Positions 1-49,679 of a stretch of 49,679 bases of DNA are shown here, piece by piece; position 1 is the first letter of the stretch; every line of letters starts with the position of its first letter. The DNA is from Protofrankia sp. CiT1 (GTDB lineage: Bacteria; Actinomycetota; Actinomycetes; Frankiales; Frankiaceae): assembly GCF_917627385.1 (NCBI RefSeq), contig NZ_CAKJTL010000069.1, positions 1 through 49,679 of the forward strand, written 5' to 3'. The position numbers were made by a program, and so were the translations under genes. A model generated the notes under the pieces. That model was not told where the DNA came from. It was given only the letters and a program-made list of their open reading frames with translations, and did not search any database.

Positions 1-10
1 TCGGCGGGGG

Positions 11-230
11 TCAGAGGGTCAGGATGTGGAGGGCTCGCTTGGGGTCACGGGCGTTACGGCGGGTCTCTCGGGTGAACTGTGTTACTCCCAGTAAACGAAA
101 CAGGTTGATCACGAGGTTCGTGATGGCGGCCCAGAATTGGGGGTTGTCGCCGGTGCGGAGCAGGAGGAGTCCTCGCCCCAGATGACATTCCGTAGCCAAT
201 GTGTGTGCTCTATCGTCCAGGGGGTGTAGC
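11..230 (-). pseudogene. ISAs1-like transposase C-terminal remnant, frameshifted
   Basis: The end of a DDE transposase of the ISAs1 type is readable on the minus strand but in two frames. One frame gives WTIEHTHWLRNVIWGEDSS, matching the family's conserved HWTIEN-LHWVRD-F-ED-S segment. The next frame continues with RTGDNPQ and then TRETRRNARDPKRALHIL, the usual C-terminal tail. The switch lies near 165-175, so the gene is frameshifted, and upstream parts are not recognisable. It is a dead insertion-sequence fragment that cannot make an active enzyme. Family assignment rests on motif recall, not a search. Confidence 0.6.
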
Positions 231-320
231 TGCCCGCGGTGCCGGCGGTGGAGGGTTCCCACTGTCGTAGACAGTGACCTTCAGGTTCGTTGTCCCCGAA
301 AGCGGGAACCCTCCAATCTG

Positions 321-614
321 TCATGAGCTGAGCTGGCCTCGGGCGACGAGTTGGTGGAGCAGGGGCCGCAGCGTGGTGGGTATCTGCGGCTCGTAGAGGG
401 TGGTGGAACGCTGTCGGCCGGTGGGGTCGGTGACTGTGAGCTGGTACTGATAGTAGTCCGCGCCTTTCGGGGATGGGGGCTGATCGTCCCACCTGATGGT
501 GTTAAGTGCGACTTCGGTCTTTCTGGCCTGGTCCGGGGGGAGCTGGTCTGTGTCGAGCACGGCCCGCAGGGTCAGGCCGGCGAAGCCGCCGCTGCGTTCG
601 AGTTCCACGCGCAT
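321..614 (-). CDS. emfourin-like protease inhibitor
   Basis: A small protein of 97 residues beginning MRVELERSGGFAG and ending in a basic helix-like segment (TTLRPLLHQLVARG). It resembles emfourin, the small protein inhibitor encoded beside protealysin-like M4 metalloproteases; the RSGGFAG start is typical of that family. It lies just downstream of the M4 peptidase gene on the same strand, the expected arrangement. I chose the internal ATG at 614 because homology starts there; a GTG at 671, 17 bases after the peptidase stop, would add 19 unconserved residues. The partner peptidase is broken, so the inhibitor may have lost its target. Inhibitor function is inferred from family and context. Confidence 0.7.
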   Translation of the reverse strand: MRVELERSGGFAGLTLRAVLDTDQLPPDQARKTEVALNTIRWDDQPPSPKGADYYQYQLTVTDPTGRQRSTTLYEPQIPTTLRPLLHQLVARGQLSS

Positions 615-687
615 CTGTTGATGGTCCCGCGGTCGCGGAGGTCGGGCAGCTCGAGCCTGGGTGGGGGACACAGCGGATGAGGGCTTG

Positions 688-1758
688 TCAGGCTATGGGG
701 ACCTTCACCGCCTCCCAGCCGTTTTGGACCGCCTGTGCTTCGTCGCTGGTCGGGCCGTAGATCTGCCGGGAGTGGCGGAGAGTGATCCGGGCGAAGTCGC
801 GGAACTCGGCGTTTGGGGGTAGCTGGGGGTCCAAGAGCGAGGTATACCAGATGGTGCCGGGTACTTCCCAGGCGAAGCCGCCGAGGGCATCGGCGACGAG
901 GTAGAAGGCGCGGTTGGGGATGCCGGAGTTGCGATGCACCCCGCCGTTGTCGTCGGCGGTGTGGACGTAGTGGTTCATGTCAGTGGGCTGGTTGTCGTGT
1001 GGGTTGGCGGTGCCGGGTGCTTTCATGGACCGCAGGGCTGGTTGGAGGGCGGGTCCGACGATGTCCGCGCCGATCAGCCAGTCGGCGTCGGAGGCTTTCT
1101 GGCTGAGCCGGAACTGTTTGACCAGGCTGCCCATCACGTCGGAGAGGGACTCGTTGAGGGCTCCGGACTGGCCGCTGTAGGTCAGGTTCGCTTCATGTTG
1201 GGTTACGCCGTGGGTGAGTTCGTGGCCGATCACCTCGATGCCCGCGGTGGTCCGAGTGAATATCTGGCCGTCGCCGTCGCCGAAGAACATCTCAGCGCCG
1301 TCCCAGAAGGCGTTGTCGTAGTGCTCGGCGTAGTGGACTGCGCCGTGCAGGCATCTCTTGGCCGTCGATGGAGTCGCGTTGGAAGACGCGCCAGTAAAAG
1401 TCGTAGGTCATGCCGAAGCCGTCGTAGGCTTCGTCGACGGCTGGGTCGCCGGTTGCTTGCTCGCCCTCGCCTCGTACCCGGGTGCCTAGCGTCTGACTCT
1501 GCTGCTGCTGGTCGTAGATGGTGCGCTGAGGCCGGCCGCCCTGCCGGCCGAAGGTGATCCGCCGGGCTGTCGGGCCGCCGGACCGGGCGGCTGTCTCGGC
1601 GCGGGCCAGCCGGAACGAGTGGTCTAGCTGCAGGGTGCGCAGCGCCGCAGCCCGCACCTGCTCGGTTTCGCCTTCACCGACAAGTCGGGCCAGCAGATCG
1701 GGGGGATGATGCAGTGCAGCGGTTGGTGAGGTGTCGTTCCCGAACCGTAGGTTGCCAT
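688..1758 (-). pseudogene. M4 (thermolysin/protealysin-like) metallopeptidase, two frameshifts
   Basis: The reading starts at an ATG at 1758 (MATYGSGTTPHQPLHCIIPP, the short protealysin-type precursor motif). It leaves frame in a run of C at 1700-1705, continues as ARLVGEGETEQVRAAALRTL, leaves frame again at about 1351, and finishes with a well conserved catalytic part. Zinc motif HELTH lies at about 1212-1224, followed by NESLSDVMG with the third zinc ligand Glu. The C-terminal half is complete, ending KVPIA. Protealysins are zinc endopeptidases with a short N-terminal propeptide. Two separate indels, one in a homopolymer, make it a pseudogene unless they are sequencing errors. The emfourin-like gene follows 74 bases downstream. 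Confidence 0.8.
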
Positions 1759-1785
1759 GAGTGTTCCTTTTTAGGTTTCCGTGTC

Positions 1786-1881
1786 GGTAAGTATTCGGTC
1801 ATGCCGTGGGGCGCCAGGACGTCTGCGCAGGTCAGCCGGGGTGCGGGCTCGAAGATCCCACGGGTTTACCGAATACTTACC
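1786..1881. repeat. 14-bp perfect inverted repeat flanking 68 bp
   Basis: GGTAAGTATTCGGT at 1786-1799 is repeated in perfect inverted form at 1868-1881. It lies just upstream of the M4 peptidase start. It could be a decayed mobile-element pair of ends or a regulatory palindrome; its AT-rich core stands out from the surroundings. Function unknown. Confidence 0.6.
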
Positions 1882-2160
1882 CGTGTCGAGTGGTTGCCCA
1901 GTGGCATACCACCTATGTGACCGATCGATTGTGGATTCACATGTGTGGTCGTCTTTCGATGTGTCCTAGGAGCAAGTCGTGGACGAGGTGCAACCCGGGG
2001 TGTTGGCAAGGGGCGAACCAGAAAGTGCCGCGTCCGGGCATCTCTCGGACAGGCGTGAATGTTACCGTCATACGGCGGGTGGCATCCCGCTCTGGTTCAT
2101 CGGCTGTTGCAAACAAAGATGTTGCAGGGTAAGGGGATGACCATGTCCCACTACTGATCG
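1882..2160. other. intergenic, no gene recognised
   Basis: Moderate-GC sequence between the broken M4 peptidase and the 3' end of the lipase gene. The short open frames here show no conserved motif, no good ribosome site and no high-GC third position. I see nothing else. Confidence 0.5.
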
Positions 2161-3261
2161 TCAGGGTAGGGGTAGCTCCCCGAACTCATTCCTTATGCCT
2201 GGCGGAATAAGGGCCGCAATATAGTTTTGCGGCAGGTGGTCAACGACCGAATACTGAGGATGCAGGTGCCGTAGCAGCCACATCTGGCGTTCCACGAATC
2301 CGAGAAGCGCCTCGGGGGCTATGAAGAGGTCGTTCGTCTGCGACGATGCCGGACTCTCGATCCACGGCCATTTCCTACTGTACCTCAACTCGTGCTCAGG
2401 ATAGTGGGCGAAATGACCGGATGCCGAAGGAGGAAGACGCGGTACAGGGTCGTTACGATACACGTAGCGGATTACGTTTCTGCCCAGGAACTCATGCCTC
2501 TTACATGCCAAAGCCAGCGCGGGTGAGCCGATCATTGGCTGGCCGAAAGTATATACTGCATGGAGTATCTGGCCGACGTCCTGATAGCGGGCGTTGTTTT
2601 TCAGCATGATTCCCATCATCGAGGCGATGGCTGCGCCGTAGCTGTGGCCTGTTATGTAGAGCCGCTCCAGCGGTTGAACCTGCCGGTCTCTCTCCCCTAG
2701 GATGTTTACCGCACCCTCATTCGTCACAGGTTGCAGGGCGGCACGCAGAATCTCTACAATCTTATCGCTGGTCGCCCGTGTGTTCCGGTAAAATCCGGCG
2801 TGCACGTCGAAGTAGTTCTTTGGATCTTGTTCGTTGCCGACGCAGATTTTGAAGTCCTCTGGCTCGATGTCGGCGACGGCGAACCAGTTTAGAAGATTTG
2901 TTGGCTCTGTGCCACGGTAGGCGAGAATTCCAATTCTACCATCTTGACTTTGTAGAATAAAGGCCGTGGACCACAGCAGCATCCCGTCAACATAGTCTGC
3001 GACAATGCGACAGCGGTTACCTTCGAGTCCCAGTCGGGCCATGGTCTCCGAAAATGTGCTGCCGCCGTCCTTTGTCCGTGCGGAGTCTACCCTCTCATAT
3101 GCGTACCCTGCGCAAGTCGCCAGCACATGAGCGACAGTATCGTTGGGATGGACTTGCACCTGTAGGAGATCAGCAACCAAGTTTGGGTAGACAGGTAGCC
3201 CGTCTGGCTGGCTAGGACTGGGTTCGAGCGGTGATGGCGCTTTGACAGTAGTGACCAACAT
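2161..3261 (-). CDS. class 3 (fungal-type) lipase family protein
   Basis: A 366-residue alpha/beta-hydrolase. The nucleophile elbow is GHSYG with Ser207, the oxyanion segment is AYRGTEP at about 114-120, the acid is probably Asp271 in YRNDPVPRLPP, and the His probably lies in SGHFAHYPEH (about 281-290). This is the class 3 lipase layout, which hydrolyses ester bonds of acylglycerols or related lipids. No signal peptide is seen, so it may act in the cytoplasm or leave by a non-classical route. The start is well set: GGAGGTGACCC precedes the ATG at 3261. The gene is clearly less GC-rich than its neighbours and uses AT-ending codons, suggesting recent acquisition. Substrate unknown. Confidence 0.8.
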   Translation of the reverse strand: MLVTTVKAPSPLEPSPSQPDGLPVYPNLVADLLQVQVHPNDTVAHVLATCAGYAYERVDSARTKDGGSTFSETMARLGLEGNRCRIVADYVDGMLLWSTAFILQSQDGRIGILAYRGTEPTNLLNWFAVADIEPEDFKICVGNEQDPKNYFDVHAGFYRNTRATSDKIVEILRAALQPVTNEGAVNILGERDRQVQPLERLYITGHSYGAAIASMMGIMLKNNARYQDVGQILHAVYTFGQPMIGSPALALACKRHEFLGRNVIRYVYRNDPVPRLPPSASGHFAHYPEHELRYSRKWPWIESPASSQTNDLFIAPEALLGFVERQMWLLRHLHPQYSVVDHLPQNYIAALIPPGIRNEFGELPLP

Positions 3262-3590
3262 GGGTCACCTCCATAGATTTACCCGCAACGAGACGCTGCG
3301 GGAAGGGATGGCATGGAGACATCTTTCTGTTGGCGTGGGCCGGATCCGTCAGCACTTGGCTGTGTTCCTGCTATCAACACCTACCACGGCAGGCCGCCAC
3401 CAATCCTCGACAATGAAAGAAACTTGGTAACTTTTGGGGGCTTCCAGCCTTCGATGTCGCCTTTCGGTATATCTGCGCCCCGGTCCGGCTGTCGATTGGC
3501 TGGACGCTGTTGCGTTGGCTGGGCACGGTGGCCGGGCTCGTCGGGCATGATCGGGTGGTGCATCGTCGTCGTGTCCATCCGGCGGTTCCG
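3262..3590. other. intergenic, no gene recognised
   Basis: Upstream region of the lipase gene running into the IS6-type remnant. It contains the lipase ribosome site at 3262-3272 and presumably its promoter; no further gene or element could be supported. Confidence 0.5.
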
Positions 3591-3593
3591 GTC

Positions 3594-4251
3594 TCGGAGT
3601 TCGCCGCGTTCCGGTTCCCGCCAGAAGTGATCGTGCTGGCGGCGCTGGTATTTGCCTACGCCTTGTCCTACCGAGAGGTTGAGGAACTGCTCGCCGAGCG
3701 CGGCATCGTTGTTGACGCTGTCACGCTGGGTGCAGCGTTCAGCCGCTTCTGATGGACGCCGTCCGGCCGTGTCGCCACCTGCCTGGGGATCGATAGTTCG
3801 CCGATGAGATGTACGTCATAGTCGTCGGCTGACGGGCCTACCTGTACCGGGCAGTCGACCAGTTCGGCCAGGTCATCGACGTGCTTGCCTGCGAACGTCG
3901 GGACCTGGCCGCGGCCCGCCGGTTCTTCACCCGGGCGCTGTCCCACGGCCGCCGACACGTTGAGGCGACCATCGACCGAGCCGCCGGCTACGTAGCCACG
4001 GGTGCTCGAGGAGCAGCTCCCCGCCGCACAGCACGTCGACGCCGCCAGGCAACAACCCGACCGAAGCCGATCACGGCAGGTTGAAAGCCCGGCTCCGGCC
4101 GATGCGCAGCCTGAAACGTCTCCGCTCCGCCCAGGTGATCGGCTCTGGACATGTCCAGCACATCCGCCGCGGACACTACGAACTCGCCGTCGACACCGAA
4201 CCCCGTCGCCGACTCACCGGCGCCTTCGCCGAGTTCGCTCTGGCTATCTGA
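3594..4251 (+). pseudogene. IS6-family transposase remnant, multiple frameshifts
   Basis: Pieces of an IS6-type DDE transposase are readable in order but in changing frames. They are FRFPPEVIVLA, LSYREVEELLAERGI, YLYRAVDQFGQVIDV, RRDLAAARRFFTRAL, then a segment around EADHGRLKARLRPMRSLKRL, and finally the tail ELAVDTEPRRRLTGAFAEF ending LAI-stop at 4251. Several indels and an early stop after FSRF (near 3750) break the reading frame. Such enzymes normally are about 230 residues and drive cointegrate transposition. Terminal inverted repeats were not identified. The element is inactive and is abutted by another transposase fragment. Confidence 0.75.
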
Positions 4252-4292
4252 CCAGGGCAGCAGCCCACATCCGCCACGTCTCGCGGTGGCTC

Positions 4293-4526
4293 GACGCAAC
4301 AGACATCCCATTAGCGATCAAGAAGCCGGCGGGTGGACAGCTCACGGACGGCCGGGAGGCTCACAACAAAACACGCAATGGCAAGCGGGCTGTCGGTGAG
4401 CGCGGGAACTCCTTACTCAAAACAACGTTCAAAGCTCTCCGCAACGTCAGCCTCTGCCCATGGAGGATCGGCCGGATCGTCGCCGCTGCGCTCATCCTCC
4501 TCCACATCGAGCACAATCGAACAACA
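4293..4526 (+). pseudogene. IS5-type DDE transposase, C-terminal fragment
   Basis: A single open stretch encodes the last part of an IS5-like (DDE_Tnp_4) transposase: DIPLAIKKPAGGQLTDG, then GKRAVGERGNSLLKTTFKAL, then ALILLHIEHNRTT, the usual C-terminus. The Glu in AVGERGN is the likely third catalytic carboxylate. The N-terminal two thirds are missing, and the natural stop after HNRTT has been lost so the frame runs on. It lies 42 bases after the IS6 remnant, so one insertion or deletion probably joined the two. Confidence 0.7.
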
Positions 4527-4921
4527 TGGCTACAGAACGCAACAAGCCGTTACGCGGAAAGCCCCACTGCTCTTCCCCGTACGATTGGCGGCCCGGTCGG
4601 TGCCTTGCTGGCCGGGATATCGGTGGGCGCGGAGATGCTCGCTGACGCGCATCCGGTCGCCGTTGCCGTCGAAGCCGGTGGGGCGTGGTCCGCACGGCCG
4701 ATCCGAACGGCCTCGGACGGATCGCCGCGCCATACCGGACAGCGGTGGTCGAGGCGCTACTGGGATCGGCCCGCGGCGGGGACGCCCGTCCGTACCGCTG
4801 AGGGCGGTGAAGAAGTGGCCCGTACTTGGGCCGGGTGCTTTGCCCTGGATGTGATGCTCCAGCATCGATCCGGACGGGTCCTGGATACGTTTGCGTACCC
4901 GTATCCTGTGGGGAGCGGCCT
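4527..4921. other. gap without recognised gene
   Basis: High-GC sequence between the IS5 fragment and the toxin-antitoxin pair. A short stretch ending at a TGA near 4801 could be a decayed coding fragment, but I cannot assign it. It probably contains the promoter of the antitoxin operon. Confidence 0.4.
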
Positions 4922-4935
4922 GAGAGGAGGCTGTG

Positions 4936-5193
4936 GTGGCGGATGCGAATGTGCGGATTCCGGCGGAGGCGCGGGATCGGCTGGCGGAGGTGGCTGCGGC
5001 GGAGGGGCTGTCGTTGCGGGCGTATCTGGCGCGCTTGGCGAGCACGCTGCTGACGCCAGCTGAACGAGCGGAGCGCGCCGAGCGGGCACGGGCGGTGCTG
5101 CGGGAGTGGAGCGGCTACGACCCGACGGAAGAGGAGGCCGCGCAGGCCGATGCCGAGCTGGACCGTCGGCTGGCGCGGGAGTTGGTGCGGTGA
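4936..5193 (+). CDS. ribbon-helix-helix-type antitoxin
   Basis: A protein of 85 residues. Residues 1-35 (VADANVRIPAEARDRLAEV) look like a ribbon-helix-helix DNA-binding domain. The rest is a charged helix (AERAERAERARAVLREW) ending in an acidic segment, the usual toxin-neutralising tail. GAGAGGAGG at 4922-4930 is only 2 bases from the GTG at 4933 but 5 bases from the GTG at 4936, so I prefer the latter. The stop overlaps the next gene's GTG, as expected for an antitoxin-toxin pair. It likely represses its own operon and binds the downstream toxin; this is inferred from architecture. Confidence 0.7.
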   Translation: MADANVRIPAEARDRLAEVAAAEGLSLRAYLARLASTLLTPAERAERAERARAVLREWSGYDPTEEEAAQADAELDRRLARELVR

Positions 5194-5609
5194 GTGACGC
5201 GCTGCATGTGGTGCTGGACGAGACGGCGATGGTCTTGGCCGGCTACGGCAACAGGCTGGCCTCCCGGCTGATCCAGCGCGCCCACACCGTGCCGGGCCAT
5301 TTCCTGTATGCCCCGGCGTGTGCGTTGGTGGAGGCGGACCGGGCCCGGCCGGGAACTGCGGAGCACATCGCCGCGCTGCAGGCGGTGACGATTGTGGACT
5401 TGGACTTGGCGGCCGCGGTCGCGCTGGCCCGCGATACCGGCTGGGCGTCGGCGCACGTCCGGTACGCGGCCGAGCCCACCCCGGAGTGTCCCGAGGGTGC
5501 GGTGATCGCTACGGCGGCGCCGGACCGGTGGACGGGCCAGCCGGTGCGCATCCTGGACCTCAGAGCGCCCGGCAATAGGGGAGCGGCGTCACGTGGGTGG
5601 GCCACGTAG
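5190..5609 (+). CDS. PIN-like toxin with repeat-encoded C-terminus
   Basis: A protein of 139 residues beginning at GTG 5190 (VSDALHVVLDETAMVLAGYG), overlapping the antitoxin stop in GTGA. Acidic Asp10 in LDETA and Glu48 in ALVEADR, followed by an alternating helix/strand pattern ending PVRILDL, suggest a PIN-type ribonuclease fold, though the match is weak and the third and fourth carboxylates are not clear. The native protein probably ended near ILDL. Residues 125-139 (RAPGNRGAASRGWAT) are encoded by an inserted inverted-repeat element, which also supplies the TAG stop. It may still be active or may be impaired. Confidence 0.6.
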   Translation: MSDALHVVLDETAMVLAGYGNRLASRLIQRAHTVPGHFLYAPACALVEADRARPGTAEHIAALQAVTIVDLDLAAAVALARDTGWASAHVRYAAEPTPECPEGAVIATAAPDRWTGQPVRILDLRAPGNRGAASRGWAT

Positions 5610-5724
5610 CTCGCGGCGTTGTCGTCGGTCGACGCCCACAACCAGGGCGTCTTCCTCCTCCGCCTGGCGATCTACGTACCCCACCCACCTTCCTTGATCC
5701 ACGCCCCTATTGCCGGGCGCTCCT
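5562..5724. repeat. family I inverted-repeat element (MITE-like), copy A
   Basis: A 163-bp element. Left end AGAGCGCCCGGCAATAGGGG (5562-5581) and right end CCCCTATTGCCGGGCGCTCCT (5704-5724) are inverted copies. The interior resembles the copy at 42940-43102, which has the same length. It has inserted at the 3' end of the toxin gene. No coding capacity for a transposase, so any movement must be in trans. Confidence 0.85.
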
Positions 5725-5900
5725 AGCCTGTGAGTTGCTCTGGTATCCTCAGGCCTTTCAGGACGCCCGCCGCTGCCCTGTGCGCCTATGCCGGCCGTTG
5801 TAACCGCGGACATGGCCTGTCAGGTGCTGGATCTCCCGTACCTGGCATCGACGCCGTGAGCCCGTCCGATGTGCCGGTGGCGTTGCTGTCGGGAGTGATC

Positions 5901-6190
5901 TAGGTGGTGTCGGGTACTTCGTCGTCGTGAACGGCTACTAGACACTCCTGCTCTGCGGCGCGGGCCGGGAGCTGGTCCGGTACCGGTACATGATCCGCGG
6001 GGAACGGCTGGACTCGCTGCTCGGATCCGCGACGGTACCCCGGCTCGGTGTGCCCGCCCCGCGTACAACGAAGCGGCAAGCGTGGCGACCAGCGTCCGCT
6101 CGCTGCTGACCCCGCACTACTCCAATCTTGAGCTGGTGCTTGTCAACGACATGATGGGCGGGCCGGCAGCCCGACGGACCTGCTTCGGTG
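5901..6190 (+). pseudogene. family 2 glycosyltransferase remnant
   Basis: Two adjacent frames give the beginning of a membrane-associated GT2 enzyme. First comes VGYFVVVNGY-stop-TLLL with RELVRYRY (an N-terminal membrane helix motif with an in-frame TAG). After a frame change near 6055 comes PAYNEAASVATSVRSLLTP, then YSNLELVLVNDMMGG, where intact enzymes have a VVDDGS-type motif. The catalytic core beyond this is missing, and the fragment stops just before the 3' end of the caspase-STAND gene. It is a truncated, frameshifted relic. Confidence 0.65.
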
Positions 6191-6216
6191 GGTTGAAGGA
6201 ACGCCACCGGCAGCGG

Positions 6217-9200
6217 TCAGCTTCCCGCCGGTACCGGTGAGGGACGAGTGACGATCGGGATGATCGGCGGCGACGGTGCTTCGGGGAGGTTCGGGCACAC
6301 CCGGCCGAAGCTGACGCCGGGGGCGATGGCCGACCATTCCGGCTGGGTCGGATTGGCCCCGGCCAGGCGGCAGGCACGGGCCACCGGGTCCGTCACCGCC
6401 GCGCGCAGCGGGGCGGTGTTCCACCTGACCACATTGCCGGACTCATCGTAGGTGGTGAGCGTGTCGCCGTGGTCGGAGAACGCCACGCCGCGCGGATAGT
6501 TCGCCAGGGTCACCGCCGTGACCCGGTGGGGCGCGGCGGTGACGGTCACGTCCCACAGCGCTACTTCGTCGCCGCCGTCGACGGTGGCGAGAATGCGTCC
6601 GTCCGGGCTGAACATGATGAAGGGCACCGACGCATCCGTGCTGACTGTCGCTCGGAAGACCGGCGCGGCGGGCGAGGAGACGTCGAACAGGTAGGTGTTC
6701 TTCAGCCCGCTGGCCGCCAGGGTGTTTCCGTCGGGGGAGAAACGGGCGCTGCCGGAGATCTGGACGTGGGGGTGGTCCGGTTCGGTGAGGCTGCTCAGCG
6801 GCTTCGGACGGCGGGGATCGGCCATGTCGTACAGGCGCCCACCGCACAGCAGGAGACGTCCCCGCGGCCCGAACGCCACCGGGCAGTTCGCGGTGTGCTT
6901 CTCGGTGAGGGTGGACACCCGGGTGGCATGACCCCGGTCGGAGATGTCCCAGACGGTTGTCGGCCCGTCCAGGAGGCTCACGGCGATGAGCCTGTGGTCA
7001 GGCGAGAACGCCAGGTCCTCGACAAAGTCAGGACCGTCGGCGGCGCGGAACCGCGCTGTCGACACCGGCGCCGCGGGGTCGGAGATGTCCCAGACAGCCA
7101 CGGTCCCGTCATGCGCCCCGGTGGCGAGAGCGCGGCCGTCCGGGGCGAAGGCCACCCTCGGGTTGCCCGGGACGTCGATGGTGCCGGCGTCTTGACCTGT
7201 TGCCGGACCTGTCAGGTTCACCAGCACGGGTCGACCGCCGGAAGCCCAGGCCGCCAGCAGCCTGCCAGCCGGGTCGAGCGTGGAGAACGCCAGCGGGGCG
7301 TATGGATTCGGCGGGGATGGAGCGGTTGCGGCGATCGGCTGTGCCGAGCGTGCCGGAGCCAGCCGGTCCGCCAGCGCCCACAACAGCACGGTGTCGTCGT
7401 TTCCCCCGGTGGCCAGCGTGCGACCGTCCGGGGAGAAGCCCACCGCCCGGATCAGGTTCCGGTGCCCGGTGAATACGGCGGTGCGTACCGGTGCCGCTCG
7501 ATCGGCGACGTCCCACAACACGACGCTGCGATCCGTGCTGCCCGTGGCCAGGCTCCCGCCGTCCGGGCTGAAGACGACCGCGCGTACGGCGCCGCCGTGG
7601 CCGCTCAGGCCGGCTGTCTGGTACGGGTGCGTGGGGTCGGTCAGATCCCACAGCCGTGCCTGCGCGTCGTCCGTCCCGGTGGCCAGCGTGTGCCCCTCGG
7701 GGCTGAAGGCTGCGGACAGCACCGCGGGACGGCCGGCTGGGGCGAGGACCGCCTGCCGGCGCGGGTGGGAACGGTCCGTCACATCCCATACCTCTGTGGT
7801 TCCGTCCTGCCAGCCGAGGGCCAGCAGCCGTCCGTCGGGGGAGAACACGGCGGTGTTGAGCGGGCCGTCGTGGCGGGGTAACCGGGCCAGGCGGGTCGCC
7901 TCCGGGGGACGGGCACCCACCGCCCACAGCGAGGGCACACCGAGGTCGGAGGCGAGCAGGGTGCGTCCGTCGGGGCTGGCGGCCGCGCTCTGGATGACTG
8001 TCCCCATCCCGCTGACGGTTCCCAGGCCGACGGGATGCGCGGGGTCCGCCAGGTCGAACATCCCCAGGACGCCGTCCTGGCCCAGCAGGTACAGCAGACG
8101 CCCACCGTCGTCGAGCCAGGACGCCGTCACACCCTGGGTGAACGTCGGCGGGCTGTGCGCAACCACGTCGGCGATCTTGCGACGATGGCCAGGTTGGGAG
8201 ACGTCCCAGACCTGCGCGGTGCCGTCACCGGTACCGATGATCAGAATTCGGCCGTCCCGGCTGTGGGTCAGCGTGGTGACGACGTTCGGCAGGCCCTCGA
8301 CAGCCACGGAGAACTGGGTTCCCGCCAGGACATCGAGCAGCGCCGCGCGGCTGGTCGCCGACGGGTCCCGCTGGTACGCCTCCACCGCGAGCAGGAGCGC
8401 GGACCGTGGCTCGGTGCCGGTAGCCGAGATCGCCGCGGCCTGCAGCTGGCGGACGGTCGCGGCCTGGCTGCTGCGCCGCGCGCTGGAACGCTGCTGGAAC
8501 GCCAGGCCGGCGGCCAGCGCCGTCAGGCACAGGGCAAGTGCCAGGCCGGCAAGGATCTGCCTGAGCCGGCGGATCCGCCGGCGCTCCCGGGCCTGTTCGG
8601 CCTGTTCCATTCGGATGCTGGCGTCGAGGAACTCCTGGTCGGCCACTCGCAACAGGCGCTTGTGCCGGGCGTCCGCGGCCCATTCGCGGGCCGCCGCCAA
8701 CCGGACGCCGCGATGGCAGAACGCCGGATCGCGACCGGCGCGCTGCCAGGCATCCGTCGCGTCGGCCAGCTGCTGGCGGATGAGCAGCCCGGCGCGATCC
8801 TCGTCGATCCATCGACGCAGCCGCGGCCAGGCACGCAGCAGCGCCTCGTGGGAGAGCTGCGCCCCGCCGTCGTCGACGGTGACCAGCCGGGCCTGCGCCA
8901 ACCGGTCGCACACCAGCGTGATGAGCTGGCGCTGCACGCTGGAACGACCGTGGGCCATCTCGCGTAGGTCGATGCGCTGCCGCACCGCCTCCCCATCGCC
9001 GCCGCTCAGATACACCATCCGCACGAACAGTTCGCGCAGGGCCACCCGGCCGGGTTCCGCGAGCGAGTCGTGGATCTCCTCGGCGGTGCGGGTGACCGAC
9101 TGCCAGATACCGCCGGTGGCCTGGTAGCCGGCGAGGGTGAGGGTGCGGCCGCTGCGCCTGGTCCAGGTGGCGCGCAGCACGTGCGCCAGGAACGGCAGGG

Positions 9201-10794
9201 CCGCGCCGAGCGTGGCGGCTCCGCCCTCGCGGAGGTCCCGGAGCAGGAGGTCGGTCAGCCCGGGTTGCAGGACCAGACCGCTCGCGTGGGCGGGGCGTTC
9301 GATGACTGCCCGCAGCCCGGCATCGTCCAGGGGCGGTAGCGTCACTTGGCCGTCCCGCAGCGCGCGGACCAGCTCGGGATGTTCCAGGCAGCTTCCGTAG
9401 TGATCCGCCCGGAGCCCGAGCACCACCTGGACGCGGCCCGGAGCGGTGCCGGGGCCACCAGCGTCACGGGGGCCACCAGGGCGACCAGTGTCGCTGGGGC
9501 CATCCGGGTCACCGCACAGGACACGGATGAATCGCGCCCGCTGGCCGGGGTCCGCGCACCGGGTGAAGACCTCCTCGAACTGGTCGACGACGAGGACCGC
9601 GCACCCGCCGGGCCGTTCGGCCATGCTGGGTAACCGCCCGGCCAGCAACTGCCGTTCCACATCCCCCAGGGGCTTTCCGGCCGCCGCCGCCAGGCGTTCG
9701 GCGAGCGCCCGCATCGGCTGGGCTCCCGGCGCGGGCAGCAGCACCGCCGGCCAGGGGCTCGTCCGGTCCGCCTCGTGCCGGCGGTCCAGCGCGGCCAGCA
9801 GCCCGGCACGCAGGAGCGAGGACTTGCCCACGCCGGAGGACCCCACGAGCACCAGCGGGCGATGAGCGGGGCCGTTCCCGGTGACGTCCCCGAGCAGCCG
9901 GCGGACAAGATCCTCCCTGCCGAAGAACCGTTCGTGGTCGTCTGGCTGGAACGGCTCCATCCCCGGATAGGGACACGGGGAGTCGTCCAGCGGCTCGGCT
10001 GACCCGTCAGCGGACACGTCATCGCGCGCTGGGACGGGCCGCTGGTAGGCGGGATTCGCGGCGAGGACGAGTTCACCGGCCCGGCCGTCGCTCTGCCGGT
10101 GCGGCCGCGCCGCCGTTGCCTGCAGCCGCCGGTCGAGGCGCCCGTAGATGTGGTCGAGGGTCAACCGGGCCGGGCCGGCCGGGTCACCCTCGCGCAGCAG
10201 CCGCAGCAGCTCGCCGCTGAACAGGGTGTGGCGCTCGCCCGGCGGGGCGTAGGAGACGGCGTAGTGGGATGCCGAGGTCAGCAGGTAGCTGCCGCGCGGC
10301 CGGGCGGAGGCATAGGGATCACGCTGCCGGCCGTGGGCTGTCGCGTCCGCCAGGCCGGAGAAGCAGCAGTCGAGCACGACCACGGTGCTGGCCGGCAGCT
10401 CCGCGAGAATGTCCCGGACAGTCTGGTAGGAGACGGACCGGGCGACCCGGTCGCCAGCGAGGCTGGCATGCGTGGCCAGGTACAGCCGATCCCCGGGCCC
10501 GAGCAGGCCGTGCCCCGCGAAGTAGAACAGGACGACGCCGCCCGCCTGCGCGGCCGCGGCCTCCACCGCGTCGAGCACGGCGCCTTCGTCGACGGGATCG
10601 ACGATCGTGTGGATGTTCGCGGGCGCCATGCCGCACACCTCTTCCAGCGCCCGCCGCAGATCCTCGACCGTGGTTGCCACCGACGGCAGATCCGGCAGAC
10701 GTGACCCGTCGGCGTGGCGGCTCGTTCCCACCAGGACCGCCCGTGCGCCCATCCCGGCGAGGTCGCCGAGCGGCAGCTGCCGCGGTGCCGCCAT
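6217..10794 (-). CDS. caspase-like / STAND NTPase / WD40-repeat protein
   Basis: A 1525-residue multidomain protein. Residues 16-250 form a caspase-like (peptidase C14) domain with His95 in YFAGHG and Cys144 in LDCCFSG. Residues about 275-650 form a STAND-type NTPase opened by PYPGMEPF and FFGRED, with Walker A GSSGVGKSS (318-326) and Walker B AVLVVDQFEE (399-408). A helical arm follows, then one membrane helix (about 747-767). The C-terminal half is a WD40 array with repeated FSPDGR(T)LATG and LWDV units. In such proteins the repeats are thought to sense a signal, the NTPase to oligomerise, and the caspase to cleave targets, leading to cell suicide. The start is set by GGAGGAGGG 9 bases before ATG 10794. 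The EACC1-like gene lies 65 bases upstream. Trigger and substrates are unknown. Confidence 0.88.
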   Translation of the reverse strand: MAAPRQLPLGDLAGMGARAVLVGTSRHADGSRLPDLPSVATTVEDLRRALEEVCGMAPANIHTIVDPVDEGAVLDAVEAAAAQAGGVVLFYFAGHGLLGPGDRLYLATHASLAGDRVARSVSYQTVRDILAELPASTVVVLDCCFSGLADATAHGRQRDPYASARPRGSYLLTSASHYAVSYAPPGERHTLFSGELLRLLREGDPAGPARLTLDHIYGRLDRRLQATAARPHRQSDGRAGELVLAANPAYQRPVPARDDVSADGSAEPLDDSPCPYPGMEPFQPDDHERFFGREDLVRRLLGDVTGNGPAHRPLVLVGSSGVGKSSLLRAGLLAALDRRHEADRTSPWPAVLLPAPGAQPMRALAERLAAAAGKPLGDVERQLLAGRLPSMAERPGGCAVLVVDQFEEVFTRCADPGQRARFIRVLCGDPDGPSDTGRPGGPRDAGGPGTAPGRVQVVLGLRADHYGSCLEHPELVRALRDGQVTLPPLDDAGLRAVIERPAHASGLVLQPGLTDLLLRDLREGGAATLGAALPFLAHVLRATWTRRSGRTLTLAGYQATGGIWQSVTRTAEEIHDSLAEPGRVALRELFVRMVYLSGGDGEAVRQRIDLREMAHGRSSVQRQLITLVCDRLAQARLVTVDDGGAQLSHEALLRAWPRLRRWIDEDRAGLLIRQQLADATDAWQRAGRDPAFCHRGVRLAAAREWAADARHKRLLRVADQEFLDASIRMEQAEQARERRRIRRLRQILAGLALALCLTALAAGLAFQQRSSARRSSQAATVRQLQAAAISATGTEPRSALLLAVEAYQRDPSATSRAALLDVLAGTQFSVAVEGLPNVVTTLTHSRDGRILIIGTGDGTAQVWDVSQPGHRRKIADVVAHSPPTFTQGVTASWLDDGGRLLYLLGQDGVLGMFDLADPAHPVGLGTVSGMGTVIQSAAASPDGRTLLASDLGVPSLWAVGARPPEATRLARLPRHDGPLNTAVFSPDGRLLALGWQDGTTEVWDVTDRSHPRRQAVLAPAGRPAVLSAAFSPEGHTLATGTDDAQARLWDLTDPTHPYQTAGLSGHGGAVRAVVFSPDGGSLATGSTDRSVVLWDVADRAAPVRTAVFTGHRNLIRAVGFSPDGRTLATGGNDDTVLLWALADRLAPARSAQPIAATAPSPPNPYAPLAFSTLDPAGRLLAAWASGGRPVLVNLTGPATGQDAGTIDVPGNPRVAFAPDGRALATGAHDGTVAVWDISDPAAPVSTARFRAADGPDFVEDLAFSPDHRLIAVSLLDGPTTVWDISDRGHATRVSTLTEKHTANCPVAFGPRGRLLLCGGRLYDMADPRRPKPLSSLTEPDHPHVQISGSARFSPDGNTLAASGLKNTYLFDVSSPAAPVFRATVSTDASVPFIMFSPDGRILATVDGGDEVALWDVTVTAAPHRVTAVTLANYPRGVAFSDHGDTLTTYDESGNVVRWNTAPLRAAVTDPVARACRLAGANPTQPEWSAIAPGVSFGRVCPNLPEAPSPPIIPIVTRPSPVPAGS

Positions 10795-10859
10795 CCGTCC
10801 GAGCCCTCCTCCGTCCGGCCAGCCCTGTGTGCCCCTGGTGCCGGGCGTTCTGCCGGGCG

Positions 10860-11282
10860 TTATCCGGCCGGTGCGGCGGGAGGCCGCGTTGGCTCGCCGG
10901 GGATCGGCTCGCCGGGTTCCAGCGACCGGGCGAGCTGCTGGGCCAGCTCGTTCACCTGTCGCGCGTCCAGCCCGCGGACGTGTTCGGCCGCCACCGTGAG
11001 GGTGGTCCCATCGGGGCGGGTGATGGTCACGGTCTGGTTGCTGGTTCGGCGCTGCACCCACGCCACCAGCGCGGCGGCCAGCACGGTGGCAACCCCTCCC
11101 GGTTCCAGGACCACGGTGAGCAGATCCGTGGCCGTGCCCATGACCGCCGGCGGTGGCGCCGCGGCCGGAGCACGGCGGACCCGGCCGCGGAGTTCCCGCT
11201 CCCGGCCAAGCCAGGTCCCCAACGGCGCGACGCTGCCGTCCGGCCAGCCACCGCCGCCCTGTAACGAGATGACGACTTCCAC
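10860..11282 (-). CDS. EACC1-like effector-associated protein
   Basis: A protein of 140 residues starting at GTG 11282 (VEVVISLQGGGG). It has the pattern of the effector-associated constant component 1 family: an N-terminal strand, a helix with LGRERELRGRV, a hydrophobic membrane-like stretch (GVATVLAAALVAWVQRR), then a strand-rich part TVTITRPDGTTLTVAAEHV and a final helix. EACC1 proteins are small partners encoded next to caspase, trypsin or other effectors in predicted NTP-dependent conflict systems. Its position directly before the caspase-STAND gene, same strand, supports this. The start is uncertain: no strong ribosome site, and upstream in-frame codons exist. Function (adaptor between sensor and effector) is inference from published family analysis. 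Confidence 0.75.
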   Translation of the reverse strand: MEVVISLQGGGGWPDGSVAPLGTWLGRERELRGRVRRAPAAAPPPAVMGTATDLLTVVLEPGGVATVLAAALVAWVQRRTSNQTVTITRPDGTTLTVAAEHVRGLDARQVNELAQQLARSLEPGEPIPGEPTRPPAAPAG

Positions 11283-11486
11283 GGTCCGTATTGTGCTCTT
11301 TGGGCTGCCACGAGGGGAACGAGAGGCTCGGATGGATATCGCTGCCCCGCTTTCGGGCATCGCTCCCAGGCGCCGCCGGTATCGCGCCCGGACCAGTGAT
11401 CAGGCTTGGTGGCCCGGCACAGCTCCCGGCGCAGCTCAACGCCGCGTCCCCTATCCCTACTGCCTCCCTATGTATGGCCGGCCGGC

Positions 11487-13142
11487 CTACCGTTCGCTGC
11501 CCGGATTCCCACCACCACCGGCGTCGTCGTCCGGTACGGACTGGGCACCCGGATGCTGGTGGCCCGCGGGGCCCTGGGCGAATGTGGTCAGCATCGTGGT
11601 GGTGACGGTGGTGACGAAGTCCCGCACCACCGGCCCGGCCGCGCCGGACCCGCACACATCGGTCACCGCGCACACCCACGCGCTGGTACCCGCGTCGAAC
11701 ACGCCCGCGCCCGAGTCGGCCGTGTAGTAACTGACATCGGCATGGTCGGGCCGACCGTGACAGACCACCGGCGAATGGGCGAGAACCTCGATCCGCGGTG
11801 GTGTCGGATACGCGCGGTCGACCCGGTCGTACTCGGATCCGATCATCCCCGGGATGCGGCTGCCGGCCGTCACCGCGGCGCCGGCGAGCAGCCAGTGCCC
11901 GGGGTCGCGGACCACGAGGTCGGCATGTACCGGATTGCACTGGTACATGCCACCGGTGAGCGAGCTCTCCGGACTCGCGTCCGGCGGGGACGGCCAGTTC
12001 GCGGTCACCGCGGCGTTGTCGACGCCGTTCAGCGGATCCTCGGCGGCGATCTTGTAGCCGGTTTCCAGCCGGTCCGGCCCGACGCGCGTCGGCCCGAGCC
12101 TGATCCGGCGGAACACCGCGTTCGCCCCGAGAAAGGCCAGGTTCACCCCGCGGTCACGGGCCCGTGTCAACGCGTCCCGCATCGCGGGCGAGTAATACTC
12201 GTCATGCCCCATGGAGACGACCGCGCGGGCGCCGTCCAACAGCGCCGGGTCGGCATGCAGGTCGATGTCGGTGGCATAGGCGACGGGCAGGCCGAGTTTT
12301 TCCGCGAGGATGATGACGGGGGCCTCGTTCCCGGTGAAGTCCGCGGCGCCGTCACCGTAGTCGTACGGCCGGTCGAACGACACGGCCCGCGCCCGGTCGG
12401 CGAATCCCTTCGGACCGTGGTAGAGGCTGTAGCCGCCCCACGCGTTGTACGCCTGCCAGGTTGTCACCGCCGCGAGCAGCACCACCCGCCCGGACATCGC
12501 CGGGTTGCGAACGGTCAACGGGACGTAGGTCTGGAAGCCCTCGGAGTCGTCCAGGCGGATCAGATACGCGCCCGGTGGCCAGCTGTTCGTCGCGAACGTC
12601 GTGGTCGGCTCCCAGGCCGTGCTGACGGTGTTGGTCGACGGGTCGCGGGACGCGGGGGCCTGCACCCGGCCGGGCAACGGGCCCACCTCGGTGACCAGGC
12701 GGCAGGTCCGTCCGCCGTACCAGCCGATCCGGAAGACGGTGGCCGTGACGGTGGCCGCGGTCGTGGAGGCGAACAGGCGAAGTTCGTCCCCCGAGCGGAT
12801 GCTGGTGTGGTCAAGCCAGCCTTCCACCGCGTGGTTGTAGCCGAGCCGGGCCAGCCCGCAGTCACCACCGGGTTTCGCGTTCTCGGCCCGGACGTCGAAG
12901 TCGGCGCCCACCCCGGCGCCGTCCCGGCCGGCCCCCTGTCCGCCCGGCCCGCTCCCGTTGCCCTGGTTGGTCCCGTTGCCCTGGCTGCTCCGGCCGCCGT
13001 GGCCGGTGCCGCCGCATCCGCCGAGGAGGGCCGCGAGCACAACCATGACGGTGACGGAGGCCGCGACAGCCGTGGGCCATGCGGCAGACCCGCGCCGACC
13101 ACGGTCCTGGCTCCGATGGTCCTGGCTCCGATGAGCGAACAT
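11487..13142 (-). CDS. lipoprotein with N,N-dimethylformamidase beta-subunit-like domain
   Basis: A 551-residue secreted lipoprotein. A basic start, a hydrophobic helix (about 24-40) and lipobox LLGGC place the lipidated Cys at 43. A Gly/Ser/Asn-rich linker follows (about 44-75). The body has a strand-rich domain (DHTSIRSGDELRLFAS) and then the large domain of the DMFase beta-subunit C-terminal type with MGHDEYYSPAMRDALTRA and FLGANAVFRRIR. Known DMFase hydrolyses dimethylformamide, but most homologues with this domain have no known substrate, so I do not assign one. ATG 13142 is preceded by GGCGAGG at 9 bases; ATG 13151 is an alternative. It is 204 bases from the EACC1-like gene and probably independent. 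Confidence 0.75.
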   Translation of the reverse strand: MFAHRSQDHRSQDRGRRGSAAWPTAVAASVTVMVVLAALLGGCGGTGHGGRSSQGNGTNQGNGSGPGGQGAGRDGAGVGADFDVRAENAKPGGDCGLARLGYNHAVEGWLDHTSIRSGDELRLFASTTAATVTATVFRIGWYGGRTCRLVTEVGPLPGRVQAPASRDPSTNTVSTAWEPTTTFATNSWPPGAYLIRLDDSEGFQTYVPLTVRNPAMSGRVVLLAAVTTWQAYNAWGGYSLYHGPKGFADRARAVSFDRPYDYGDGAADFTGNEAPVIILAEKLGLPVAYATDIDLHADPALLDGARAVVSMGHDEYYSPAMRDALTRARDRGVNLAFLGANAVFRRIRLGPTRVGPDRLETGYKIAAEDPLNGVDNAAVTANWPSPPDASPESSLTGGMYQCNPVHADLVVRDPGHWLLAGAAVTAGSRIPGMIGSEYDRVDRAYPTPPRIEVLAHSPVVCHGRPDHADVSYYTADSGAGVFDAGTSAWVCAVTDVCGSGAAGPVVRDFVTTVTTTMLTTFAQGPAGHQHPGAQSVPDDDAGGGGNPGSER

Positions 13143-13393
13143 GCCGGCCATCCTCGCCGGTGGCCTCCCACAGCCGCCACCGGCGGTGGCCGGCTGCGGG
13201 CTCCGTTGACGGGCTCCGCTCATCAAGCAGCCTGATCGTGGGATTGGGGCAGGCGATTCCCGGTGCTCCGCGCCGCGGATCCGCTTAGATTCCCCTGGGG
13301 CCGCCGGAGGTGTGCGCACAACCGCGATCCCACGTCCGTCGGCCCGGCGAGAGCAGCTCAGGCCAACAACACCAGGCCAACAAGGGAGATCAG
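13143..13393. other. divergent promoter region
   Basis: Space between the minus-strand lipoprotein gene and the plus-strand leader peptide and thioesterase. It should hold both promoters; I could not place them with confidence. Confidence 0.4.
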
Positions 13394-13457
13394 GATGCCG
13401 ACCGCCGACCCGGCCGCTCATGCATGTCGCCTCGACCGGATCGGGGCCTGCGCATGA
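13394..13457 (+). CDS. possible 20-residue leader peptide
   Basis: A short frame (MPTADPAAHACRLDRIGACA) with a good ribosome site (AAGGGAG at 13382-13388, about 5 bases before ATCAGG-ATG). Its TGA overlaps the ATG of the thioesterase gene (ATGA), so the two could be translationally coupled. The latter gene has no clear ribosome site of its own. Two Cys codons near the end recall actinobacterial Cys-containing leader peptides that sense sulfur supply, but no attenuator hairpin was identified. Confidence 0.4.
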
Positions 13458-14071
13458 CCATCTCCCAGCCGACGGCTTCGGGCCCGATCAGCTCCGGTGC
13501 GCAGGCGGCGCGCGGCGAGCGCCCCGGCAGCCCGGTCAAGGCCCCTTGGGCGGTGCTGCCGGACTACCAGTGTTTCGGCTGCTCGCCGTACAATGATCAG
13601 GGCCTTGCGCTGCAGCTGCGGACCCATCCCGAGGGGCTGCAGGCTCGCTTCGATTTTGGGCGGGCACACGAGTCGTACCCCGGCATCGTGCATGGTGGCC
13701 TGATCGGGGTGGTCTGCGATGAGATCATGGGTAACCTGATCGTGCTCCAGACCGGCCGCACCGCGTTCACCACGGTGCTGAAGGTGCGCTACGTCTCGCC
13801 GATGTTCGTCGGCAGGACGTACGACTGCATAGCCCGTATGCGGCCGCCGCGGGAGGGGCAACAGGCCGGTACCGGGCTCACTCATGCCACCTCCGAGATC
13901 CTCGATCTGGACGGCGCCACGATGGCCACCGCGACGGCCAGCTACCGGCTTGTCAGCCTGGACGAGGCGCGCCAGCGCTTCACCCTGGCCGACAGCGACG
14001 CGGACCGGTTGCGGGACGCGCTGCCCGGATACCGCGACGGGCATGGGAACGAGGCACAACCGCACGAGTGA
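13454..14071 (+). CDS. PaaI-like hotdog-fold thioesterase
   Basis: A 205-residue protein. The core has YQCFGCSPYNDQGLALQL, a Cys-containing start often seen in this group, then YPGIVHGGLIGVVCDEIMG, where HGG followed by an acidic residue is the hallmark of PaaI/YbgC-type acyl-CoA thioesterases. The strands TTVLKVRYVSPMFVG and MATATASYRLV complete the hotdog fold. It probably hydrolyses an acyl-CoA in the cytoplasm; the substrate cannot be read from sequence. I chose the ATG at 13454 because it overlaps the stop of a putative leader peptide; an ATG at 13424 is an alternative. The last about 35 residues are a charged extension. Confidence 0.75.
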   Translation: MTISQPTASGPISSGAQAARGERPGSPVKAPWAVLPDYQCFGCSPYNDQGLALQLRTHPEGLQARFDFGRAHESYPGIVHGGLIGVVCDEIMGNLIVLQTGRTAFTTVLKVRYVSPMFVGRTYDCIARMRPPREGQQAGTGLTHATSEILDLDGATMATATASYRLVSLDEARQRFTLADSDADRLRDALPGYRDGHGNEAQPHE

Positions 14072-14657
14072 GTCAACTGGCAGGCAGATAAAGTTCCTGG
14101 TTCTCGCGCGGTCTTTCGGTGATTCCGGACTGCCCGCGGGTGGCGGCCTCTCCTCCAATGCTACTTTGTGTGACGGATTTCGATTGCCGTGCTTATGGGT
14201 GCCTGCTGGCGCTCCGCATTCATCTGCTTACGTGTTGTTTTCAGATTTTCTGTTCTGCCTGCTAGGCGGGTATGACGTGCGCTGCCCGGTGTCTCTCGCG
14301 GGTGAATGTTGATCAATTTATTGCTGCCGGCAGTGTCATATGTTCGTTTTGATGGTAGCTCTGCGTGGTAACTGGTGGAGATGCGCCAACAAGATGACAG
14401 GAGAGTTTCACGAAGCCCTTTGCGTTCGGCAGCATTTCATGCAAAGCTGTTCTGCGAACGGTGGATTCGAGGGGGCGCCATTTCCCGGCGCGTGGTTGAG
14501 GGTGCCACCAGCACCTCGCCGAGCGCTCGGGTGGCCAGGGCCGAGGGGGATGGGATAGATGGTACGACCTGTCTGACGGCGGCGGTTCGGGAATCCTGCT
14601 GCCGTTATAGCCGGCCAGTCACCTGCCGAGGCGTGGCAAGGCAGCAGTCCTCCGCTT
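14072..14657. other. long intergenic region of lower GC
   Basis: About 590 bases with visibly more A+T than the flanks and no convincing gene; short open frames lack motifs and third-position GC bias. It contains the upstream region of the polysaccharide operon and probably its promoter and the start of a structured leader (about 14560-14657). Confidence 0.5.
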
Positions 14658-14694
14658 GGACGGGCGATTCGCGTCGCCCGTCCGCGGGTTTTTC
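14658..14694 (+). terminator. intrinsic terminator/attenuator in leader of polysaccharide operon
   Basis: GGACGGGCGA (14658-14667) pairs perfectly with TCGCCCGTCC (14674-14683) around a 6-base loop and is followed by GCGGGTTTTT. This is a classical Rho-independent terminator, about 120 bases before the first gene of the operon. There is no complete gene immediately upstream that needs it, so it may act as an attenuator controlled by the preceding structured RNA. Confidence 0.75.
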
Positions 14695-14765
14695 CACGGC
14701 TGGTCGAGTAGCTCTCATAGCTGGTTGGTGAGCACCATCCACGCAGGCCGGGGCTGCTTGGCCAT

Positions 14766-14800
14766 GGGTATGCGCCCTTTTTGTCATGGGCGCGTATGCC
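14766..14800 (+). promoter_or_regulatory. hairpin just upstream of the operon's first ribosome site
   Basis: GGGTATGCGCCC (14766-14777) can pair imperfectly with GGGCGCGTATGCC (14788-14800). The stem ends about 5 bases before the GGAG ribosome site of the small membrane protein gene. It could affect translation start; not demonstrated. Confidence 0.35.
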
Positions 14801-14814
14801 TTTATGGAGAAGCT

Positions 14815-15060
14815 ATGTTCGTGTCGCGTGCCGTCGATCACGCGTTAATTGGAAGCGCTGTTTCCAAGGTTTTCCACGTGCTGTCTGATGTGTTAGAGGA
14901 AATTGTCGGACTGGTATTCGTGCTGTATCTGGCAGCCGGCGTCGCATGTATTTTTCTGGCCATTTTCCTGCGCGCTCGCGGCCGCCTCGCGCGCGCGTCG
15001 ACCGGGCGTTTCACCGTGGCCGAGAAAGTCGGCCGGCCAGCTGGGCGAAGGATCCGTTGA
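14815..15060 (+). CDS. small membrane protein, first gene of polysaccharide operon
   Basis: An 81-residue protein starting at ATG 14815 with GGAG 5 bases upstream. Residues about 20-50 form a long hydrophobic helix (VGLVFVLYLAAGVACIFLAI), followed by a basic, Arg-rich tail. It has one membrane span with a cytoplasmic basic tail. The stop overlaps the ATG of the glycosyltransferase (TGATG), so the two are probably translated together. I do not recognise the family. Its position suggests an accessory subunit of the GT2 synthase, comparable to small partner proteins of other synthase-dependent polysaccharide systems; this is inference. Confidence 0.65.
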   Translation: MFVSRAVDHALIGSAVSKVFHVLSDVLEEIVGLVFVLYLAAGVACIFLAIFLRARGRLARASTGRFTVAEKVGRPAGRRIR

Positions 15061-16724
15061 TGAGTCGGTCAGGCCGTGTACGTGATGTCATGGTTTCGAC
15101 AGGATTGCTGGGTGGTTTCGCATGTCGGTTACGGGAGGCCCCCGGACGCCGTCGGCCGGTCGCGTCCGGCCCGGTCCGGCCGCGGGTGCTGTGGCACGCG
15201 GGCCTGCTCCCGCCCGTTGCCGGGTACCTGGCTGTCCCGGCGGCCGCGCAGGCACAGGCCCACGGCACGGCGGCCGTCCGGTCCCCGGTGGCGCTACTCG
15301 TGTCCTTACCCGGCGGCGCGCTCGACGCCGCGTGGCCGCTGGCCGCCGGGTTGATCCTCATGGGTTTCCTCTACCTGATGGCGATGCTGCTGTTGTCGGG
15401 TACTCGCGAGCAGCCTCCGGCCGTTACCCCCAGCGGCCTGTTCTACGTGTTCATCATGCCCTGCCTCAACGAGGAGGCGGTGATCGGGGCAAGCGTGCGG
15501 CGGCTGCTCGCCACGGCAAGGGAGGACATCCGAGTCCTGGTGGTCGACGACGGCTCGGACGACGCGACGGCCAGCATCGTGCGCGGCTTCCGGGACGAGC
15601 GGCGGTGGCTGTTACGGCGCGAGCCGCCCAACGCGCGGTCAGGCAAGGGCGCGGCGCTGAACGCCGCCATCGCCTACCTCGCCGATCGTGATGAGATCGC
15701 CGTCCGGGACCCGGACGATGTGATCGTCGTTGTCGTCGACGCGGACGGGCGCCTCGATTCCCATGCCATCGATGCCGTCGCGCCGTACTTCAGCGACCCG
15801 CGTACGGCAGGTGTGCAGACGGGCGTCCGCATTAACAACCGGCATGGCAACCTGCTGGCCCGCATGCAGGACATGGAGTTCGTGATCTATACCGACATCT
15901 TCCAGCGTGGTCGGGCCCATGTCGACAACGTGGGGCTGGGCGGCAACGGCCAGTTCGTCCGCCTTTCGGCGCTTCGGTCGCTCGGCCCGCGGCCGTGGAG
16001 CCACAGCCTCACCGAGGATCTCGATCTCGGGGTCAGGCTGCTGCTCGCGGGCTGGCGTAACCGGTTCTGCGCACAGGCTGATGTCCACCAGCAGGGGGTG
16101 GTGAAACTACGCCGGCTACTGCGCCAGCGCTCCCGCTGGTTCCAGGGGCACCTGCAGTCATGGCGGCTGATACCACAGGTGATTCGGGATGCGCGGATCC
16201 GCACGCTGCCCGACATGCTGTTCCACCTGTCGAGCCCGTTGTTGATTGTGTTGGCGTCCCTGCTCACACTCGCGTTTGGATGTTCGACGGCCGCGGTCAC
16301 GGCCGACTGGCTCGCCGGTGGGCCCAGCCCCGATCCGCGCCTGTTCGTCGGCGCCTACCTGCTGGCCACGGTTCCGGCCATGCTCTGCGGCCTGGTCTAC
16401 CGCCGGCAGGAGCCGATCTCCGGGTTCGGCCTCCTACGGCTGATCGGTTATGCCCACCTCTACATGGTGTACGCCCTGGTCTGGTTCGTCGCCGGCTGGT
16501 GGGCGATCGCCCGGATTCTCAGTGGCCGCAACAGCTGGCACAAGACCGCCCGCAGTCCGGAAGAACGCCTGAGCGCAGCCGCCCTGACCGCGGGGACGAG
16601 TACGGCCGCGGTGGCGGCGAGCACGGCGAGCACGGCAAGCACGGCAAGCACGGCGGGCGCCGCTGGCGCCGACGCGGTGGCATCGCGGGACCACGCCAGC
16701 GAGCCGGTCACGGTTGATGGATGA
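15060..16724 (+). CDS. processive family 2 glycosyltransferase (cellulose/PNAG synthase-like)
   Basis: A 554-residue membrane enzyme. After a membrane helix at about 92-112 comes a GT-A domain with the processive synthase motifs: VVDDGSDD (161-168), VVDADG with DAD at 227-229, TED at 318-320 and QRSRW at 356-360. About four further membrane helices follow (FHLSSPLLIVLASLLTLAF onwards). The C-terminus is a low-complexity Ala/Ser/Thr tail with AST repeats. Such enzymes polymerise an NDP-sugar and extrude the chain. The downstream UDP-GlcNAc 2-epimerase suggests UDP-ManNAc or UDP-GlcNAc as donor (inference). The start at 15060 is preceded by AAGGA 8 bases upstream; the 3' end overlaps the next gene (ATGA). 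Confidence 0.85.
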   Translation: MSRSGRVRDVMVSTGLLGGFACRLREAPGRRRPVASGPVRPRVLWHAGLLPPVAGYLAVPAAAQAQAHGTAAVRSPVALLVSLPGGALDAAWPLAAGLILMGFLYLMAMLLLSGTREQPPAVTPSGLFYVFIMPCLNEEAVIGASVRRLLATAREDIRVLVVDDGSDDATASIVRGFRDERRWLLRREPPNARSGKGAALNAAIAYLADRDEIAVRDPDDVIVVVVDADGRLDSHAIDAVAPYFSDPRTAGVQTGVRINNRHGNLLARMQDMEFVIYTDIFQRGRAHVDNVGLGGNGQFVRLSALRSLGPRPWSHSLTEDLDLGVRLLLAGWRNRFCAQADVHQQGVVKLRRLLRQRSRWFQGHLQSWRLIPQVIRDARIRTLPDMLFHLSSPLLIVLASLLTLAFGCSTAAVTADWLAGGPSPDPRLFVGAYLLATVPAMLCGLVYRRQEPISGFGLLRLIGYAHLYMVYALVWFVAGWWAIARILSGRNSWHKTARSPEERLSAAALTAGTSTAAVAASTASTASTASTAGAAGADAVASRDHASEPVTVDG

Positions 16725-17512
16725 GACCGGTGCGGCCGTTGCTGTCCGCTGAGCCGCCCGAGAGCACGGATCTCGGCCAGGGCGGGCAGCCCGCCGGATC
16801 CGGGCTGTTCGGCCGGCTGCTCATCCTCGCTCTCATTGTCCTGGCCAGCCTGCTCCTTGTGGCCGGTCTGCTCGGGCTGTGGCGGCTGACCCGCCTGTTC
16901 CAGGAGGACGACGCGATGACGCGCTGGGTGGATGGCAGCCGCCACGGCAGGTGGCTGGCTGTCTTCGACGGCTATGGCAGGACCACCGCGGGGGAGGTCG
17001 ACGGTGAAGAGGTGATCTCCCTTGCCCCGAAGCCGGCGCTGGCTCCCGACACCACCCACGCGTCACTTGTGATCGGCGCGGACCATAGCACCGACGTCCG
17101 CGTGACCGCACAGCTGCGTACCCTCCGCCAGCTGCGTGCGCCTGGGCCGCATCCCTGGGAGGTCGGCTGGCTTCTGTGGCATTACGCTGATACGGGTCAT
17201 TTCTATGCTTTTACCCTCAAAACCAATGGTTGGGAACTCACGAAGCAGGACCCCGCCTATCCCGGCGGGCAGCGCTTCCTCGCCAGTGGCGAAATGCCGC
17301 ATGCCGCCGTCGCGACCTGGTACGCGATCGAGATCGTTCAGGTCGGCGGCGCAATCACTGTTGCCGTCGATGGCGTACCGACCGCCGATCTGACCGACGC
17401 GGAGCGCCCTTATCTCGCCGGAGCCGTGGGGCTGTACTGCGAGGACTCCGAAGTGGAGTTCCGCCGGGTCACGGTCGGCACGGCTCCCCCCGCTCCCCGC
17501 CCGCCTTCATGA
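16721..17512 (+). CDS. membrane-anchored protein with concanavalin-like domain
   Basis: A 263-residue protein. A membrane helix lies at about 31-54 (LLILALIVLASLLLVAGLL) with the N-terminus probably inside. The extracytoplasmic part is rich in beta strands (FDGYGRTTAG, STDVRVTAQLRTLRQL, HFYAFTLKTNGWELTKQD, GAITVAVDGV, GAVGLYCEDSEVEFRRVTV). The order resembles the lectin-like jelly-roll of LamG or 3-keto-disaccharide-hydrolase domains that bind sugars. It overlaps the glycosyltransferase gene by ATGA, so it likely works with that enzyme, perhaps guiding or binding the growing polymer. Family assignment is tentative; no catalytic residues recognised. Confidence 0.65.
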   Translation: MRPVRPLLSAEPPESTDLGQGGQPAGSGLFGRLLILALIVLASLLLVAGLLGLWRLTRLFQEDDAMTRWVDGSRHGRWLAVFDGYGRTTAGEVDGEEVISLAPKPALAPDTTHASLVIGADHSTDVRVTAQLRTLRQLRAPGPHPWEVGWLLWHYADTGHFYAFTLKTNGWELTKQDPAYPGGQRFLASGEMPHAAVATWYAIEIVQVGGAITVAVDGVPTADLTDAERPYLAGAVGLYCEDSEVEFRRVTVGTAPPAPRPPS

Positions 17513-17530
17513 TCTTCCCTCGTGCTGCTT

Positions 17531-17582
17531 GTCCCTGCCGTGCTCTCCCCGCCGCGCTCTCCCCGCCGCGCTCTCCCCGCCG
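17531..17582. repeat. short tandem repeat before the epimerase gene
   Basis: The unit CGCGCTCTCCCCGC (first copy with variants) occurs about three times in tandem between two operon genes. It looks like slippage-derived spacer DNA. No function seen. Confidence 0.6.
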
Positions 17583-17633
17583 ATCGCGTCAGCTCTGACC
17601 CGAAACGGACAAGGACCGACGAAAGGACACGTT

Positions 17634-18881
17634 ATGGCCGGAAAGTTATCGACCCGTCCCAGCGGTGGGCCACACCGTACCGTCCTGGTGGTCTATGGCA
17701 CCCGCCCGGAAGCAATCAAGATGGCACCGGTGGTCCGTGAGCTTGCGGCCTCGCCGTACTTTCACCCGGTCGTCGCCGTCACCGGACAGCACCGGAGCAT
17801 GCTCGACCAGGTCAACACCTTGTTCGGCATCGTTCCCGACATCGATCTCGACGTCCTGCGGCAGGGCCAGACACTCGCCGGGGTCACCACCCGGTCGCTG
17901 GGCGGCCTGGAAGCCGCCATCGCGCAGGTAGGACCGGATATCGTGATCGTCCAGGGTGACACGACCACAACTTTCACGGGTGCGCTTGCCGCCTTTTACC
18001 TCGGTGTCCCCGTCGCGCACCTGGAAGCGGGACTGCGCACCAACGACCCCGCCTCGCCGTTCCCAGAAGAGATCAACCGTCGGCTCACCACCCAGCTCGC
18101 GGACCTGCATCTGGCTCCCACCATCACAAGCCGTGACAATCTTATTGCTGAGGGTGTCAAGCCGGATACGGTGCTCGTCATTGGTAACACCGTGATCGAC
18201 TCACTGCTCTGGGCTGTCAAAGAGCCGATGCCGACGGACAGCCCGCTGCTGGCGGAGATAGCGCGCGGCACGTCCGGCGACCGGCCGGTGCTCCTGGTCA
18301 CCGCCCACCGGCGGGAGTCCTGGGGCGAGCCGATGCGCAACGTCGGAAAGGCGCTCGCGCGGCTCGCGACGCAACGGCCGGATCTCCTGATTGTCTTTCC
18401 CATCCACCGCAACCCGGCCGTGCGGTCGGCGATCATGCCCATCGTCAGCGGCCTGGCGAACGTGATCGTCTCCGATCCGGCCGACTACGCGGCCTTCGCT
18501 CACCTGATGAGCCGCGCCACCATCGTGCTCACCGACAGCGGGGGAGTGCAGGAAGAAGCGCCTAGCCTCGGCAAGCCGGTGCTCGTCATGCGGGACAACA
18601 CCGAGCGCCCCGAAGGCGTCGAAGCCGGAACGGTCGCGCTGGTCGGGACCGATCCCCAGCGGATCGTCGACAGCGTCGGCCGGCTCCTGGACGACCCGGC
18701 CGCGTACGCGGCAATGGCGGAAGTGGTGAACCCGTACGGCGACGGCGGCGCGGCGCGGCGCACCGTTGCCGCGCTGGCCCACTATTTCGGTTTCGGTCCG
18801 CCGGTTGACGAGTTCGTACCCCGGCTCGGTTCACCGGCCAGCCTGCGGACCACCGGCCAGATCCATGCGGGAAAGGACTGA
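17634..18881 (+). CDS. wecB: UDP-N-acetylglucosamine 2-epimerase (non-hydrolysing)
   Basis: A 415-residue enzyme that interconverts UDP-GlcNAc and UDP-ManNAc. Hallmarks are VVYGTRPEAIKMAPVV near the start, VQGDTTTTF, VAHLEAGLRT, TAHRRESWGEP, FPIHRNPAVR and TDSGGVQEEAPSLGKPVLVM with NTERPE. Length and motif order match the WecB/MnaA family. ATG 17634 is preceded by AAAGGA about 8 bases upstream. The gene lies 121 bases after the jelly-roll-like gene, and its stop overlaps the DUF2334 gene (TGATG), placing a sugar-nucleotide supply step inside the polysaccharide operon. It suggests that ManNAc (or a derivative) is built into the polymer; this is inference. No UDP-ManNAc dehydrogenase is present in the window. 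Confidence 0.93.
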   Translation: MAGKLSTRPSGGPHRTVLVVYGTRPEAIKMAPVVRELAASPYFHPVVAVTGQHRSMLDQVNTLFGIVPDIDLDVLRQGQTLAGVTTRSLGGLEAAIAQVGPDIVIVQGDTTTTFTGALAAFYLGVPVAHLEAGLRTNDPASPFPEEINRRLTTQLADLHLAPTITSRDNLIAEGVKPDTVLVIGNTVIDSLLWAVKEPMPTDSPLLAEIARGTSGDRPVLLVTAHRRESWGEPMRNVGKALARLATQRPDLLIVFPIHRNPAVRSAIMPIVSGLANVIVSDPADYAAFAHLMSRATIVLTDSGGVQEEAPSLGKPVLVMRDNTERPEGVEAGTVALVGTDPQRIVDSVGRLLDDPAAYAAMAEVVNPYGDGGAARRTVAALAHYFGFGPPVDEFVPRLGSPASLRTTGQIHAGKD

Positions 18882-20677
18882 TGCAGGTGCGCACTCACCG
18901 GTCCCGCAGCGTCGTAATACCGATCATACTTGCCATGCTGGCGCTGGTCGTAGGGCTGACCAGCACGGCCACGACGGCAAACGCCGAGCGGCCGCACTCC
19001 AGGCGGCTGCCGGCGCGGCACGGCGGCGACGTTCTGGCGCTGGCCGGCGGCAAGCTGGTCGCTCCGCCGCCGCCACCGTCCGTGTCACCCCCGCGACGCG
19101 GGCCCCGGCCGGTCCCGCCGCCGGGCGCCGGTGCGGCGCCGACCACCCAGCCGGCGAGCCCCGCCCCTGGCGCGGCGGCGCGGATCCGCGCCGCCGCCAT
19201 CACCACCGTGGCGACAGCCCCCGCCGGAACGCTCGTCCTGTACGACACCACGGGCCAGTGGGGCTGGCTCGGCGAGCAGTACGCCATCCAGACGGCGAAC
19301 CTCGTCTCCCACTTCGGCACCTGGCGGGCGCATCCGGTGGCCGCCTATACGGCTGGTGAGATGGCGGGCTACGCCGCCGTCGTCTACATCGGCTCCACCT
19401 ACGACGAGCAGGTGCCCACCGCGTTCCTCACCGACGTGCTGGCCGGCACCCGGCCAGTGGTGTGGATGTACGACAACATCTGGCAGCTCACCGCGCAGTC
19501 GCCGACTTTCACCGCCACCTATGGCTGGAACTGGTCCCAGTTCGACCTTTCCTCCGTCGCGGCGGTCCGTTACAAGAACACGAGTCTGACCCGGTACGCC
19601 GGCAACGGCAGCGGAATCATGAACTACGCCACCGTGGACACCACCAAGGCGACGGTGCTCGCCCAGGCTGTCCGGGCCGACGGGACGACATTCCCCTGGG
19701 CACTGCGATCGAACAACCTCACCTATATCGGTGAGATCCCCTATTCCTATGCGGATATGACCGACCGCTATCTGGCTCTGTCGGACGTTCTCTTCGACGC
19801 GCTCGCTCCGGCCACGCAGACCCGGCACCGTGCCCTTGTCCGGATCGAGGACGTCGGCCCGGACGCGGATCCGGCCGAACTGCGCTCGATAGCCGACTAC
19901 CTGTCGTCGGTCAAGGTGCCCTTCTCCGTGGCGGTCTACCCCCGTTATCGGGACCCCAACGGCGTCTACAACAACGGCACTCCGGTCGACATCACCCTGG
20001 CGAACGAGCCGGCCGTGGTCAGCGCACTCACGTACATGGTGAGCAAGGGCGGGACACTGCTGATGCACGGGTACACCCATCAGTACTCGAACGTGGCGAA
20101 TCCGTACTCGGGCGTCAGCGCCGACGACTTCGAGTTCTTCCGGGCCCACATCGACGCCCTGAACAATGTTGTCTACGACGGCCCGGTGCCCGAGGACAGC
20201 CAGGCCTGGGCGGCCGGTCGCATCGACAGCGCGGCCACCGCTTTCACCGCCGCGGGCCTGCCCGCGCCGACGACGTTCGAGTTCCCGCACTACGCGGGAT
20301 CGGCAGCCGACTACCGGGCCGTGGTCGCCAGATTCCCCAAACGGTACGAACGCGCGCTGTACTTCCGGAACCAGCTTGCCGGGGGAACGATTGACAGTAG
20401 TACCTTCAGCGGGCAGTTCTTCCCCTACCCCGTCACGGACGTGTACGGCACCTACGTCATTCCGGAGAACATCGGGAACATCGAGCCGGAGCCGTTCAAC
20501 AACCACCCGGCTCGGCTGCCAGCCGATCTGATCGACTCGGCCAGGCGGAACCTCGTGGTCCGGGACGGGTTCGCAAGTTTCTTCTACCATCCCTACCTCG
20601 GGACGTCGTACCTGCGTGACACCGTCTCGGGGATCAAGAACCTCGGCTACACCTTCGTCGCGGCAGGGGGCGTGTAG
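18881..20677 (+). CDS. secreted DUF2334/polysaccharide-deacetylase-like protein
   Basis: A 598-residue exported protein. Signal peptide: basic start, hydrophobic core (VVIPIILAMLALVVGL), Ala-rich cleavage region ending near residue 35. A Pro/Ala-rich linker covers about 60-105. An N-terminal flavodoxin/amidotransferase-like part (TLVLYDTTGQWGWLGEQYA) precedes the DUF2334 domain, with RIEDVGPDAD around residue 322 and LLMHGYTHQ with His396 and His400, the presumed metal ligands. DUF2334 belongs to the NodB-like deacetylase superfamily. It overlaps the epimerase gene and likely trims acetyl groups or processes the exported polymer outside the membrane. The TAG stop is joined directly to a degenerate repeat end (GAGCGACCGGCAACAGG). 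Confidence 0.8.
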   Translation: MQVRTHRSRSVVIPIILAMLALVVGLTSTATTANAERPHSRRLPARHGGDVLALAGGKLVAPPPPPSVSPPRRGPRPVPPPGAGAAPTTQPASPAPGAAARIRAAAITTVATAPAGTLVLYDTTGQWGWLGEQYAIQTANLVSHFGTWRAHPVAAYTAGEMAGYAAVVYIGSTYDEQVPTAFLTDVLAGTRPVVWMYDNIWQLTAQSPTFTATYGWNWSQFDLSSVAAVRYKNTSLTRYAGNGSGIMNYATVDTTKATVLAQAVRADGTTFPWALRSNNLTYIGEIPYSYADMTDRYLALSDVLFDALAPATQTRHRALVRIEDVGPDADPAELRSIADYLSSVKVPFSVAVYPRYRDPNGVYNNGTPVDITLANEPAVVSALTYMVSKGGTLLMHGYTHQYSNVANPYSGVSADDFEFFRAHIDALNNVVYDGPVPEDSQAWAAGRIDSAATAFTAAGLPAPTTFEFPHYAGSAADYRAVVARFPKRYERALYFRNQLAGGTIDSSTFSGQFFPYPVTDVYGTYVIPENIGNIEPEPFNNHPARLPADLIDSARRNLVVRDGFASFFYHPYLGTSYLRDTVSGIKNLGYTFVAAGGV

Positions 20678-20714
20678 GAGCGACCGGCAACAGGTCGTTC
20701 GATCAGACAGCCGC

Positions 20715-20806
20715 GCCCGGGTGGCTCCTGGCACGGCCGCGGGCCGCACCGATACCGGATGGGTGGTATCGGTGCGGCCGAGAACGCGGCCAGGGGCCAC
20801 CCGGGC
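20715..20806. terminator. large palindrome at end of polysaccharide operon
   Basis: GGCCGCACCGATACC (20742-20756) is perfectly inverted at 20765-20779. An outer arm GCCCGGGTGGC (20715-20725) is perfectly inverted at 20796-20806, with partial pairing between. The hairpin follows the last gene with no T run. It may end transcription or protect the RNA, or be an inserted palindromic element, since a repeat-like end sits at 20676-20693. Confidence 0.6.
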
Positions 20807-20899
20807 GTGGCGAGCCGGATCTGGCAGGGTCCCGCGCGGCGCGGGCGGAGGCGTGGGTCCTATACATGGTCAGCCTCCAGATGGTGAAATTACCGGACT

Positions 20900-23209
20900 G
20901 TGAATGATCTGGCGCTCAACGCGCTCGAGGCGGCCGCCGCGCGTGTTTTCGCGGTTCTGCGAATCTTCGGGATCCTCTTCGAACTGGTCGCTGTCGTCGT
21001 CGGGCACAGGTGGTACTGCACGCCGGCTCATCTGATAGTGCCGGCGGTGGTCGCCGGCTGGGGGATCGTGTTCGCCGCCAGCTGCCTGCGGGCCGGGCTG
21101 CGTCGGGGGATTGCCGCCGGCGAACTGGCGGTGGCAATGCTGCTCGCGGCGACCGTGCCGTGGACGCTGCCCCCCGATGTGCTGCGGGAAGGGCTGAGCT
21201 GGGTGCTGCCGCGCCTGGTCGGGGCATCGGTCGTGGTCGCCTGGTGTGCCCCGGCCGTGATCTGGCTGCCGGCCACGGCCACTCTCGCCGGTCTGCTCAT
21301 GACGTCATGCCTGGCATCGGGGATGCAAGCCAGCACGGCCGCCGTGATGGTTGCCGCGATGGCCTTCCTGTCGCTGCTGTTCACGGTGGTGTCAAGCGTG
21401 GCGCGGCACGGCGCGATCATGGCCGACCGGAGTTTCGCGCGCGCCGCGGCCCGGCAGAGCGTACATGCGCTGGCGACGGCGCGGCAGCGAAAACTCAGGG
21501 AGTCCGAACGCATCCTGCACGACATCGTGTTGAACACCCTCACCGGGCTCGCCTGGGGCGTGTCCGCCTCCTCGGCGCAGATGGTCAGGACACGTTGCCG
21601 CCATGCCGCGGCCGTTTGCGTGGATCTCCTGGGCACTGGTTATGACGGGGGCGACGAGGCCGCCAGCCCCGCCGCGCGGCTGGACCAGGTTGTCGAGGAG
21701 GCGCGCCGCGCCGGGCTGGACGTCGAGATCTCGACAACCGGTCAGCTGGATGTCCCCGGGGATGTCCGTGCCGCGTTGGCGGCCACGGTCCGGGAGGCGC
21801 TGTCCAACGTCCGCCGCCACGCGAACACATCCCGGGCCTGGGTGGACATCCAGGCGAATACGGGGGACGTAGTGATAACCGTTCGTGATGAAGGAGTGGG
21901 TTTCGAGCCGCTGGACCATGATTCCGAGCGGTTGGGCATCCGATATTCGATCATCGGGCGGATGGCCGACGTGGGCGGTTCGGCTGACGTTCGCTCCATA
22001 TCCGGCCGTGGCACGACGGTCACGCTGCACTGGTCCCCGCGCCTGGCGCCGGAGCCGGCCCTGGCGGCCGACGCGGTCGCGCTGGAGTGCTCCTACGCCT
22101 GGAACGCGACGCGGGCGGTGGGCATGGGAGCATGTCTGTGGCAGATCGGTTGTGGCCTGCTGCTGCTCGGACGCCTCGCCGCATACCGCCATCCGCTGCT
22201 CGTCCTGGGGGCTTGGGGAATTTCCCTGGCGCTGCTGGCCCGCTACGTCGTGCTGGCGCTCGGTGGCCGGCTCCGCCCGGTCGTGGTCGCGCGGCTGGTC
22301 GTGGTCGTGATCGGTACCCAGATCGTCCTCGGCCTGTCGGTGCGGGACGGAGATCTGGTGGGACTCCGGCCGGTGATGTTCGCGGACGTCGGGGCGACGG
22401 TCCTTTTCGTGTTCGGCCGACCAGCCGGCCAGTGGCTGGCGCCGGTGACGCTGATGGCCGGGACAGCGACGGCTGTGATCAGTTGGCGGTCGGCGGGTGA
22501 CGTCACCGTGCTGATGAGGTTCGGCGAGTTCCTTTACGCACAGGTCGCGCTCCAGACGGCCTTGTCGATGTTCTGGCGGGCCCGCCACGCCATGGCCGGG
22601 GTGACGGCACGGACCGCGCGCGCGGAGGCGGAACTGATTGCGGATCGGGCAGCTGCGGTCGCTGTGCGTCATGACCGGCGGCTGCGCCTGCTTCACCTGG
22701 CCGACGGTCCGTTGCCCCTTCTCGCCGATCTCGGTGCGGGCAGGCTGGACCCCCAGGATGACGTGGTCCGTGAGCGCTGCGCGCGGTGCGCGGCGGCGCT
22801 GCGGCGCACACTGACCCGCCAGCTGTCACCGTCGGCGCTGGTCACCGTTCTTGAGAGTGCCGCGCGTTCGGCAGAGCTGCGAGGCGCCAGGGTGGAGCTT
22901 CAGATCGCGGGAGAGGTGGAGGCCATTCCCGCGGCGGTGGGGCGGGAGATCGCGGGTACCGCCACCGCGATCCTCGCCCGGATCGGCGATGGCCGGGTCC
23001 TCATCACCCTCACCGCCGGCGCGCGGGACGGCTTTCTGTTCCTGGCATTTCCCGCACCCGCACCCGCCCTCGGCGATCCGGCCCCGGGCCTTCCCGCGGG
23101 CACACCCATGACACATCAGTGGATCGACGTCGTCGAGGAGAGTGAGGAGGGCAAGGTCTGCGTGGAGATCCGCTGGGGGCTGGACCGCGCCGTCCAGACA
23201 TCCCGGTGA
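20900..23209 (+). CDS. membrane sensor histidine kinase with duplicated membrane/ATPase halves
   Basis: A 769-residue protein. About five membrane helices (12-168) are followed by a HisKA_3-type dimerisation segment with His207 in ESERILHDIVLNTLTG. The ATPase domain has an N box with Asn303 in REALSNVRRHA, RDEGVGF (329-335) and SGRGTTV (368-374). Then comes a second membrane block (about 405-540) and a C-terminal part with RRLRLLHLADGPLP and a strand-rich end that looks like a degenerate second kinase without recognisable nucleotide motifs. Kinases of this class phosphorylate NarL-type regulators; none is adjacent, the nearest being at 36070. GTG 20900 has only a weak ribosome site. It appears to be an orphan. 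Confidence 0.8.
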   Translation: MNDLALNALEAAAARVFAVLRIFGILFELVAVVVGHRWYCTPAHLIVPAVVAGWGIVFAASCLRAGLRRGIAAGELAVAMLLAATVPWTLPPDVLREGLSWVLPRLVGASVVVAWCAPAVIWLPATATLAGLLMTSCLASGMQASTAAVMVAAMAFLSLLFTVVSSVARHGAIMADRSFARAAARQSVHALATARQRKLRESERILHDIVLNTLTGLAWGVSASSAQMVRTRCRHAAAVCVDLLGTGYDGGDEAASPAARLDQVVEEARRAGLDVEISTTGQLDVPGDVRAALAATVREALSNVRRHANTSRAWVDIQANTGDVVITVRDEGVGFEPLDHDSERLGIRYSIIGRMADVGGSADVRSISGRGTTVTLHWSPRLAPEPALAADAVALECSYAWNATRAVGMGACLWQIGCGLLLLGRLAAYRHPLLVLGAWGISLALLARYVVLALGGRLRPVVVARLVVVVIGTQIVLGLSVRDGDLVGLRPVMFADVGATVLFVFGRPAGQWLAPVTLMAGTATAVISWRSAGDVTVLMRFGEFLYAQVALQTALSMFWRARHAMAGVTARTARAEAELIADRAAAVAVRHDRRLRLLHLADGPLPLLADLGAGRLDPQDDVVRERCARCAAALRRTLTRQLSPSALVTVLESAARSAELRGARVELQIAGEVEAIPAAVGREIAGTATAILARIGDGRVLITLTAGARDGFLFLAFPAPAPALGDPAPGLPAGTPMTHQWIDVVEESEEGKVCVEIRWGLDRAVQTSR

Positions 23210-23257
23210 GCGCTGTCCCACACGGGCAGGCGAGCGGGATCGGCCCCGTGGGTCTAC

Positions 23258-23318
23258 GGCGTGTTTCAGCAGCCGTCCTTCGATCAGGGAGCCGGACAGA
23301 TGGCTTGTGAAACACGCC
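23258..23318. repeat. family II' palindromic element (GGCGTGTTTC ends)
   Basis: GGCGTGTTTCA (23258-23268) and TGAAACACGCC (23308-23318) are inverted copies, with a 39-base interior. The same ends recur as longer perfect arms at 46903-46963 and as a right half at 27809-27836. It directly precedes a family I element. Confidence 0.75.
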
Positions 23319-23320
23319 TT

Positions 23321-23482
23321 AGAGCGCCCGGCAATAGGGGTGTGGATCAGGGAACGGGGCTGGGGTGCGTGCGTCGCGAGGCGGCGGAGGCAGGCACCGG
23401 AGGTGTTGGGTGGCGACCGACGACAACGCGGCCAGGGGACGCCTGGACGCGGCGAGCCGGAATGACGATCTCACACACGCTC
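23321..23482. repeat. composite inverted-repeat element: family I left end, family III right end
   Basis: The left end AGAGCGCCCGGCAATAGGGG (23321-23340) and adjoining interior match family I. The right end GACGATCTCACACACGCTCT matches the element at 46468-46529. It therefore looks like a recombinant. The right end abuts the sdhB stop codon (TTA at 23483-23485 on the plus strand). Confidence 0.75.
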
Positions 23483-24241
23483 TTAGCGCCTGCGCCGGAA
23501 GATGCGGGTGCCGAGCCACACCAGCGGGTCGTAGGAAGCGTCGACGACCCGTTCCTTGAGCGCGATGATGGCGTTGTCGGTGATCGCGATGTTCTCCGGG
23601 CACACCTCCGTACAGCATTTCGTGATGTTGCAGTAGCCGATACCGGCCTCCTTGCGCAGCAGCTCCCGCCGGTCCTCGGTGTCGAGTGGATGCATCTCCA
23701 GCTCGGCGTACCGGACCATCAGCCGCGGGCCGGCGAAGACCGGCTTGTTCTCTTCATGGTCACGGATGACGTGGCAGACTGTCTGGCACAGGAAGCACTC
23801 GATGCACCGGCGGAACTCCTGGACGCGGCCGGCGTCCTCCGGCCGCATCCGGTGGTGCCCGTCGGCGCCGGCGGGCGGGCCGGGCGCGAATGCCGGCACC
23901 TGCGCGGCCTTCTCGTAGTTGTACGAGACGTCGGTGACAAGGTCCCGGATCACCGGGAAGGTCCGCAGCGGCGTCACGGTGATGGTGTCCGCCGGGGCGA
24001 ACAGGTTCAGCCGGGTCATGCACATCAGCCGGGGACGGCCGTTCACCTCGGCGCCGCACGACCCGCACTTGCCGGCCTTGCAGTTCCACCGGACGGCCAG
24101 ATCCGGGAGCTGGGTCCGCTGGAGCCGGTGCAGCGCGTCGAGGACGACCATGCCCTCCTCGACGGCGACCGTGTAGTCGTGCAGATCACCGCCGCTCGCA
24201 TCGCCTCGCCACACCTGGAGTCTCAGGTCGTACCCGGTCAT
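23483..24241 (-). CDS. sdhB: succinate dehydrogenase/fumarate reductase iron-sulfur subunit
   Basis: A 252-residue electron-transfer subunit of complex II. CKAGKCGSCGAEVNGRPRLMC ligates the [2Fe-2S] centre, and CIECFLCQTVCHV and CCTEVCP hold the [4Fe-4S] and [3Fe-4S] centres. It passes electrons from the flavoprotein to the membrane cytochrome b subunit. ATG 24241 overlaps the sdhA stop (TGATG) and has GGAGG upstream; a GTG one codon earlier is less likely. The stop codon adjoins an inverted-repeat element that may act as the operon's 3' end. Length and motif spacing are normal. Confidence 0.93.
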   Translation of the reverse strand: MTGYDLRLQVWRGDASGGDLHDYTVAVEEGMVVLDALHRLQRTQLPDLAVRWNCKAGKCGSCGAEVNGRPRLMCMTRLNLFAPADTITVTPLRTFPVIRDLVTDVSYNYEKAAQVPAFAPGPPAGADGHHRMRPEDAGRVQEFRRCIECFLCQTVCHVIRDHEENKPVFAGPRLMVRYAELEMHPLDTEDRRELLRKEAGIGYCNITKCCTEVCPENIAITDNAIIALKERVVDASYDPLVWLGTRIFRRRR

Positions 24242-26205
24242 CACGCCTCCTTCCCGGCCGCCGCGGGCTGGTCGAACAGGTGAGCCAGCTCCGCCGGCAG
24301 CGGCGGCAGCGGCTCGGCGGTGAGCTCAAGCCTGTCGGCACGCAGCCGCAGGACGTGGTTGACGGTCGCGAACGCCGGATCGGGCCGGGGGAAGTCGTCG
24401 CGGGTGTGCCCGCCACGGCTCTCCTTGCGGGCCATCGCGCAGGTGGCGATGCACTCGGCGACGGTGAGCAGCGATCGCAGATCGATGGCAAGATGCCAGC
24501 CGGGATTGTACTGGCGGTGACCGGTGACCGCGACCCGGCGGGCACGGGCCCGCAACGCCTCGATCTCTGCCAGTGCCTGGGCGAGCTCGGTTTCGGTCCG
24601 GATGATCCCGACCAGGCTCTGCATCACCTCCTGAAGGTCGATCTGTAGCTGGTAGGGGTTCTCCGCCGCGGTTGCGCCGGTGTGTCCGTTGGTGTGTGCG
24701 TTGGTGGTGGAGAACGGCGCGAGGACCTGTTCGACGATCGCATGGACCTCCGCGTCGGTAGCCACGCCCCGGACGCCCGCCGGCACCGCCTGTGCGTATC
24801 GCGCGGCGTACAGCCCTGCCCGGCGTCCGAAGACAAGCAGGTCGGATAGGGAGTTACCGCCGAGCCGGTTCGAGCCGTGCATGCCGGCCGCGCACTCGCC
24901 CGCGGCGAACAGCCCGGGTACCGTCGCCGCCGCGGTGGCCGGGTCGACCTTGATGCCGCCCATGACGTAGTGACAGGTCGGGCCGACCTCCATCGCCTCC
25001 CGGGTGATGTCGACGTCGGCCAGCTCGGTGAACTGGTGGTACATGGACGGCAGCCGGCGGCGGATGTACGCCGGGTCACGGCGGGAGGCGATGTCAAGGT
25101 AGACCCCGCCGTGCGGCGAGCCCCGCCCCGCCTTGATCTCGGCGTTGATGGCTCGCGCCACCTCGTCGCGGGGAAGCAGCTCGGGCGGCCGGCGGGCGGT
25201 CACCTTGTCGGTGTACCAGCGGTCGGCCTCCTGCTCGGTGTCGGCCGTCTCGGCTGCGAAGACCGGGGGGATGTAGTCGAACATGAAGCGACGGCCTTCG
25301 GCGTTGAGCAGCACGCCGCCGTCGCCCCGGACGCCCTCGGTGACGAGGATCCCCTTCACCGACGGTGGCCAGACCATGCCGGTGGGATGGAACTGGACGA
25401 ATTCCATGTCCATCAGCGTGGCCCCCGCCCACAGCGCGAGCGCGTGGCCGTCGCCGGTGTACTCCCAGGAGTTCGACGTCACCTGATAGGACTTGCCGAT
25501 CCCGCCGGTGGCAAGCACTATCGCGGGCGCGTCGAAACGCACGAAGGTCCCGGACTCGCGCCAGTACGCCAACGCGCCGGTGACCGCTGGTTCGCCACGC
25601 TGCGGCGTGTCCGGTGAAAGCGCGGTCTGTGACGGCGTCGCCCGCGGTGGTACGGCCTGTTGGCGCCGCGTCGTCAGCAGGCGCAGCACCGTGCACTCCA
25701 TGAACACGTCGACACGTTTGCTGATCAGCCGGTTTTGCAGGGTACGGATCAGTTCCAGGCCGGTGCGGTCCCCGACATGCGCGAGCCGCGCGAAGCGGTG
25801 GCCGCCGAAGTCACGCTGGAGGATCCGCCCGTCGGGCGTCCGGTCGAAGACCGCGCCCCACTCCTCCAGCTCCCAGACCCGTTCCGGCGCCTCCTGCGCG
25901 TGGAGCTGGGCCATCCGCCACTGGTTGAGCATCTTCCCGCCACGCATCGTGTCGCGGAAGTGCGCCTGCCAGTCGTCCTCGGGCCACACGTTGCCCATCG
26001 CGGCCGCGATACCGCCCTCAGCCATGACGGTGTGCGCCTTGCCGAGCAGGCTCTTGCAGACGACCGCGACGCGGGCGCCCTGCTCGTGCGCTTCCAGCGC
26101 CGCGCGCAGGCCCGCTCCGCCCGCGCCGATGACCACGACGTCGTACGCGTGCGTCTCCGATACGGACGATGACGATGACGATGACGATATGGATGGTGCG
26201 GTCAT
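24241..26205 (-). CDS. sdhA: succinate dehydrogenase/fumarate reductase flavoprotein subunit
   Basis: A 654-residue FAD enzyme that oxidises succinate to fumarate. It shows the FAD-binding VVVIGAGGAGLRAALEA near residue 25, the flavinylation region KAHTVMAEGGIAAA, HPTGMVWP in the substrate region, and TCHYVMGGIKVDP, AAGECAAGMHGSNRLGGNSL in the second FAD part. The N-terminus carries a run of eight Ser encoded by a tandem GACGAT-type repeat (26160-26190), which is unusual and probably unstructured. It lies 6 bases after sdhC and overlaps sdhB, so the order is sdhC-sdhA-sdhB. Confidence 0.93.
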   Translation of the reverse strand: MTAPSISSSSSSSSVSETHAYDVVVIGAGGAGLRAALEAHEQGARVAVVCKSLLGKAHTVMAEGGIAAAMGNVWPEDDWQAHFRDTMRGGKMLNQWRMAQLHAQEAPERVWELEEWGAVFDRTPDGRILQRDFGGHRFARLAHVGDRTGLELIRTLQNRLISKRVDVFMECTVLRLLTTRRQQAVPPRATPSQTALSPDTPQRGEPAVTGALAYWRESGTFVRFDAPAIVLATGGIGKSYQVTSNSWEYTGDGHALALWAGATLMDMEFVQFHPTGMVWPPSVKGILVTEGVRGDGGVLLNAEGRRFMFDYIPPVFAAETADTEQEADRWYTDKVTARRPPELLPRDEVARAINAEIKAGRGSPHGGVYLDIASRRDPAYIRRRLPSMYHQFTELADVDITREAMEVGPTCHYVMGGIKVDPATAAATVPGLFAAGECAAGMHGSNRLGGNSLSDLLVFGRRAGLYAARYAQAVPAGVRGVATDAEVHAIVEQVLAPFSTTNAHTNGHTGATAAENPYQLQIDLQEVMQSLVGIIRTETELAQALAEIEALRARARRVAVTGHRQYNPGWHLAIDLRSLLTVAECIATCAMARKESRGGHTRDDFPRPDPAFATVNHVLRLRADRLELTAEPLPPLPAELAHLFDQPAAAGKEA

Positions 26206-26211
26206 GGTCGC

Positions 26212-27048
26212 TCACGCCACCCAGTGATAGTCGTGGAGGTGACCGCTCGCGACCAGCCAGATGTAGAAGTCGGTTGCCATGATCCATAGAAGGCTCGCCC
26301 AGGCCCACAGCAGATGACGCCGGTTGAGCGCCGAAATCCCCCGCCACAGCCGCTGGCGGGCCGGATGCGCGGACAGGGTCCGCAGCCCACCTCCACACAG
26401 GTGCCGGAAGGAATGGCAGGAAAACGTGTACAGGCCGAGAAGCACCACATTGGCCGCAAGAATGCCGCTACCGACGCCGATGCCGAAACCGCCGTCGAAG
26501 CTGAACGCCTGGACAGCCTCGTAGGTGAGCAGACACACGAAGAGCCCACCGAAGTAGAGGAAATAGCGGTGCACGTTCTGTAGCAGCAACGGGAACCGGG
26601 CCTCACCGCTGTACCTGCGCCGGGCGTCGGGGACCGCGCAGGCCGGCGGAGCCCACCAGAACGAGCGGTAATACGCCTTCCGGTAGTAGTAGCAGGTGAG
26701 CCGGAAGCCGAGCGGGAAGAGCAGAATCAGGATGGCGGGTGAGATCCAGGGGATGTCGCCGAGCAGCCCGGAGCCGAGCGCGTCGGCCGGGCAGGAGTCG
26801 GTCAGGCACGGCGAGTAGAACGGCGACAGGTACGGATCCGCGTAGTAGTTGCCGTTGCGGAACGCCGCCCACGTCCCGTAGGCGACAAAGCCGGCGAGCA
26901 CGGCCACCGTGACGACCGGGGCCACCCACCACCGGTCCCGTCTCAGGCTGGGCTGGATGATCCTCGCTCGGGCCGCGCCGCCGCTGGGAGCGGCGGCTCT
27001 GGCGGGGCCCCGATTGTCGGGAGGACGGGCATCCGTCTGCGTCGGCAT
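26212..27048 (-). CDS. sdhC: succinate dehydrogenase cytochrome b-type membrane subunit
   Basis: A 278-residue membrane protein with about five hydrophobic helices, beginning with WWVAPVVTVAVLAGFVAYG and ending with LLWAWASLLWIMATDFYIWLV. Candidate haem-ligand His residues are in LLQNVHRYFLYFG and TFSCHSFRHLCGG. It would anchor the SdhA-SdhB dimer and reduce quinone. The N-terminal 35 residues are basic and Pro/Ala-rich. GAGGAGC precedes ATG 27048. It is a long single-subunit anchor; no separate sdhD gene is present, consistent with the fused cytochrome b type seen in actinobacteria. Confidence 0.85.
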   Translation of the reverse strand: MPTQTDARPPDNRGPARAAAPSGGAARARIIQPSLRRDRWWVAPVVTVAVLAGFVAYGTWAAFRNGNYYADPYLSPFYSPCLTDSCPADALGSGLLGDIPWISPAILILLFPLGFRLTCYYYRKAYYRSFWWAPPACAVPDARRRYSGEARFPLLLQNVHRYFLYFGGLFVCLLTYEAVQAFSFDGGFGIGVGSGILAANVVLLGLYTFSCHSFRHLCGGGLRTLSAHPARQRLWRGISALNRRHLLWAWASLLWIMATDFYIWLVASGHLHDYHWVA

Positions 27049-27209
27049 GGTGCTCCTCGGTTTCCTGGGGCCGCAGGCGCGGTCAGGTGCGTTCGCGGTG
27101 CTGGGCCCCCGGCGTGTTCTCGCTGGCTGTTGCTCTCCTTGGCGTGTTCTGGTCGGTTGGAGGGACCGACGACAGGCCGCGAGTTATCGCGCGGCCCGTC
27201 GTCTCATGC

Positions 27210-27587
27210 TCACACCCGGACGCGGCGTCGGCGGCGCGGCGACACGGCGCGATGCCGCTGCCACCCGCCGGCGACCCCCTCGTCGTCGCATTCGGGCTGG
27301 AACTCCGGTTCGCCCTGGCGGGCCGGTACGAACACGGGTTCGTAGCGGGTTGAGCACGCTGGGCCGTCGGCCGTGCCGGCCGGGTCCAGACCGTTCGCGC
27401 CGCTGCGGGTCATGGTCTCAGCTTCAAGATCGTCAAGGTCTTCCAGGACGCGACGGACATCCGCCTCGAGCCGGCCCGCCATTCTTGAACTGGGCGCGTG
27501 GCAGCGCACATGGTGCACATGACGTTGCGCTTCCTGTACTGCTCTGATCACGGCGAGAAGCTCGTCCCGTAGGCTTGTCGACTGCAC
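27210..27587 (-). CDS. hypothetical 125-residue protein
   Basis: A plausible small gene read from GTG 27587 with GGAGG 9 bases upstream. The first 70 residues are a charged helix-rich segment (RDELLAVIRAVQEAQRHVHH, ADVRRVLEDLDDLEAETM) that could form a coiled coil. The rest is Gly/Pro-rich and ends in a very basic RRRRRVRV tail. It lies upstream of sdhC on the same strand, separated by 161 bases. I do not recognise a family. Codon bias supports coding, but the evidence is moderate. Confidence 0.5.
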   Translation of the reverse strand: MQSTSLRDELLAVIRAVQEAQRHVHHVRCHAPSSRMAGRLEADVRRVLEDLDDLEAETMTRSGANGLDPAGTADGPACSTRYEPVFVPARQGEPEFQPECDDEGVAGGWQRHRAVSPRRRRRVRV

Positions 27588-27760
27588 GATTCGCCACCTC
27601 CGTGGTTCCGGCTGCCGGCCGGCGACATTCCAGACAGGTATCGGTACCCATCTCCACTGCCGAGCCGGTCACATCAATGACACATTACGTTCACGCAACA
27701 GTATGATCGACGGGCGGAAGGTTGGCCGGAGACGCAGACCTTCGACCGCGCCGGAGCGCC

Positions 27761-27836
27761 GGAAGGCCGTGTCCAGATGCGTCAGAGACCCGCTCGCGCG
27801 GGTCATTGAGCCGGACAGCTGGCTTCCGGAACACGC
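27761..27836. repeat. palindromic element remnant with internal hairpin
   Basis: GACCCGC (27787-27793) pairs with GCGGGTC (27798-27804). The right part (27809-27836, GCCGGACAGCTGGCTTCCGG then AACACGCC) matches the right half of the element at 23258-23318. The left end GGCCGTGT near 27765 is its imperfect inverted partner. It lies 32 bases beyond the 3' end of the kinase-like gene. Confidence 0.55.
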
Positions 27837-27867
27837 CGTAGTGACGGCGAGCGCCTGGGCGGCCGGG

Positions 27868-28737
27868 CTACCGGCTGATCAGGTCGTCCAGATGGGCCCG
27901 CACGGCGCCAGCGACGTCCATCTCGTCAGGGGACCAGGACAGTCCGGCGAGCGTGAACAGACAGGCGACGACCCGGGCGTACCGGCCGGTCGGGGCGTCC
28001 AGCTCAGGGAAGGCCGCACGAAGGCGGCTGGCGGTCCGGGGCGCGTGCCGCAGCGCGGTGATGTACAGGTTCGCGACGCCGATGCCTGAAACGCTGCGGC
28101 CCCAGTGCTCCCAGTCAATGATCGAAAAACGCGGCGCGGTGATGTTGCCCCAGTGCAGGTCCAGATGCTCGGTGGCCGCCGGGCCGGGGGCAACGTCAGC
28201 GGGCAGCTCACCGACTCTGGCATGGATAAGATGGGCGAGCTGTTCGGGGGAGTAGGCCCACAGCTTCCGCTCGGTGGGGGTGTCCGCGAGCGCGTCGACC
28301 GAGGCACGCAGGTCGGCCCACCAGGCGTCCGGGAGGTCGGGCTCGCCGGACAGGTACTGCCCGGCGCTGTAGGCGTCCGCCGGCACGACCGTCGAGTCGG
28401 CCGCGAACGTGAGCAGCTCAGCGCGCACGGACACCGGGACCGGGTCGGGATGGGTCCATTCGGTCTCAGCGAGCAGTGTCGGCTTGGCGACGCCGGACAG
28501 GCTGGCGGCATCGTGGGTGCCGGTCCAGACCTCGCGGTCCATGTCGGACTCGATGAACGCGGCGACCCGCAGCCACGCGGTGGCGCCGTCGTGTGTGGCG
28601 GGCCCCGCGATGACGGCGTCGGAACCGCTGGCCCGTCCGGAGCCGAGAGGCCGTATCCCGAGTTGTCGTGCGCCCTCGCGGTAGATCTCAGTGAGCCACG
28701 CCGCACCGTCGATGCTGACCGGCAGCCAGCGGATCAC
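27868..28737 (-). CDS. APH-fold phosphotransferase next to radical SAM gene
   Basis: A 289-residue protein with the C-terminal hallmarks of the aminoglycoside phosphotransferase/choline kinase fold. The catalytic loop is HLDLHWGNI, followed by IIDWEHWG, the metal-binding Asp and a typical Trp/Glu. The N-terminal lobe is divergent (WLPVSIDGAAWLTEIYREGA). I chose GTG 28737 because it overlaps the radical SAM stop (GTGA); an upstream GTG/ATG at 28788 would overlap that gene by 55 bases. The tight coupling with a peptide and a radical SAM enzyme suggests it phosphorylates the product or an intermediate, or confers self-protection. The real substrate is unknown. Confidence 0.7.
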   Translation of the reverse strand: MIRWLPVSIDGAAWLTEIYREGARQLGIRPLGSGRASGSDAVIAGPATHDGATAWLRVAAFIESDMDREVWTGTHDAASLSGVAKPTLLAETEWTHPDPVPVSVRAELLTFAADSTVVPADAYSAGQYLSGEPDLPDAWWADLRASVDALADTPTERKLWAYSPEQLAHLIHARVGELPADVAPGPAATEHLDLHWGNITAPRFSIIDWEHWGRSVSGIGVANLYITALRHAPRTASRLRAAFPELDAPTGRYARVVACLFTLAGLSWSPDEMDVAGAVRAHLDDLISR

Positions 28738-29651
28738 GCGGTTCCGTCTGTTGGACGCGGTTCGCAGTCCGGGGTCTTCGGCTTGCATTGGGACTGGGTG
28801 GGGCTGCAGGCGGTGCTCGCCTTGGGACCGCAGATGTCCGGGCCACAGCCGGAGGCGGCGGTCACCGTGCGCGCGGCGTCGAGCCGGGCGACCTGGGACC
28901 GGAAGGGCGCGCCAGCGAGGACAGCGGCCAGCCCGTCACGGACGTTACCGGCGGCGGCGCGGCGGGTGAAGACGCATGGAGTCACGGTGCCGTCCGGGCC
29001 AACCGCGGCCGTGCCGTGCCCGCAGTGCCCGCAGGTGCCCGCCTCATCGTCGTGGTCGGCGGCGCGGCCGAATGGCCGGACCTGGTCGATGCTGGCGACG
29101 ACGCCGAGGGCGGTCAGGTCGTCGAACGCGGCGAGAGCCTGTTCCTCGCCGGCGGTGGCGATGATGCCGGCGCGGACCGGCACCTCTGCCGCGACGAGGC
29201 GCCGCAGCTGGGCCCGGGTGCGGGCATGGCTGCCGGCACGCCCGGTGACCTTGTCATGCCGGGCCGCGTCGTCGGCGTAGTACGAAGTCGCGACCGACAC
29301 ACCCGGGCGGACGAGCGCGTCCCAGACCACGGCGGGAAGGGCGTACAGGTTGGTGAAGACCTCGACCGCGAGGTTAGCGTCGAGCGCCGCCGCGACGAGC
29401 GCCGGGAAGTCAGGACGGAGGGTCGGTTCGCCGCCGATGAGGCAGACCTGCTCGACGCCGACGGCGGCTGCCTCGGTGATGACCGCTTCCCAGTCGGGAA
29501 GCGTCATCGTGCCCTGGCTGCCGTGTGGTGAGGAGCCGGCGTAGCAGTGAGAGCAGGCTAACTGGCAGCGTCCGGTGATCTCCAGCCAGATCAGCCGGGG
29601 CGGCTCGGCCTGGATCACCGGGTGGACAGGCCCGGGCAGCGTCACGGTCAT
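28734..29651 (-). CDS. radical SAM/SPASM-like enzyme
   Basis: A 305-residue enzyme. The radical SAM cluster motif is CQLACSHC (Cys29, Cys33, Cys36), followed by CLIGGEPTLRPDF (the GGEP motif) and a TIM-barrel-like core. The C-terminal part has CGHCGHG with GPDGTVTPCVF, and then a Cys-rich end containing CGPDIC, ACSPTQSQC and PDC, resembling the auxiliary Fe-S cluster binding SPASM/twitch region found in peptide-modifying enzymes. GGGAG is placed 7 bases before ATG 29651. The 35-codon gene lies 10 bases upstream and the kinase-like gene overlaps downstream. I infer a peptide-maturase role from context; the reaction type cannot be read. Confidence 0.8.
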   Translation of the reverse strand: MTVTLPGPVHPVIQAEPPRLIWLEITGRCQLACSHCYAGSSPHGSQGTMTLPDWEAVITEAAAVGVEQVCLIGGEPTLRPDFPALVAAALDANLAVEVFTNLYALPAVVWDALVRPGVSVATSYYADDAARHDKVTGRAGSHARTRAQLRRLVAAEVPVRAGIIATAGEEQALAAFDDLTALGVVASIDQVRPFGRAADHDDEAGTCGHCGHGTAAVGPDGTVTPCVFTRRAAAGNVRDGLAAVLAGAPFRSQVARLDAARTVTAASGCGPDICGPKASTACSPTQSQCKPKTPDCEPRPTDGTA

Positions 29652-29661
29652 GATGATCTCC

Positions 29662-29769
29662 CTACGCCGTGTTCTGATACTCGCCGACGTGGATCACGTC
29701 GTGGCGCAGCCGCCGCTCGGGGGTGGTCAGGCCCAGCAGACGCTGCCCGCCCGGCCCGCAGATGATCAT
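29662..29769 (-). CDS. 35-residue peptide gene, candidate RiPP precursor
   Basis: A short frame too small for usual gene calling. It starts MIICGPGGQRLLGL at ATG 29769 (GGTGAGAG upstream) and ends HVGEYQNTA before TAG 29662. Of its 35 codons almost all end in G or C, the pattern of the real genes here. Its stop codon is followed at once by the ribosome site of the radical SAM gene, so the two are probably coupled. It holds one Cys near the N-terminus and a Tyr near the C-terminus, possible modification sites. The role as substrate of the downstream enzyme is inference; a regulatory upstream peptide is the alternative. Confidence 0.55.
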   Translation of the reverse strand: MIICGPGGQRLLGLTTPERRLRHDVIHVGEYQNTA

Positions 29770-29850
29770 CTCTCACCGGCGGACCGGGCGATGGCAACGG
29801 TGAATTCGCCAGGCACCACTGTAGCCGGCCGGCGCCAGTCAGGCGGGCTA

Positions 29851-29939
29851 AGAGGCTCCGGCAATAGGGCACGCGCCTCGTGCCAGTCAGATGGCTGTCG
29901 AAACATTGCCCTATTGCCGAGCTATTGCCGGGCGCTCCT
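29851..29939. repeat. family I inverted-repeat element, shortened copy C
   Basis: AGAGGCTCCGGCAATAGGG (29851-29869) faces CTATTGCCGGGCGCTCCT (29922-29939). CTATTGCCG is duplicated (29911-29930). The right end encodes the last five residues and stop of hsp20. The left end lies upstream of the candidate peptide gene. Confidence 0.75.
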
Positions 29940-30485
29940 GTCGGAACCGGCTGCCCGGCCGGTCGCGGAGCGGTCCTCAGCTGTCTCGGCAGCACGCGTT
30001 TCAGTCATGGCACGCTCGCCGGCCTCGATCACCGGGACGTGGCGGCTCGCGGTCGACGAGAGCTTCGGCAGTGTCAGCTGAAGCACACCGTCGGCCGCCT
30101 GGGCCGCGGACTTCTCCGCATCCACCTCCCCGGGCAGCCGCACGGTACATTCATACCGGCCTATCCGGCGCATCTGCTGACGCATCACGCCGCGGTGTTC
30201 CCGGGCCTGGATGTCAGCGGTGATGCTCACCTCGTTCCCCCGGACGTCGATGTTGACGGTGTTGGCGGGAGTACCGGGCAGATCCGCTTCGATGATGTAG
30301 GAGTTCTCGGTCTCCTCCATGTCGATCGCGGGTGTCCACGAGCGGCCTTCCCGCGGCATGAGGTCCGGCAGTGATACATCCAGCAGGCGGCCCATCCGTT
30401 CGTAGAGATCACCGAACTCGGCGAACGGGTCCCAGCCCCGTCGAGTGACTGGCGTCGGACGGCTCATAACGGACAACGAGGTCAT
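29922..30485 (-). CDS. Hsp20/alpha-crystallin family small heat-shock protein
   Basis: A 187-residue chaperone. The alpha-crystallin domain runs from about residue 50 (SWTPAIDMEETENSYIIEAD) through LPGTPANTVNIDVRGNEVSI and IGRYECTVRLPGEVD to DGVLQLTLPK. It would form oligomers that hold unfolded proteins under stress. The C-terminal tail is variable, and its last five residues (RSARQ) and stop TAG are encoded by an inserted inverted-repeat element. GGGAGG precedes ATG 30485 by about 9 bases; ATG 30467 is an alternative. A 14-bp perfect palindrome lies 28 bases upstream. No CIRCE or HAIR-like operator was seen. Confidence 0.88.
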   Translation of the reverse strand: MTSLSVMSRPTPVTRRGWDPFAEFGDLYERMGRLLDVSLPDLMPREGRSWTPAIDMEETENSYIIEADLPGTPANTVNIDVRGNEVSITADIQAREHRGVMRQQMRRIGRYECTVRLPGEVDAEKSAAQAADGVLQLTLPKLSSTASRHVPVIEAGERAMTETRAAETAEDRSATGRAAGSDRSARQ

Positions 30486-30512
30486 TGTCGGCTTCCTCCC
30501 TGGCGGTCACTG

Positions 30513-30542
30513 GCAGGGGGGATGGGAGCCCATCCCCCCTGC
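30513..30542. promoter_or_regulatory. perfect 14-bp palindrome between hsp20 and thiG
   Basis: GCAGGGGGGATGGG (30513-30526) is perfectly inverted at 30529-30542 with only two bases between. It lies just upstream of hsp20 and downstream of thiG, so it may be an operator for hsp20, the terminator of the thi operon, or both. No T tract follows in the thi direction. Confidence 0.6.
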
Positions 30543-30644
30543 GCTCCTATCCGCTCCCCGAAGACGCAAACAGCGCCAGGAAAGTGGATCAATACCAGGG
30601 CCGAGGGGCGGCCGACGGGTGTCAACGCCTGGATGCGCGGGTGC

Positions 30645-31620
<976 letters not shown>

Positions 31621-31632
31621 CCGCCATCCTCC

Positions 31633-32895
31633 TCAGTGACTGTCGGGTCCCGCGTGGGCGCCCGGCGCCCGGCGCCCGGCGCCCGGCGGCTCGGCGCCGA
31701 CCGGGCCGGACCCGGGCGGGGCGGCCGTGGGGTCAAACCTGGCCGGCGTGAACGGCGCGACCTCGGCGGGCATGGCGCCGTCCGCGAGCAGGCCGGCGAT
31801 GGCATCCGCGGTCACCGGCGTGAGCAGCACGCCGTTGCGGTAGTGGCCGACAGCCAGCACGAGGCCGGGCACCCGGGACGGGCCGATGAGCGGGGCGTTG
31901 TCGGGTGAGGCGGGCCGCAGGCTGGTGCTCACCTCCTCAAGCTCGGCTTCGCCCAGCCCCGGCACGAGGGCCTGGGCATCGCGCAGGAGCTCATACACAG
32001 CGCCGGCCCGCGGGCGCAGGTCGAATCCGGCCTCCTCGCTGCTGGCCCCGACCACGACCCGACCGTCGCCGCGCGGTACCAGGTACACCGGGCAGCCACG
32101 CACCGAGCCCCGCAACACGCAGGTAAGCAGGGGCGGCCCGACGGTCCGCAGCCGTAGGGTCTGCCCCTTGACCGGCCGGACCGCGGGGAGAGCCGCCAGC
32201 GGCAGCCCACCGATCCGGGCCGACCACGCCCCACAGGCCAGCACGACCACCGGCGCGGTCAGCTCGGTGCCGTCGGCGAGCCGCAACCCGGCGGCCCGGC
32301 CAGCGCGCAGCAGCAGTTCCCGCGCGGCCACCCGGAGCATGGTCGCGCCTGCCCGCTCGCATGCCCGCAGCAACGCGTGGTGCAGGCGCCTGTTGTCGAC
32401 CTGATGGTCGCCCGGCACCGCCAGCGCACCCACCAGCCCGCTCGCGGACGCCGGGATCCGGGCGCGCAACTGGTGCCTGGTCAGCAGTTCGGTCTCCAGC
32501 CCCAGCGACCGTGCGAAGCCGTGGATGTCACGCAGGCCGGCCATGTCCGCGGCGTCCCAGGCGGCTACCAGCGTCCCGCAGCGCAGGTAGCCGATTTCGC
32601 AACCACTGCTGCGTTCCAGCTCGTCGACGAAGGCGGGGTAACGCAGCGCGGAAGCGGTGTTCAGCTCCAGCAGCGGCCGCTCGCCGTAGTGCAGCTCGCT
32701 GACAGGAGCCAGCATGCCCGCGGCCGCCCCGCTCGCGCCCGACCCCGGCGCCGGATCGACGATGGTCACCGACAGGCCACGCAGCTGGGCGCGCCACGCG
32801 ACCCCGAGCCCGATCACGCCCGCGCCGGCCACGATGACGTCCGCGCCGGACGCCGATGACTGTGCTCCCCGGGCGTTGGCGCCAGCTGCCAGCAT
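31633..32895 (-). CDS. thiO: glycine oxidase (thiamine biosynthesis)
   Basis: A 420-residue FAD enzyme that oxidises glycine to dehydroglycine for thiazole formation. It has the FAD motif VIVAGAGVIGLGVAWRA, then GSGASGAAAGMLAPVSE, VVVLACGAWSA, VYLVPRGDGRVVVGASSEEAG and YRNGVLLTPVTADAIAGLL. AAGGAGG is placed before ATG 32895. The last about 35 residues are Pro/Gly/Ala-rich and encoded by a tandem repeat (GCGCCCG units at about 31659-31685), so the C-terminal tail is probably variable. No TPP riboswitch was found upstream. Confidence 0.9.
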   Translation of the reverse strand: MLAAGANARGAQSSASGADVIVAGAGVIGLGVAWRAQLRGLSVTIVDPAPGSGASGAAAGMLAPVSELHYGERPLLELNTASALRYPAFVDELERSSGCEIGYLRCGTLVAAWDAADMAGLRDIHGFARSLGLETELLTRHQLRARIPASASGLVGALAVPGDHQVDNRRLHHALLRACERAGATMLRVAARELLLRAGRAAGLRLADGTELTAPVVVLACGAWSARIGGLPLAALPAVRPVKGQTLRLRTVGPPLLTCVLRGSVRGCPVYLVPRGDGRVVVGASSEEAGFDLRPRAGAVYELLRDAQALVPGLGEAELEEVSTSLRPASPDNAPLIGPSRVPGLVLAVGHYRNGVLLTPVTADAIAGLLADGAMPAEVAPFTPARFDPTAAPPGSGPVGAEPPGAGRRAPGAHAGPDSH

Positions 32896-32986
32896 GAGCC
32901 TCCTTCTCCCGCGCCGCCATCGGTGCCGCCAACGGTGTCATCGTCAGCCGACACCGCCGGAGGCTCCGCATGCAAGTTTCGCCGGT

Positions 32987-33020
32987 CGTGGGGCCACGAG
33001 CGCGCGATCGTGGCCCCACG
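32987..33020. promoter_or_regulatory. 13-bp perfect palindrome in divergent promoter region
   Basis: CGTGGGGCCACGA (32987-32999) is perfectly inverted at 33008-33020 around GCGCGCGA-type spacer. It lies between thiO and the polysaccharide deacetylase, which diverge, about 90 and 140 bases from their starts. A candidate operator for either gene; it lacks a T run for terminator use. Confidence 0.5.
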
Positions 33021-33162
33021 AACAGGCTCTGAGCATGTGCGGCTGCCGGGTCGGCCCCGCGTTGGGCGCCTGGTGTGGGAAGGTGTCCGGCATGATGTAC
33101 CTGCCGGTCCCTGACCGGTCGGCGGCGATGTCCGCCGTGATGTCGATGGTGAGGCCAGCCCC

Positions 33163-33999
33163 GTGGTGAGCGGCGCCGGGAGAATCCCGCCGGAGCGGGT
33201 CGTCCGGGCCGTCGCCGGTCTCGGCGTCACCGCCGCCGTGACCTACGCGGCGCCGTCGGTGGCCACTCTGCGCCGCCTGCGCACGCGGGTGCTGCCGGTC
33301 CTCGCGGGGGTCGGCGCGCCCGACCACGTGGCGTTGACCTTTGACGACGGCCCGGACCCGGCGTCCACGCCGCTGTTCCTCGAGGTGCTCGCCGAGCTGG
33401 ACATCCGGGCGACGTTCTTCGTCCTCGGGACGATGCTGGAGCGGGCGCCCGGCCTTGCCCAGCGGATGGCGGACGCCGGCCACGAGCTCGCGGTCCACGC
33501 CTGGGATCACCGGCCGATGCTGCTGCGCGGGCCACAGTCCACCTACCGGCAGCTCAGGCGTACCCGGGATCTGATCACAGCCGTCACCGGTCGGGAACCG
33601 CGGTTTGCCCGGCCACCGCACGGCATCCTGTCGGCCGGTTTTCTTGTTGCCGCCAGCAGGCTGCGGCTCATGCCGGTGTTATGGACCGCCTGGGGCCGGG
33701 ACTGGACCTCGACGGCCACGCCGCTGAGCGTCCTGGCCACTCTCGCGCCCGAGCTGCGCGGTGGCGGCACCATCCTCCTGCACGATTCCGATTGCACGTC
33801 CGCGCCACAGGCGTGGCGCAGCGCCCTCGGCGCCCTGCCAGAACTCGCCGCCCGTTGCCATGAGCTGGGACTTCGCGTCGGTCCTCTCGCCGAGCACGGC
33901 ATCGGTCCCCAGCTCTGCACGGTACCCGGCCCGGCCCGCGCCGGCTGCGCGGGCCGGGCCGGGTACCGCCTGGTTCAGGCCTCGGGGTACAGGGAGTAG
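33163..33999 (+). CDS. NodB-type polysaccharide deacetylase
   Basis: A 278-residue protein with the carbohydrate esterase 4 fold. Motif 1 is VALTFDDGPDP with the catalytic Asp and metal Asp, motif 2 is HELAVHAWDH with the two metal His, motif 3 is RFARPPHG, and late motifs are WGRDW and GGTILLHDS with the catalytic His. A weak hydrophobic segment (AVAGLGVTAAVTYAA) may be a membrane anchor. It likely removes acetyl groups from a cell-surface polysaccharide or peptidoglycan. GTG 33163 or GTG 33166 may be used; the latter overlaps a short upstream frame (33092-33169). The last 25 codons contain a perfect 20-bp palindrome. Confidence 0.85.
   Translation: MVSGAGRIPPERVVRAVAGLGVTAAVTYAAPSVATLRRLRTRVLPVLAGVGAPDHVALTFDDGPDPASTPLFLEVLAELDIRATFFVLGTMLERAPGLAQRMADAGHELAVHAWDHRPMLLRGPQSTYRQLRRTRDLITAVTGREPRFARPPHGILSAGFLVAASRLRLMPVLWTAWGRDWTSTATPLSVLATLAPELRGGGTILLHDSDCTSAPQAWRSALGALPELAARCHELGLRVGPLAEHGIGPQLCTVPGPARAGCAGRAGYRLVQASGYRE
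33921..33967. terminator. perfect 20-bp palindrome between convergent genes
   Basis: GGTACCCGGCCCGGCCCGCG (33921-33940) is perfectly inverted at 33948-33967 with a 7-base loop. It lies inside the last codons of the deacetylase gene, 8 bases from the stop of the converging aldehyde dehydrogenase gene. A bidirectional transcription end signal is the likely role. The deacetylase C-terminus PGPARAGCAGRAG is its translation. Confidence 0.75.
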
Positions 34000-35543
34000 C
34001 TCGGGAAGTTGCCGTACAGGCGTTCCCGCGGGTCCGTCCCGACGGTGACCGCGTGGACGAGGTGGTCGCCGCCGACGAAGGCGCCCTTCCAGGAGGCGCC
34101 CCGGCCGCCGAACGGCTCGGCCCGGTCGCCGCGCGACCGTGGCTTGTTGATGCCCACCTTGAAGGCATGGATCTCACTGCTCAGCCGGCGGGCGAGCACC
34201 TCGTCGTCGCAGGCCAGCGATGCCACCAGCGCTCCGTTGGAGGCGTTCATCGCGGCCAGCAGCTCGGCTTCGGAGTCGACCACCACGATCGTGTCCACCG
34301 GGCCGAACGGCTCGGCATGGTGCAGCGCGCAGGACGGCGGGGGAGCGAGGAGCGCCACCGGAGGCACGTAGGCGGTGGTGTCCTGCCCGGGAACGAAGGC
34401 ACCGTCGGCGACGCTGCCCCGGTACAGCGGAACCCCGCCCTTGGCGATCGCCTCGTTGATCTTGCCGGCGAGTTCGACGGCCTTCTCCGCGGTGATGACG
34501 GGCCCGTAGTCGAGTTCTGGCAGGGCATCGTCGTCGTGCGCGACGGCCAGCGGATGGCCGAACCGCACCGAGGACACCACGGGCAGGTAGGCGGCGAGGA
34601 ACTGATCGAAGAGCTGGCGCTGGACGACATAGCGGGGATAGGCGGTGCATCGTTGCTTGCCGTATTCGAACCCCTTCTTCAGGTGCGCGGCCAGCAGGTC
34701 CCACTGGGAGAACTCCCAGATGCCCCAGGCGTTGAGGCCCTCCTGCTCGAGGAAGTGCCGTTTGCCCGTGTCGACCAGCGCGGCCGCGACCTGGCCGCCG
34801 GTGGAGCGCCCGCCGACGAAGGCCAGGCAGCCGATCTCCGGTGCCCGGACCAGCGCGCCGGACAGCCTGGAGCCGGACCCGGAGACCAGGGCCACCGGCA
34901 GGCCTTCGCGCCGCGCCAGGGCGCAGGCGAGGGTGAGGCAGGCGGCGCCACCGTCCGTCGGGGTCTTCGCGATCGCCGCGTTGCCGGCGAGAACCTGGAC
35001 CAGCATCGCGTGCATGAGTACGCTCATCGGGTAGTTCCAGCTGGCGATGTTGCTGACGGGCCCGGGCAGGGGGCCGCGGCCGGCCAGCATCGGGCCGATT
35101 TCCTCGATATACCAGCGGACACCGTCGATCGCCCGGTCGACGTCCGTGCGCGCCAGCCGCCACGGCTTGCCGATCTCCCAGACCAGCAGCAGGGCGAGCA
35201 GATCACGGTTGTCGTCCATGGCGTCCAGCGCGGCACGCACCCGCATCTTGCGTTCGGCCAGCGGTACGTCGCGCCATCGCTTGTGGTCGTCCAGGGTCGC
35301 GCGGATGGCCTCCCGGGCCTCGTCCGGTTCGATCATGGGTGGTCCGGTGATGGGTGATCCGTCGACCGGTGTGACGCTGCTCAGGGGCTCGCCGGTCCGG
35401 CGCCACTGGCCGCCCCACAGGTTGTGAAGCCGGTCGTCGGCGAACGCCTCAGGGGCGGCCCGGGTGCACCGGGCGTAGGCGTCCGACCATGCGGTGCCGG
35501 GTTTGAGAGACAGGCGGGGCTTGCTGGGAGAGGGTGTGACCAT
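33975..35543 (-). CDS. aldehyde dehydrogenase family protein
   Basis: A 522-residue NAD(P)-dependent oxidoreductase. Visible elements are PLPGPVSNIASWNYPMSVLM (cofactor-binding start), KTPTDGGAACL, FVGGRSTGGQVA, FLEQEGLNAWGIWE with the general base Glu, and the nucleophile Cys in YGKQRCTAYPRYVV, then HHAEPFGPVDTIVVV. The active-site sequences are diverged from the common ELGGKSP and GQ-C forms, so the substrate may be unusual. The start ATG 35543 has no strong ribosome site. It converges on the deacetylase gene, with no operon partner. Confidence 0.85.
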   Translation of the reverse strand: MVTPSPSKPRLSLKPGTAWSDAYARCTRAAPEAFADDRLHNLWGGQWRRTGEPLSSVTPVDGSPITGPPMIEPDEAREAIRATLDDHKRWRDVPLAERKMRVRAALDAMDDNRDLLALLLVWEIGKPWRLARTDVDRAIDGVRWYIEEIGPMLAGRGPLPGPVSNIASWNYPMSVLMHAMLVQVLAGNAAIAKTPTDGGAACLTLACALARREGLPVALVSGSGSRLSGALVRAPEIGCLAFVGGRSTGGQVAAALVDTGKRHFLEQEGLNAWGIWEFSQWDLLAAHLKKGFEYGKQRCTAYPRYVVQRQLFDQFLAAYLPVVSSVRFGHPLAVAHDDDALPELDYGPVITAEKAVELAGKINEAIAKGGVPLYRGSVADGAFVPGQDTTAYVPPVALLAPPPSCALHHAEPFGPVDTIVVVDSEAELLAAMNASNGALVASLACDDEVLARRLSSEIHAFKVGINKPRSRGDRAEPFGGRGASWKGAFVGGDHLVHAVTVGTDPRERLYGNFPSYSLYPEA

Positions 35544-36069
35544 GGGGCCAGGTTGCCTGTGATCGGCCCCAGACGCCACTAGGGATGCCGTGTTTCCTGG
35601 ACGGTGACGAGCGTATCCGGTGATTGCGGCGCTGGCCGGCGAAACGGGCGGTATTCGGCCTCGGCCGGGCTTGACGGTGTTTGTGTTGATGATGTTTGTG
35701 CTGTTCGGCCGAGCACGGCGAATGTTACTTAGAGTAGTCATATGATCTCCGTGGGGGTGTGGGGCCGCGGGGATGGATCCCGTGCGGGCCGCCCGGCGGG
35801 GCGGGCGATACGTCCGGTTCGGGGTTGATGAATCACCACGTTCGCGGGTATGGTCACGGTGTGTCGCTGGCGGTGCGATGGCCTGCCAGCGCGTACCATT
35901 CCGATATGTCGGAAGCGGTGTTCGTGCACGACTCGATCAGCGCCGACGAGAAGACCCGGCTCTACGTAGGACCGCCATCACATAGAGTGGGCACATGCGT
36001 CGATCGCATCTCGTTGGTCCGGTGGCGGCCTGTTGTCGAACCTTCCGTGACTGCTAGCTCCGGTCTCTG
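35544..36069. other. intergenic region upstream of response regulator
   Basis: About 525 bases with no certain gene. A short frame from about 35828 or 35906 (MSEAVFVHDSISADEKTRLY) ends in TGA overlapping the regulator ATG (TGATG), so a small coupled peptide cannot be excluded, but its codon use is mixed and I recognise no family. It should hold promoters for both neighbouring genes. Confidence 0.4.
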
Positions 36070-36768
36070 ATGGTCAGTGTTCTGACGCCTGTGGCGCCTC
36101 GGCCCGAACCCATCCGGGTCCTCGTTGTTGACGATCATGAGCTGTTCCTACAGGGACTGGAGACTGTTCTTGATCTTGAAGAGGACATCACCGTCGTCGG
36201 TCGTGCCGCCGACGGCCGGCAGGCTGTCGCGATCGCCACCGGAACCACCCCGGACATCGTCTTGATGGACGTCCGGATGCCGCACCGAGACGGCATCGAC
36301 GCGGCGGGCGCCATCAAGCGGGAGGTGCCGACGGCGAAGATTGTGATGTTGACGGTCAGCGACGACGAATCCGACCTGTTCGAAGCGATCAAGGCTGGCG
36401 CGGTGGGTTACCTGCTCAAGTCGATCCCGCCGCACGAGGTCGCGGGCGCGGTGCGTGCCGTGCACAACGGCCTGAGCCTGATCAGCCCTTCGATGGCGTC
36501 GAAGCTGATGGTCGAGTTCGCCACGCTGGCGCGGGGATCGGATGACCGGCCAAGCCGGGTACCCGCTCCGCACCTCACCGCCCGTGAACTGGAGGTTCTC
36601 AAGCTGGTCGCCGAGGGGCGCGCGAACCGTGAAATCGCCCGGAAGCTGTTCATCAGCGAGAACACGGTGAAGAACCATGTCCGTAACATTCTGGACAAAC
36701 TACAGCTCCACTCACGCATGGAAGCGGTCATGTATGCCGTCCGCCAGGGCTTGTTCGAGATCGACTAA
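36070..36768 (+). CDS. NarL/LuxR-type two-component response regulator
   Basis: A 232-residue regulator. The receiver domain has Asp21/Asp22, phosphorylation site Asp67 in IVLMDVRMP and Lys117 in GYLLKSIPP. The C-terminal LuxR helix-turn-helix is LTARELEVLKLVAEGRANRE with ISENTVKNHVRNILDKL. It would bind DNA when phosphorylated. No kinase is adjacent; the orphan HisKA_3-type kinase at 20900 is a possible but unproven partner. ATG 36070. The stop TAA is the first three bases of an inverted-repeat element, so the RNA may end in its hairpin. Confidence 0.92.
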   Translation: MVSVLTPVAPRPEPIRVLVVDDHELFLQGLETVLDLEEDITVVGRAADGRQAVAIATGTTPDIVLMDVRMPHRDGIDAAGAIKREVPTAKIVMLTVSDDESDLFEAIKAGAVGYLLKSIPPHEVAGAVRAVHNGLSLISPSMASKLMVEFATLARGSDDRPSRVPAPHLTARELEVLKLVAEGRANREIARKLFISENTVKNHVRNILDKLQLHSRMEAVMYAVRQGLFEID

Positions 36769-36820
36769 GAGCGCCCGGCAATAGGGACGCGACACCGCGT
36801 CCCCTCTTGCTGGTCGCTCT
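36768..36820. repeat. family I inverted-repeat element, minimal 53-bp copy D
   Basis: AGAGCGCCCGGCAATAGGGA begins in the response-regulator stop codon and pairs with CCCCTCTTGCTGGTCGCTCT at 36801-36820. The interior is only about 13 bases. It is a compact hairpin likely to act as a terminator. Confidence 0.75.
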
Positions 36821-36985
36821 AAGTGGTCGGCGCTGGAAGCCCTTCGGGGCTGTCGGATGCCAGGTGGATGCGTCGCGAGGCGGCCCAGGCCCCGGTAGCG
36901 GTGTGCTACCTGGGCTGACGACAACGACGCGAGGCGCTGCCTGGCGCCGGCAGACCCTGGACGTTCGATCAGGCAGCGGCGTCCG
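36821..36985. repeat. family II element (AAGTGGTCG ends), copy 1
   Basis: The interior (GTGTGCTACCTGGGCTGACG and onwards to CTGCCTGGCGCCGGCAGACC) is an inverted counterpart of sequence at 46538-46620. The left end AAGTGGTCGGCGCTGGAAG corresponds to GGCGACCACTT at 46684-46694. The element directly follows a family I copy. Confidence 0.6.
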
Positions 36986-37213
36986 GGTGGATGGATCGCG
37001 ATGTGAAGGGCTTTGAAGGGCACTGCGTCAGCGCACGTTGCGCGGGTCGGCGGATCTTGTCAGAGTGTCGGTTGTCACGGCCGTCCGTCACCACCCGCAT
37101 CGAGTCCTGCCGGGTCCCACCACATCGATTTTCGAGAGGGTCATGCCGAGTCCTGACATACCCAGTCATAGTCCGACGCCTGCCCCGGACCGAGCCAACC
37201 TGGGCAGGCCGCA
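36986..37213. other. region upstream of the CNNM/CorC pair
   Basis: Spacer ending at ATG 37214; no gene recognised. It should carry the promoter of the two-gene operon that follows. Confidence 0.4.
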
Positions 37214-38554
37214 ATGACACAATGGCTTCTCATCCTGCTCAGCGTTGTTCTGGTCGGGGCCTGTGGCGTCTTCGTCGCGGCCGAGTTCGCGCTCGTCACG
37301 GTTGATCGCTCCGCCGTGGCCCGCGCGGCCGAAGCGGGCGACAAGCGGTCGGCGGGCGTCCTGTCCGCGCTCGCGAGCCTTTCCACCCAGCTCTCCGGAG
37401 CGCAGGTGGGTATCACCATCACCAACCTGGCGGTCGGTTTCCTCGCCGAACCGGCGATCGCGCGCATCCTGGACGGGCCGTTGGAATCCGTCGGCGTACC
37501 CGCGGGAGCGGCGCGGGGCGTCAGCGTGACGGCTGCCCTGGCGCTCGCCACGACCATAACGATGATTTATGGCGAGCTGGTTCCGAAGAATCTGGCGGTT
37601 GCCCGCCCGCTGCCGACCGCTCGCGCGCTACAGGGGTTCCAACGGGGCTTCACCCGGGTGGCCGGCTACCCGATCCGTCTGCTCAACGGCACCGCCAACG
37701 GCTTGCTGCGTCGGCTGGGCTTTGAGCCCCAGGAGGAACTCGCCTCCGCCCGATCCGCACAGGAGCTGTTCGCGCTGGTAGGCCGATCCGCGGAAAAGGG
37801 CACGCTCGCGCCGGAGACCGCGACGCTGCTCCAGCGATCCCTGGCGTTCGGGCACAAGCAGGCCGCGGACGTCCTGACTCCCCGGGTCCGGATGTGTACG
37901 GTCCAGGTGGACGACCCGGTCCGCGAGGTCATCGCGATGGCCCGCCGGACCGGGCACTCCCGCTTTCCCGTGGTCGGCCAGGGCCTGGACGACGTTGTCG
38001 GTCTCGTCCACGTCAAACACGCCGTCTCGGTCGGTGAGGACGACCGGGAGAGGGTCACCGTCGGCGAGATCATGATTGATCATCTGGTGGTGCCGTCCAC
38101 GATCGAGCTCGACCCGCTGCTGGAGACGCTGCGCCGGGGCGGGCTGCAGCTGGCGGTCGTCATCGACGAGTTCGGCGGTACGGATGGCCTGGTCACCATC
38201 GAGGATCTGATCGAGGAGCTTGTCGGCGACGTGGTGGATGAGCATGATCGGATCGCCGCGCGCGCGCAGCGGCGGAAGGACGGGACGTGGCTGCTGTCTG
38301 GCCTGCTCCGGGTGGATGAGGCTGCGCAGACCGTTGGCATCCGGCTGCCGCTGGACGACGCCTACCAGACCCTCGGGGGCCTGATCGCGGACCGGCTCGG
38401 CCGGTTGCCCGTCGCCGGTGACGTCGTCGATGTCGACGGTGTCAGCCTCGCTGTCCACCTCATGGACGGCCGCCGGGTGGACCGCGTCCACCTGGTACTT
38501 CCCCGCACACCCCGGGACCGGCGCAGCCCGGACGTGATGGGCGCGGTGCGGTGA
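37214..38554 (+). CDS. CNNM/CorC-type (DUF21-CBS-CorC_HlyC) membrane protein
   Basis: A 446-residue protein. The N-terminal DUF21 domain has about four membrane helices (LLILLSVVLVGACGVFVAAE, with LSGAQVGITITNLAVGF and TMIYGELVPKN). A CBS pair follows (VLTPRVRMCTVQ, RFPVVGQG, VVGLVHVKHA), then the CorC_HlyC end (FGGTDGLVTIEDLIEELVGD and DGVSLAVHLMDGRRVDRV). Members are linked to magnesium or cobalt transport or sensing. The stop overlaps the next gene's GTG (GTGA). It is a paralog of the downstream gene. Confidence 0.88.
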   Translation: MTQWLLILLSVVLVGACGVFVAAEFALVTVDRSAVARAAEAGDKRSAGVLSALASLSTQLSGAQVGITITNLAVGFLAEPAIARILDGPLESVGVPAGAARGVSVTAALALATTITMIYGELVPKNLAVARPLPTARALQGFQRGFTRVAGYPIRLLNGTANGLLRRLGFEPQEELASARSAQELFALVGRSAEKGTLAPETATLLQRSLAFGHKQAADVLTPRVRMCTVQVDDPVREVIAMARRTGHSRFPVVGQGLDDVVGLVHVKHAVSVGEDDRERVTVGEIMIDHLVVPSTIELDPLLETLRRGGLQLAVVIDEFGGTDGLVTIEDLIEELVGDVVDEHDRIAARAQRRKDGTWLLSGLLRVDEAAQTVGIRLPLDDAYQTLGGLIADRLGRLPVAGDVVDVDGVSLAVHLMDGRRVDRVHLVLPRTPRDRRSPDVMGAVR

Positions 38555-39600
38555 GCGTCCTTGTCGCGCTCTGTCTCGCCGCTGTCCTGCTGCTGGCCAA
38601 CGCGTTCTTCGTGGGGGCCGAGTTCGCGTTGATCTCGGCCCGCCGGAGCGCCGTCGAACCGATGGCGCAGAGCGGATCGGCCCGTGCCCGCAGCACGCTG
38701 CGGGCGATGGAGGAGGCGTCGTTGATGCTGGCCGGCGCGCAGCTCGGCATCACGATCTGCACCCTCGGGCTGGGGTCGCTCGGCGAACCCGCGGTCGCCG
38801 CGCTGTTGGAGGGGCCGTTCGCGGCGGTCGGGCTGCCCGACGCGTCCTGGCACCTGGCCGCGTTCGTCGCCGCCATGGTCATTGTGGTGTTCCTGCACGT
38901 CGTGATCGGCGAAATGGTTCCCAAGAACATCGCCCTGGCTGGGCCCGACCGAAGCGCGCTGCTGCTCGTCCCACCGCTCGCCGGTGTCGTCCGCTGCCTG
39001 CGGCCGGCGATCGTCGGGCTGAACATGATCGCCAACCTCAGCCTGCGGATGCTGCGGGTGACGCCGCGGGCGGAGGTCGCCAGCGCCTTCACCCGCGACG
39101 AGGTCGCCGGCTTCGTCGAGGAGTCCCGGCGTGAGGGACTGCTCGACGAAGACCAGCACGGTCTGCTGTCAGGGGCGCTCTACCTCGATGAGCGCAGCGC
39201 GCGCAGCGTGCTGCTCCCCGTCGATCGGCTGGAGACGGTTCCGCTCGGGGTGACCCCGCGCGATGTCGAAGCGGTGGCCGCGCGGACCGGTTTCTCTCGT
39301 TTCCCGGTCCGTGACCCAGCCGGGACGCTCGCCGGCTACCTGCATCTCAAGGACGTTCTGGAAACCAGCCCGGGAAAGCGGTCGGCGCCGGTTCCGGCGA
39401 AGTGGGTCCGCCCGCTCGCCCGGGTTGGCGCGGACGACAGGCTGCGGACGGTGCTCGCGACGATGCAGCACAGCGGAGCGCACCTGGCCCGGGTCACCGA
39501 CCGGGACGGAACGATTCTCGGGGTCGTCGCGCTGGAGGACGTCCTGGAAGAGCTTGTCGGCGAAATTCGGGACGAGGAGCGGCCGACTCACAGAATATGA
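38551..39600 (+). CDS. second CNNM/CorC-type membrane protein
   Basis: A 349-residue paralog of the upstream gene: DUF21 with about four membrane helices (NAFFVGAEFALISARRSAVE, MLAGAQLGITICTLGLG, HVVIGEMVPKNIAL) and a CBS pair (SVLLPVDRLETVPLG, FSRFPVRDP, RVTDRDGTILGVVALEDVLE). It ends shortly after the CBS pair and lacks the CorC_HlyC domain. The pairing of a long and a short CNNM protein in one GTG-overlapping operon suggests a heteromer. GTG 38551. Confidence 0.88.
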   Translation: MSVLVALCLAAVLLLANAFFVGAEFALISARRSAVEPMAQSGSARARSTLRAMEEASLMLAGAQLGITICTLGLGSLGEPAVAALLEGPFAAVGLPDASWHLAAFVAAMVIVVFLHVVIGEMVPKNIALAGPDRSALLLVPPLAGVVRCLRPAIVGLNMIANLSLRMLRVTPRAEVASAFTRDEVAGFVEESRREGLLDEDQHGLLSGALYLDERSARSVLLPVDRLETVPLGVTPRDVEAVAARTGFSRFPVRDPAGTLAGYLHLKDVLETSPGKRSAPVPAKWVRPLARVGADDRLRTVLATMQHSGAHLARVTDRDGTILGVVALEDVLEELVGEIRDEERPTHRI

Positions 39601-39636
39601 TCATTTGGAGTGCCGATGGTGGATCTTTTGGCAAAA

Positions 39637-39665
39637 AAGATTGTGCACGATGCAATCGTGTACTC
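39637..39665. promoter_or_regulatory. candidate OhrR operator upstream of ohr
   Basis: Around GATTGTGCACGATGCAATCG there is an inverted pair GATTG...CAATC inside AT-richer sequence, about 65 bases before the ohr ATG. It resembles imperfect palindromes bound by OhrR proteins and is next to the ohrR gene. It is a candidate only. Confidence 0.4.
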
Positions 39666-39724
39666 TCCGAATGTGGCTGTACGGCAGCCGCGGCCATCAG
39701 ATCGCCACAACGGAGGTACCCACC

Positions 39725-40150
39725 ATGGCAACCACTCGCACCGCGCGCACGGCCTGGGAAGGCAGCCTGATCGAGGGGGGCGGGACCGTCACCTTCGCCT
39801 CGTCCCAGATCGGCGACTTCCCTGTTTCGTGGCCCGCGCGCGCCGAGGCGCCGGGCGGCGTCACCAGCCCGGAGGAGCTCATCGCGGCCGCTCACTCATC
39901 CTGCTTCTCCATGGCGCTCTCACACGCCCTGACCGGGGCGGGGAATCCGCCGCGCCGGCTGGAGACCCAGGCGGACGTGACCTTCCAGCCGGGTACCGGT
40001 ATCACCGGTATCCACATCACCGTCCGCGGTGACGTGCCTGGGATGGATGACTCCGGCTTCGTCAAGGCGGCGGAGGAGGCCAAGGCGAACTGTCCGGTGA
40101 GCCAGGCGCTGGCCGGGGTTCCCATCACCCTTGCCGCCGGCCTGCTCTGA
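39725..40150 (+). CDS. ohr: organic hydroperoxide resistance protein (Ohr/OsmC family)
   Basis: A 141-residue OsmC-fold peroxidase. The two catalytic Cys are in AAAHSSCFSMALSHAL and AKANCPVSQAL, with typical spacing. It reduces organic hydroperoxides using its Cys pair with lipoyl-type reductants. GGAGG precedes ATG 39725 by 7-8 bases. The MarR-type regulator gene with the conserved N-terminal Cys follows 100 bases downstream, a known arrangement. Overall identity to the OsmC/Ohr superfamily is clear; the Ohr subtype is inferred from the regulator. Confidence 0.85.
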   Translation: MATTRTARTAWEGSLIEGGGTVTFASSQIGDFPVSWPARAEAPGGVTSPEELIAAAHSSCFSMALSHALTGAGNPPRRLETQADVTFQPGTGITGIHITVRGDVPGMDDSGFVKAAEEAKANCPVSQALAGVPITLAAGLL

Positions 40151-40162
40151 CCGTGGCTGACA

Positions 40163-40194
40163 GCCTCCTGGCGTGTCCGTGCGCGCCAGGAGGC
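40163..40194 (+). terminator. hairpin between ohr and ohrR
   Basis: GCCTCCTGGCG (40163-40173) is perfectly inverted at 40184-40194 with a 10-base loop, just after the ohr stop. It may end or stabilise ohr RNA. No T run. Confidence 0.55.
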
Positions 40195-40250
40195 AACATG
40201 ATCGATGGGCGAGTGGGTGCCCACCCGCTGGCAGGATGGGAATATGGGCC

Positions 40251-40742
40251 ATGACCAGCCAGGACATCGACATGGTCGGCCACACCGAGGACGGGCGGCG
40301 GGACTCCTCGCTGCGTCTGGACGACCAGTTGTGCTTCGCCCTGTACGCGGCGTCGCGCGCCATGACGGGTGTTTACCGGCCACTGCTTGACCAGCTTGGT
40401 CTGACCTATCCGCAGTACCTGGTCATGCTCGTGCTTTGGGAGCATGAGGCGAGCCCTGTCAAGGAGCTGTGCGCCGCGCTGCAGCTGGACTACGGCACGC
40501 TCTCGCCACTGCTCAAGCGGCTCGAGTCAACCGGCCTCCTGCGGCGCGAGCGGCGGGTTGACGACGAGCGCTCTGTCCAGATCACCCTTACCGAGGAAGG
40601 CGCCGCGCTGCGGGAGCGAGCCCGGAGCGTGCCATCCGCCATCGAGCGTGCTATGGGCCTTTCCCGCGACGAGTTCGTTGCTCTGCGTTCCGCGTTGCGC
40701 AGGCTCACCGCGGTGCTGACGGCCACTGCGGAGTTACGATGA
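40251..40742 (+). CDS. ohrR: MarR-family regulator, OhrR type
   Basis: A 163-residue winged-helix regulator. The conserved reactive Cys is in LRLDDQLCFALYAASRAMT, the site oxidised by organic hydroperoxides in OhrR, followed by YPQYLVMLVLWEHEASPVKE, LDYGTLSPLLKRLESTGLL (recognition helix) and RRERRVDDERSVQITLTEEG (wing). It would repress ohr until oxidised. I chose ATG 40251 with AGGATGGG upstream. The gene lies downstream of ohr on the same strand, separated by a hairpin. Confidence 0.85.
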   Translation: MTSQDIDMVGHTEDGRRDSSLRLDDQLCFALYAASRAMTGVYRPLLDQLGLTYPQYLVMLVLWEHEASPVKELCAALQLDYGTLSPLLKRLESTGLLRRERRVDDERSVQITLTEEGAALRERARSVPSAIERAMGLSRDEFVALRSALRRLTAVLTATAELR

Positions 40743-40783
40743 AGGTCTCGCGCGGCTGCTCTGGGTTATGGCAGACCCTTACG

Positions 40784-40860
40784 TGGGGTGAGTGACGGGA
40801 CTTGAACCCGCGACACCCGGGACCACAACCCGGTGCTCTACCAGCTGAGCTACACCCACC
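40784..40860 (-). tRNA. tRNA-His (anticodon GTG)
   Basis: The minus strand folds as a cloverleaf: acceptor GTGGGTG with CACTCAC, plus the extra G-1 paired with C73, typical of tRNA-His, and an encoded CCA end. The D arm contains GCTCAGCTGGTAGAGC, the anticodon stem-loop CCGGGTTGTGGTCCCGG holds GTG, and the T arm is GCGGGTTCAAGTCCCGT. It sits beside orn, an arrangement seen in actinobacteria. Confidence 0.95.
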
Positions 40861-41035
40861 ACGTACCGAAGACATGCCCCGCCCACACGCAGCGGTTGCC
40901 TGCGCACGAGCGGTCGACCGGCACAACATCTCCGGACCTGGCTCATAGTACCGGTCAATCCCTCCTTCTGGCCACGAGGATTCCGGTGTCCCGGCCATGA
41001 CGCTGCCGGGGCTGCCAGCGGCACCTCGGCAGCGC

Positions 41036-41698
41036 TCAGACCACGGTCGGCGGGGATGCCTCCCCGCTGGTCGCCGTGGTGACGGAAGCGTCGTCGGGGT
41101 GGCTGGCAACCCGGATCTCCCGGGCCACCGCCCGGGCGGATTCGCTGCTGGGACCCGGTTGTGGCACAAAGATGGCTTTCCGGTAGTAGCGCAGTTCGTC
41201 GATGCTTTCCCGGATGTCGGCGAGGGCACGGTGACCGCCGCGCTTGGGCGGTGCCGCGTAGTAGGCCCTGGGGTACCAGCGCCGGGCGAGTTCCTTCACC
41301 GTCGACACGTCGACCATCCGGTAGTGCAGATAACTGTCGAGGGCCGGCATGTACCGTGCGAGAAAGCCGCGATCAGTGGCGATCGAGTTACCGCACAGGG
41401 GAGCTTTGCCCGGGTCCTGAACCTGACGCTGGACGTAGTCCAGTACCTGTCGTTCGGCTTCGGCCAGGGTCAGCGTTGACACACGTACCGCGTCGGTCAG
41501 GCCCGAGGCGGTGTGCATCTCCTGGACCACGGCCTCCATCCCGGCAAGCGCGGCCTCCGGCGCGGACATGACCACGTCCACACCGTCACCAAGGATATTA
41601 AGTTCACTGTCGGTGACCAAGCATGCGACCTCCAGCAGAAGATCGGAGGCGGCGTTGAGCCCGGTCATCTCACAGTCGATCCAGACAAGGCGATCCAT
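41036..41698 (-). CDS. orn: oligoribonuclease
   Basis: A 220-residue DEDDh 3'-5' exonuclease that degrades very short RNAs and pGpG. Motifs: WIDCEMTGL with Asp/Glu, [16 protein letters not shown], and [11 protein letters not shown] with the catalytic His and Asp. The C-terminal 40 residues are a variable Ser/Ala-rich extension. ATG 41698 is clear. It may recycle pGpG produced by the EAL enzyme that starts at 47361 (inference). Confidence 0.92.
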
Positions 41699-41828
41699 AT
41701 CTGGTTGACCTTAGGGTCTCCTGGCCGGGACGTCACGCGGGGGCCAGCCGTTCGGTGCCGCCGCTGGACATTCGCCCGTGCCCGCCAGCGAGGCGCCCGC
41801 CGACGCTTGGCGGTACGGTCATCGGCGC

Positions 41829-41862
41829 CAGCGGGGCTTTCGGCTGTTGCCGGAGGCTCTTA
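41829..41862. repeat. degenerate family I repeat end at a stop codon
   Basis: On the minus strand, TAAGAGCCTCCGGCAACAGC starts in the stop codon of the membrane-anchored protein gene and resembles the left end at 29851. The matching right end was not found. Probably a decayed copy. Confidence 0.5.
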
Positions 41863-42447
41863 GCCGGGAGCGGACCGCGGGGCTGTCTGGTTGATGACCT
41901 GGAACGTCACCGAGAGGGGTGGTATGGACTGCTGGGCGGCGGTCGCCGTGAGCATGTACAGCCCGTTCGGGAACTGTGTTGTGTTCCACGGGAGTTCCTG
42001 CGGCAGGAACAGAAACGGTGGCCCGGTGGCTACGTAGGACATCGAAGCGCTCCCGCTCAGGCGGAACAGGATGGTGCCGGGCGATCCGGAGACCGCGAGC
42101 CCGATCCGGACGACTCCGCTCACGACGCCATTCTGGATGAGCCCGCTCACGATGCTGCCCGAGACGATGCCGGTGAAGCCGAGCAGGGCCGGACTCGCCG
42201 CTGCCGCGCCGCTGGCACGGTCCGACGCAGTCCAGGGTGGGGCAGGTGACGCCGGGGCAGCCGTGTCGGTGCTCGCCGGGACGACGGCCGTCGTGTCGCC
42301 CGGCCGCGCTGCTTCGCCGGTGGTGAGCGTGCTGCCGCCAGCGGCAGGTACTGGATGATGCTGATACCACACCACCAGGACAGGCATGAGCGCGAGGGCG
42401 GTCGCGAACATCGCGATGCCAAGCCCACCTCGCCTCAGCAGTCCCAC
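41860..42447 (-). CDS. membrane-anchored hypothetical protein
   Basis: A protein of about 195 residues. An N-terminal hydrophobic helix (GLGIAMFATALALMPVLVVW) is followed by a Thr/Pro/Ala-rich linker and a strand-rich extracytoplasmic part (IVSGSIVSGLIQNGVVSGVV, PNGLYMLTATAAQQSIPPL). It may be an immunoglobulin-like or adhesive domain; I do not recognise a family. GTG 42447 is the proposed start, because upstream sequence is Arg-rich and unlikely to be coding; an ATG further up (42606) is possible. The TAA stop lies in a degenerate repeat end. Confidence 0.5.
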   Translation of the reverse strand: MGLLRRGGLGIAMFATALALMPVLVVWYQHHPVPAAGGSTLTTGEAARPGDTTAVVPASTDTAAPASPAPPWTASDRASGAAAASPALLGFTGIVSGSIVSGLIQNGVVSGVVRIGLAVSGSPGTILFRLSGSASMSYVATGPPFLFLPQELPWNTTQFPNGLYMLTATAAQQSIPPLSVTFQVINQTAPRSAPG

Positions 42448-42939
42448 CGGCTGGCGTGCCCTTTCCGTCCGTCTGTCCGATTGGTGACAAGCTGACCATA
42501 TCGCCGAACGACATCCCGGCGATGGGCAGCTTCGTGGGCAGACGGTAGGCGGTGGCCGCCAGGACGTCGCGGTGACGCCGAGGCGAGCGCGGGCCCGGCG
42601 GCCCACGCGGATGGCAACGGGCGGATCGGACCTCAGCGCACGGCTCAGCGGCGCTGAGCCGCTCGGTGGTCAGCGACGCCGAGCGGGACGTCCCGGTGGC
42701 CGGGCCGTCAGCCGGCGACGACCATGGGTGTCACGAGGGCGTCGACGGCTTCGGAGCCGGCCTGCTGCTCGCAGGCGCTCCTGCCGCAGGAAATCCGGTC
42801 GACTGCAGCTGCGGTCCACAGCCCAGACGGTAGCGGTCCGGGCGGTCCGCTGGGCTGGTTGTCACAAACCCTTAACTTTACCGGCGGCGTGTCGAGCGCT
42901 GACCGGTCCCCCCACCTGGGGGACCGTCCCAATAGTGTT
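42448..42939. other. intergenic region, no gene recognised
   Basis: About 490 bases between the membrane-anchored protein gene and a family I repeat. It includes an A/T-richer segment near 42860-42890 (TTGTCACAAACCCTTAAC) that could be promoter-like. No conserved protein is visible in any frame. Confidence 0.45.
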
Positions 42940-43102
42940 AGAGCGACCGGCAATAGGGGACGCGGCGTCGCGGGGCTGGGGCACGCACCTCGCGTCGTTG
43001 TCGTCAGTCGGCGCCCAGCACCAGGGCGCCTTCCTCCGCCGCCTCGCGATGCACGCACCCCAGCCCCGCTCCTTGATCCACACCCCTATTGTCGGGCGCT
43101 CT
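42940..43102. repeat. family I inverted-repeat element, full-length copy E
   Basis: A 163-bp element. AGAGCGACCGGCAATAGGGG (42940-42959) faces CCCCTATTGTCGGGCGCTCT (43083-43102), flanked by TTA...TTAG. Its length equals copy A. The interior includes CTCCGCCGCCTCGCGATGC, also present in copies B and F. Confidence 0.88.
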
Positions 43103-43309
43103 TAGTCCGTGTCACCGCGGTCCACGCGGCCGGCCTGGCCGGCTTGGCCGGCTTGGATCATGCTGCGGTCGCCGCGGCGGGGCGGGCCGCGGCTGAAGAT
43201 CCTGCCGGTCATGACAAGCCATGTACCACGAGTGATCGCTTGACACCTGCCGTCGCTCTGAACAGTCTGCACATGCCGGACGTCCGGTGGCTATCGCGGA
43301 GGTCAGGTC

Positions 43310-44413
43310 ATGAGCACATACGGCCACTACGTCATGCCGGCTGGTGGTTCCACCTGGGACGTGCCGATGGCCGGTGCCGCGCGCTTCTCCTGGGAATACG
43401 ACGAAGGCCGTGCCCGGCTGCTGGATCTCTACCAGAAGGGCAAGGACAGGCAGTGGGACGCCGCGACCAGGATTGACTGGTCCGTGGAGGTGGACCCCCA
43501 CCGGGCGCTGGAGCTTCCCGACGACACCATCCCCATCCACGGGCTGCCGGTCTGGGAGAAACTCAGCGAGCGGGAGCGCGGTGAGCTCAGCCGGCATCTG
43601 ACCTCGTGGCAGTTCAGCCAGTTCCTGCATGGCGAGCAGGGCGCGATGATCTGCAGTGCTCGGATCGTCGAGTCGGTGCCGGACATGGACGCGAAGTTCT
43701 ACGCCGCGACCCAGGCGATCGACGAGGCGCGGCACGCCGAGACATACGCCCGTTTCCTGACGGAGAAGATCGGTATCGTTTACCCGATCAATCCCGAACT
43801 GCGGTCGCTGCTCGACTCGACCCTTGGCGACAGCCGGTGGGACATTCCGTACCTGGGTATGCAGGTGCTCATTGAGGGTCTCGCCCTCGCCGCGTTTGGC
43901 GTGCTGCGCGACGCCACGTCCGCCGCGCTGCCGAAGCAGATTCTCGCCTACGTGATGCAGGACGAGGCTCGGCACGTGGCGTTTGGCCGGTTGGTACTGC
44001 GTGACTACTATGCGCAGCTGAGTAGTCGTGAGCGTGCCGAGCGGGAGGAATTCGTCGTTGAAAGCTGCTGGCTGATGCGGGACCGGCTGCGGGGCGCCGA
44101 GGTGTGGGACAACCTCGGATTCGACGTGGCCGCCTGCCTTGCCGCGGTCGAGACGTCCAGTTACATGCGGGTGTTCCGTAAGCTCCTGTTCAGCCGGATT
44201 GTGCCCTGTGTCAGGGATATAGGCCTGTGGGGCGAAAAGGTCCGCGACGCCTATGCGCGGATGGGTGTCCTCGATCTGGCCAGCCTCGACCTGGCGGAGC
44301 TGATGAACGGAGACGAGGCCGTTGCCGACAGCCTCGACCGGGCGCGGGCCGAGGAGGCGGAGCTCGCGGCGCGCAAGCGGCAGGTGGAGCAGACGATCGC
44401 CGCGGCGTTCTGA
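43310..44413 (+). CDS. ferritin-like diiron protein
   Basis: A 367-residue helical protein with a carboxylate-bridged diiron site pattern: FSQFLHGEQGAM, AIDEARHAETY (EARH motif), LIEGLALAAFG and MQDEARHVAFGRLVL (second EARH). This fits the ferritin-like superfamily of diiron oxygenases (AurF or fatty-acid related types); I cannot choose the subtype. The C-terminal helix is charged (RAEEAELAARKRQVEQ). GGAGG precedes ATG 43310. A repeat element lies upstream, and no operon partner is evident. Confidence 0.75.
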   Translation: MSTYGHYVMPAGGSTWDVPMAGAARFSWEYDEGRARLLDLYQKGKDRQWDAATRIDWSVEVDPHRALELPDDTIPIHGLPVWEKLSERERGELSRHLTSWQFSQFLHGEQGAMICSARIVESVPDMDAKFYAATQAIDEARHAETYARFLTEKIGIVYPINPELRSLLDSTLGDSRWDIPYLGMQVLIEGLALAAFGVLRDATSAALPKQILAYVMQDEARHVAFGRLVLRDYYAQLSSRERAEREEFVVESCWLMRDRLRGAEVWDNLGFDVAACLAAVETSSYMRVFRKLLFSRIVPCVRDIGLWGEKVRDAYARMGVLDLASLDLAELMNGDEAVADSLDRARAEEAELAARKRQVEQTIAAAF

Positions 44414-44508
44414 ACTGCCCATCCATGAGGCCAGGTTGTCCAGGCCAGGTTGTCACGTGGGCTGATCGGGAAGCGACCAGGGTGAGCTGGGGTTATCCTC
44501 AACGTATA

Positions 44509-44522
44509 GTTGCATTGGCAAC
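44509..44522. promoter_or_regulatory. inverted repeat upstream of pirin gene
   Basis: GTTGC (44509-44513), ATTG, GCAAC (44518-44522) form a short palindrome in AT-rich sequence (ATAGTTGCATTGGCAACATT), about 30 bases before the pirin ATG. It looks like a MarR-type operator. It is not confirmed. Confidence 0.4.
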
Positions 44523-44549
44523 ATTTAGCTCACTGTCAGGAGGATCGCG

Positions 44550-45533
44550 ATGCCTGCCGTGACCGCCGATACAACCAGCCTGCCGCGTCTTGGGACGCCG
44601 CTCGCCGGTGCCGTTGACCGTCCGGTCCGTTCGGTGACGACGGCGCCGTCGGGCCGTGAGGGCGAAGGCTTCCCCGTGCGCCGGGCCTTCGCCGGTGTCA
44701 GCCTTGCCGATCTTGATCCTTTTGTTCACATGGATCAGATGGGCGAGGTCGAGTACGCGCCGGGCGAGCCAAAGGGCACCCCCTGGCATCCTCACCGGGG
44801 CTTCGAGACCGTCACATACATGATCGATGGGACGTTCCAGCATCAGGACTCCAACGGCGGAGGCGGCGTCATCACCGACGGCGCGACCCAGTGGATGACA
44901 GCGGGCGCGGGGATCCTGCACATCGAGACACCGCCCGAAGAGCTTGTCGTCAGCGGCGGGCTCTTCCACGGCATCCAGCTGTGGGTGAACCTGCCTGGGC
45001 GCGACAAGTTCAGCCCGCCGCGGTACCAGAGCATCGAAGGCGACCGGGTCAGCCTGGTCTCGTCGCCGGACGCGGGGGCGCTGCTGAGACTCATCGCCGG
45101 GGATGTCGGTGGCCATCAGGGCCCCGGCTCCACCCATACTCCGATCGCGGTGGCACATGCGTCGGTGTTCCCCGGCGCTCGGCTGACGGTCCCCTGGAAC
45201 CCCGGCTTCAACGCGCTTGCCTACATCCTCGCGGGTTCGGGACGGGTCGGTGGCGAGGGCCGTCCGGTCGGCCGCGGGCAGCTTGCCGTGTTCGGGCCAG
45301 GTGACCACCTCACGCTCGTCGCTGACGACCCACAGCCTGGGCCGGCCCCGATGCTGGAGGTACTGCTGCTGGGCGGGCAGCCCATACGCGAGCACGTCGA
45401 GATGTACGGGCCGTTCGTGATGAACACCCGTGAGGAGCTGCGCCAAGCGGTGGAGGACTACCAGGCCGGACGCTTGGGCGTCATTCCCGCGAACGCTCTG
45501 ATGCCCCACCGCGCGGCCCAGCGCTCTGGCTGA
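44550..45533 (+). CDS. pirin family protein
   Basis: A 327-residue bicupin. The N-terminal cupin has the pirin pattern PFVHMDQMGEVEYAPGEPKG, PWHPHRGFETVTYMIDG with the metal His pair, then GVITDGATQWMTAGAGILH and a later HGIQLWVNLP. The C-terminal cupin contains AYILAGSGRVGGEG. Pirins may act as quercetinases or redox-sensing cofactors; the real role is unknown. GGAGG lies before ATG 44550. The inverted repeat upstream suggests control by a MarR-type repressor. Confidence 0.88.
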   Translation: MPAVTADTTSLPRLGTPLAGAVDRPVRSVTTAPSGREGEGFPVRRAFAGVSLADLDPFVHMDQMGEVEYAPGEPKGTPWHPHRGFETVTYMIDGTFQHQDSNGGGGVITDGATQWMTAGAGILHIETPPEELVVSGGLFHGIQLWVNLPGRDKFSPPRYQSIEGDRVSLVSSPDAGALLRLIAGDVGGHQGPGSTHTPIAVAHASVFPGARLTVPWNPGFNALAYILAGSGRVGGEGRPVGRGQLAVFGPGDHLTLVADDPQPGPAPMLEVLLLGGQPIREHVEMYGPFVMNTREELRQAVEDYQAGRLGVIPANALMPHRAAQRSG

Positions 45534-45695
45534 GCGGCCCCGGCCGAGCGCCCTGGCAGCGGCCTGGCCCGCTCCTGCCGGAGGTGTCGCGGGCTGACTC
45601 CGCCGGAGGCGGCGCGATCACTGTTCTCCTGTCAAAGTGGCACGAACCGTTTGATGCGCAGATGGACGGTGCCAGCCAGAGGAGGACGGACAGCA
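45534..45695. other. intergenic spacer
   Basis: Spacer between pirin and the dehydrogenase; it holds the ribosome site GGAGG (45681-45685). An in-frame ATG at 45651 could extend the dehydrogenase by 15 residues. No gene seen. Confidence 0.4.
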
Positions 45696-46469
45696 GTGGT
45701 CTCGCTAACCGATCAGGTCGCTATCGTGACGGGCGCAAGCCGGGGCATCGGCTTTGAGGTTGCCAGAGAGCTTGTCCGGGCGGGTGCGAAGGTGAGCCTC
45801 ACCGCTCGCCAGGCGGAACCGCTGGAAGCGGCGGTCGAGGAGCTGGGGGGCGGCGAGGTGGCCCTCGCGGTAGCGGGACGAGCCGATGACCCGCTCCATC
45901 AGCAGGATGCCGTCCGCCGGACCCTTGAGACGTTCGGAAGAATCGACATACTCGTGAACAACACCGGGATCAACCCTGTCCACGCCCCGATGCTCGACGT
46001 CGAACCGGCCGCGGCAATGAAGATCTTTGGTGTCAACGTGCTTGCGCCGCTCGCCTGGATCAGGCTCGTACGGGACGCCTGGATGGGCGAGCACGGTGGC
46101 GCGATCGTCAACATGGCCTCCGTCGCGGGCCTTCGGCCATCGCCGGGTATCGGCCTGTACGGGGTCAGCAAGGCCGCGTTGATCCGTCTGACCAGCGAGC
46201 TCGCGATGGAGCTCAGCCCGGCGATCCGGGTGAACGCGGTCGCGCCCGCCGTGGTGAAGACCAGGTTCGCGACCGCGCTTTTTGCCGGTCGGGAGGACAA
46301 GGTGGCTTCGGCCTACCCGCTGAAGCGGCTCGGGCTGCCCCGCGACGTTGCCGGCGCGGTCACCTTCCTGCTGTCGGACGAGGCTGCGTGGATCACAGGT
46401 CAGACGCTTGTCGTCGACGGCGGTCTCTCGCTGACCGGTGGTGTTGAAGCAAGTGCCCTGGGAGCTTAG
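45696..46469 (+). CDS. short-chain dehydrogenase/reductase
   Basis: A 257-residue Rossmann oxidoreductase: cofactor motif VAIVTGASRGIGFEVA, structural NNTG, catalytic Ser in VNMASVAG, YGVSK with Tyr and Lys. The C-terminal AAWITGQTLVVDGG is typical of fabG-like enzymes. The substrate is unknown. GTG 45696 is favoured by GGAGG about 10 bases upstream; ATG 45651 is possible. The stop TAG (46467-46469) is formed by the first bases of an inverted-repeat element. Confidence 0.88.
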   Translation: MVSLTDQVAIVTGASRGIGFEVARELVRAGAKVSLTARQAEPLEAAVEELGGGEVALAVAGRADDPLHQQDAVRRTLETFGRIDILVNNTGINPVHAPMLDVEPAAAMKIFGVNVLAPLAWIRLVRDAWMGEHGGAIVNMASVAGLRPSPGIGLYGVSKAALIRLTSELAMELSPAIRVNAVAPAVVKTRFATALFAGREDKVASAYPLKRLGLPRDVAGAVTFLLSDEAAWITGQTLVVDGGLSLTGGVEASALGA

Positions 46470-46529
46470 AGCGTGTGTGAGATCGGGCTTTCGATCAGTG
46501 AGCCGGAATGACGATCTCACACGCGCTCT
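46468..46529. repeat. family III inverted-repeat element (62 bp)
   Basis: AGAGCGTGTGTGAGATCG (46468-46485) faces CGATCTCACACGCGCTCT (46512-46529). It lies between TT-A and TTAG, so the TA dinucleotide may be target duplication. It starts inside the SDR stop codon. Its right end also appears at 23463-23482. Confidence 0.8.
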
Positions 46530-46532
46530 TAG

Positions 46533-46696
46533 CGGTCGCCGCTAGAAGTTCGTCCAGGGTCTGCCGGCGCCAGACGGCGCCTCGCCTCGTTGTCGTCGGC
46601 CCAGGTAGAACACCGCTCCTTGGGCCTTCTCCGCCGCACGATGCATCCGTCTGTCATCCGGCACCCCCGAACAACGTCCGGCGGCGACCACTTACT
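46533..46696. repeat. family II element, copy 2 (inverted relative to copy 1)
   Basis: Sequence from GCGGTCGCCGCTAGAAG (about 46533) to GGCGGCGACCACTTA (about 46681-46695) shares an inverted relationship with 36821-36985, including GTCCAGGGTCTGCCGGCGCC. It sits between a family III and a family I element. Confidence 0.6.
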
Positions 46697-46697
46697 T

Positions 46698-46899
46698 AGA
46701 GCGCCCGGCAATAGAGGAGTGGATCAAGGAGTGGGGTTGGGGTGCGTGCATCGCGAGGCGGCGGAGGCAGCCATCGGAGGTGGTGGGTGGCGACTGACGA
46801 GCCGGGTACCCGTGCATCGCGCGGCGATGGACGGGGAGCGATGACGCGAGGTGCGTGCCCCAACCCCGCGACGCGGCGTCCCCTATTGCCCGGCGCTCT
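46698..46899. repeat. family I inverted-repeat element, long copy F (202 bp)
   Basis: AGAGCGCCCGGCAATAGAGG (46698-46717) faces CCCCTATTGCCCGGCGCTCT (46880-46899). It includes the shared GCATCGCGAGGCGGCGGAGG and about 40 extra bases relative to the other copies, and is in the opposite orientation to copy E. Confidence 0.8.
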
Positions 46900-46902
46900 T
46901 AG

Positions 46903-46963
46903 GGCGTGTTTCGCAAGCCGTCTGTCCGGCTCCCCGATCGAACGACGGCTTGCGAAACACGCC
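46903..46963. repeat. GGCGTGTTTC palindrome with perfect 20-bp arms
   Basis: GGCGTGTTTCGCAAGCCGTC (46903-46922) is perfectly inverted at 46944-46963 around a 21-base interior. The ends match the element at 23258-23318, and it directly follows copy F, as that element directly precedes copy B. Confidence 0.85.
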
Positions 46964-47360
46964 GTGGGCCTGTGCCAGCTCTTCGGGGTGAACGAGTCGC
47001 GAATGGGTCGCTCAGGGCGTGCCTCGGGACTGGATTGCCGAGTCCCGGGTAGGGGTGGAGGAGCTACGGGTGTTCGTCCGCAAGATTTTTCACTGACGGA
47101 CGCTGTCAGTAGTCAGGGGTGGCAAATCGGACGTCGGCATACCGCTGCCACGGGCCGGTGCCGCACTGCCGCGCCGGAGTGGTCCACAAAGAAGCCGCTG
47201 CCAGCCGGCCAGCCGTCAGTTGGTCAACTGTCAGTTGGTAAAAATTGGGGCGATCGTGAAGGTTCCCGGGGCCTCGGGCTGATTGGTGGTTTGTTGAGGG
47301 AGAATAGCGCCCGGAGTGTCAGAATATGCCCCGCCGATCTGATCGTGGGGGGATGATCAT
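46964..47360. other. intergenic region upstream of GGDEF-EAL gene
   Basis: About 400 bases without a recognised gene. At about 47215-47245 GTCAGTTGGT occurs twice and CAGTTGGTCAACTG forms a palindrome, followed by A-rich sequence. It is a possible regulator site or promoter for the gene at 47361. Confidence 0.45.
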
Positions 47361-49679
47361 TTGACGACTTCAGTACATGCCGCTCGCCGATTGCGAGTGG
47401 TCCGAGCGGGCCGCGTGGCGCTCCTGGCGGCTGCGGTATTCTTCGTGGCCACCACTCTCGCCGGCCTGCGCGACACATCGATCATAGTCAACGGGGTCGA
47501 TCGCTGGCTCGGCAACTGCTTCAGCCTGGCGGCGGGGGTCATGTGCCTTGTGCGCGCCAATCTTGTGCGTGGTGAACGGGCCGCGTGGGTCGCGATCGGG
47601 GCCGGTCTTCTGTGCTACGGCGCCGGGACGATTTACTTCACGACACGGGTCGCCAATCGCAATCCGCAACTGTCGCCATCGCTGGCCGACGCGGGCTGGT
47701 TGTTGTTCTATATCGCGACATATGTAGCTGTGATTCTGCTGATGCGCAAACGAGTGTCCCGGTTTCATCCCAGCGTCTGGCTTGACGCGCTGGTGGGCGC
47801 TCTCGGGGTGGCGGCGCTTGCCAGCGGCCTGGCTGTCGGTGCCATCGGTAAGGTCCGCGCGACCAATATGTCGACGGTGGAGCTCAATCTCGCCTATCCC
47901 CTTGCCGATCTGATGCTGCTCGTGCTCGTCGTGAGTGTGTTCGGTCTGCTGGGCTGGCGGCTCGAAAGGGTGTGGTATCTCCTCGGCGGTTCGCTGATTA
48001 TCTTTGCGGCCGCCGATACGGTCGTGGTCGGCGAGGTCGCCAGCGGTCACTACTCCCCGGGCGGGCCGGTCGAGGTGCTGTGGGCACTGGCGCTGGTTCT
48101 GCCCGCGTACGCCGCCTGGCAACGGCCGTCGCGGGAGAAGACGGAGGGCCTCGTCGGGTGGGGTGTGCTGGCCATCCCAGCCATCTTCGCGATTGCCGCG
48201 CTTGGGCTCCTGGTCTTCGGAGCGGTAACGCGGCTGCCGCCCGTGACCGTCACGCTCGCGGCCGCCACGGTTCTGGCCGCGCTCGTGCGGACCGGGATCA
48301 CCTTTGCCGAGGTCCGTCAGCTCGCTGAGACCAAGCTGCAGGCCCGCACCGACGAGCTCACCGGGCTGGCCAACCGTCGTGGCTTCTTCGAACGCCTCAA
48401 CGGGCTGGACTCTGGCGCTGGCGCCGGGGCCCGTCGGTTCGCGCTGCTCGTTCTTGATCTTGACCGTTTCAAGGAGATCAACGATTCCCTTGGCCATCCC
48501 GTCGGCGATGATCTGCTGAAGCTCGTCGGGCGGCGGATCGCGGCGGCGCTGCGCCCGGAGGACCTGTTGGCCCGCCTCGGTGGGGATGAGTTCGCCGTGC
48601 TCCTGGAAGATGCGGATGCGGCGGTGGCCAAGATGGTCGCCGAAAGGGTGCTGGCCACGCTCGAGGGCCCCTTCGAGGTCGGCGCGGTCACCCTGCACGT
48701 GGACGCGAGCATCGGGGCCGCGCTCTACCCGGACGACGCGGTCGCCGCGAGCGTTCTGTTGCAGCGAGCGGATGTTGCGATGTACGCGGCCAAAGCCGCC
48801 CGCTCCGGGGTCGAGTACTACCAGCCTGGTGTGGACGTGCACACCCCGGATCGCCTGGACATCATCGAGGCGCTGCGCAGCGGGCTCGGCGAGGATCAGC
48901 TGCGGGTCCATTACCAGATGAAGATCGACCTGCGCACCGGTGGCTGTCATGCGGTGGAGGCGCTCGTGCGGTGGGAACATCCCACCAAGGGCCTTCTCCC
49001 GCCCGATGTGTTCCTGCCCCTGGCCGAGCACACCGGGCTCATGCGTACGCTGACGCTGGAGGTTCTCGGCCTCGCGCTGGGGCAGTCCCGTCGCTGGCGG
49101 GACGCTGGTCTGGACATCGGAGTCGCGGTCAATCTCTCCGCGTCCAATCTGCTCGACACGGCATTCCCGACCGAGGTCGCGGATCTGCTCGCGCTGCACG
49201 GGGTGCCGGCGCGGGCGCTTGAGTTTGAGATCACTGAAACAGCCCTGATGCTTGACCGGATCCGTACCGCGGCCGTGCTCATGGCCCTGCGGGAGATGGG
49301 AATCCACATTGCCGTGGACGATTATGGGACGGGATACTCGTCCCTGTCCTATCTGCGGGAGCTCCCGGTGGATATTCTCAAGCTGGACAAATCTTTTGTC
49401 ATGCACATGGACTCCGATCCGGGGGCGGCGGCGATCGTGCAGTCCACGGTCGGGCTCGCACACTCCCTTGGCCTGCGTATTGTGGTTGAAGGGGTCGAGA
49501 CCGAGAGCACGATGCGGCGTCTGGCCGAGTTTGGTTGTGATCTTGCGCAGGGCTTCTACCTGGGTTGCCCACAGCCCGCCGAGGAGCTGACGCCGCTGCT
49601 CTGGCATCGTAATGATCACCGTTTGTCAGCTGGTTGTGCCGCATTGGCCGTTGAATCGGTGGAGGTGGAGGTGGAGGTG
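47361..49679 (+). CDS. membrane GGDEF-EAL protein (c-di-GMP turnover), partial
   Basis: Partial: 773 codons with no stop before the window ends. The N-terminal about 320 residues hold roughly eight membrane helices (ALLAAAVFFVATTLAG, LADAGWLLFYIATYVAVILL and others), a membrane sensor. The GGDEF domain follows (TDELTGLANRRGFFERL, RPEDLLARLGGDEFAVL) with an inhibitory-site RPED five residues before GGDEF. The EAL domain has VEALVRWEHP, VAVNLSASN, ITETALML, VDDYGTGYSSL and VVEGVET, which appear intact. It may both make and cleave c-di-GMP. TTG 47361 with a G-rich ribosome site (GGGGGG) 8 bases before it is the best start. The C-terminus begins a Val-Glu repeat. Confidence 0.9.
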   Translation, partial: MTTSVHAARRLRVVRAGRVALLAAAVFFVATTLAGLRDTSIIVNGVDRWLGNCFSLAAGVMCLVRANLVRGERAAWVAIGAGLLCYGAGTIYFTTRVANRNPQLSPSLADAGWLLFYIATYVAVILLMRKRVSRFHPSVWLDALVGALGVAALASGLAVGAIGKVRATNMSTVELNLAYPLADLMLLVLVVSVFGLLGWRLERVWYLLGGSLIIFAAADTVVVGEVASGHYSPGGPVEVLWALALVLPAYAAWQRPSREKTEGLVGWGVLAIPAIFAIAALGLLVFGAVTRLPPVTVTLAAATVLAALVRTGITFAEVRQLAETKLQARTDELTGLANRRGFFERLNGLDSGAGAGARRFALLVLDLDRFKEINDSLGHPVGDDLLKLVGRRIAAALRPEDLLARLGGDEFAVLLEDADAAVAKMVAERVLATLEGPFEVGAVTLHVDASIGAALYPDDAVAASVLLQRADVAMYAAKAARSGVEYYQPGVDVHTPDRLDIIEALRSGLGEDQLRVHYQMKIDLRTGGCHAVEALVRWEHPTKGLLPPDVFLPLAEHTGLMRTLTLEVLGLALGQSRRWRDAGLDIGVAVNLSASNLLDTAFPTEVADLLALHGVPARALEFEITETALMLDRIRTAAVLMALREMGIHIAVDDYGTGYSSLSYLRELPVDILKLDKSFVMHMDSDPGAAAIVQSTVGLAHSLGLRIVVEGVETESTMRRLAEFGCDLAQGFYLGCPQPAEELTPLLWHRNDHRLSAGCAALAVESVEVEVEV

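Follow-up and report, generated by a model that had tools for sequence, protein, structure and literature searches.

Which peptide, if any, does the radical SAM enzyme of this locus act on, and what would the kinase encoded beside it contribute? The locus lies in a stretch of 49,679 nucleotides from Protofrankia sp. CiT1 (contig NZ_CAKJTL010000069.1, positions 1 to 49,679), which is called the window throughout. The original prediction described a tiny peptide gene, a radical SAM/SPASM-like enzyme gene and a kinase gene in one operon. In our study, the three reading frames were found to be real and at their predicted coordinates, and a fourth frame was found upstream of them. The features of the locus are as follows:

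29766..29906, minus strand: 46-aa frame, N-terminal half of a split DUF397-like gene (homology to the upstream gene of L101/L004)
29662..29769, minus strand: 35-aa frame, C-terminal half of the split DUF397-like gene (collinear homology)
28734-29651, minus strand: radical SAM enzyme, whole 305-residue frame (Pfam)
28848..29651, minus strand: folded core of the enzyme, residues 1-268 (Pfam, family alignment, model, fold search)
29544..29567, minus strand: CxxxCxxC motif CQLACSHC, residues 29-36 (C29, C33 and C36 invariant)
28974..29033, minus strand: SPASM/twitch cysteines C207, C210 and C226, predicted auxiliary cluster with an open site (invariant)
28734..28847, minus strand: C-x-P tail of the enzyme, CGPDICGPKASTACSPTQSQCKPKTPDCEPRPTDGTA, residues 269-305 and stop, proposed built-in substrate (disorder, C-x-P signature, tandem copies in relatives, partner association)
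27868..28737, minus strand: APH-fold kinase, partner enzyme, likely GTG start at 28737 (fold, starts of homologues, pLDDT)
28144..28167, minus strand: catalytic loop HLDLHWGN of the kinase (H, D and N invariant in 22 homologues)

In two genomes of the same genus (L145, L146), a malic enzyme gene takes the place of the cassette in the interval that the HSP20 gene and the 125-aa/278-aa genes delimit (window 27048-29922); the cassette is therefore an element that varies between genomes and was probably acquired. One of these two genomes also carries hydantoinase-like genes at the variable site.

The 35-codon frame and its upstream half

The 35-aa frame had been proposed to encode a RiPP precursor on which the enzyme and the kinase act. 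It lies directly before the enzyme gene, its GC content by codon position is 0.69/0.44/0.94, and its TAG stop is followed by GGAGATC, a possible ribosome site, and then by the ATG of the radical SAM gene. The window contained seven ATG frames of 30-60 aa with a GC3 of at least 0.8, and by GC3 alone the 35-codon frame was unexceptional.

The closest radical SAM relative was found in L101, which is the same locus as L004, and there an intact 86-codon gene was present directly upstream of the enzyme gene. The window 35-aa frame aligned with the C-terminal half of the product of this gene, and the 46-aa frame (29766-29906), overlooked in the original prediction, aligned with the N-terminal half. 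For both alignments, the score was reached by 0 of 2000 shuffles. The two frames overlap as ATGA, the joined alignment with the intact protein was collinear, and the best non-self match of the joined sequence among 35 genomes was again the upstream gene of L101/L004 (E 6e-7). Because of this collinear homology to an intact gene of a relative, the 35-codon frame is read as one half of a DUF397-like gene split at the ATGA, and the 46-codon frame as what is left of that ancestral gene on the N-terminal side. The C-terminal EYQNTA, which had been regarded as a possible conserved feature of the peptide, corresponds to the GEFD/GEYDD end of the regulator-like domain.

A related small protein upstream of the enzyme in L117 matched Pfam DUF397 (PF04149) with 39.1 bits (cut-off 24), and L111 also contained a DUF397-related small protein upstream of the enzyme. 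The upstream protein of L101 scored 13.1 bits, under the same cut-off, and the joined window sequence gave no match to PF04149 in Pfam. DUF397 proteins are usually the partners of HTH regulators (PMC7159879). The split gene of the window aligns with such DUF397-like proteins of actinobacteria but differs from them in having no Pfam match and no adjoining HTH gene. It may be a true split, a pseudogene or an assembly error, and in the few loci having a DUF397-like protein, this protein may be the substrate.

Clustering of the neighbouring frames of 46 loci gave no recurrent small gene or peptide as a conserved upstream precursor; the recurrent clusters were regulators (HTH/TPR, DUF397, ATP-binding and GNAT). 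Genes for a GNAT acetyltransferase and an HTH/TPR-type regulator were observed beside the cassettes of L101, L111 and L117, and of L023, L086, L089 and L115, often in divergent orientation. The expected co-occurrence of the genes held for the enzyme-kinase layout, which recurs in related loci, but failed for the peptide frame, which is absent upstream in most relatives. The 35-aa frame was thus rejected as the precursor on the ground of its collinear homology, and its maturation by the enzyme and the kinase is extremely unlikely; it would have no precursor role and would be a broken or split DUF397-like gene.

The radical SAM enzyme family and its partner genes

The enzyme gene contained CQLACSHC, GGEP and the Cys-rich C-terminus, as predicted. 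The window enzyme scored 55.4 bits with Pfam Radical_SAM PF04055 (cut-off 29.5) and 24.0 bits with SPASM (cut-off 21.5); PF04055, the invariant cysteines of CxxxCxxC and the TIM barrel fold place it in the radical SAM superfamily. A match to the window enzyme was given by 59 NCBIfam models. The best 25 of the 59 all lay far below their curated cut-offs, the highest score being that of the mycofactocin maturase model with 65.3 bits (cut-off 265), and membership in a named NCBIfam radical SAM family was rejected on these 25 models. In the AlphaFold model, the core was mostly above 90 pLDDT. The nearest solved structures in the fold search were SkfB, SuiB, BlsE, PqqE, CteB and EpeE, and BtrN was also among the matches; SkfB, SuiB, PqqE, CteB and EpeE bear out the view of the enzyme as one of the peptide-maturase kind. 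A Viperin-like defence role was rejected, the similarity of the barrel being partial only.

The cysteines C207, C210 and C226 were invariant in the reference alignment of the family. The canonical second half of SPASM, CxxCx5CxxxC, was missing in this family and kept in the outgroup L026-L028, and the window enzyme, which passes the Pfam SPASM cut-off, contained the C-x-P tail in its place. No RRE was visible in the window enzyme because the model contained no domain before the barrel, which is expected if the substrate is fused. The maturases SkfB, SuiB, CteB and PqqE, the best fold matches, likewise combine the radical SAM barrel with a SPASM or twitch-like C-terminal part, and several of them make thioethers or other crosslinks on peptides. 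In these maturases the precursor is separate and an N-terminal RRE is usual, whereas the window family has no visible RRE, no conserved precursor gene and a C-x-P tail instead of the second SPASM half.

The enzyme family was found in 15 of 35 genomes of the order and 32 of 394 of the class, and in 60 of 395 and 96 of 343 genomes of the two families searched. Carriers included genomes of Actinomadura, Gandjariella and Streptomyces, and plasmids of Amycolatopsis, Streptomyces and Paraburkholderia. The Paraburkholderia plasmid member (L032), from outside the actinobacteria, contained a C-x-P tail and no recognised partner. The family is large, widespread in actinobacteria and apparently undescribed. 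The open-access literature, to which the search was confined, contained no description of a radical SAM enzyme fused to its precursor, or paired with an aspartyl methyltransferase or an APH-like kinase, as in this family, and the suggestion that the system is undescribed agrees with this.

The kinase was present with HLDLHWGN and with its GTG start (28737) overlapping the stop of the radical SAM gene as GTGA. Its model showed the APH fold, and the predicted coupling of the enzyme with a kinase of this fold is thus borne out. All of the catalytic residues (H, D, N and D) were invariant in 22 homologues. The best fold matches were APH(3') and AmiN. A PDB sequence search gave chance hits only, no Pfam family matched the window kinase at its cut-off, and the kinase of L083 reached 21.8 bits with PF01636 (cut-off 23.2); membership in the APH group is thus given by the fold, HxDxxxxN and the following D, with PF01636 below its cut-off. 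The catalytic residues and the fold are shared with AmiN, APH(3') and fructosamine-3-kinase, but the window kinase contains an Arg (WLRV) at the expected site of the nucleotide-binding Lys. A longer frame, 27868-28788, is also open from an ATG at 28788; the homologues start near residue 19 of this frame, its residues 1-20 had a pLDDT below 50, and the GTG at 28737 is the likely start. A JmjC/cupin-like protein of about 405 aa was repeatedly found in the vicinity of distant relatives of the window kinase, namely in L147 (the same genome as the window), L154, L168, L148, L151, L153, L155, L158 and L165, and the two may be another modifying pair. An HTH-DUF397 pair was present directly before the kinase in L147, L154 and L168.

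Among the 183 loci with a complete enzyme C-terminus, the enzyme was followed by a methyltransferase gene in 92, by a second kinase family (kinB) in 48, and by a kinase like that of the window, with or without an AAA ATPase, in 21. No partner was found in the remaining 22, three of which were canonical SPASM outgroup sequences. The pairing with a kinase, which had been regarded as unusual, is therefore not so, since two kinase families follow the enzyme in 69 of the 183 loci. In most loci the enzyme and partner genes adjoin or overlap each other. The methyltransferase of L030, taken as the test case, matched TIGR04188, a family listed as RiPP-specific (PMC8939145), over its full length (E 7.7e-79, 265.7 bits). 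This commonest partner resembles the actinobacterial graspetide methyltransferase but scores under the curated cut-off of 380. In the comparison of neighbouring genes, ATP-grasp ligases did not recur as a family, and neither a protease nor an exporter was conserved. In L082, L083, L100, L179, L199, L201, L203, L206, L223, L258, L287, L290 and L300, a gene for an AAA ATPase (about 250 aa) was observed either between the enzyme and the window-like kinase or after them.

The C-x-P tail and its association with the partner type

The tail of the window enzyme, residues 269-305, lies at the position where canonical SPASM enzymes have the second Cys block, and is predicted to be disordered (pLDDT below 50 for residues 267-305). 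The tails of the family hold mostly 2 to 9 C-x-P motifs, and of the 702 tail cysteines counted over the three partner classes, 97-98% belonged to C-x-P. Three or more C-x-P in the last 60 aa were found in 153 of 183 family members, whereas none of the remaining genes of these loci, about 1,144 in number, had them; four apparent non-family genes with C-x-P were family members that had escaped the filter and were not counted as exceptions. Two tail cysteines were invariant in the reference alignment, and part of the tail may be structural for this reason. Some tail cysteines may likewise be structural cluster ligands, because the tail starts at the canonical CxxCx5CxxxC site of L026-L028.

Internal copies within the tail, far above shuffles, were found in L231, L247, L194, L193, L209, L295 and L303, all of the methyltransferase type. 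The tail of L231 reads LGG-CPPNDSNDCSPANSPACNPAYGFAPASLGG-CPPNDSNDCSPANTPACNPAYGVAPVAVALGG-CPPNDSQTCNPAN and on, with LGG before each of the three copies. Tandem copies were present in the methyltransferase class only and in none of the window's kinase class. The repeated units with spacers, several of them after LGG, resemble multi-core RiPP precursors, and such units would not be expected of cluster ligands or docking arms.

Separate genes for C-x-P peptides were also considered and rejected, the only cases being split enzyme genes. In L105 a stop codon separates the core frame from a 74-aa frame with the tail, and in L097 an insertion element has placed a transposase gene between core and tail. 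A possible single frame of enzyme, tail and methyltransferase in L098 was set aside because the gene carries a frameshift. A partner-less subgroup (L087, L093, L185, L190, L195, L196, L228, L230, L233, L236 and L240) contained a strongly conserved tail, C(T/A)PPQFLPxCGPCGPCVPSVxHCDP.

The tails differed with the partner. Methyltransferase tails were acidic and contained the steps D-G, D-S or D-D, as in CPPDDSNDCSPASTEACDPAY, the typical tail of the kinB class was CDPDxECxPGxPxSxCxPR, and the tails found with the window's kinase type were mostly basic with 4-8 or more C-x-P. Between L101 and L113, the cores were 49% identical, the tails were identical at 23 of 24 residues and the methyltransferases were 83% identical, whereas between L101 and the window the cores were 65% identical, the tails were unrelated and the partners were different. 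After removal of core identity, the similarity of same-partner tails was higher than in all 1000 label permutations, and in a stricter cluster-wise permutation 5 of 2000 reached the observed tail-partner value, relatedness being not fully removed in either. Among cores below 55% identity, the nearest tail named the partner in 130 of 167 cases and the nearest core in 101 of 167. Core relatedness itself predicts the partner at 95% (leave-one-out), and the cores fall into few independent clusters with one clean partner switch between close cores. Taken together, the sequences suggest that the tail type goes with the partner type beyond the relatedness of the enzyme core.

A substrate carried on the enzyme and the alternatives

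The gene family, the partner set, the composition of the tail and its association with the partner, the tandem duplication in relatives, the disorder and the folds were read from sequence or prediction. The enzyme's own C-terminal tail is a likelier precursor than the 35-aa frame. That the locus is a two-enzyme peptide-maturation cassette, in which a radical SAM maturase bears a C-terminal core-peptide tail that is finished by the partner, has about an even chance in our view, the role of the tail as substrate being inferred. Against it count the L024 tail without Ser or Thr next to a window-like kinase, the restriction of tandem copies to the methyltransferase class, and the finding that no protease or exporter was conserved in the loci compared.

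Two other functions of the tail were weighed against this reading. The tail may be an arm for docking or scaffolding the partner, with both enzymes acting jointly on another substrate (a peptide, a protein or a small molecule). Such an arm would agree with the disorder, with tails that differ by partner class, with the adjacent or overlapping genes and with L024, in which the tail has no Ser/Thr though its window-like kinase looks intact; but it leaves the near-universal C-x-P cysteines and the tandem copies with spacers unexplained, and no other conserved substrate gene was found in the loci compared. We consider it unlikely. The tail may also be a diverged second SPASM half with cysteines that ligate auxiliary Fe-S clusters, the substrate being elsewhere, as its position at the canonical CxxCx5CxxxC, the two invariant cysteines and the Pfam SPASM match just upstream would suggest. 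A cysteine count of 2 to 9 with variable spacing, the duplicated units with spacers, a composition that follows the partner, and a confidence below 50 next to a well-predicted core (AlphaFold does not model clusters) argue against this explanation, which is similarly improbable.

A small-molecule pathway of the nucleoside or aminoglycoside-like type, with radical SAM chemistry as in BlsE or BtrN and a self-protecting APH kinase, is consistent with BlsE and BtrN among the fold matches of the enzyme and with APH(3') and AmiN as the best matches of the kinase. It is very unlikely, as the neighbours of the cassettes include no further recurrent genes for making small molecules and the commonest partner is a RiPP-type aspartyl methyltransferase.

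If the tail is the substrate, a mechanism can be proposed in which the chemistry, the order of the steps and the release are inferred. The flexible C-terminal C-x-P tail would be the substrate carried on the radical SAM enzyme itself. C207, C210 and C226 would hold an auxiliary Fe-S cluster and, because only these three cysteines are fixed, the cluster would have an open site that may bind a tail cysteine; for SkfB and CteB, the substrate Cys is believed to be bound by an auxiliary cluster that has such a free site (PMC8326336). The 5'-deoxyadenosyl radical would then crosslink tail cysteines, and the crosslinks would most likely be thioethers with residues close by. The ranthipeptide maturase PapB crosslinks the Cys-X3-Asp motifs of the Cys-rich core of freyrasin as thioethers (PMC9413430), and the acidic tails may be joined by Cys-Asp thioethers of this type. 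The likeness to PapB/freyrasin lies in the sequence C-x-P-D/N-D of several tails of the methyltransferase class, but the latter system has a separate precursor with no C-x-P signature, and the crosslinks of the window family are proposed only.

As a second step in the window, the APH-fold kinase would phosphorylate the tail, probably on Ser/Thr, and in relatives the RiPP-type isoaspartyl methyltransferase would act on Asp between the tail cysteines. The radical step would precede the methyltransferase step, because RiPP aspartyl methyltransferases mostly require an already cyclised peptide (PMC11285071). A protease encoded elsewhere may free the peptide, or the modified tail may stay on the enzyme.

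Borosins of the OphMA type carry their precursor on the modifying enzyme, which thus modifies itself (PMC11285071). The same fused-precursor logic is proposed here for a radical SAM enzyme; the borosin enzymes are backbone N-methyltransferases, whereas the window enzyme has the radical SAM fold, not the borosin alpha-N-methyltransferase fold, and a swappable second enzyme encoded next door. The chances are evenly balanced that the cassettes form a new RiPP-like family across actinobacteria, a radical SAM counterpart of the borosins with a self-carried C-x-P core, sometimes several in tandem, and a swappable tailoring enzyme (the isoaspartyl methyltransferase or either of the two kinases). Such a system would escape precursor searches for small neighbouring genes, its core being part of the enzyme gene. 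With tails and partners in matching sets, the question is open to direct tests using purified proteins. If the proposal is true, crosslinked, phosphorylated or isoaspartyl peptides could be made compactly by two genes, through radical SAM chemistry on a peptide fused to the enzyme itself.
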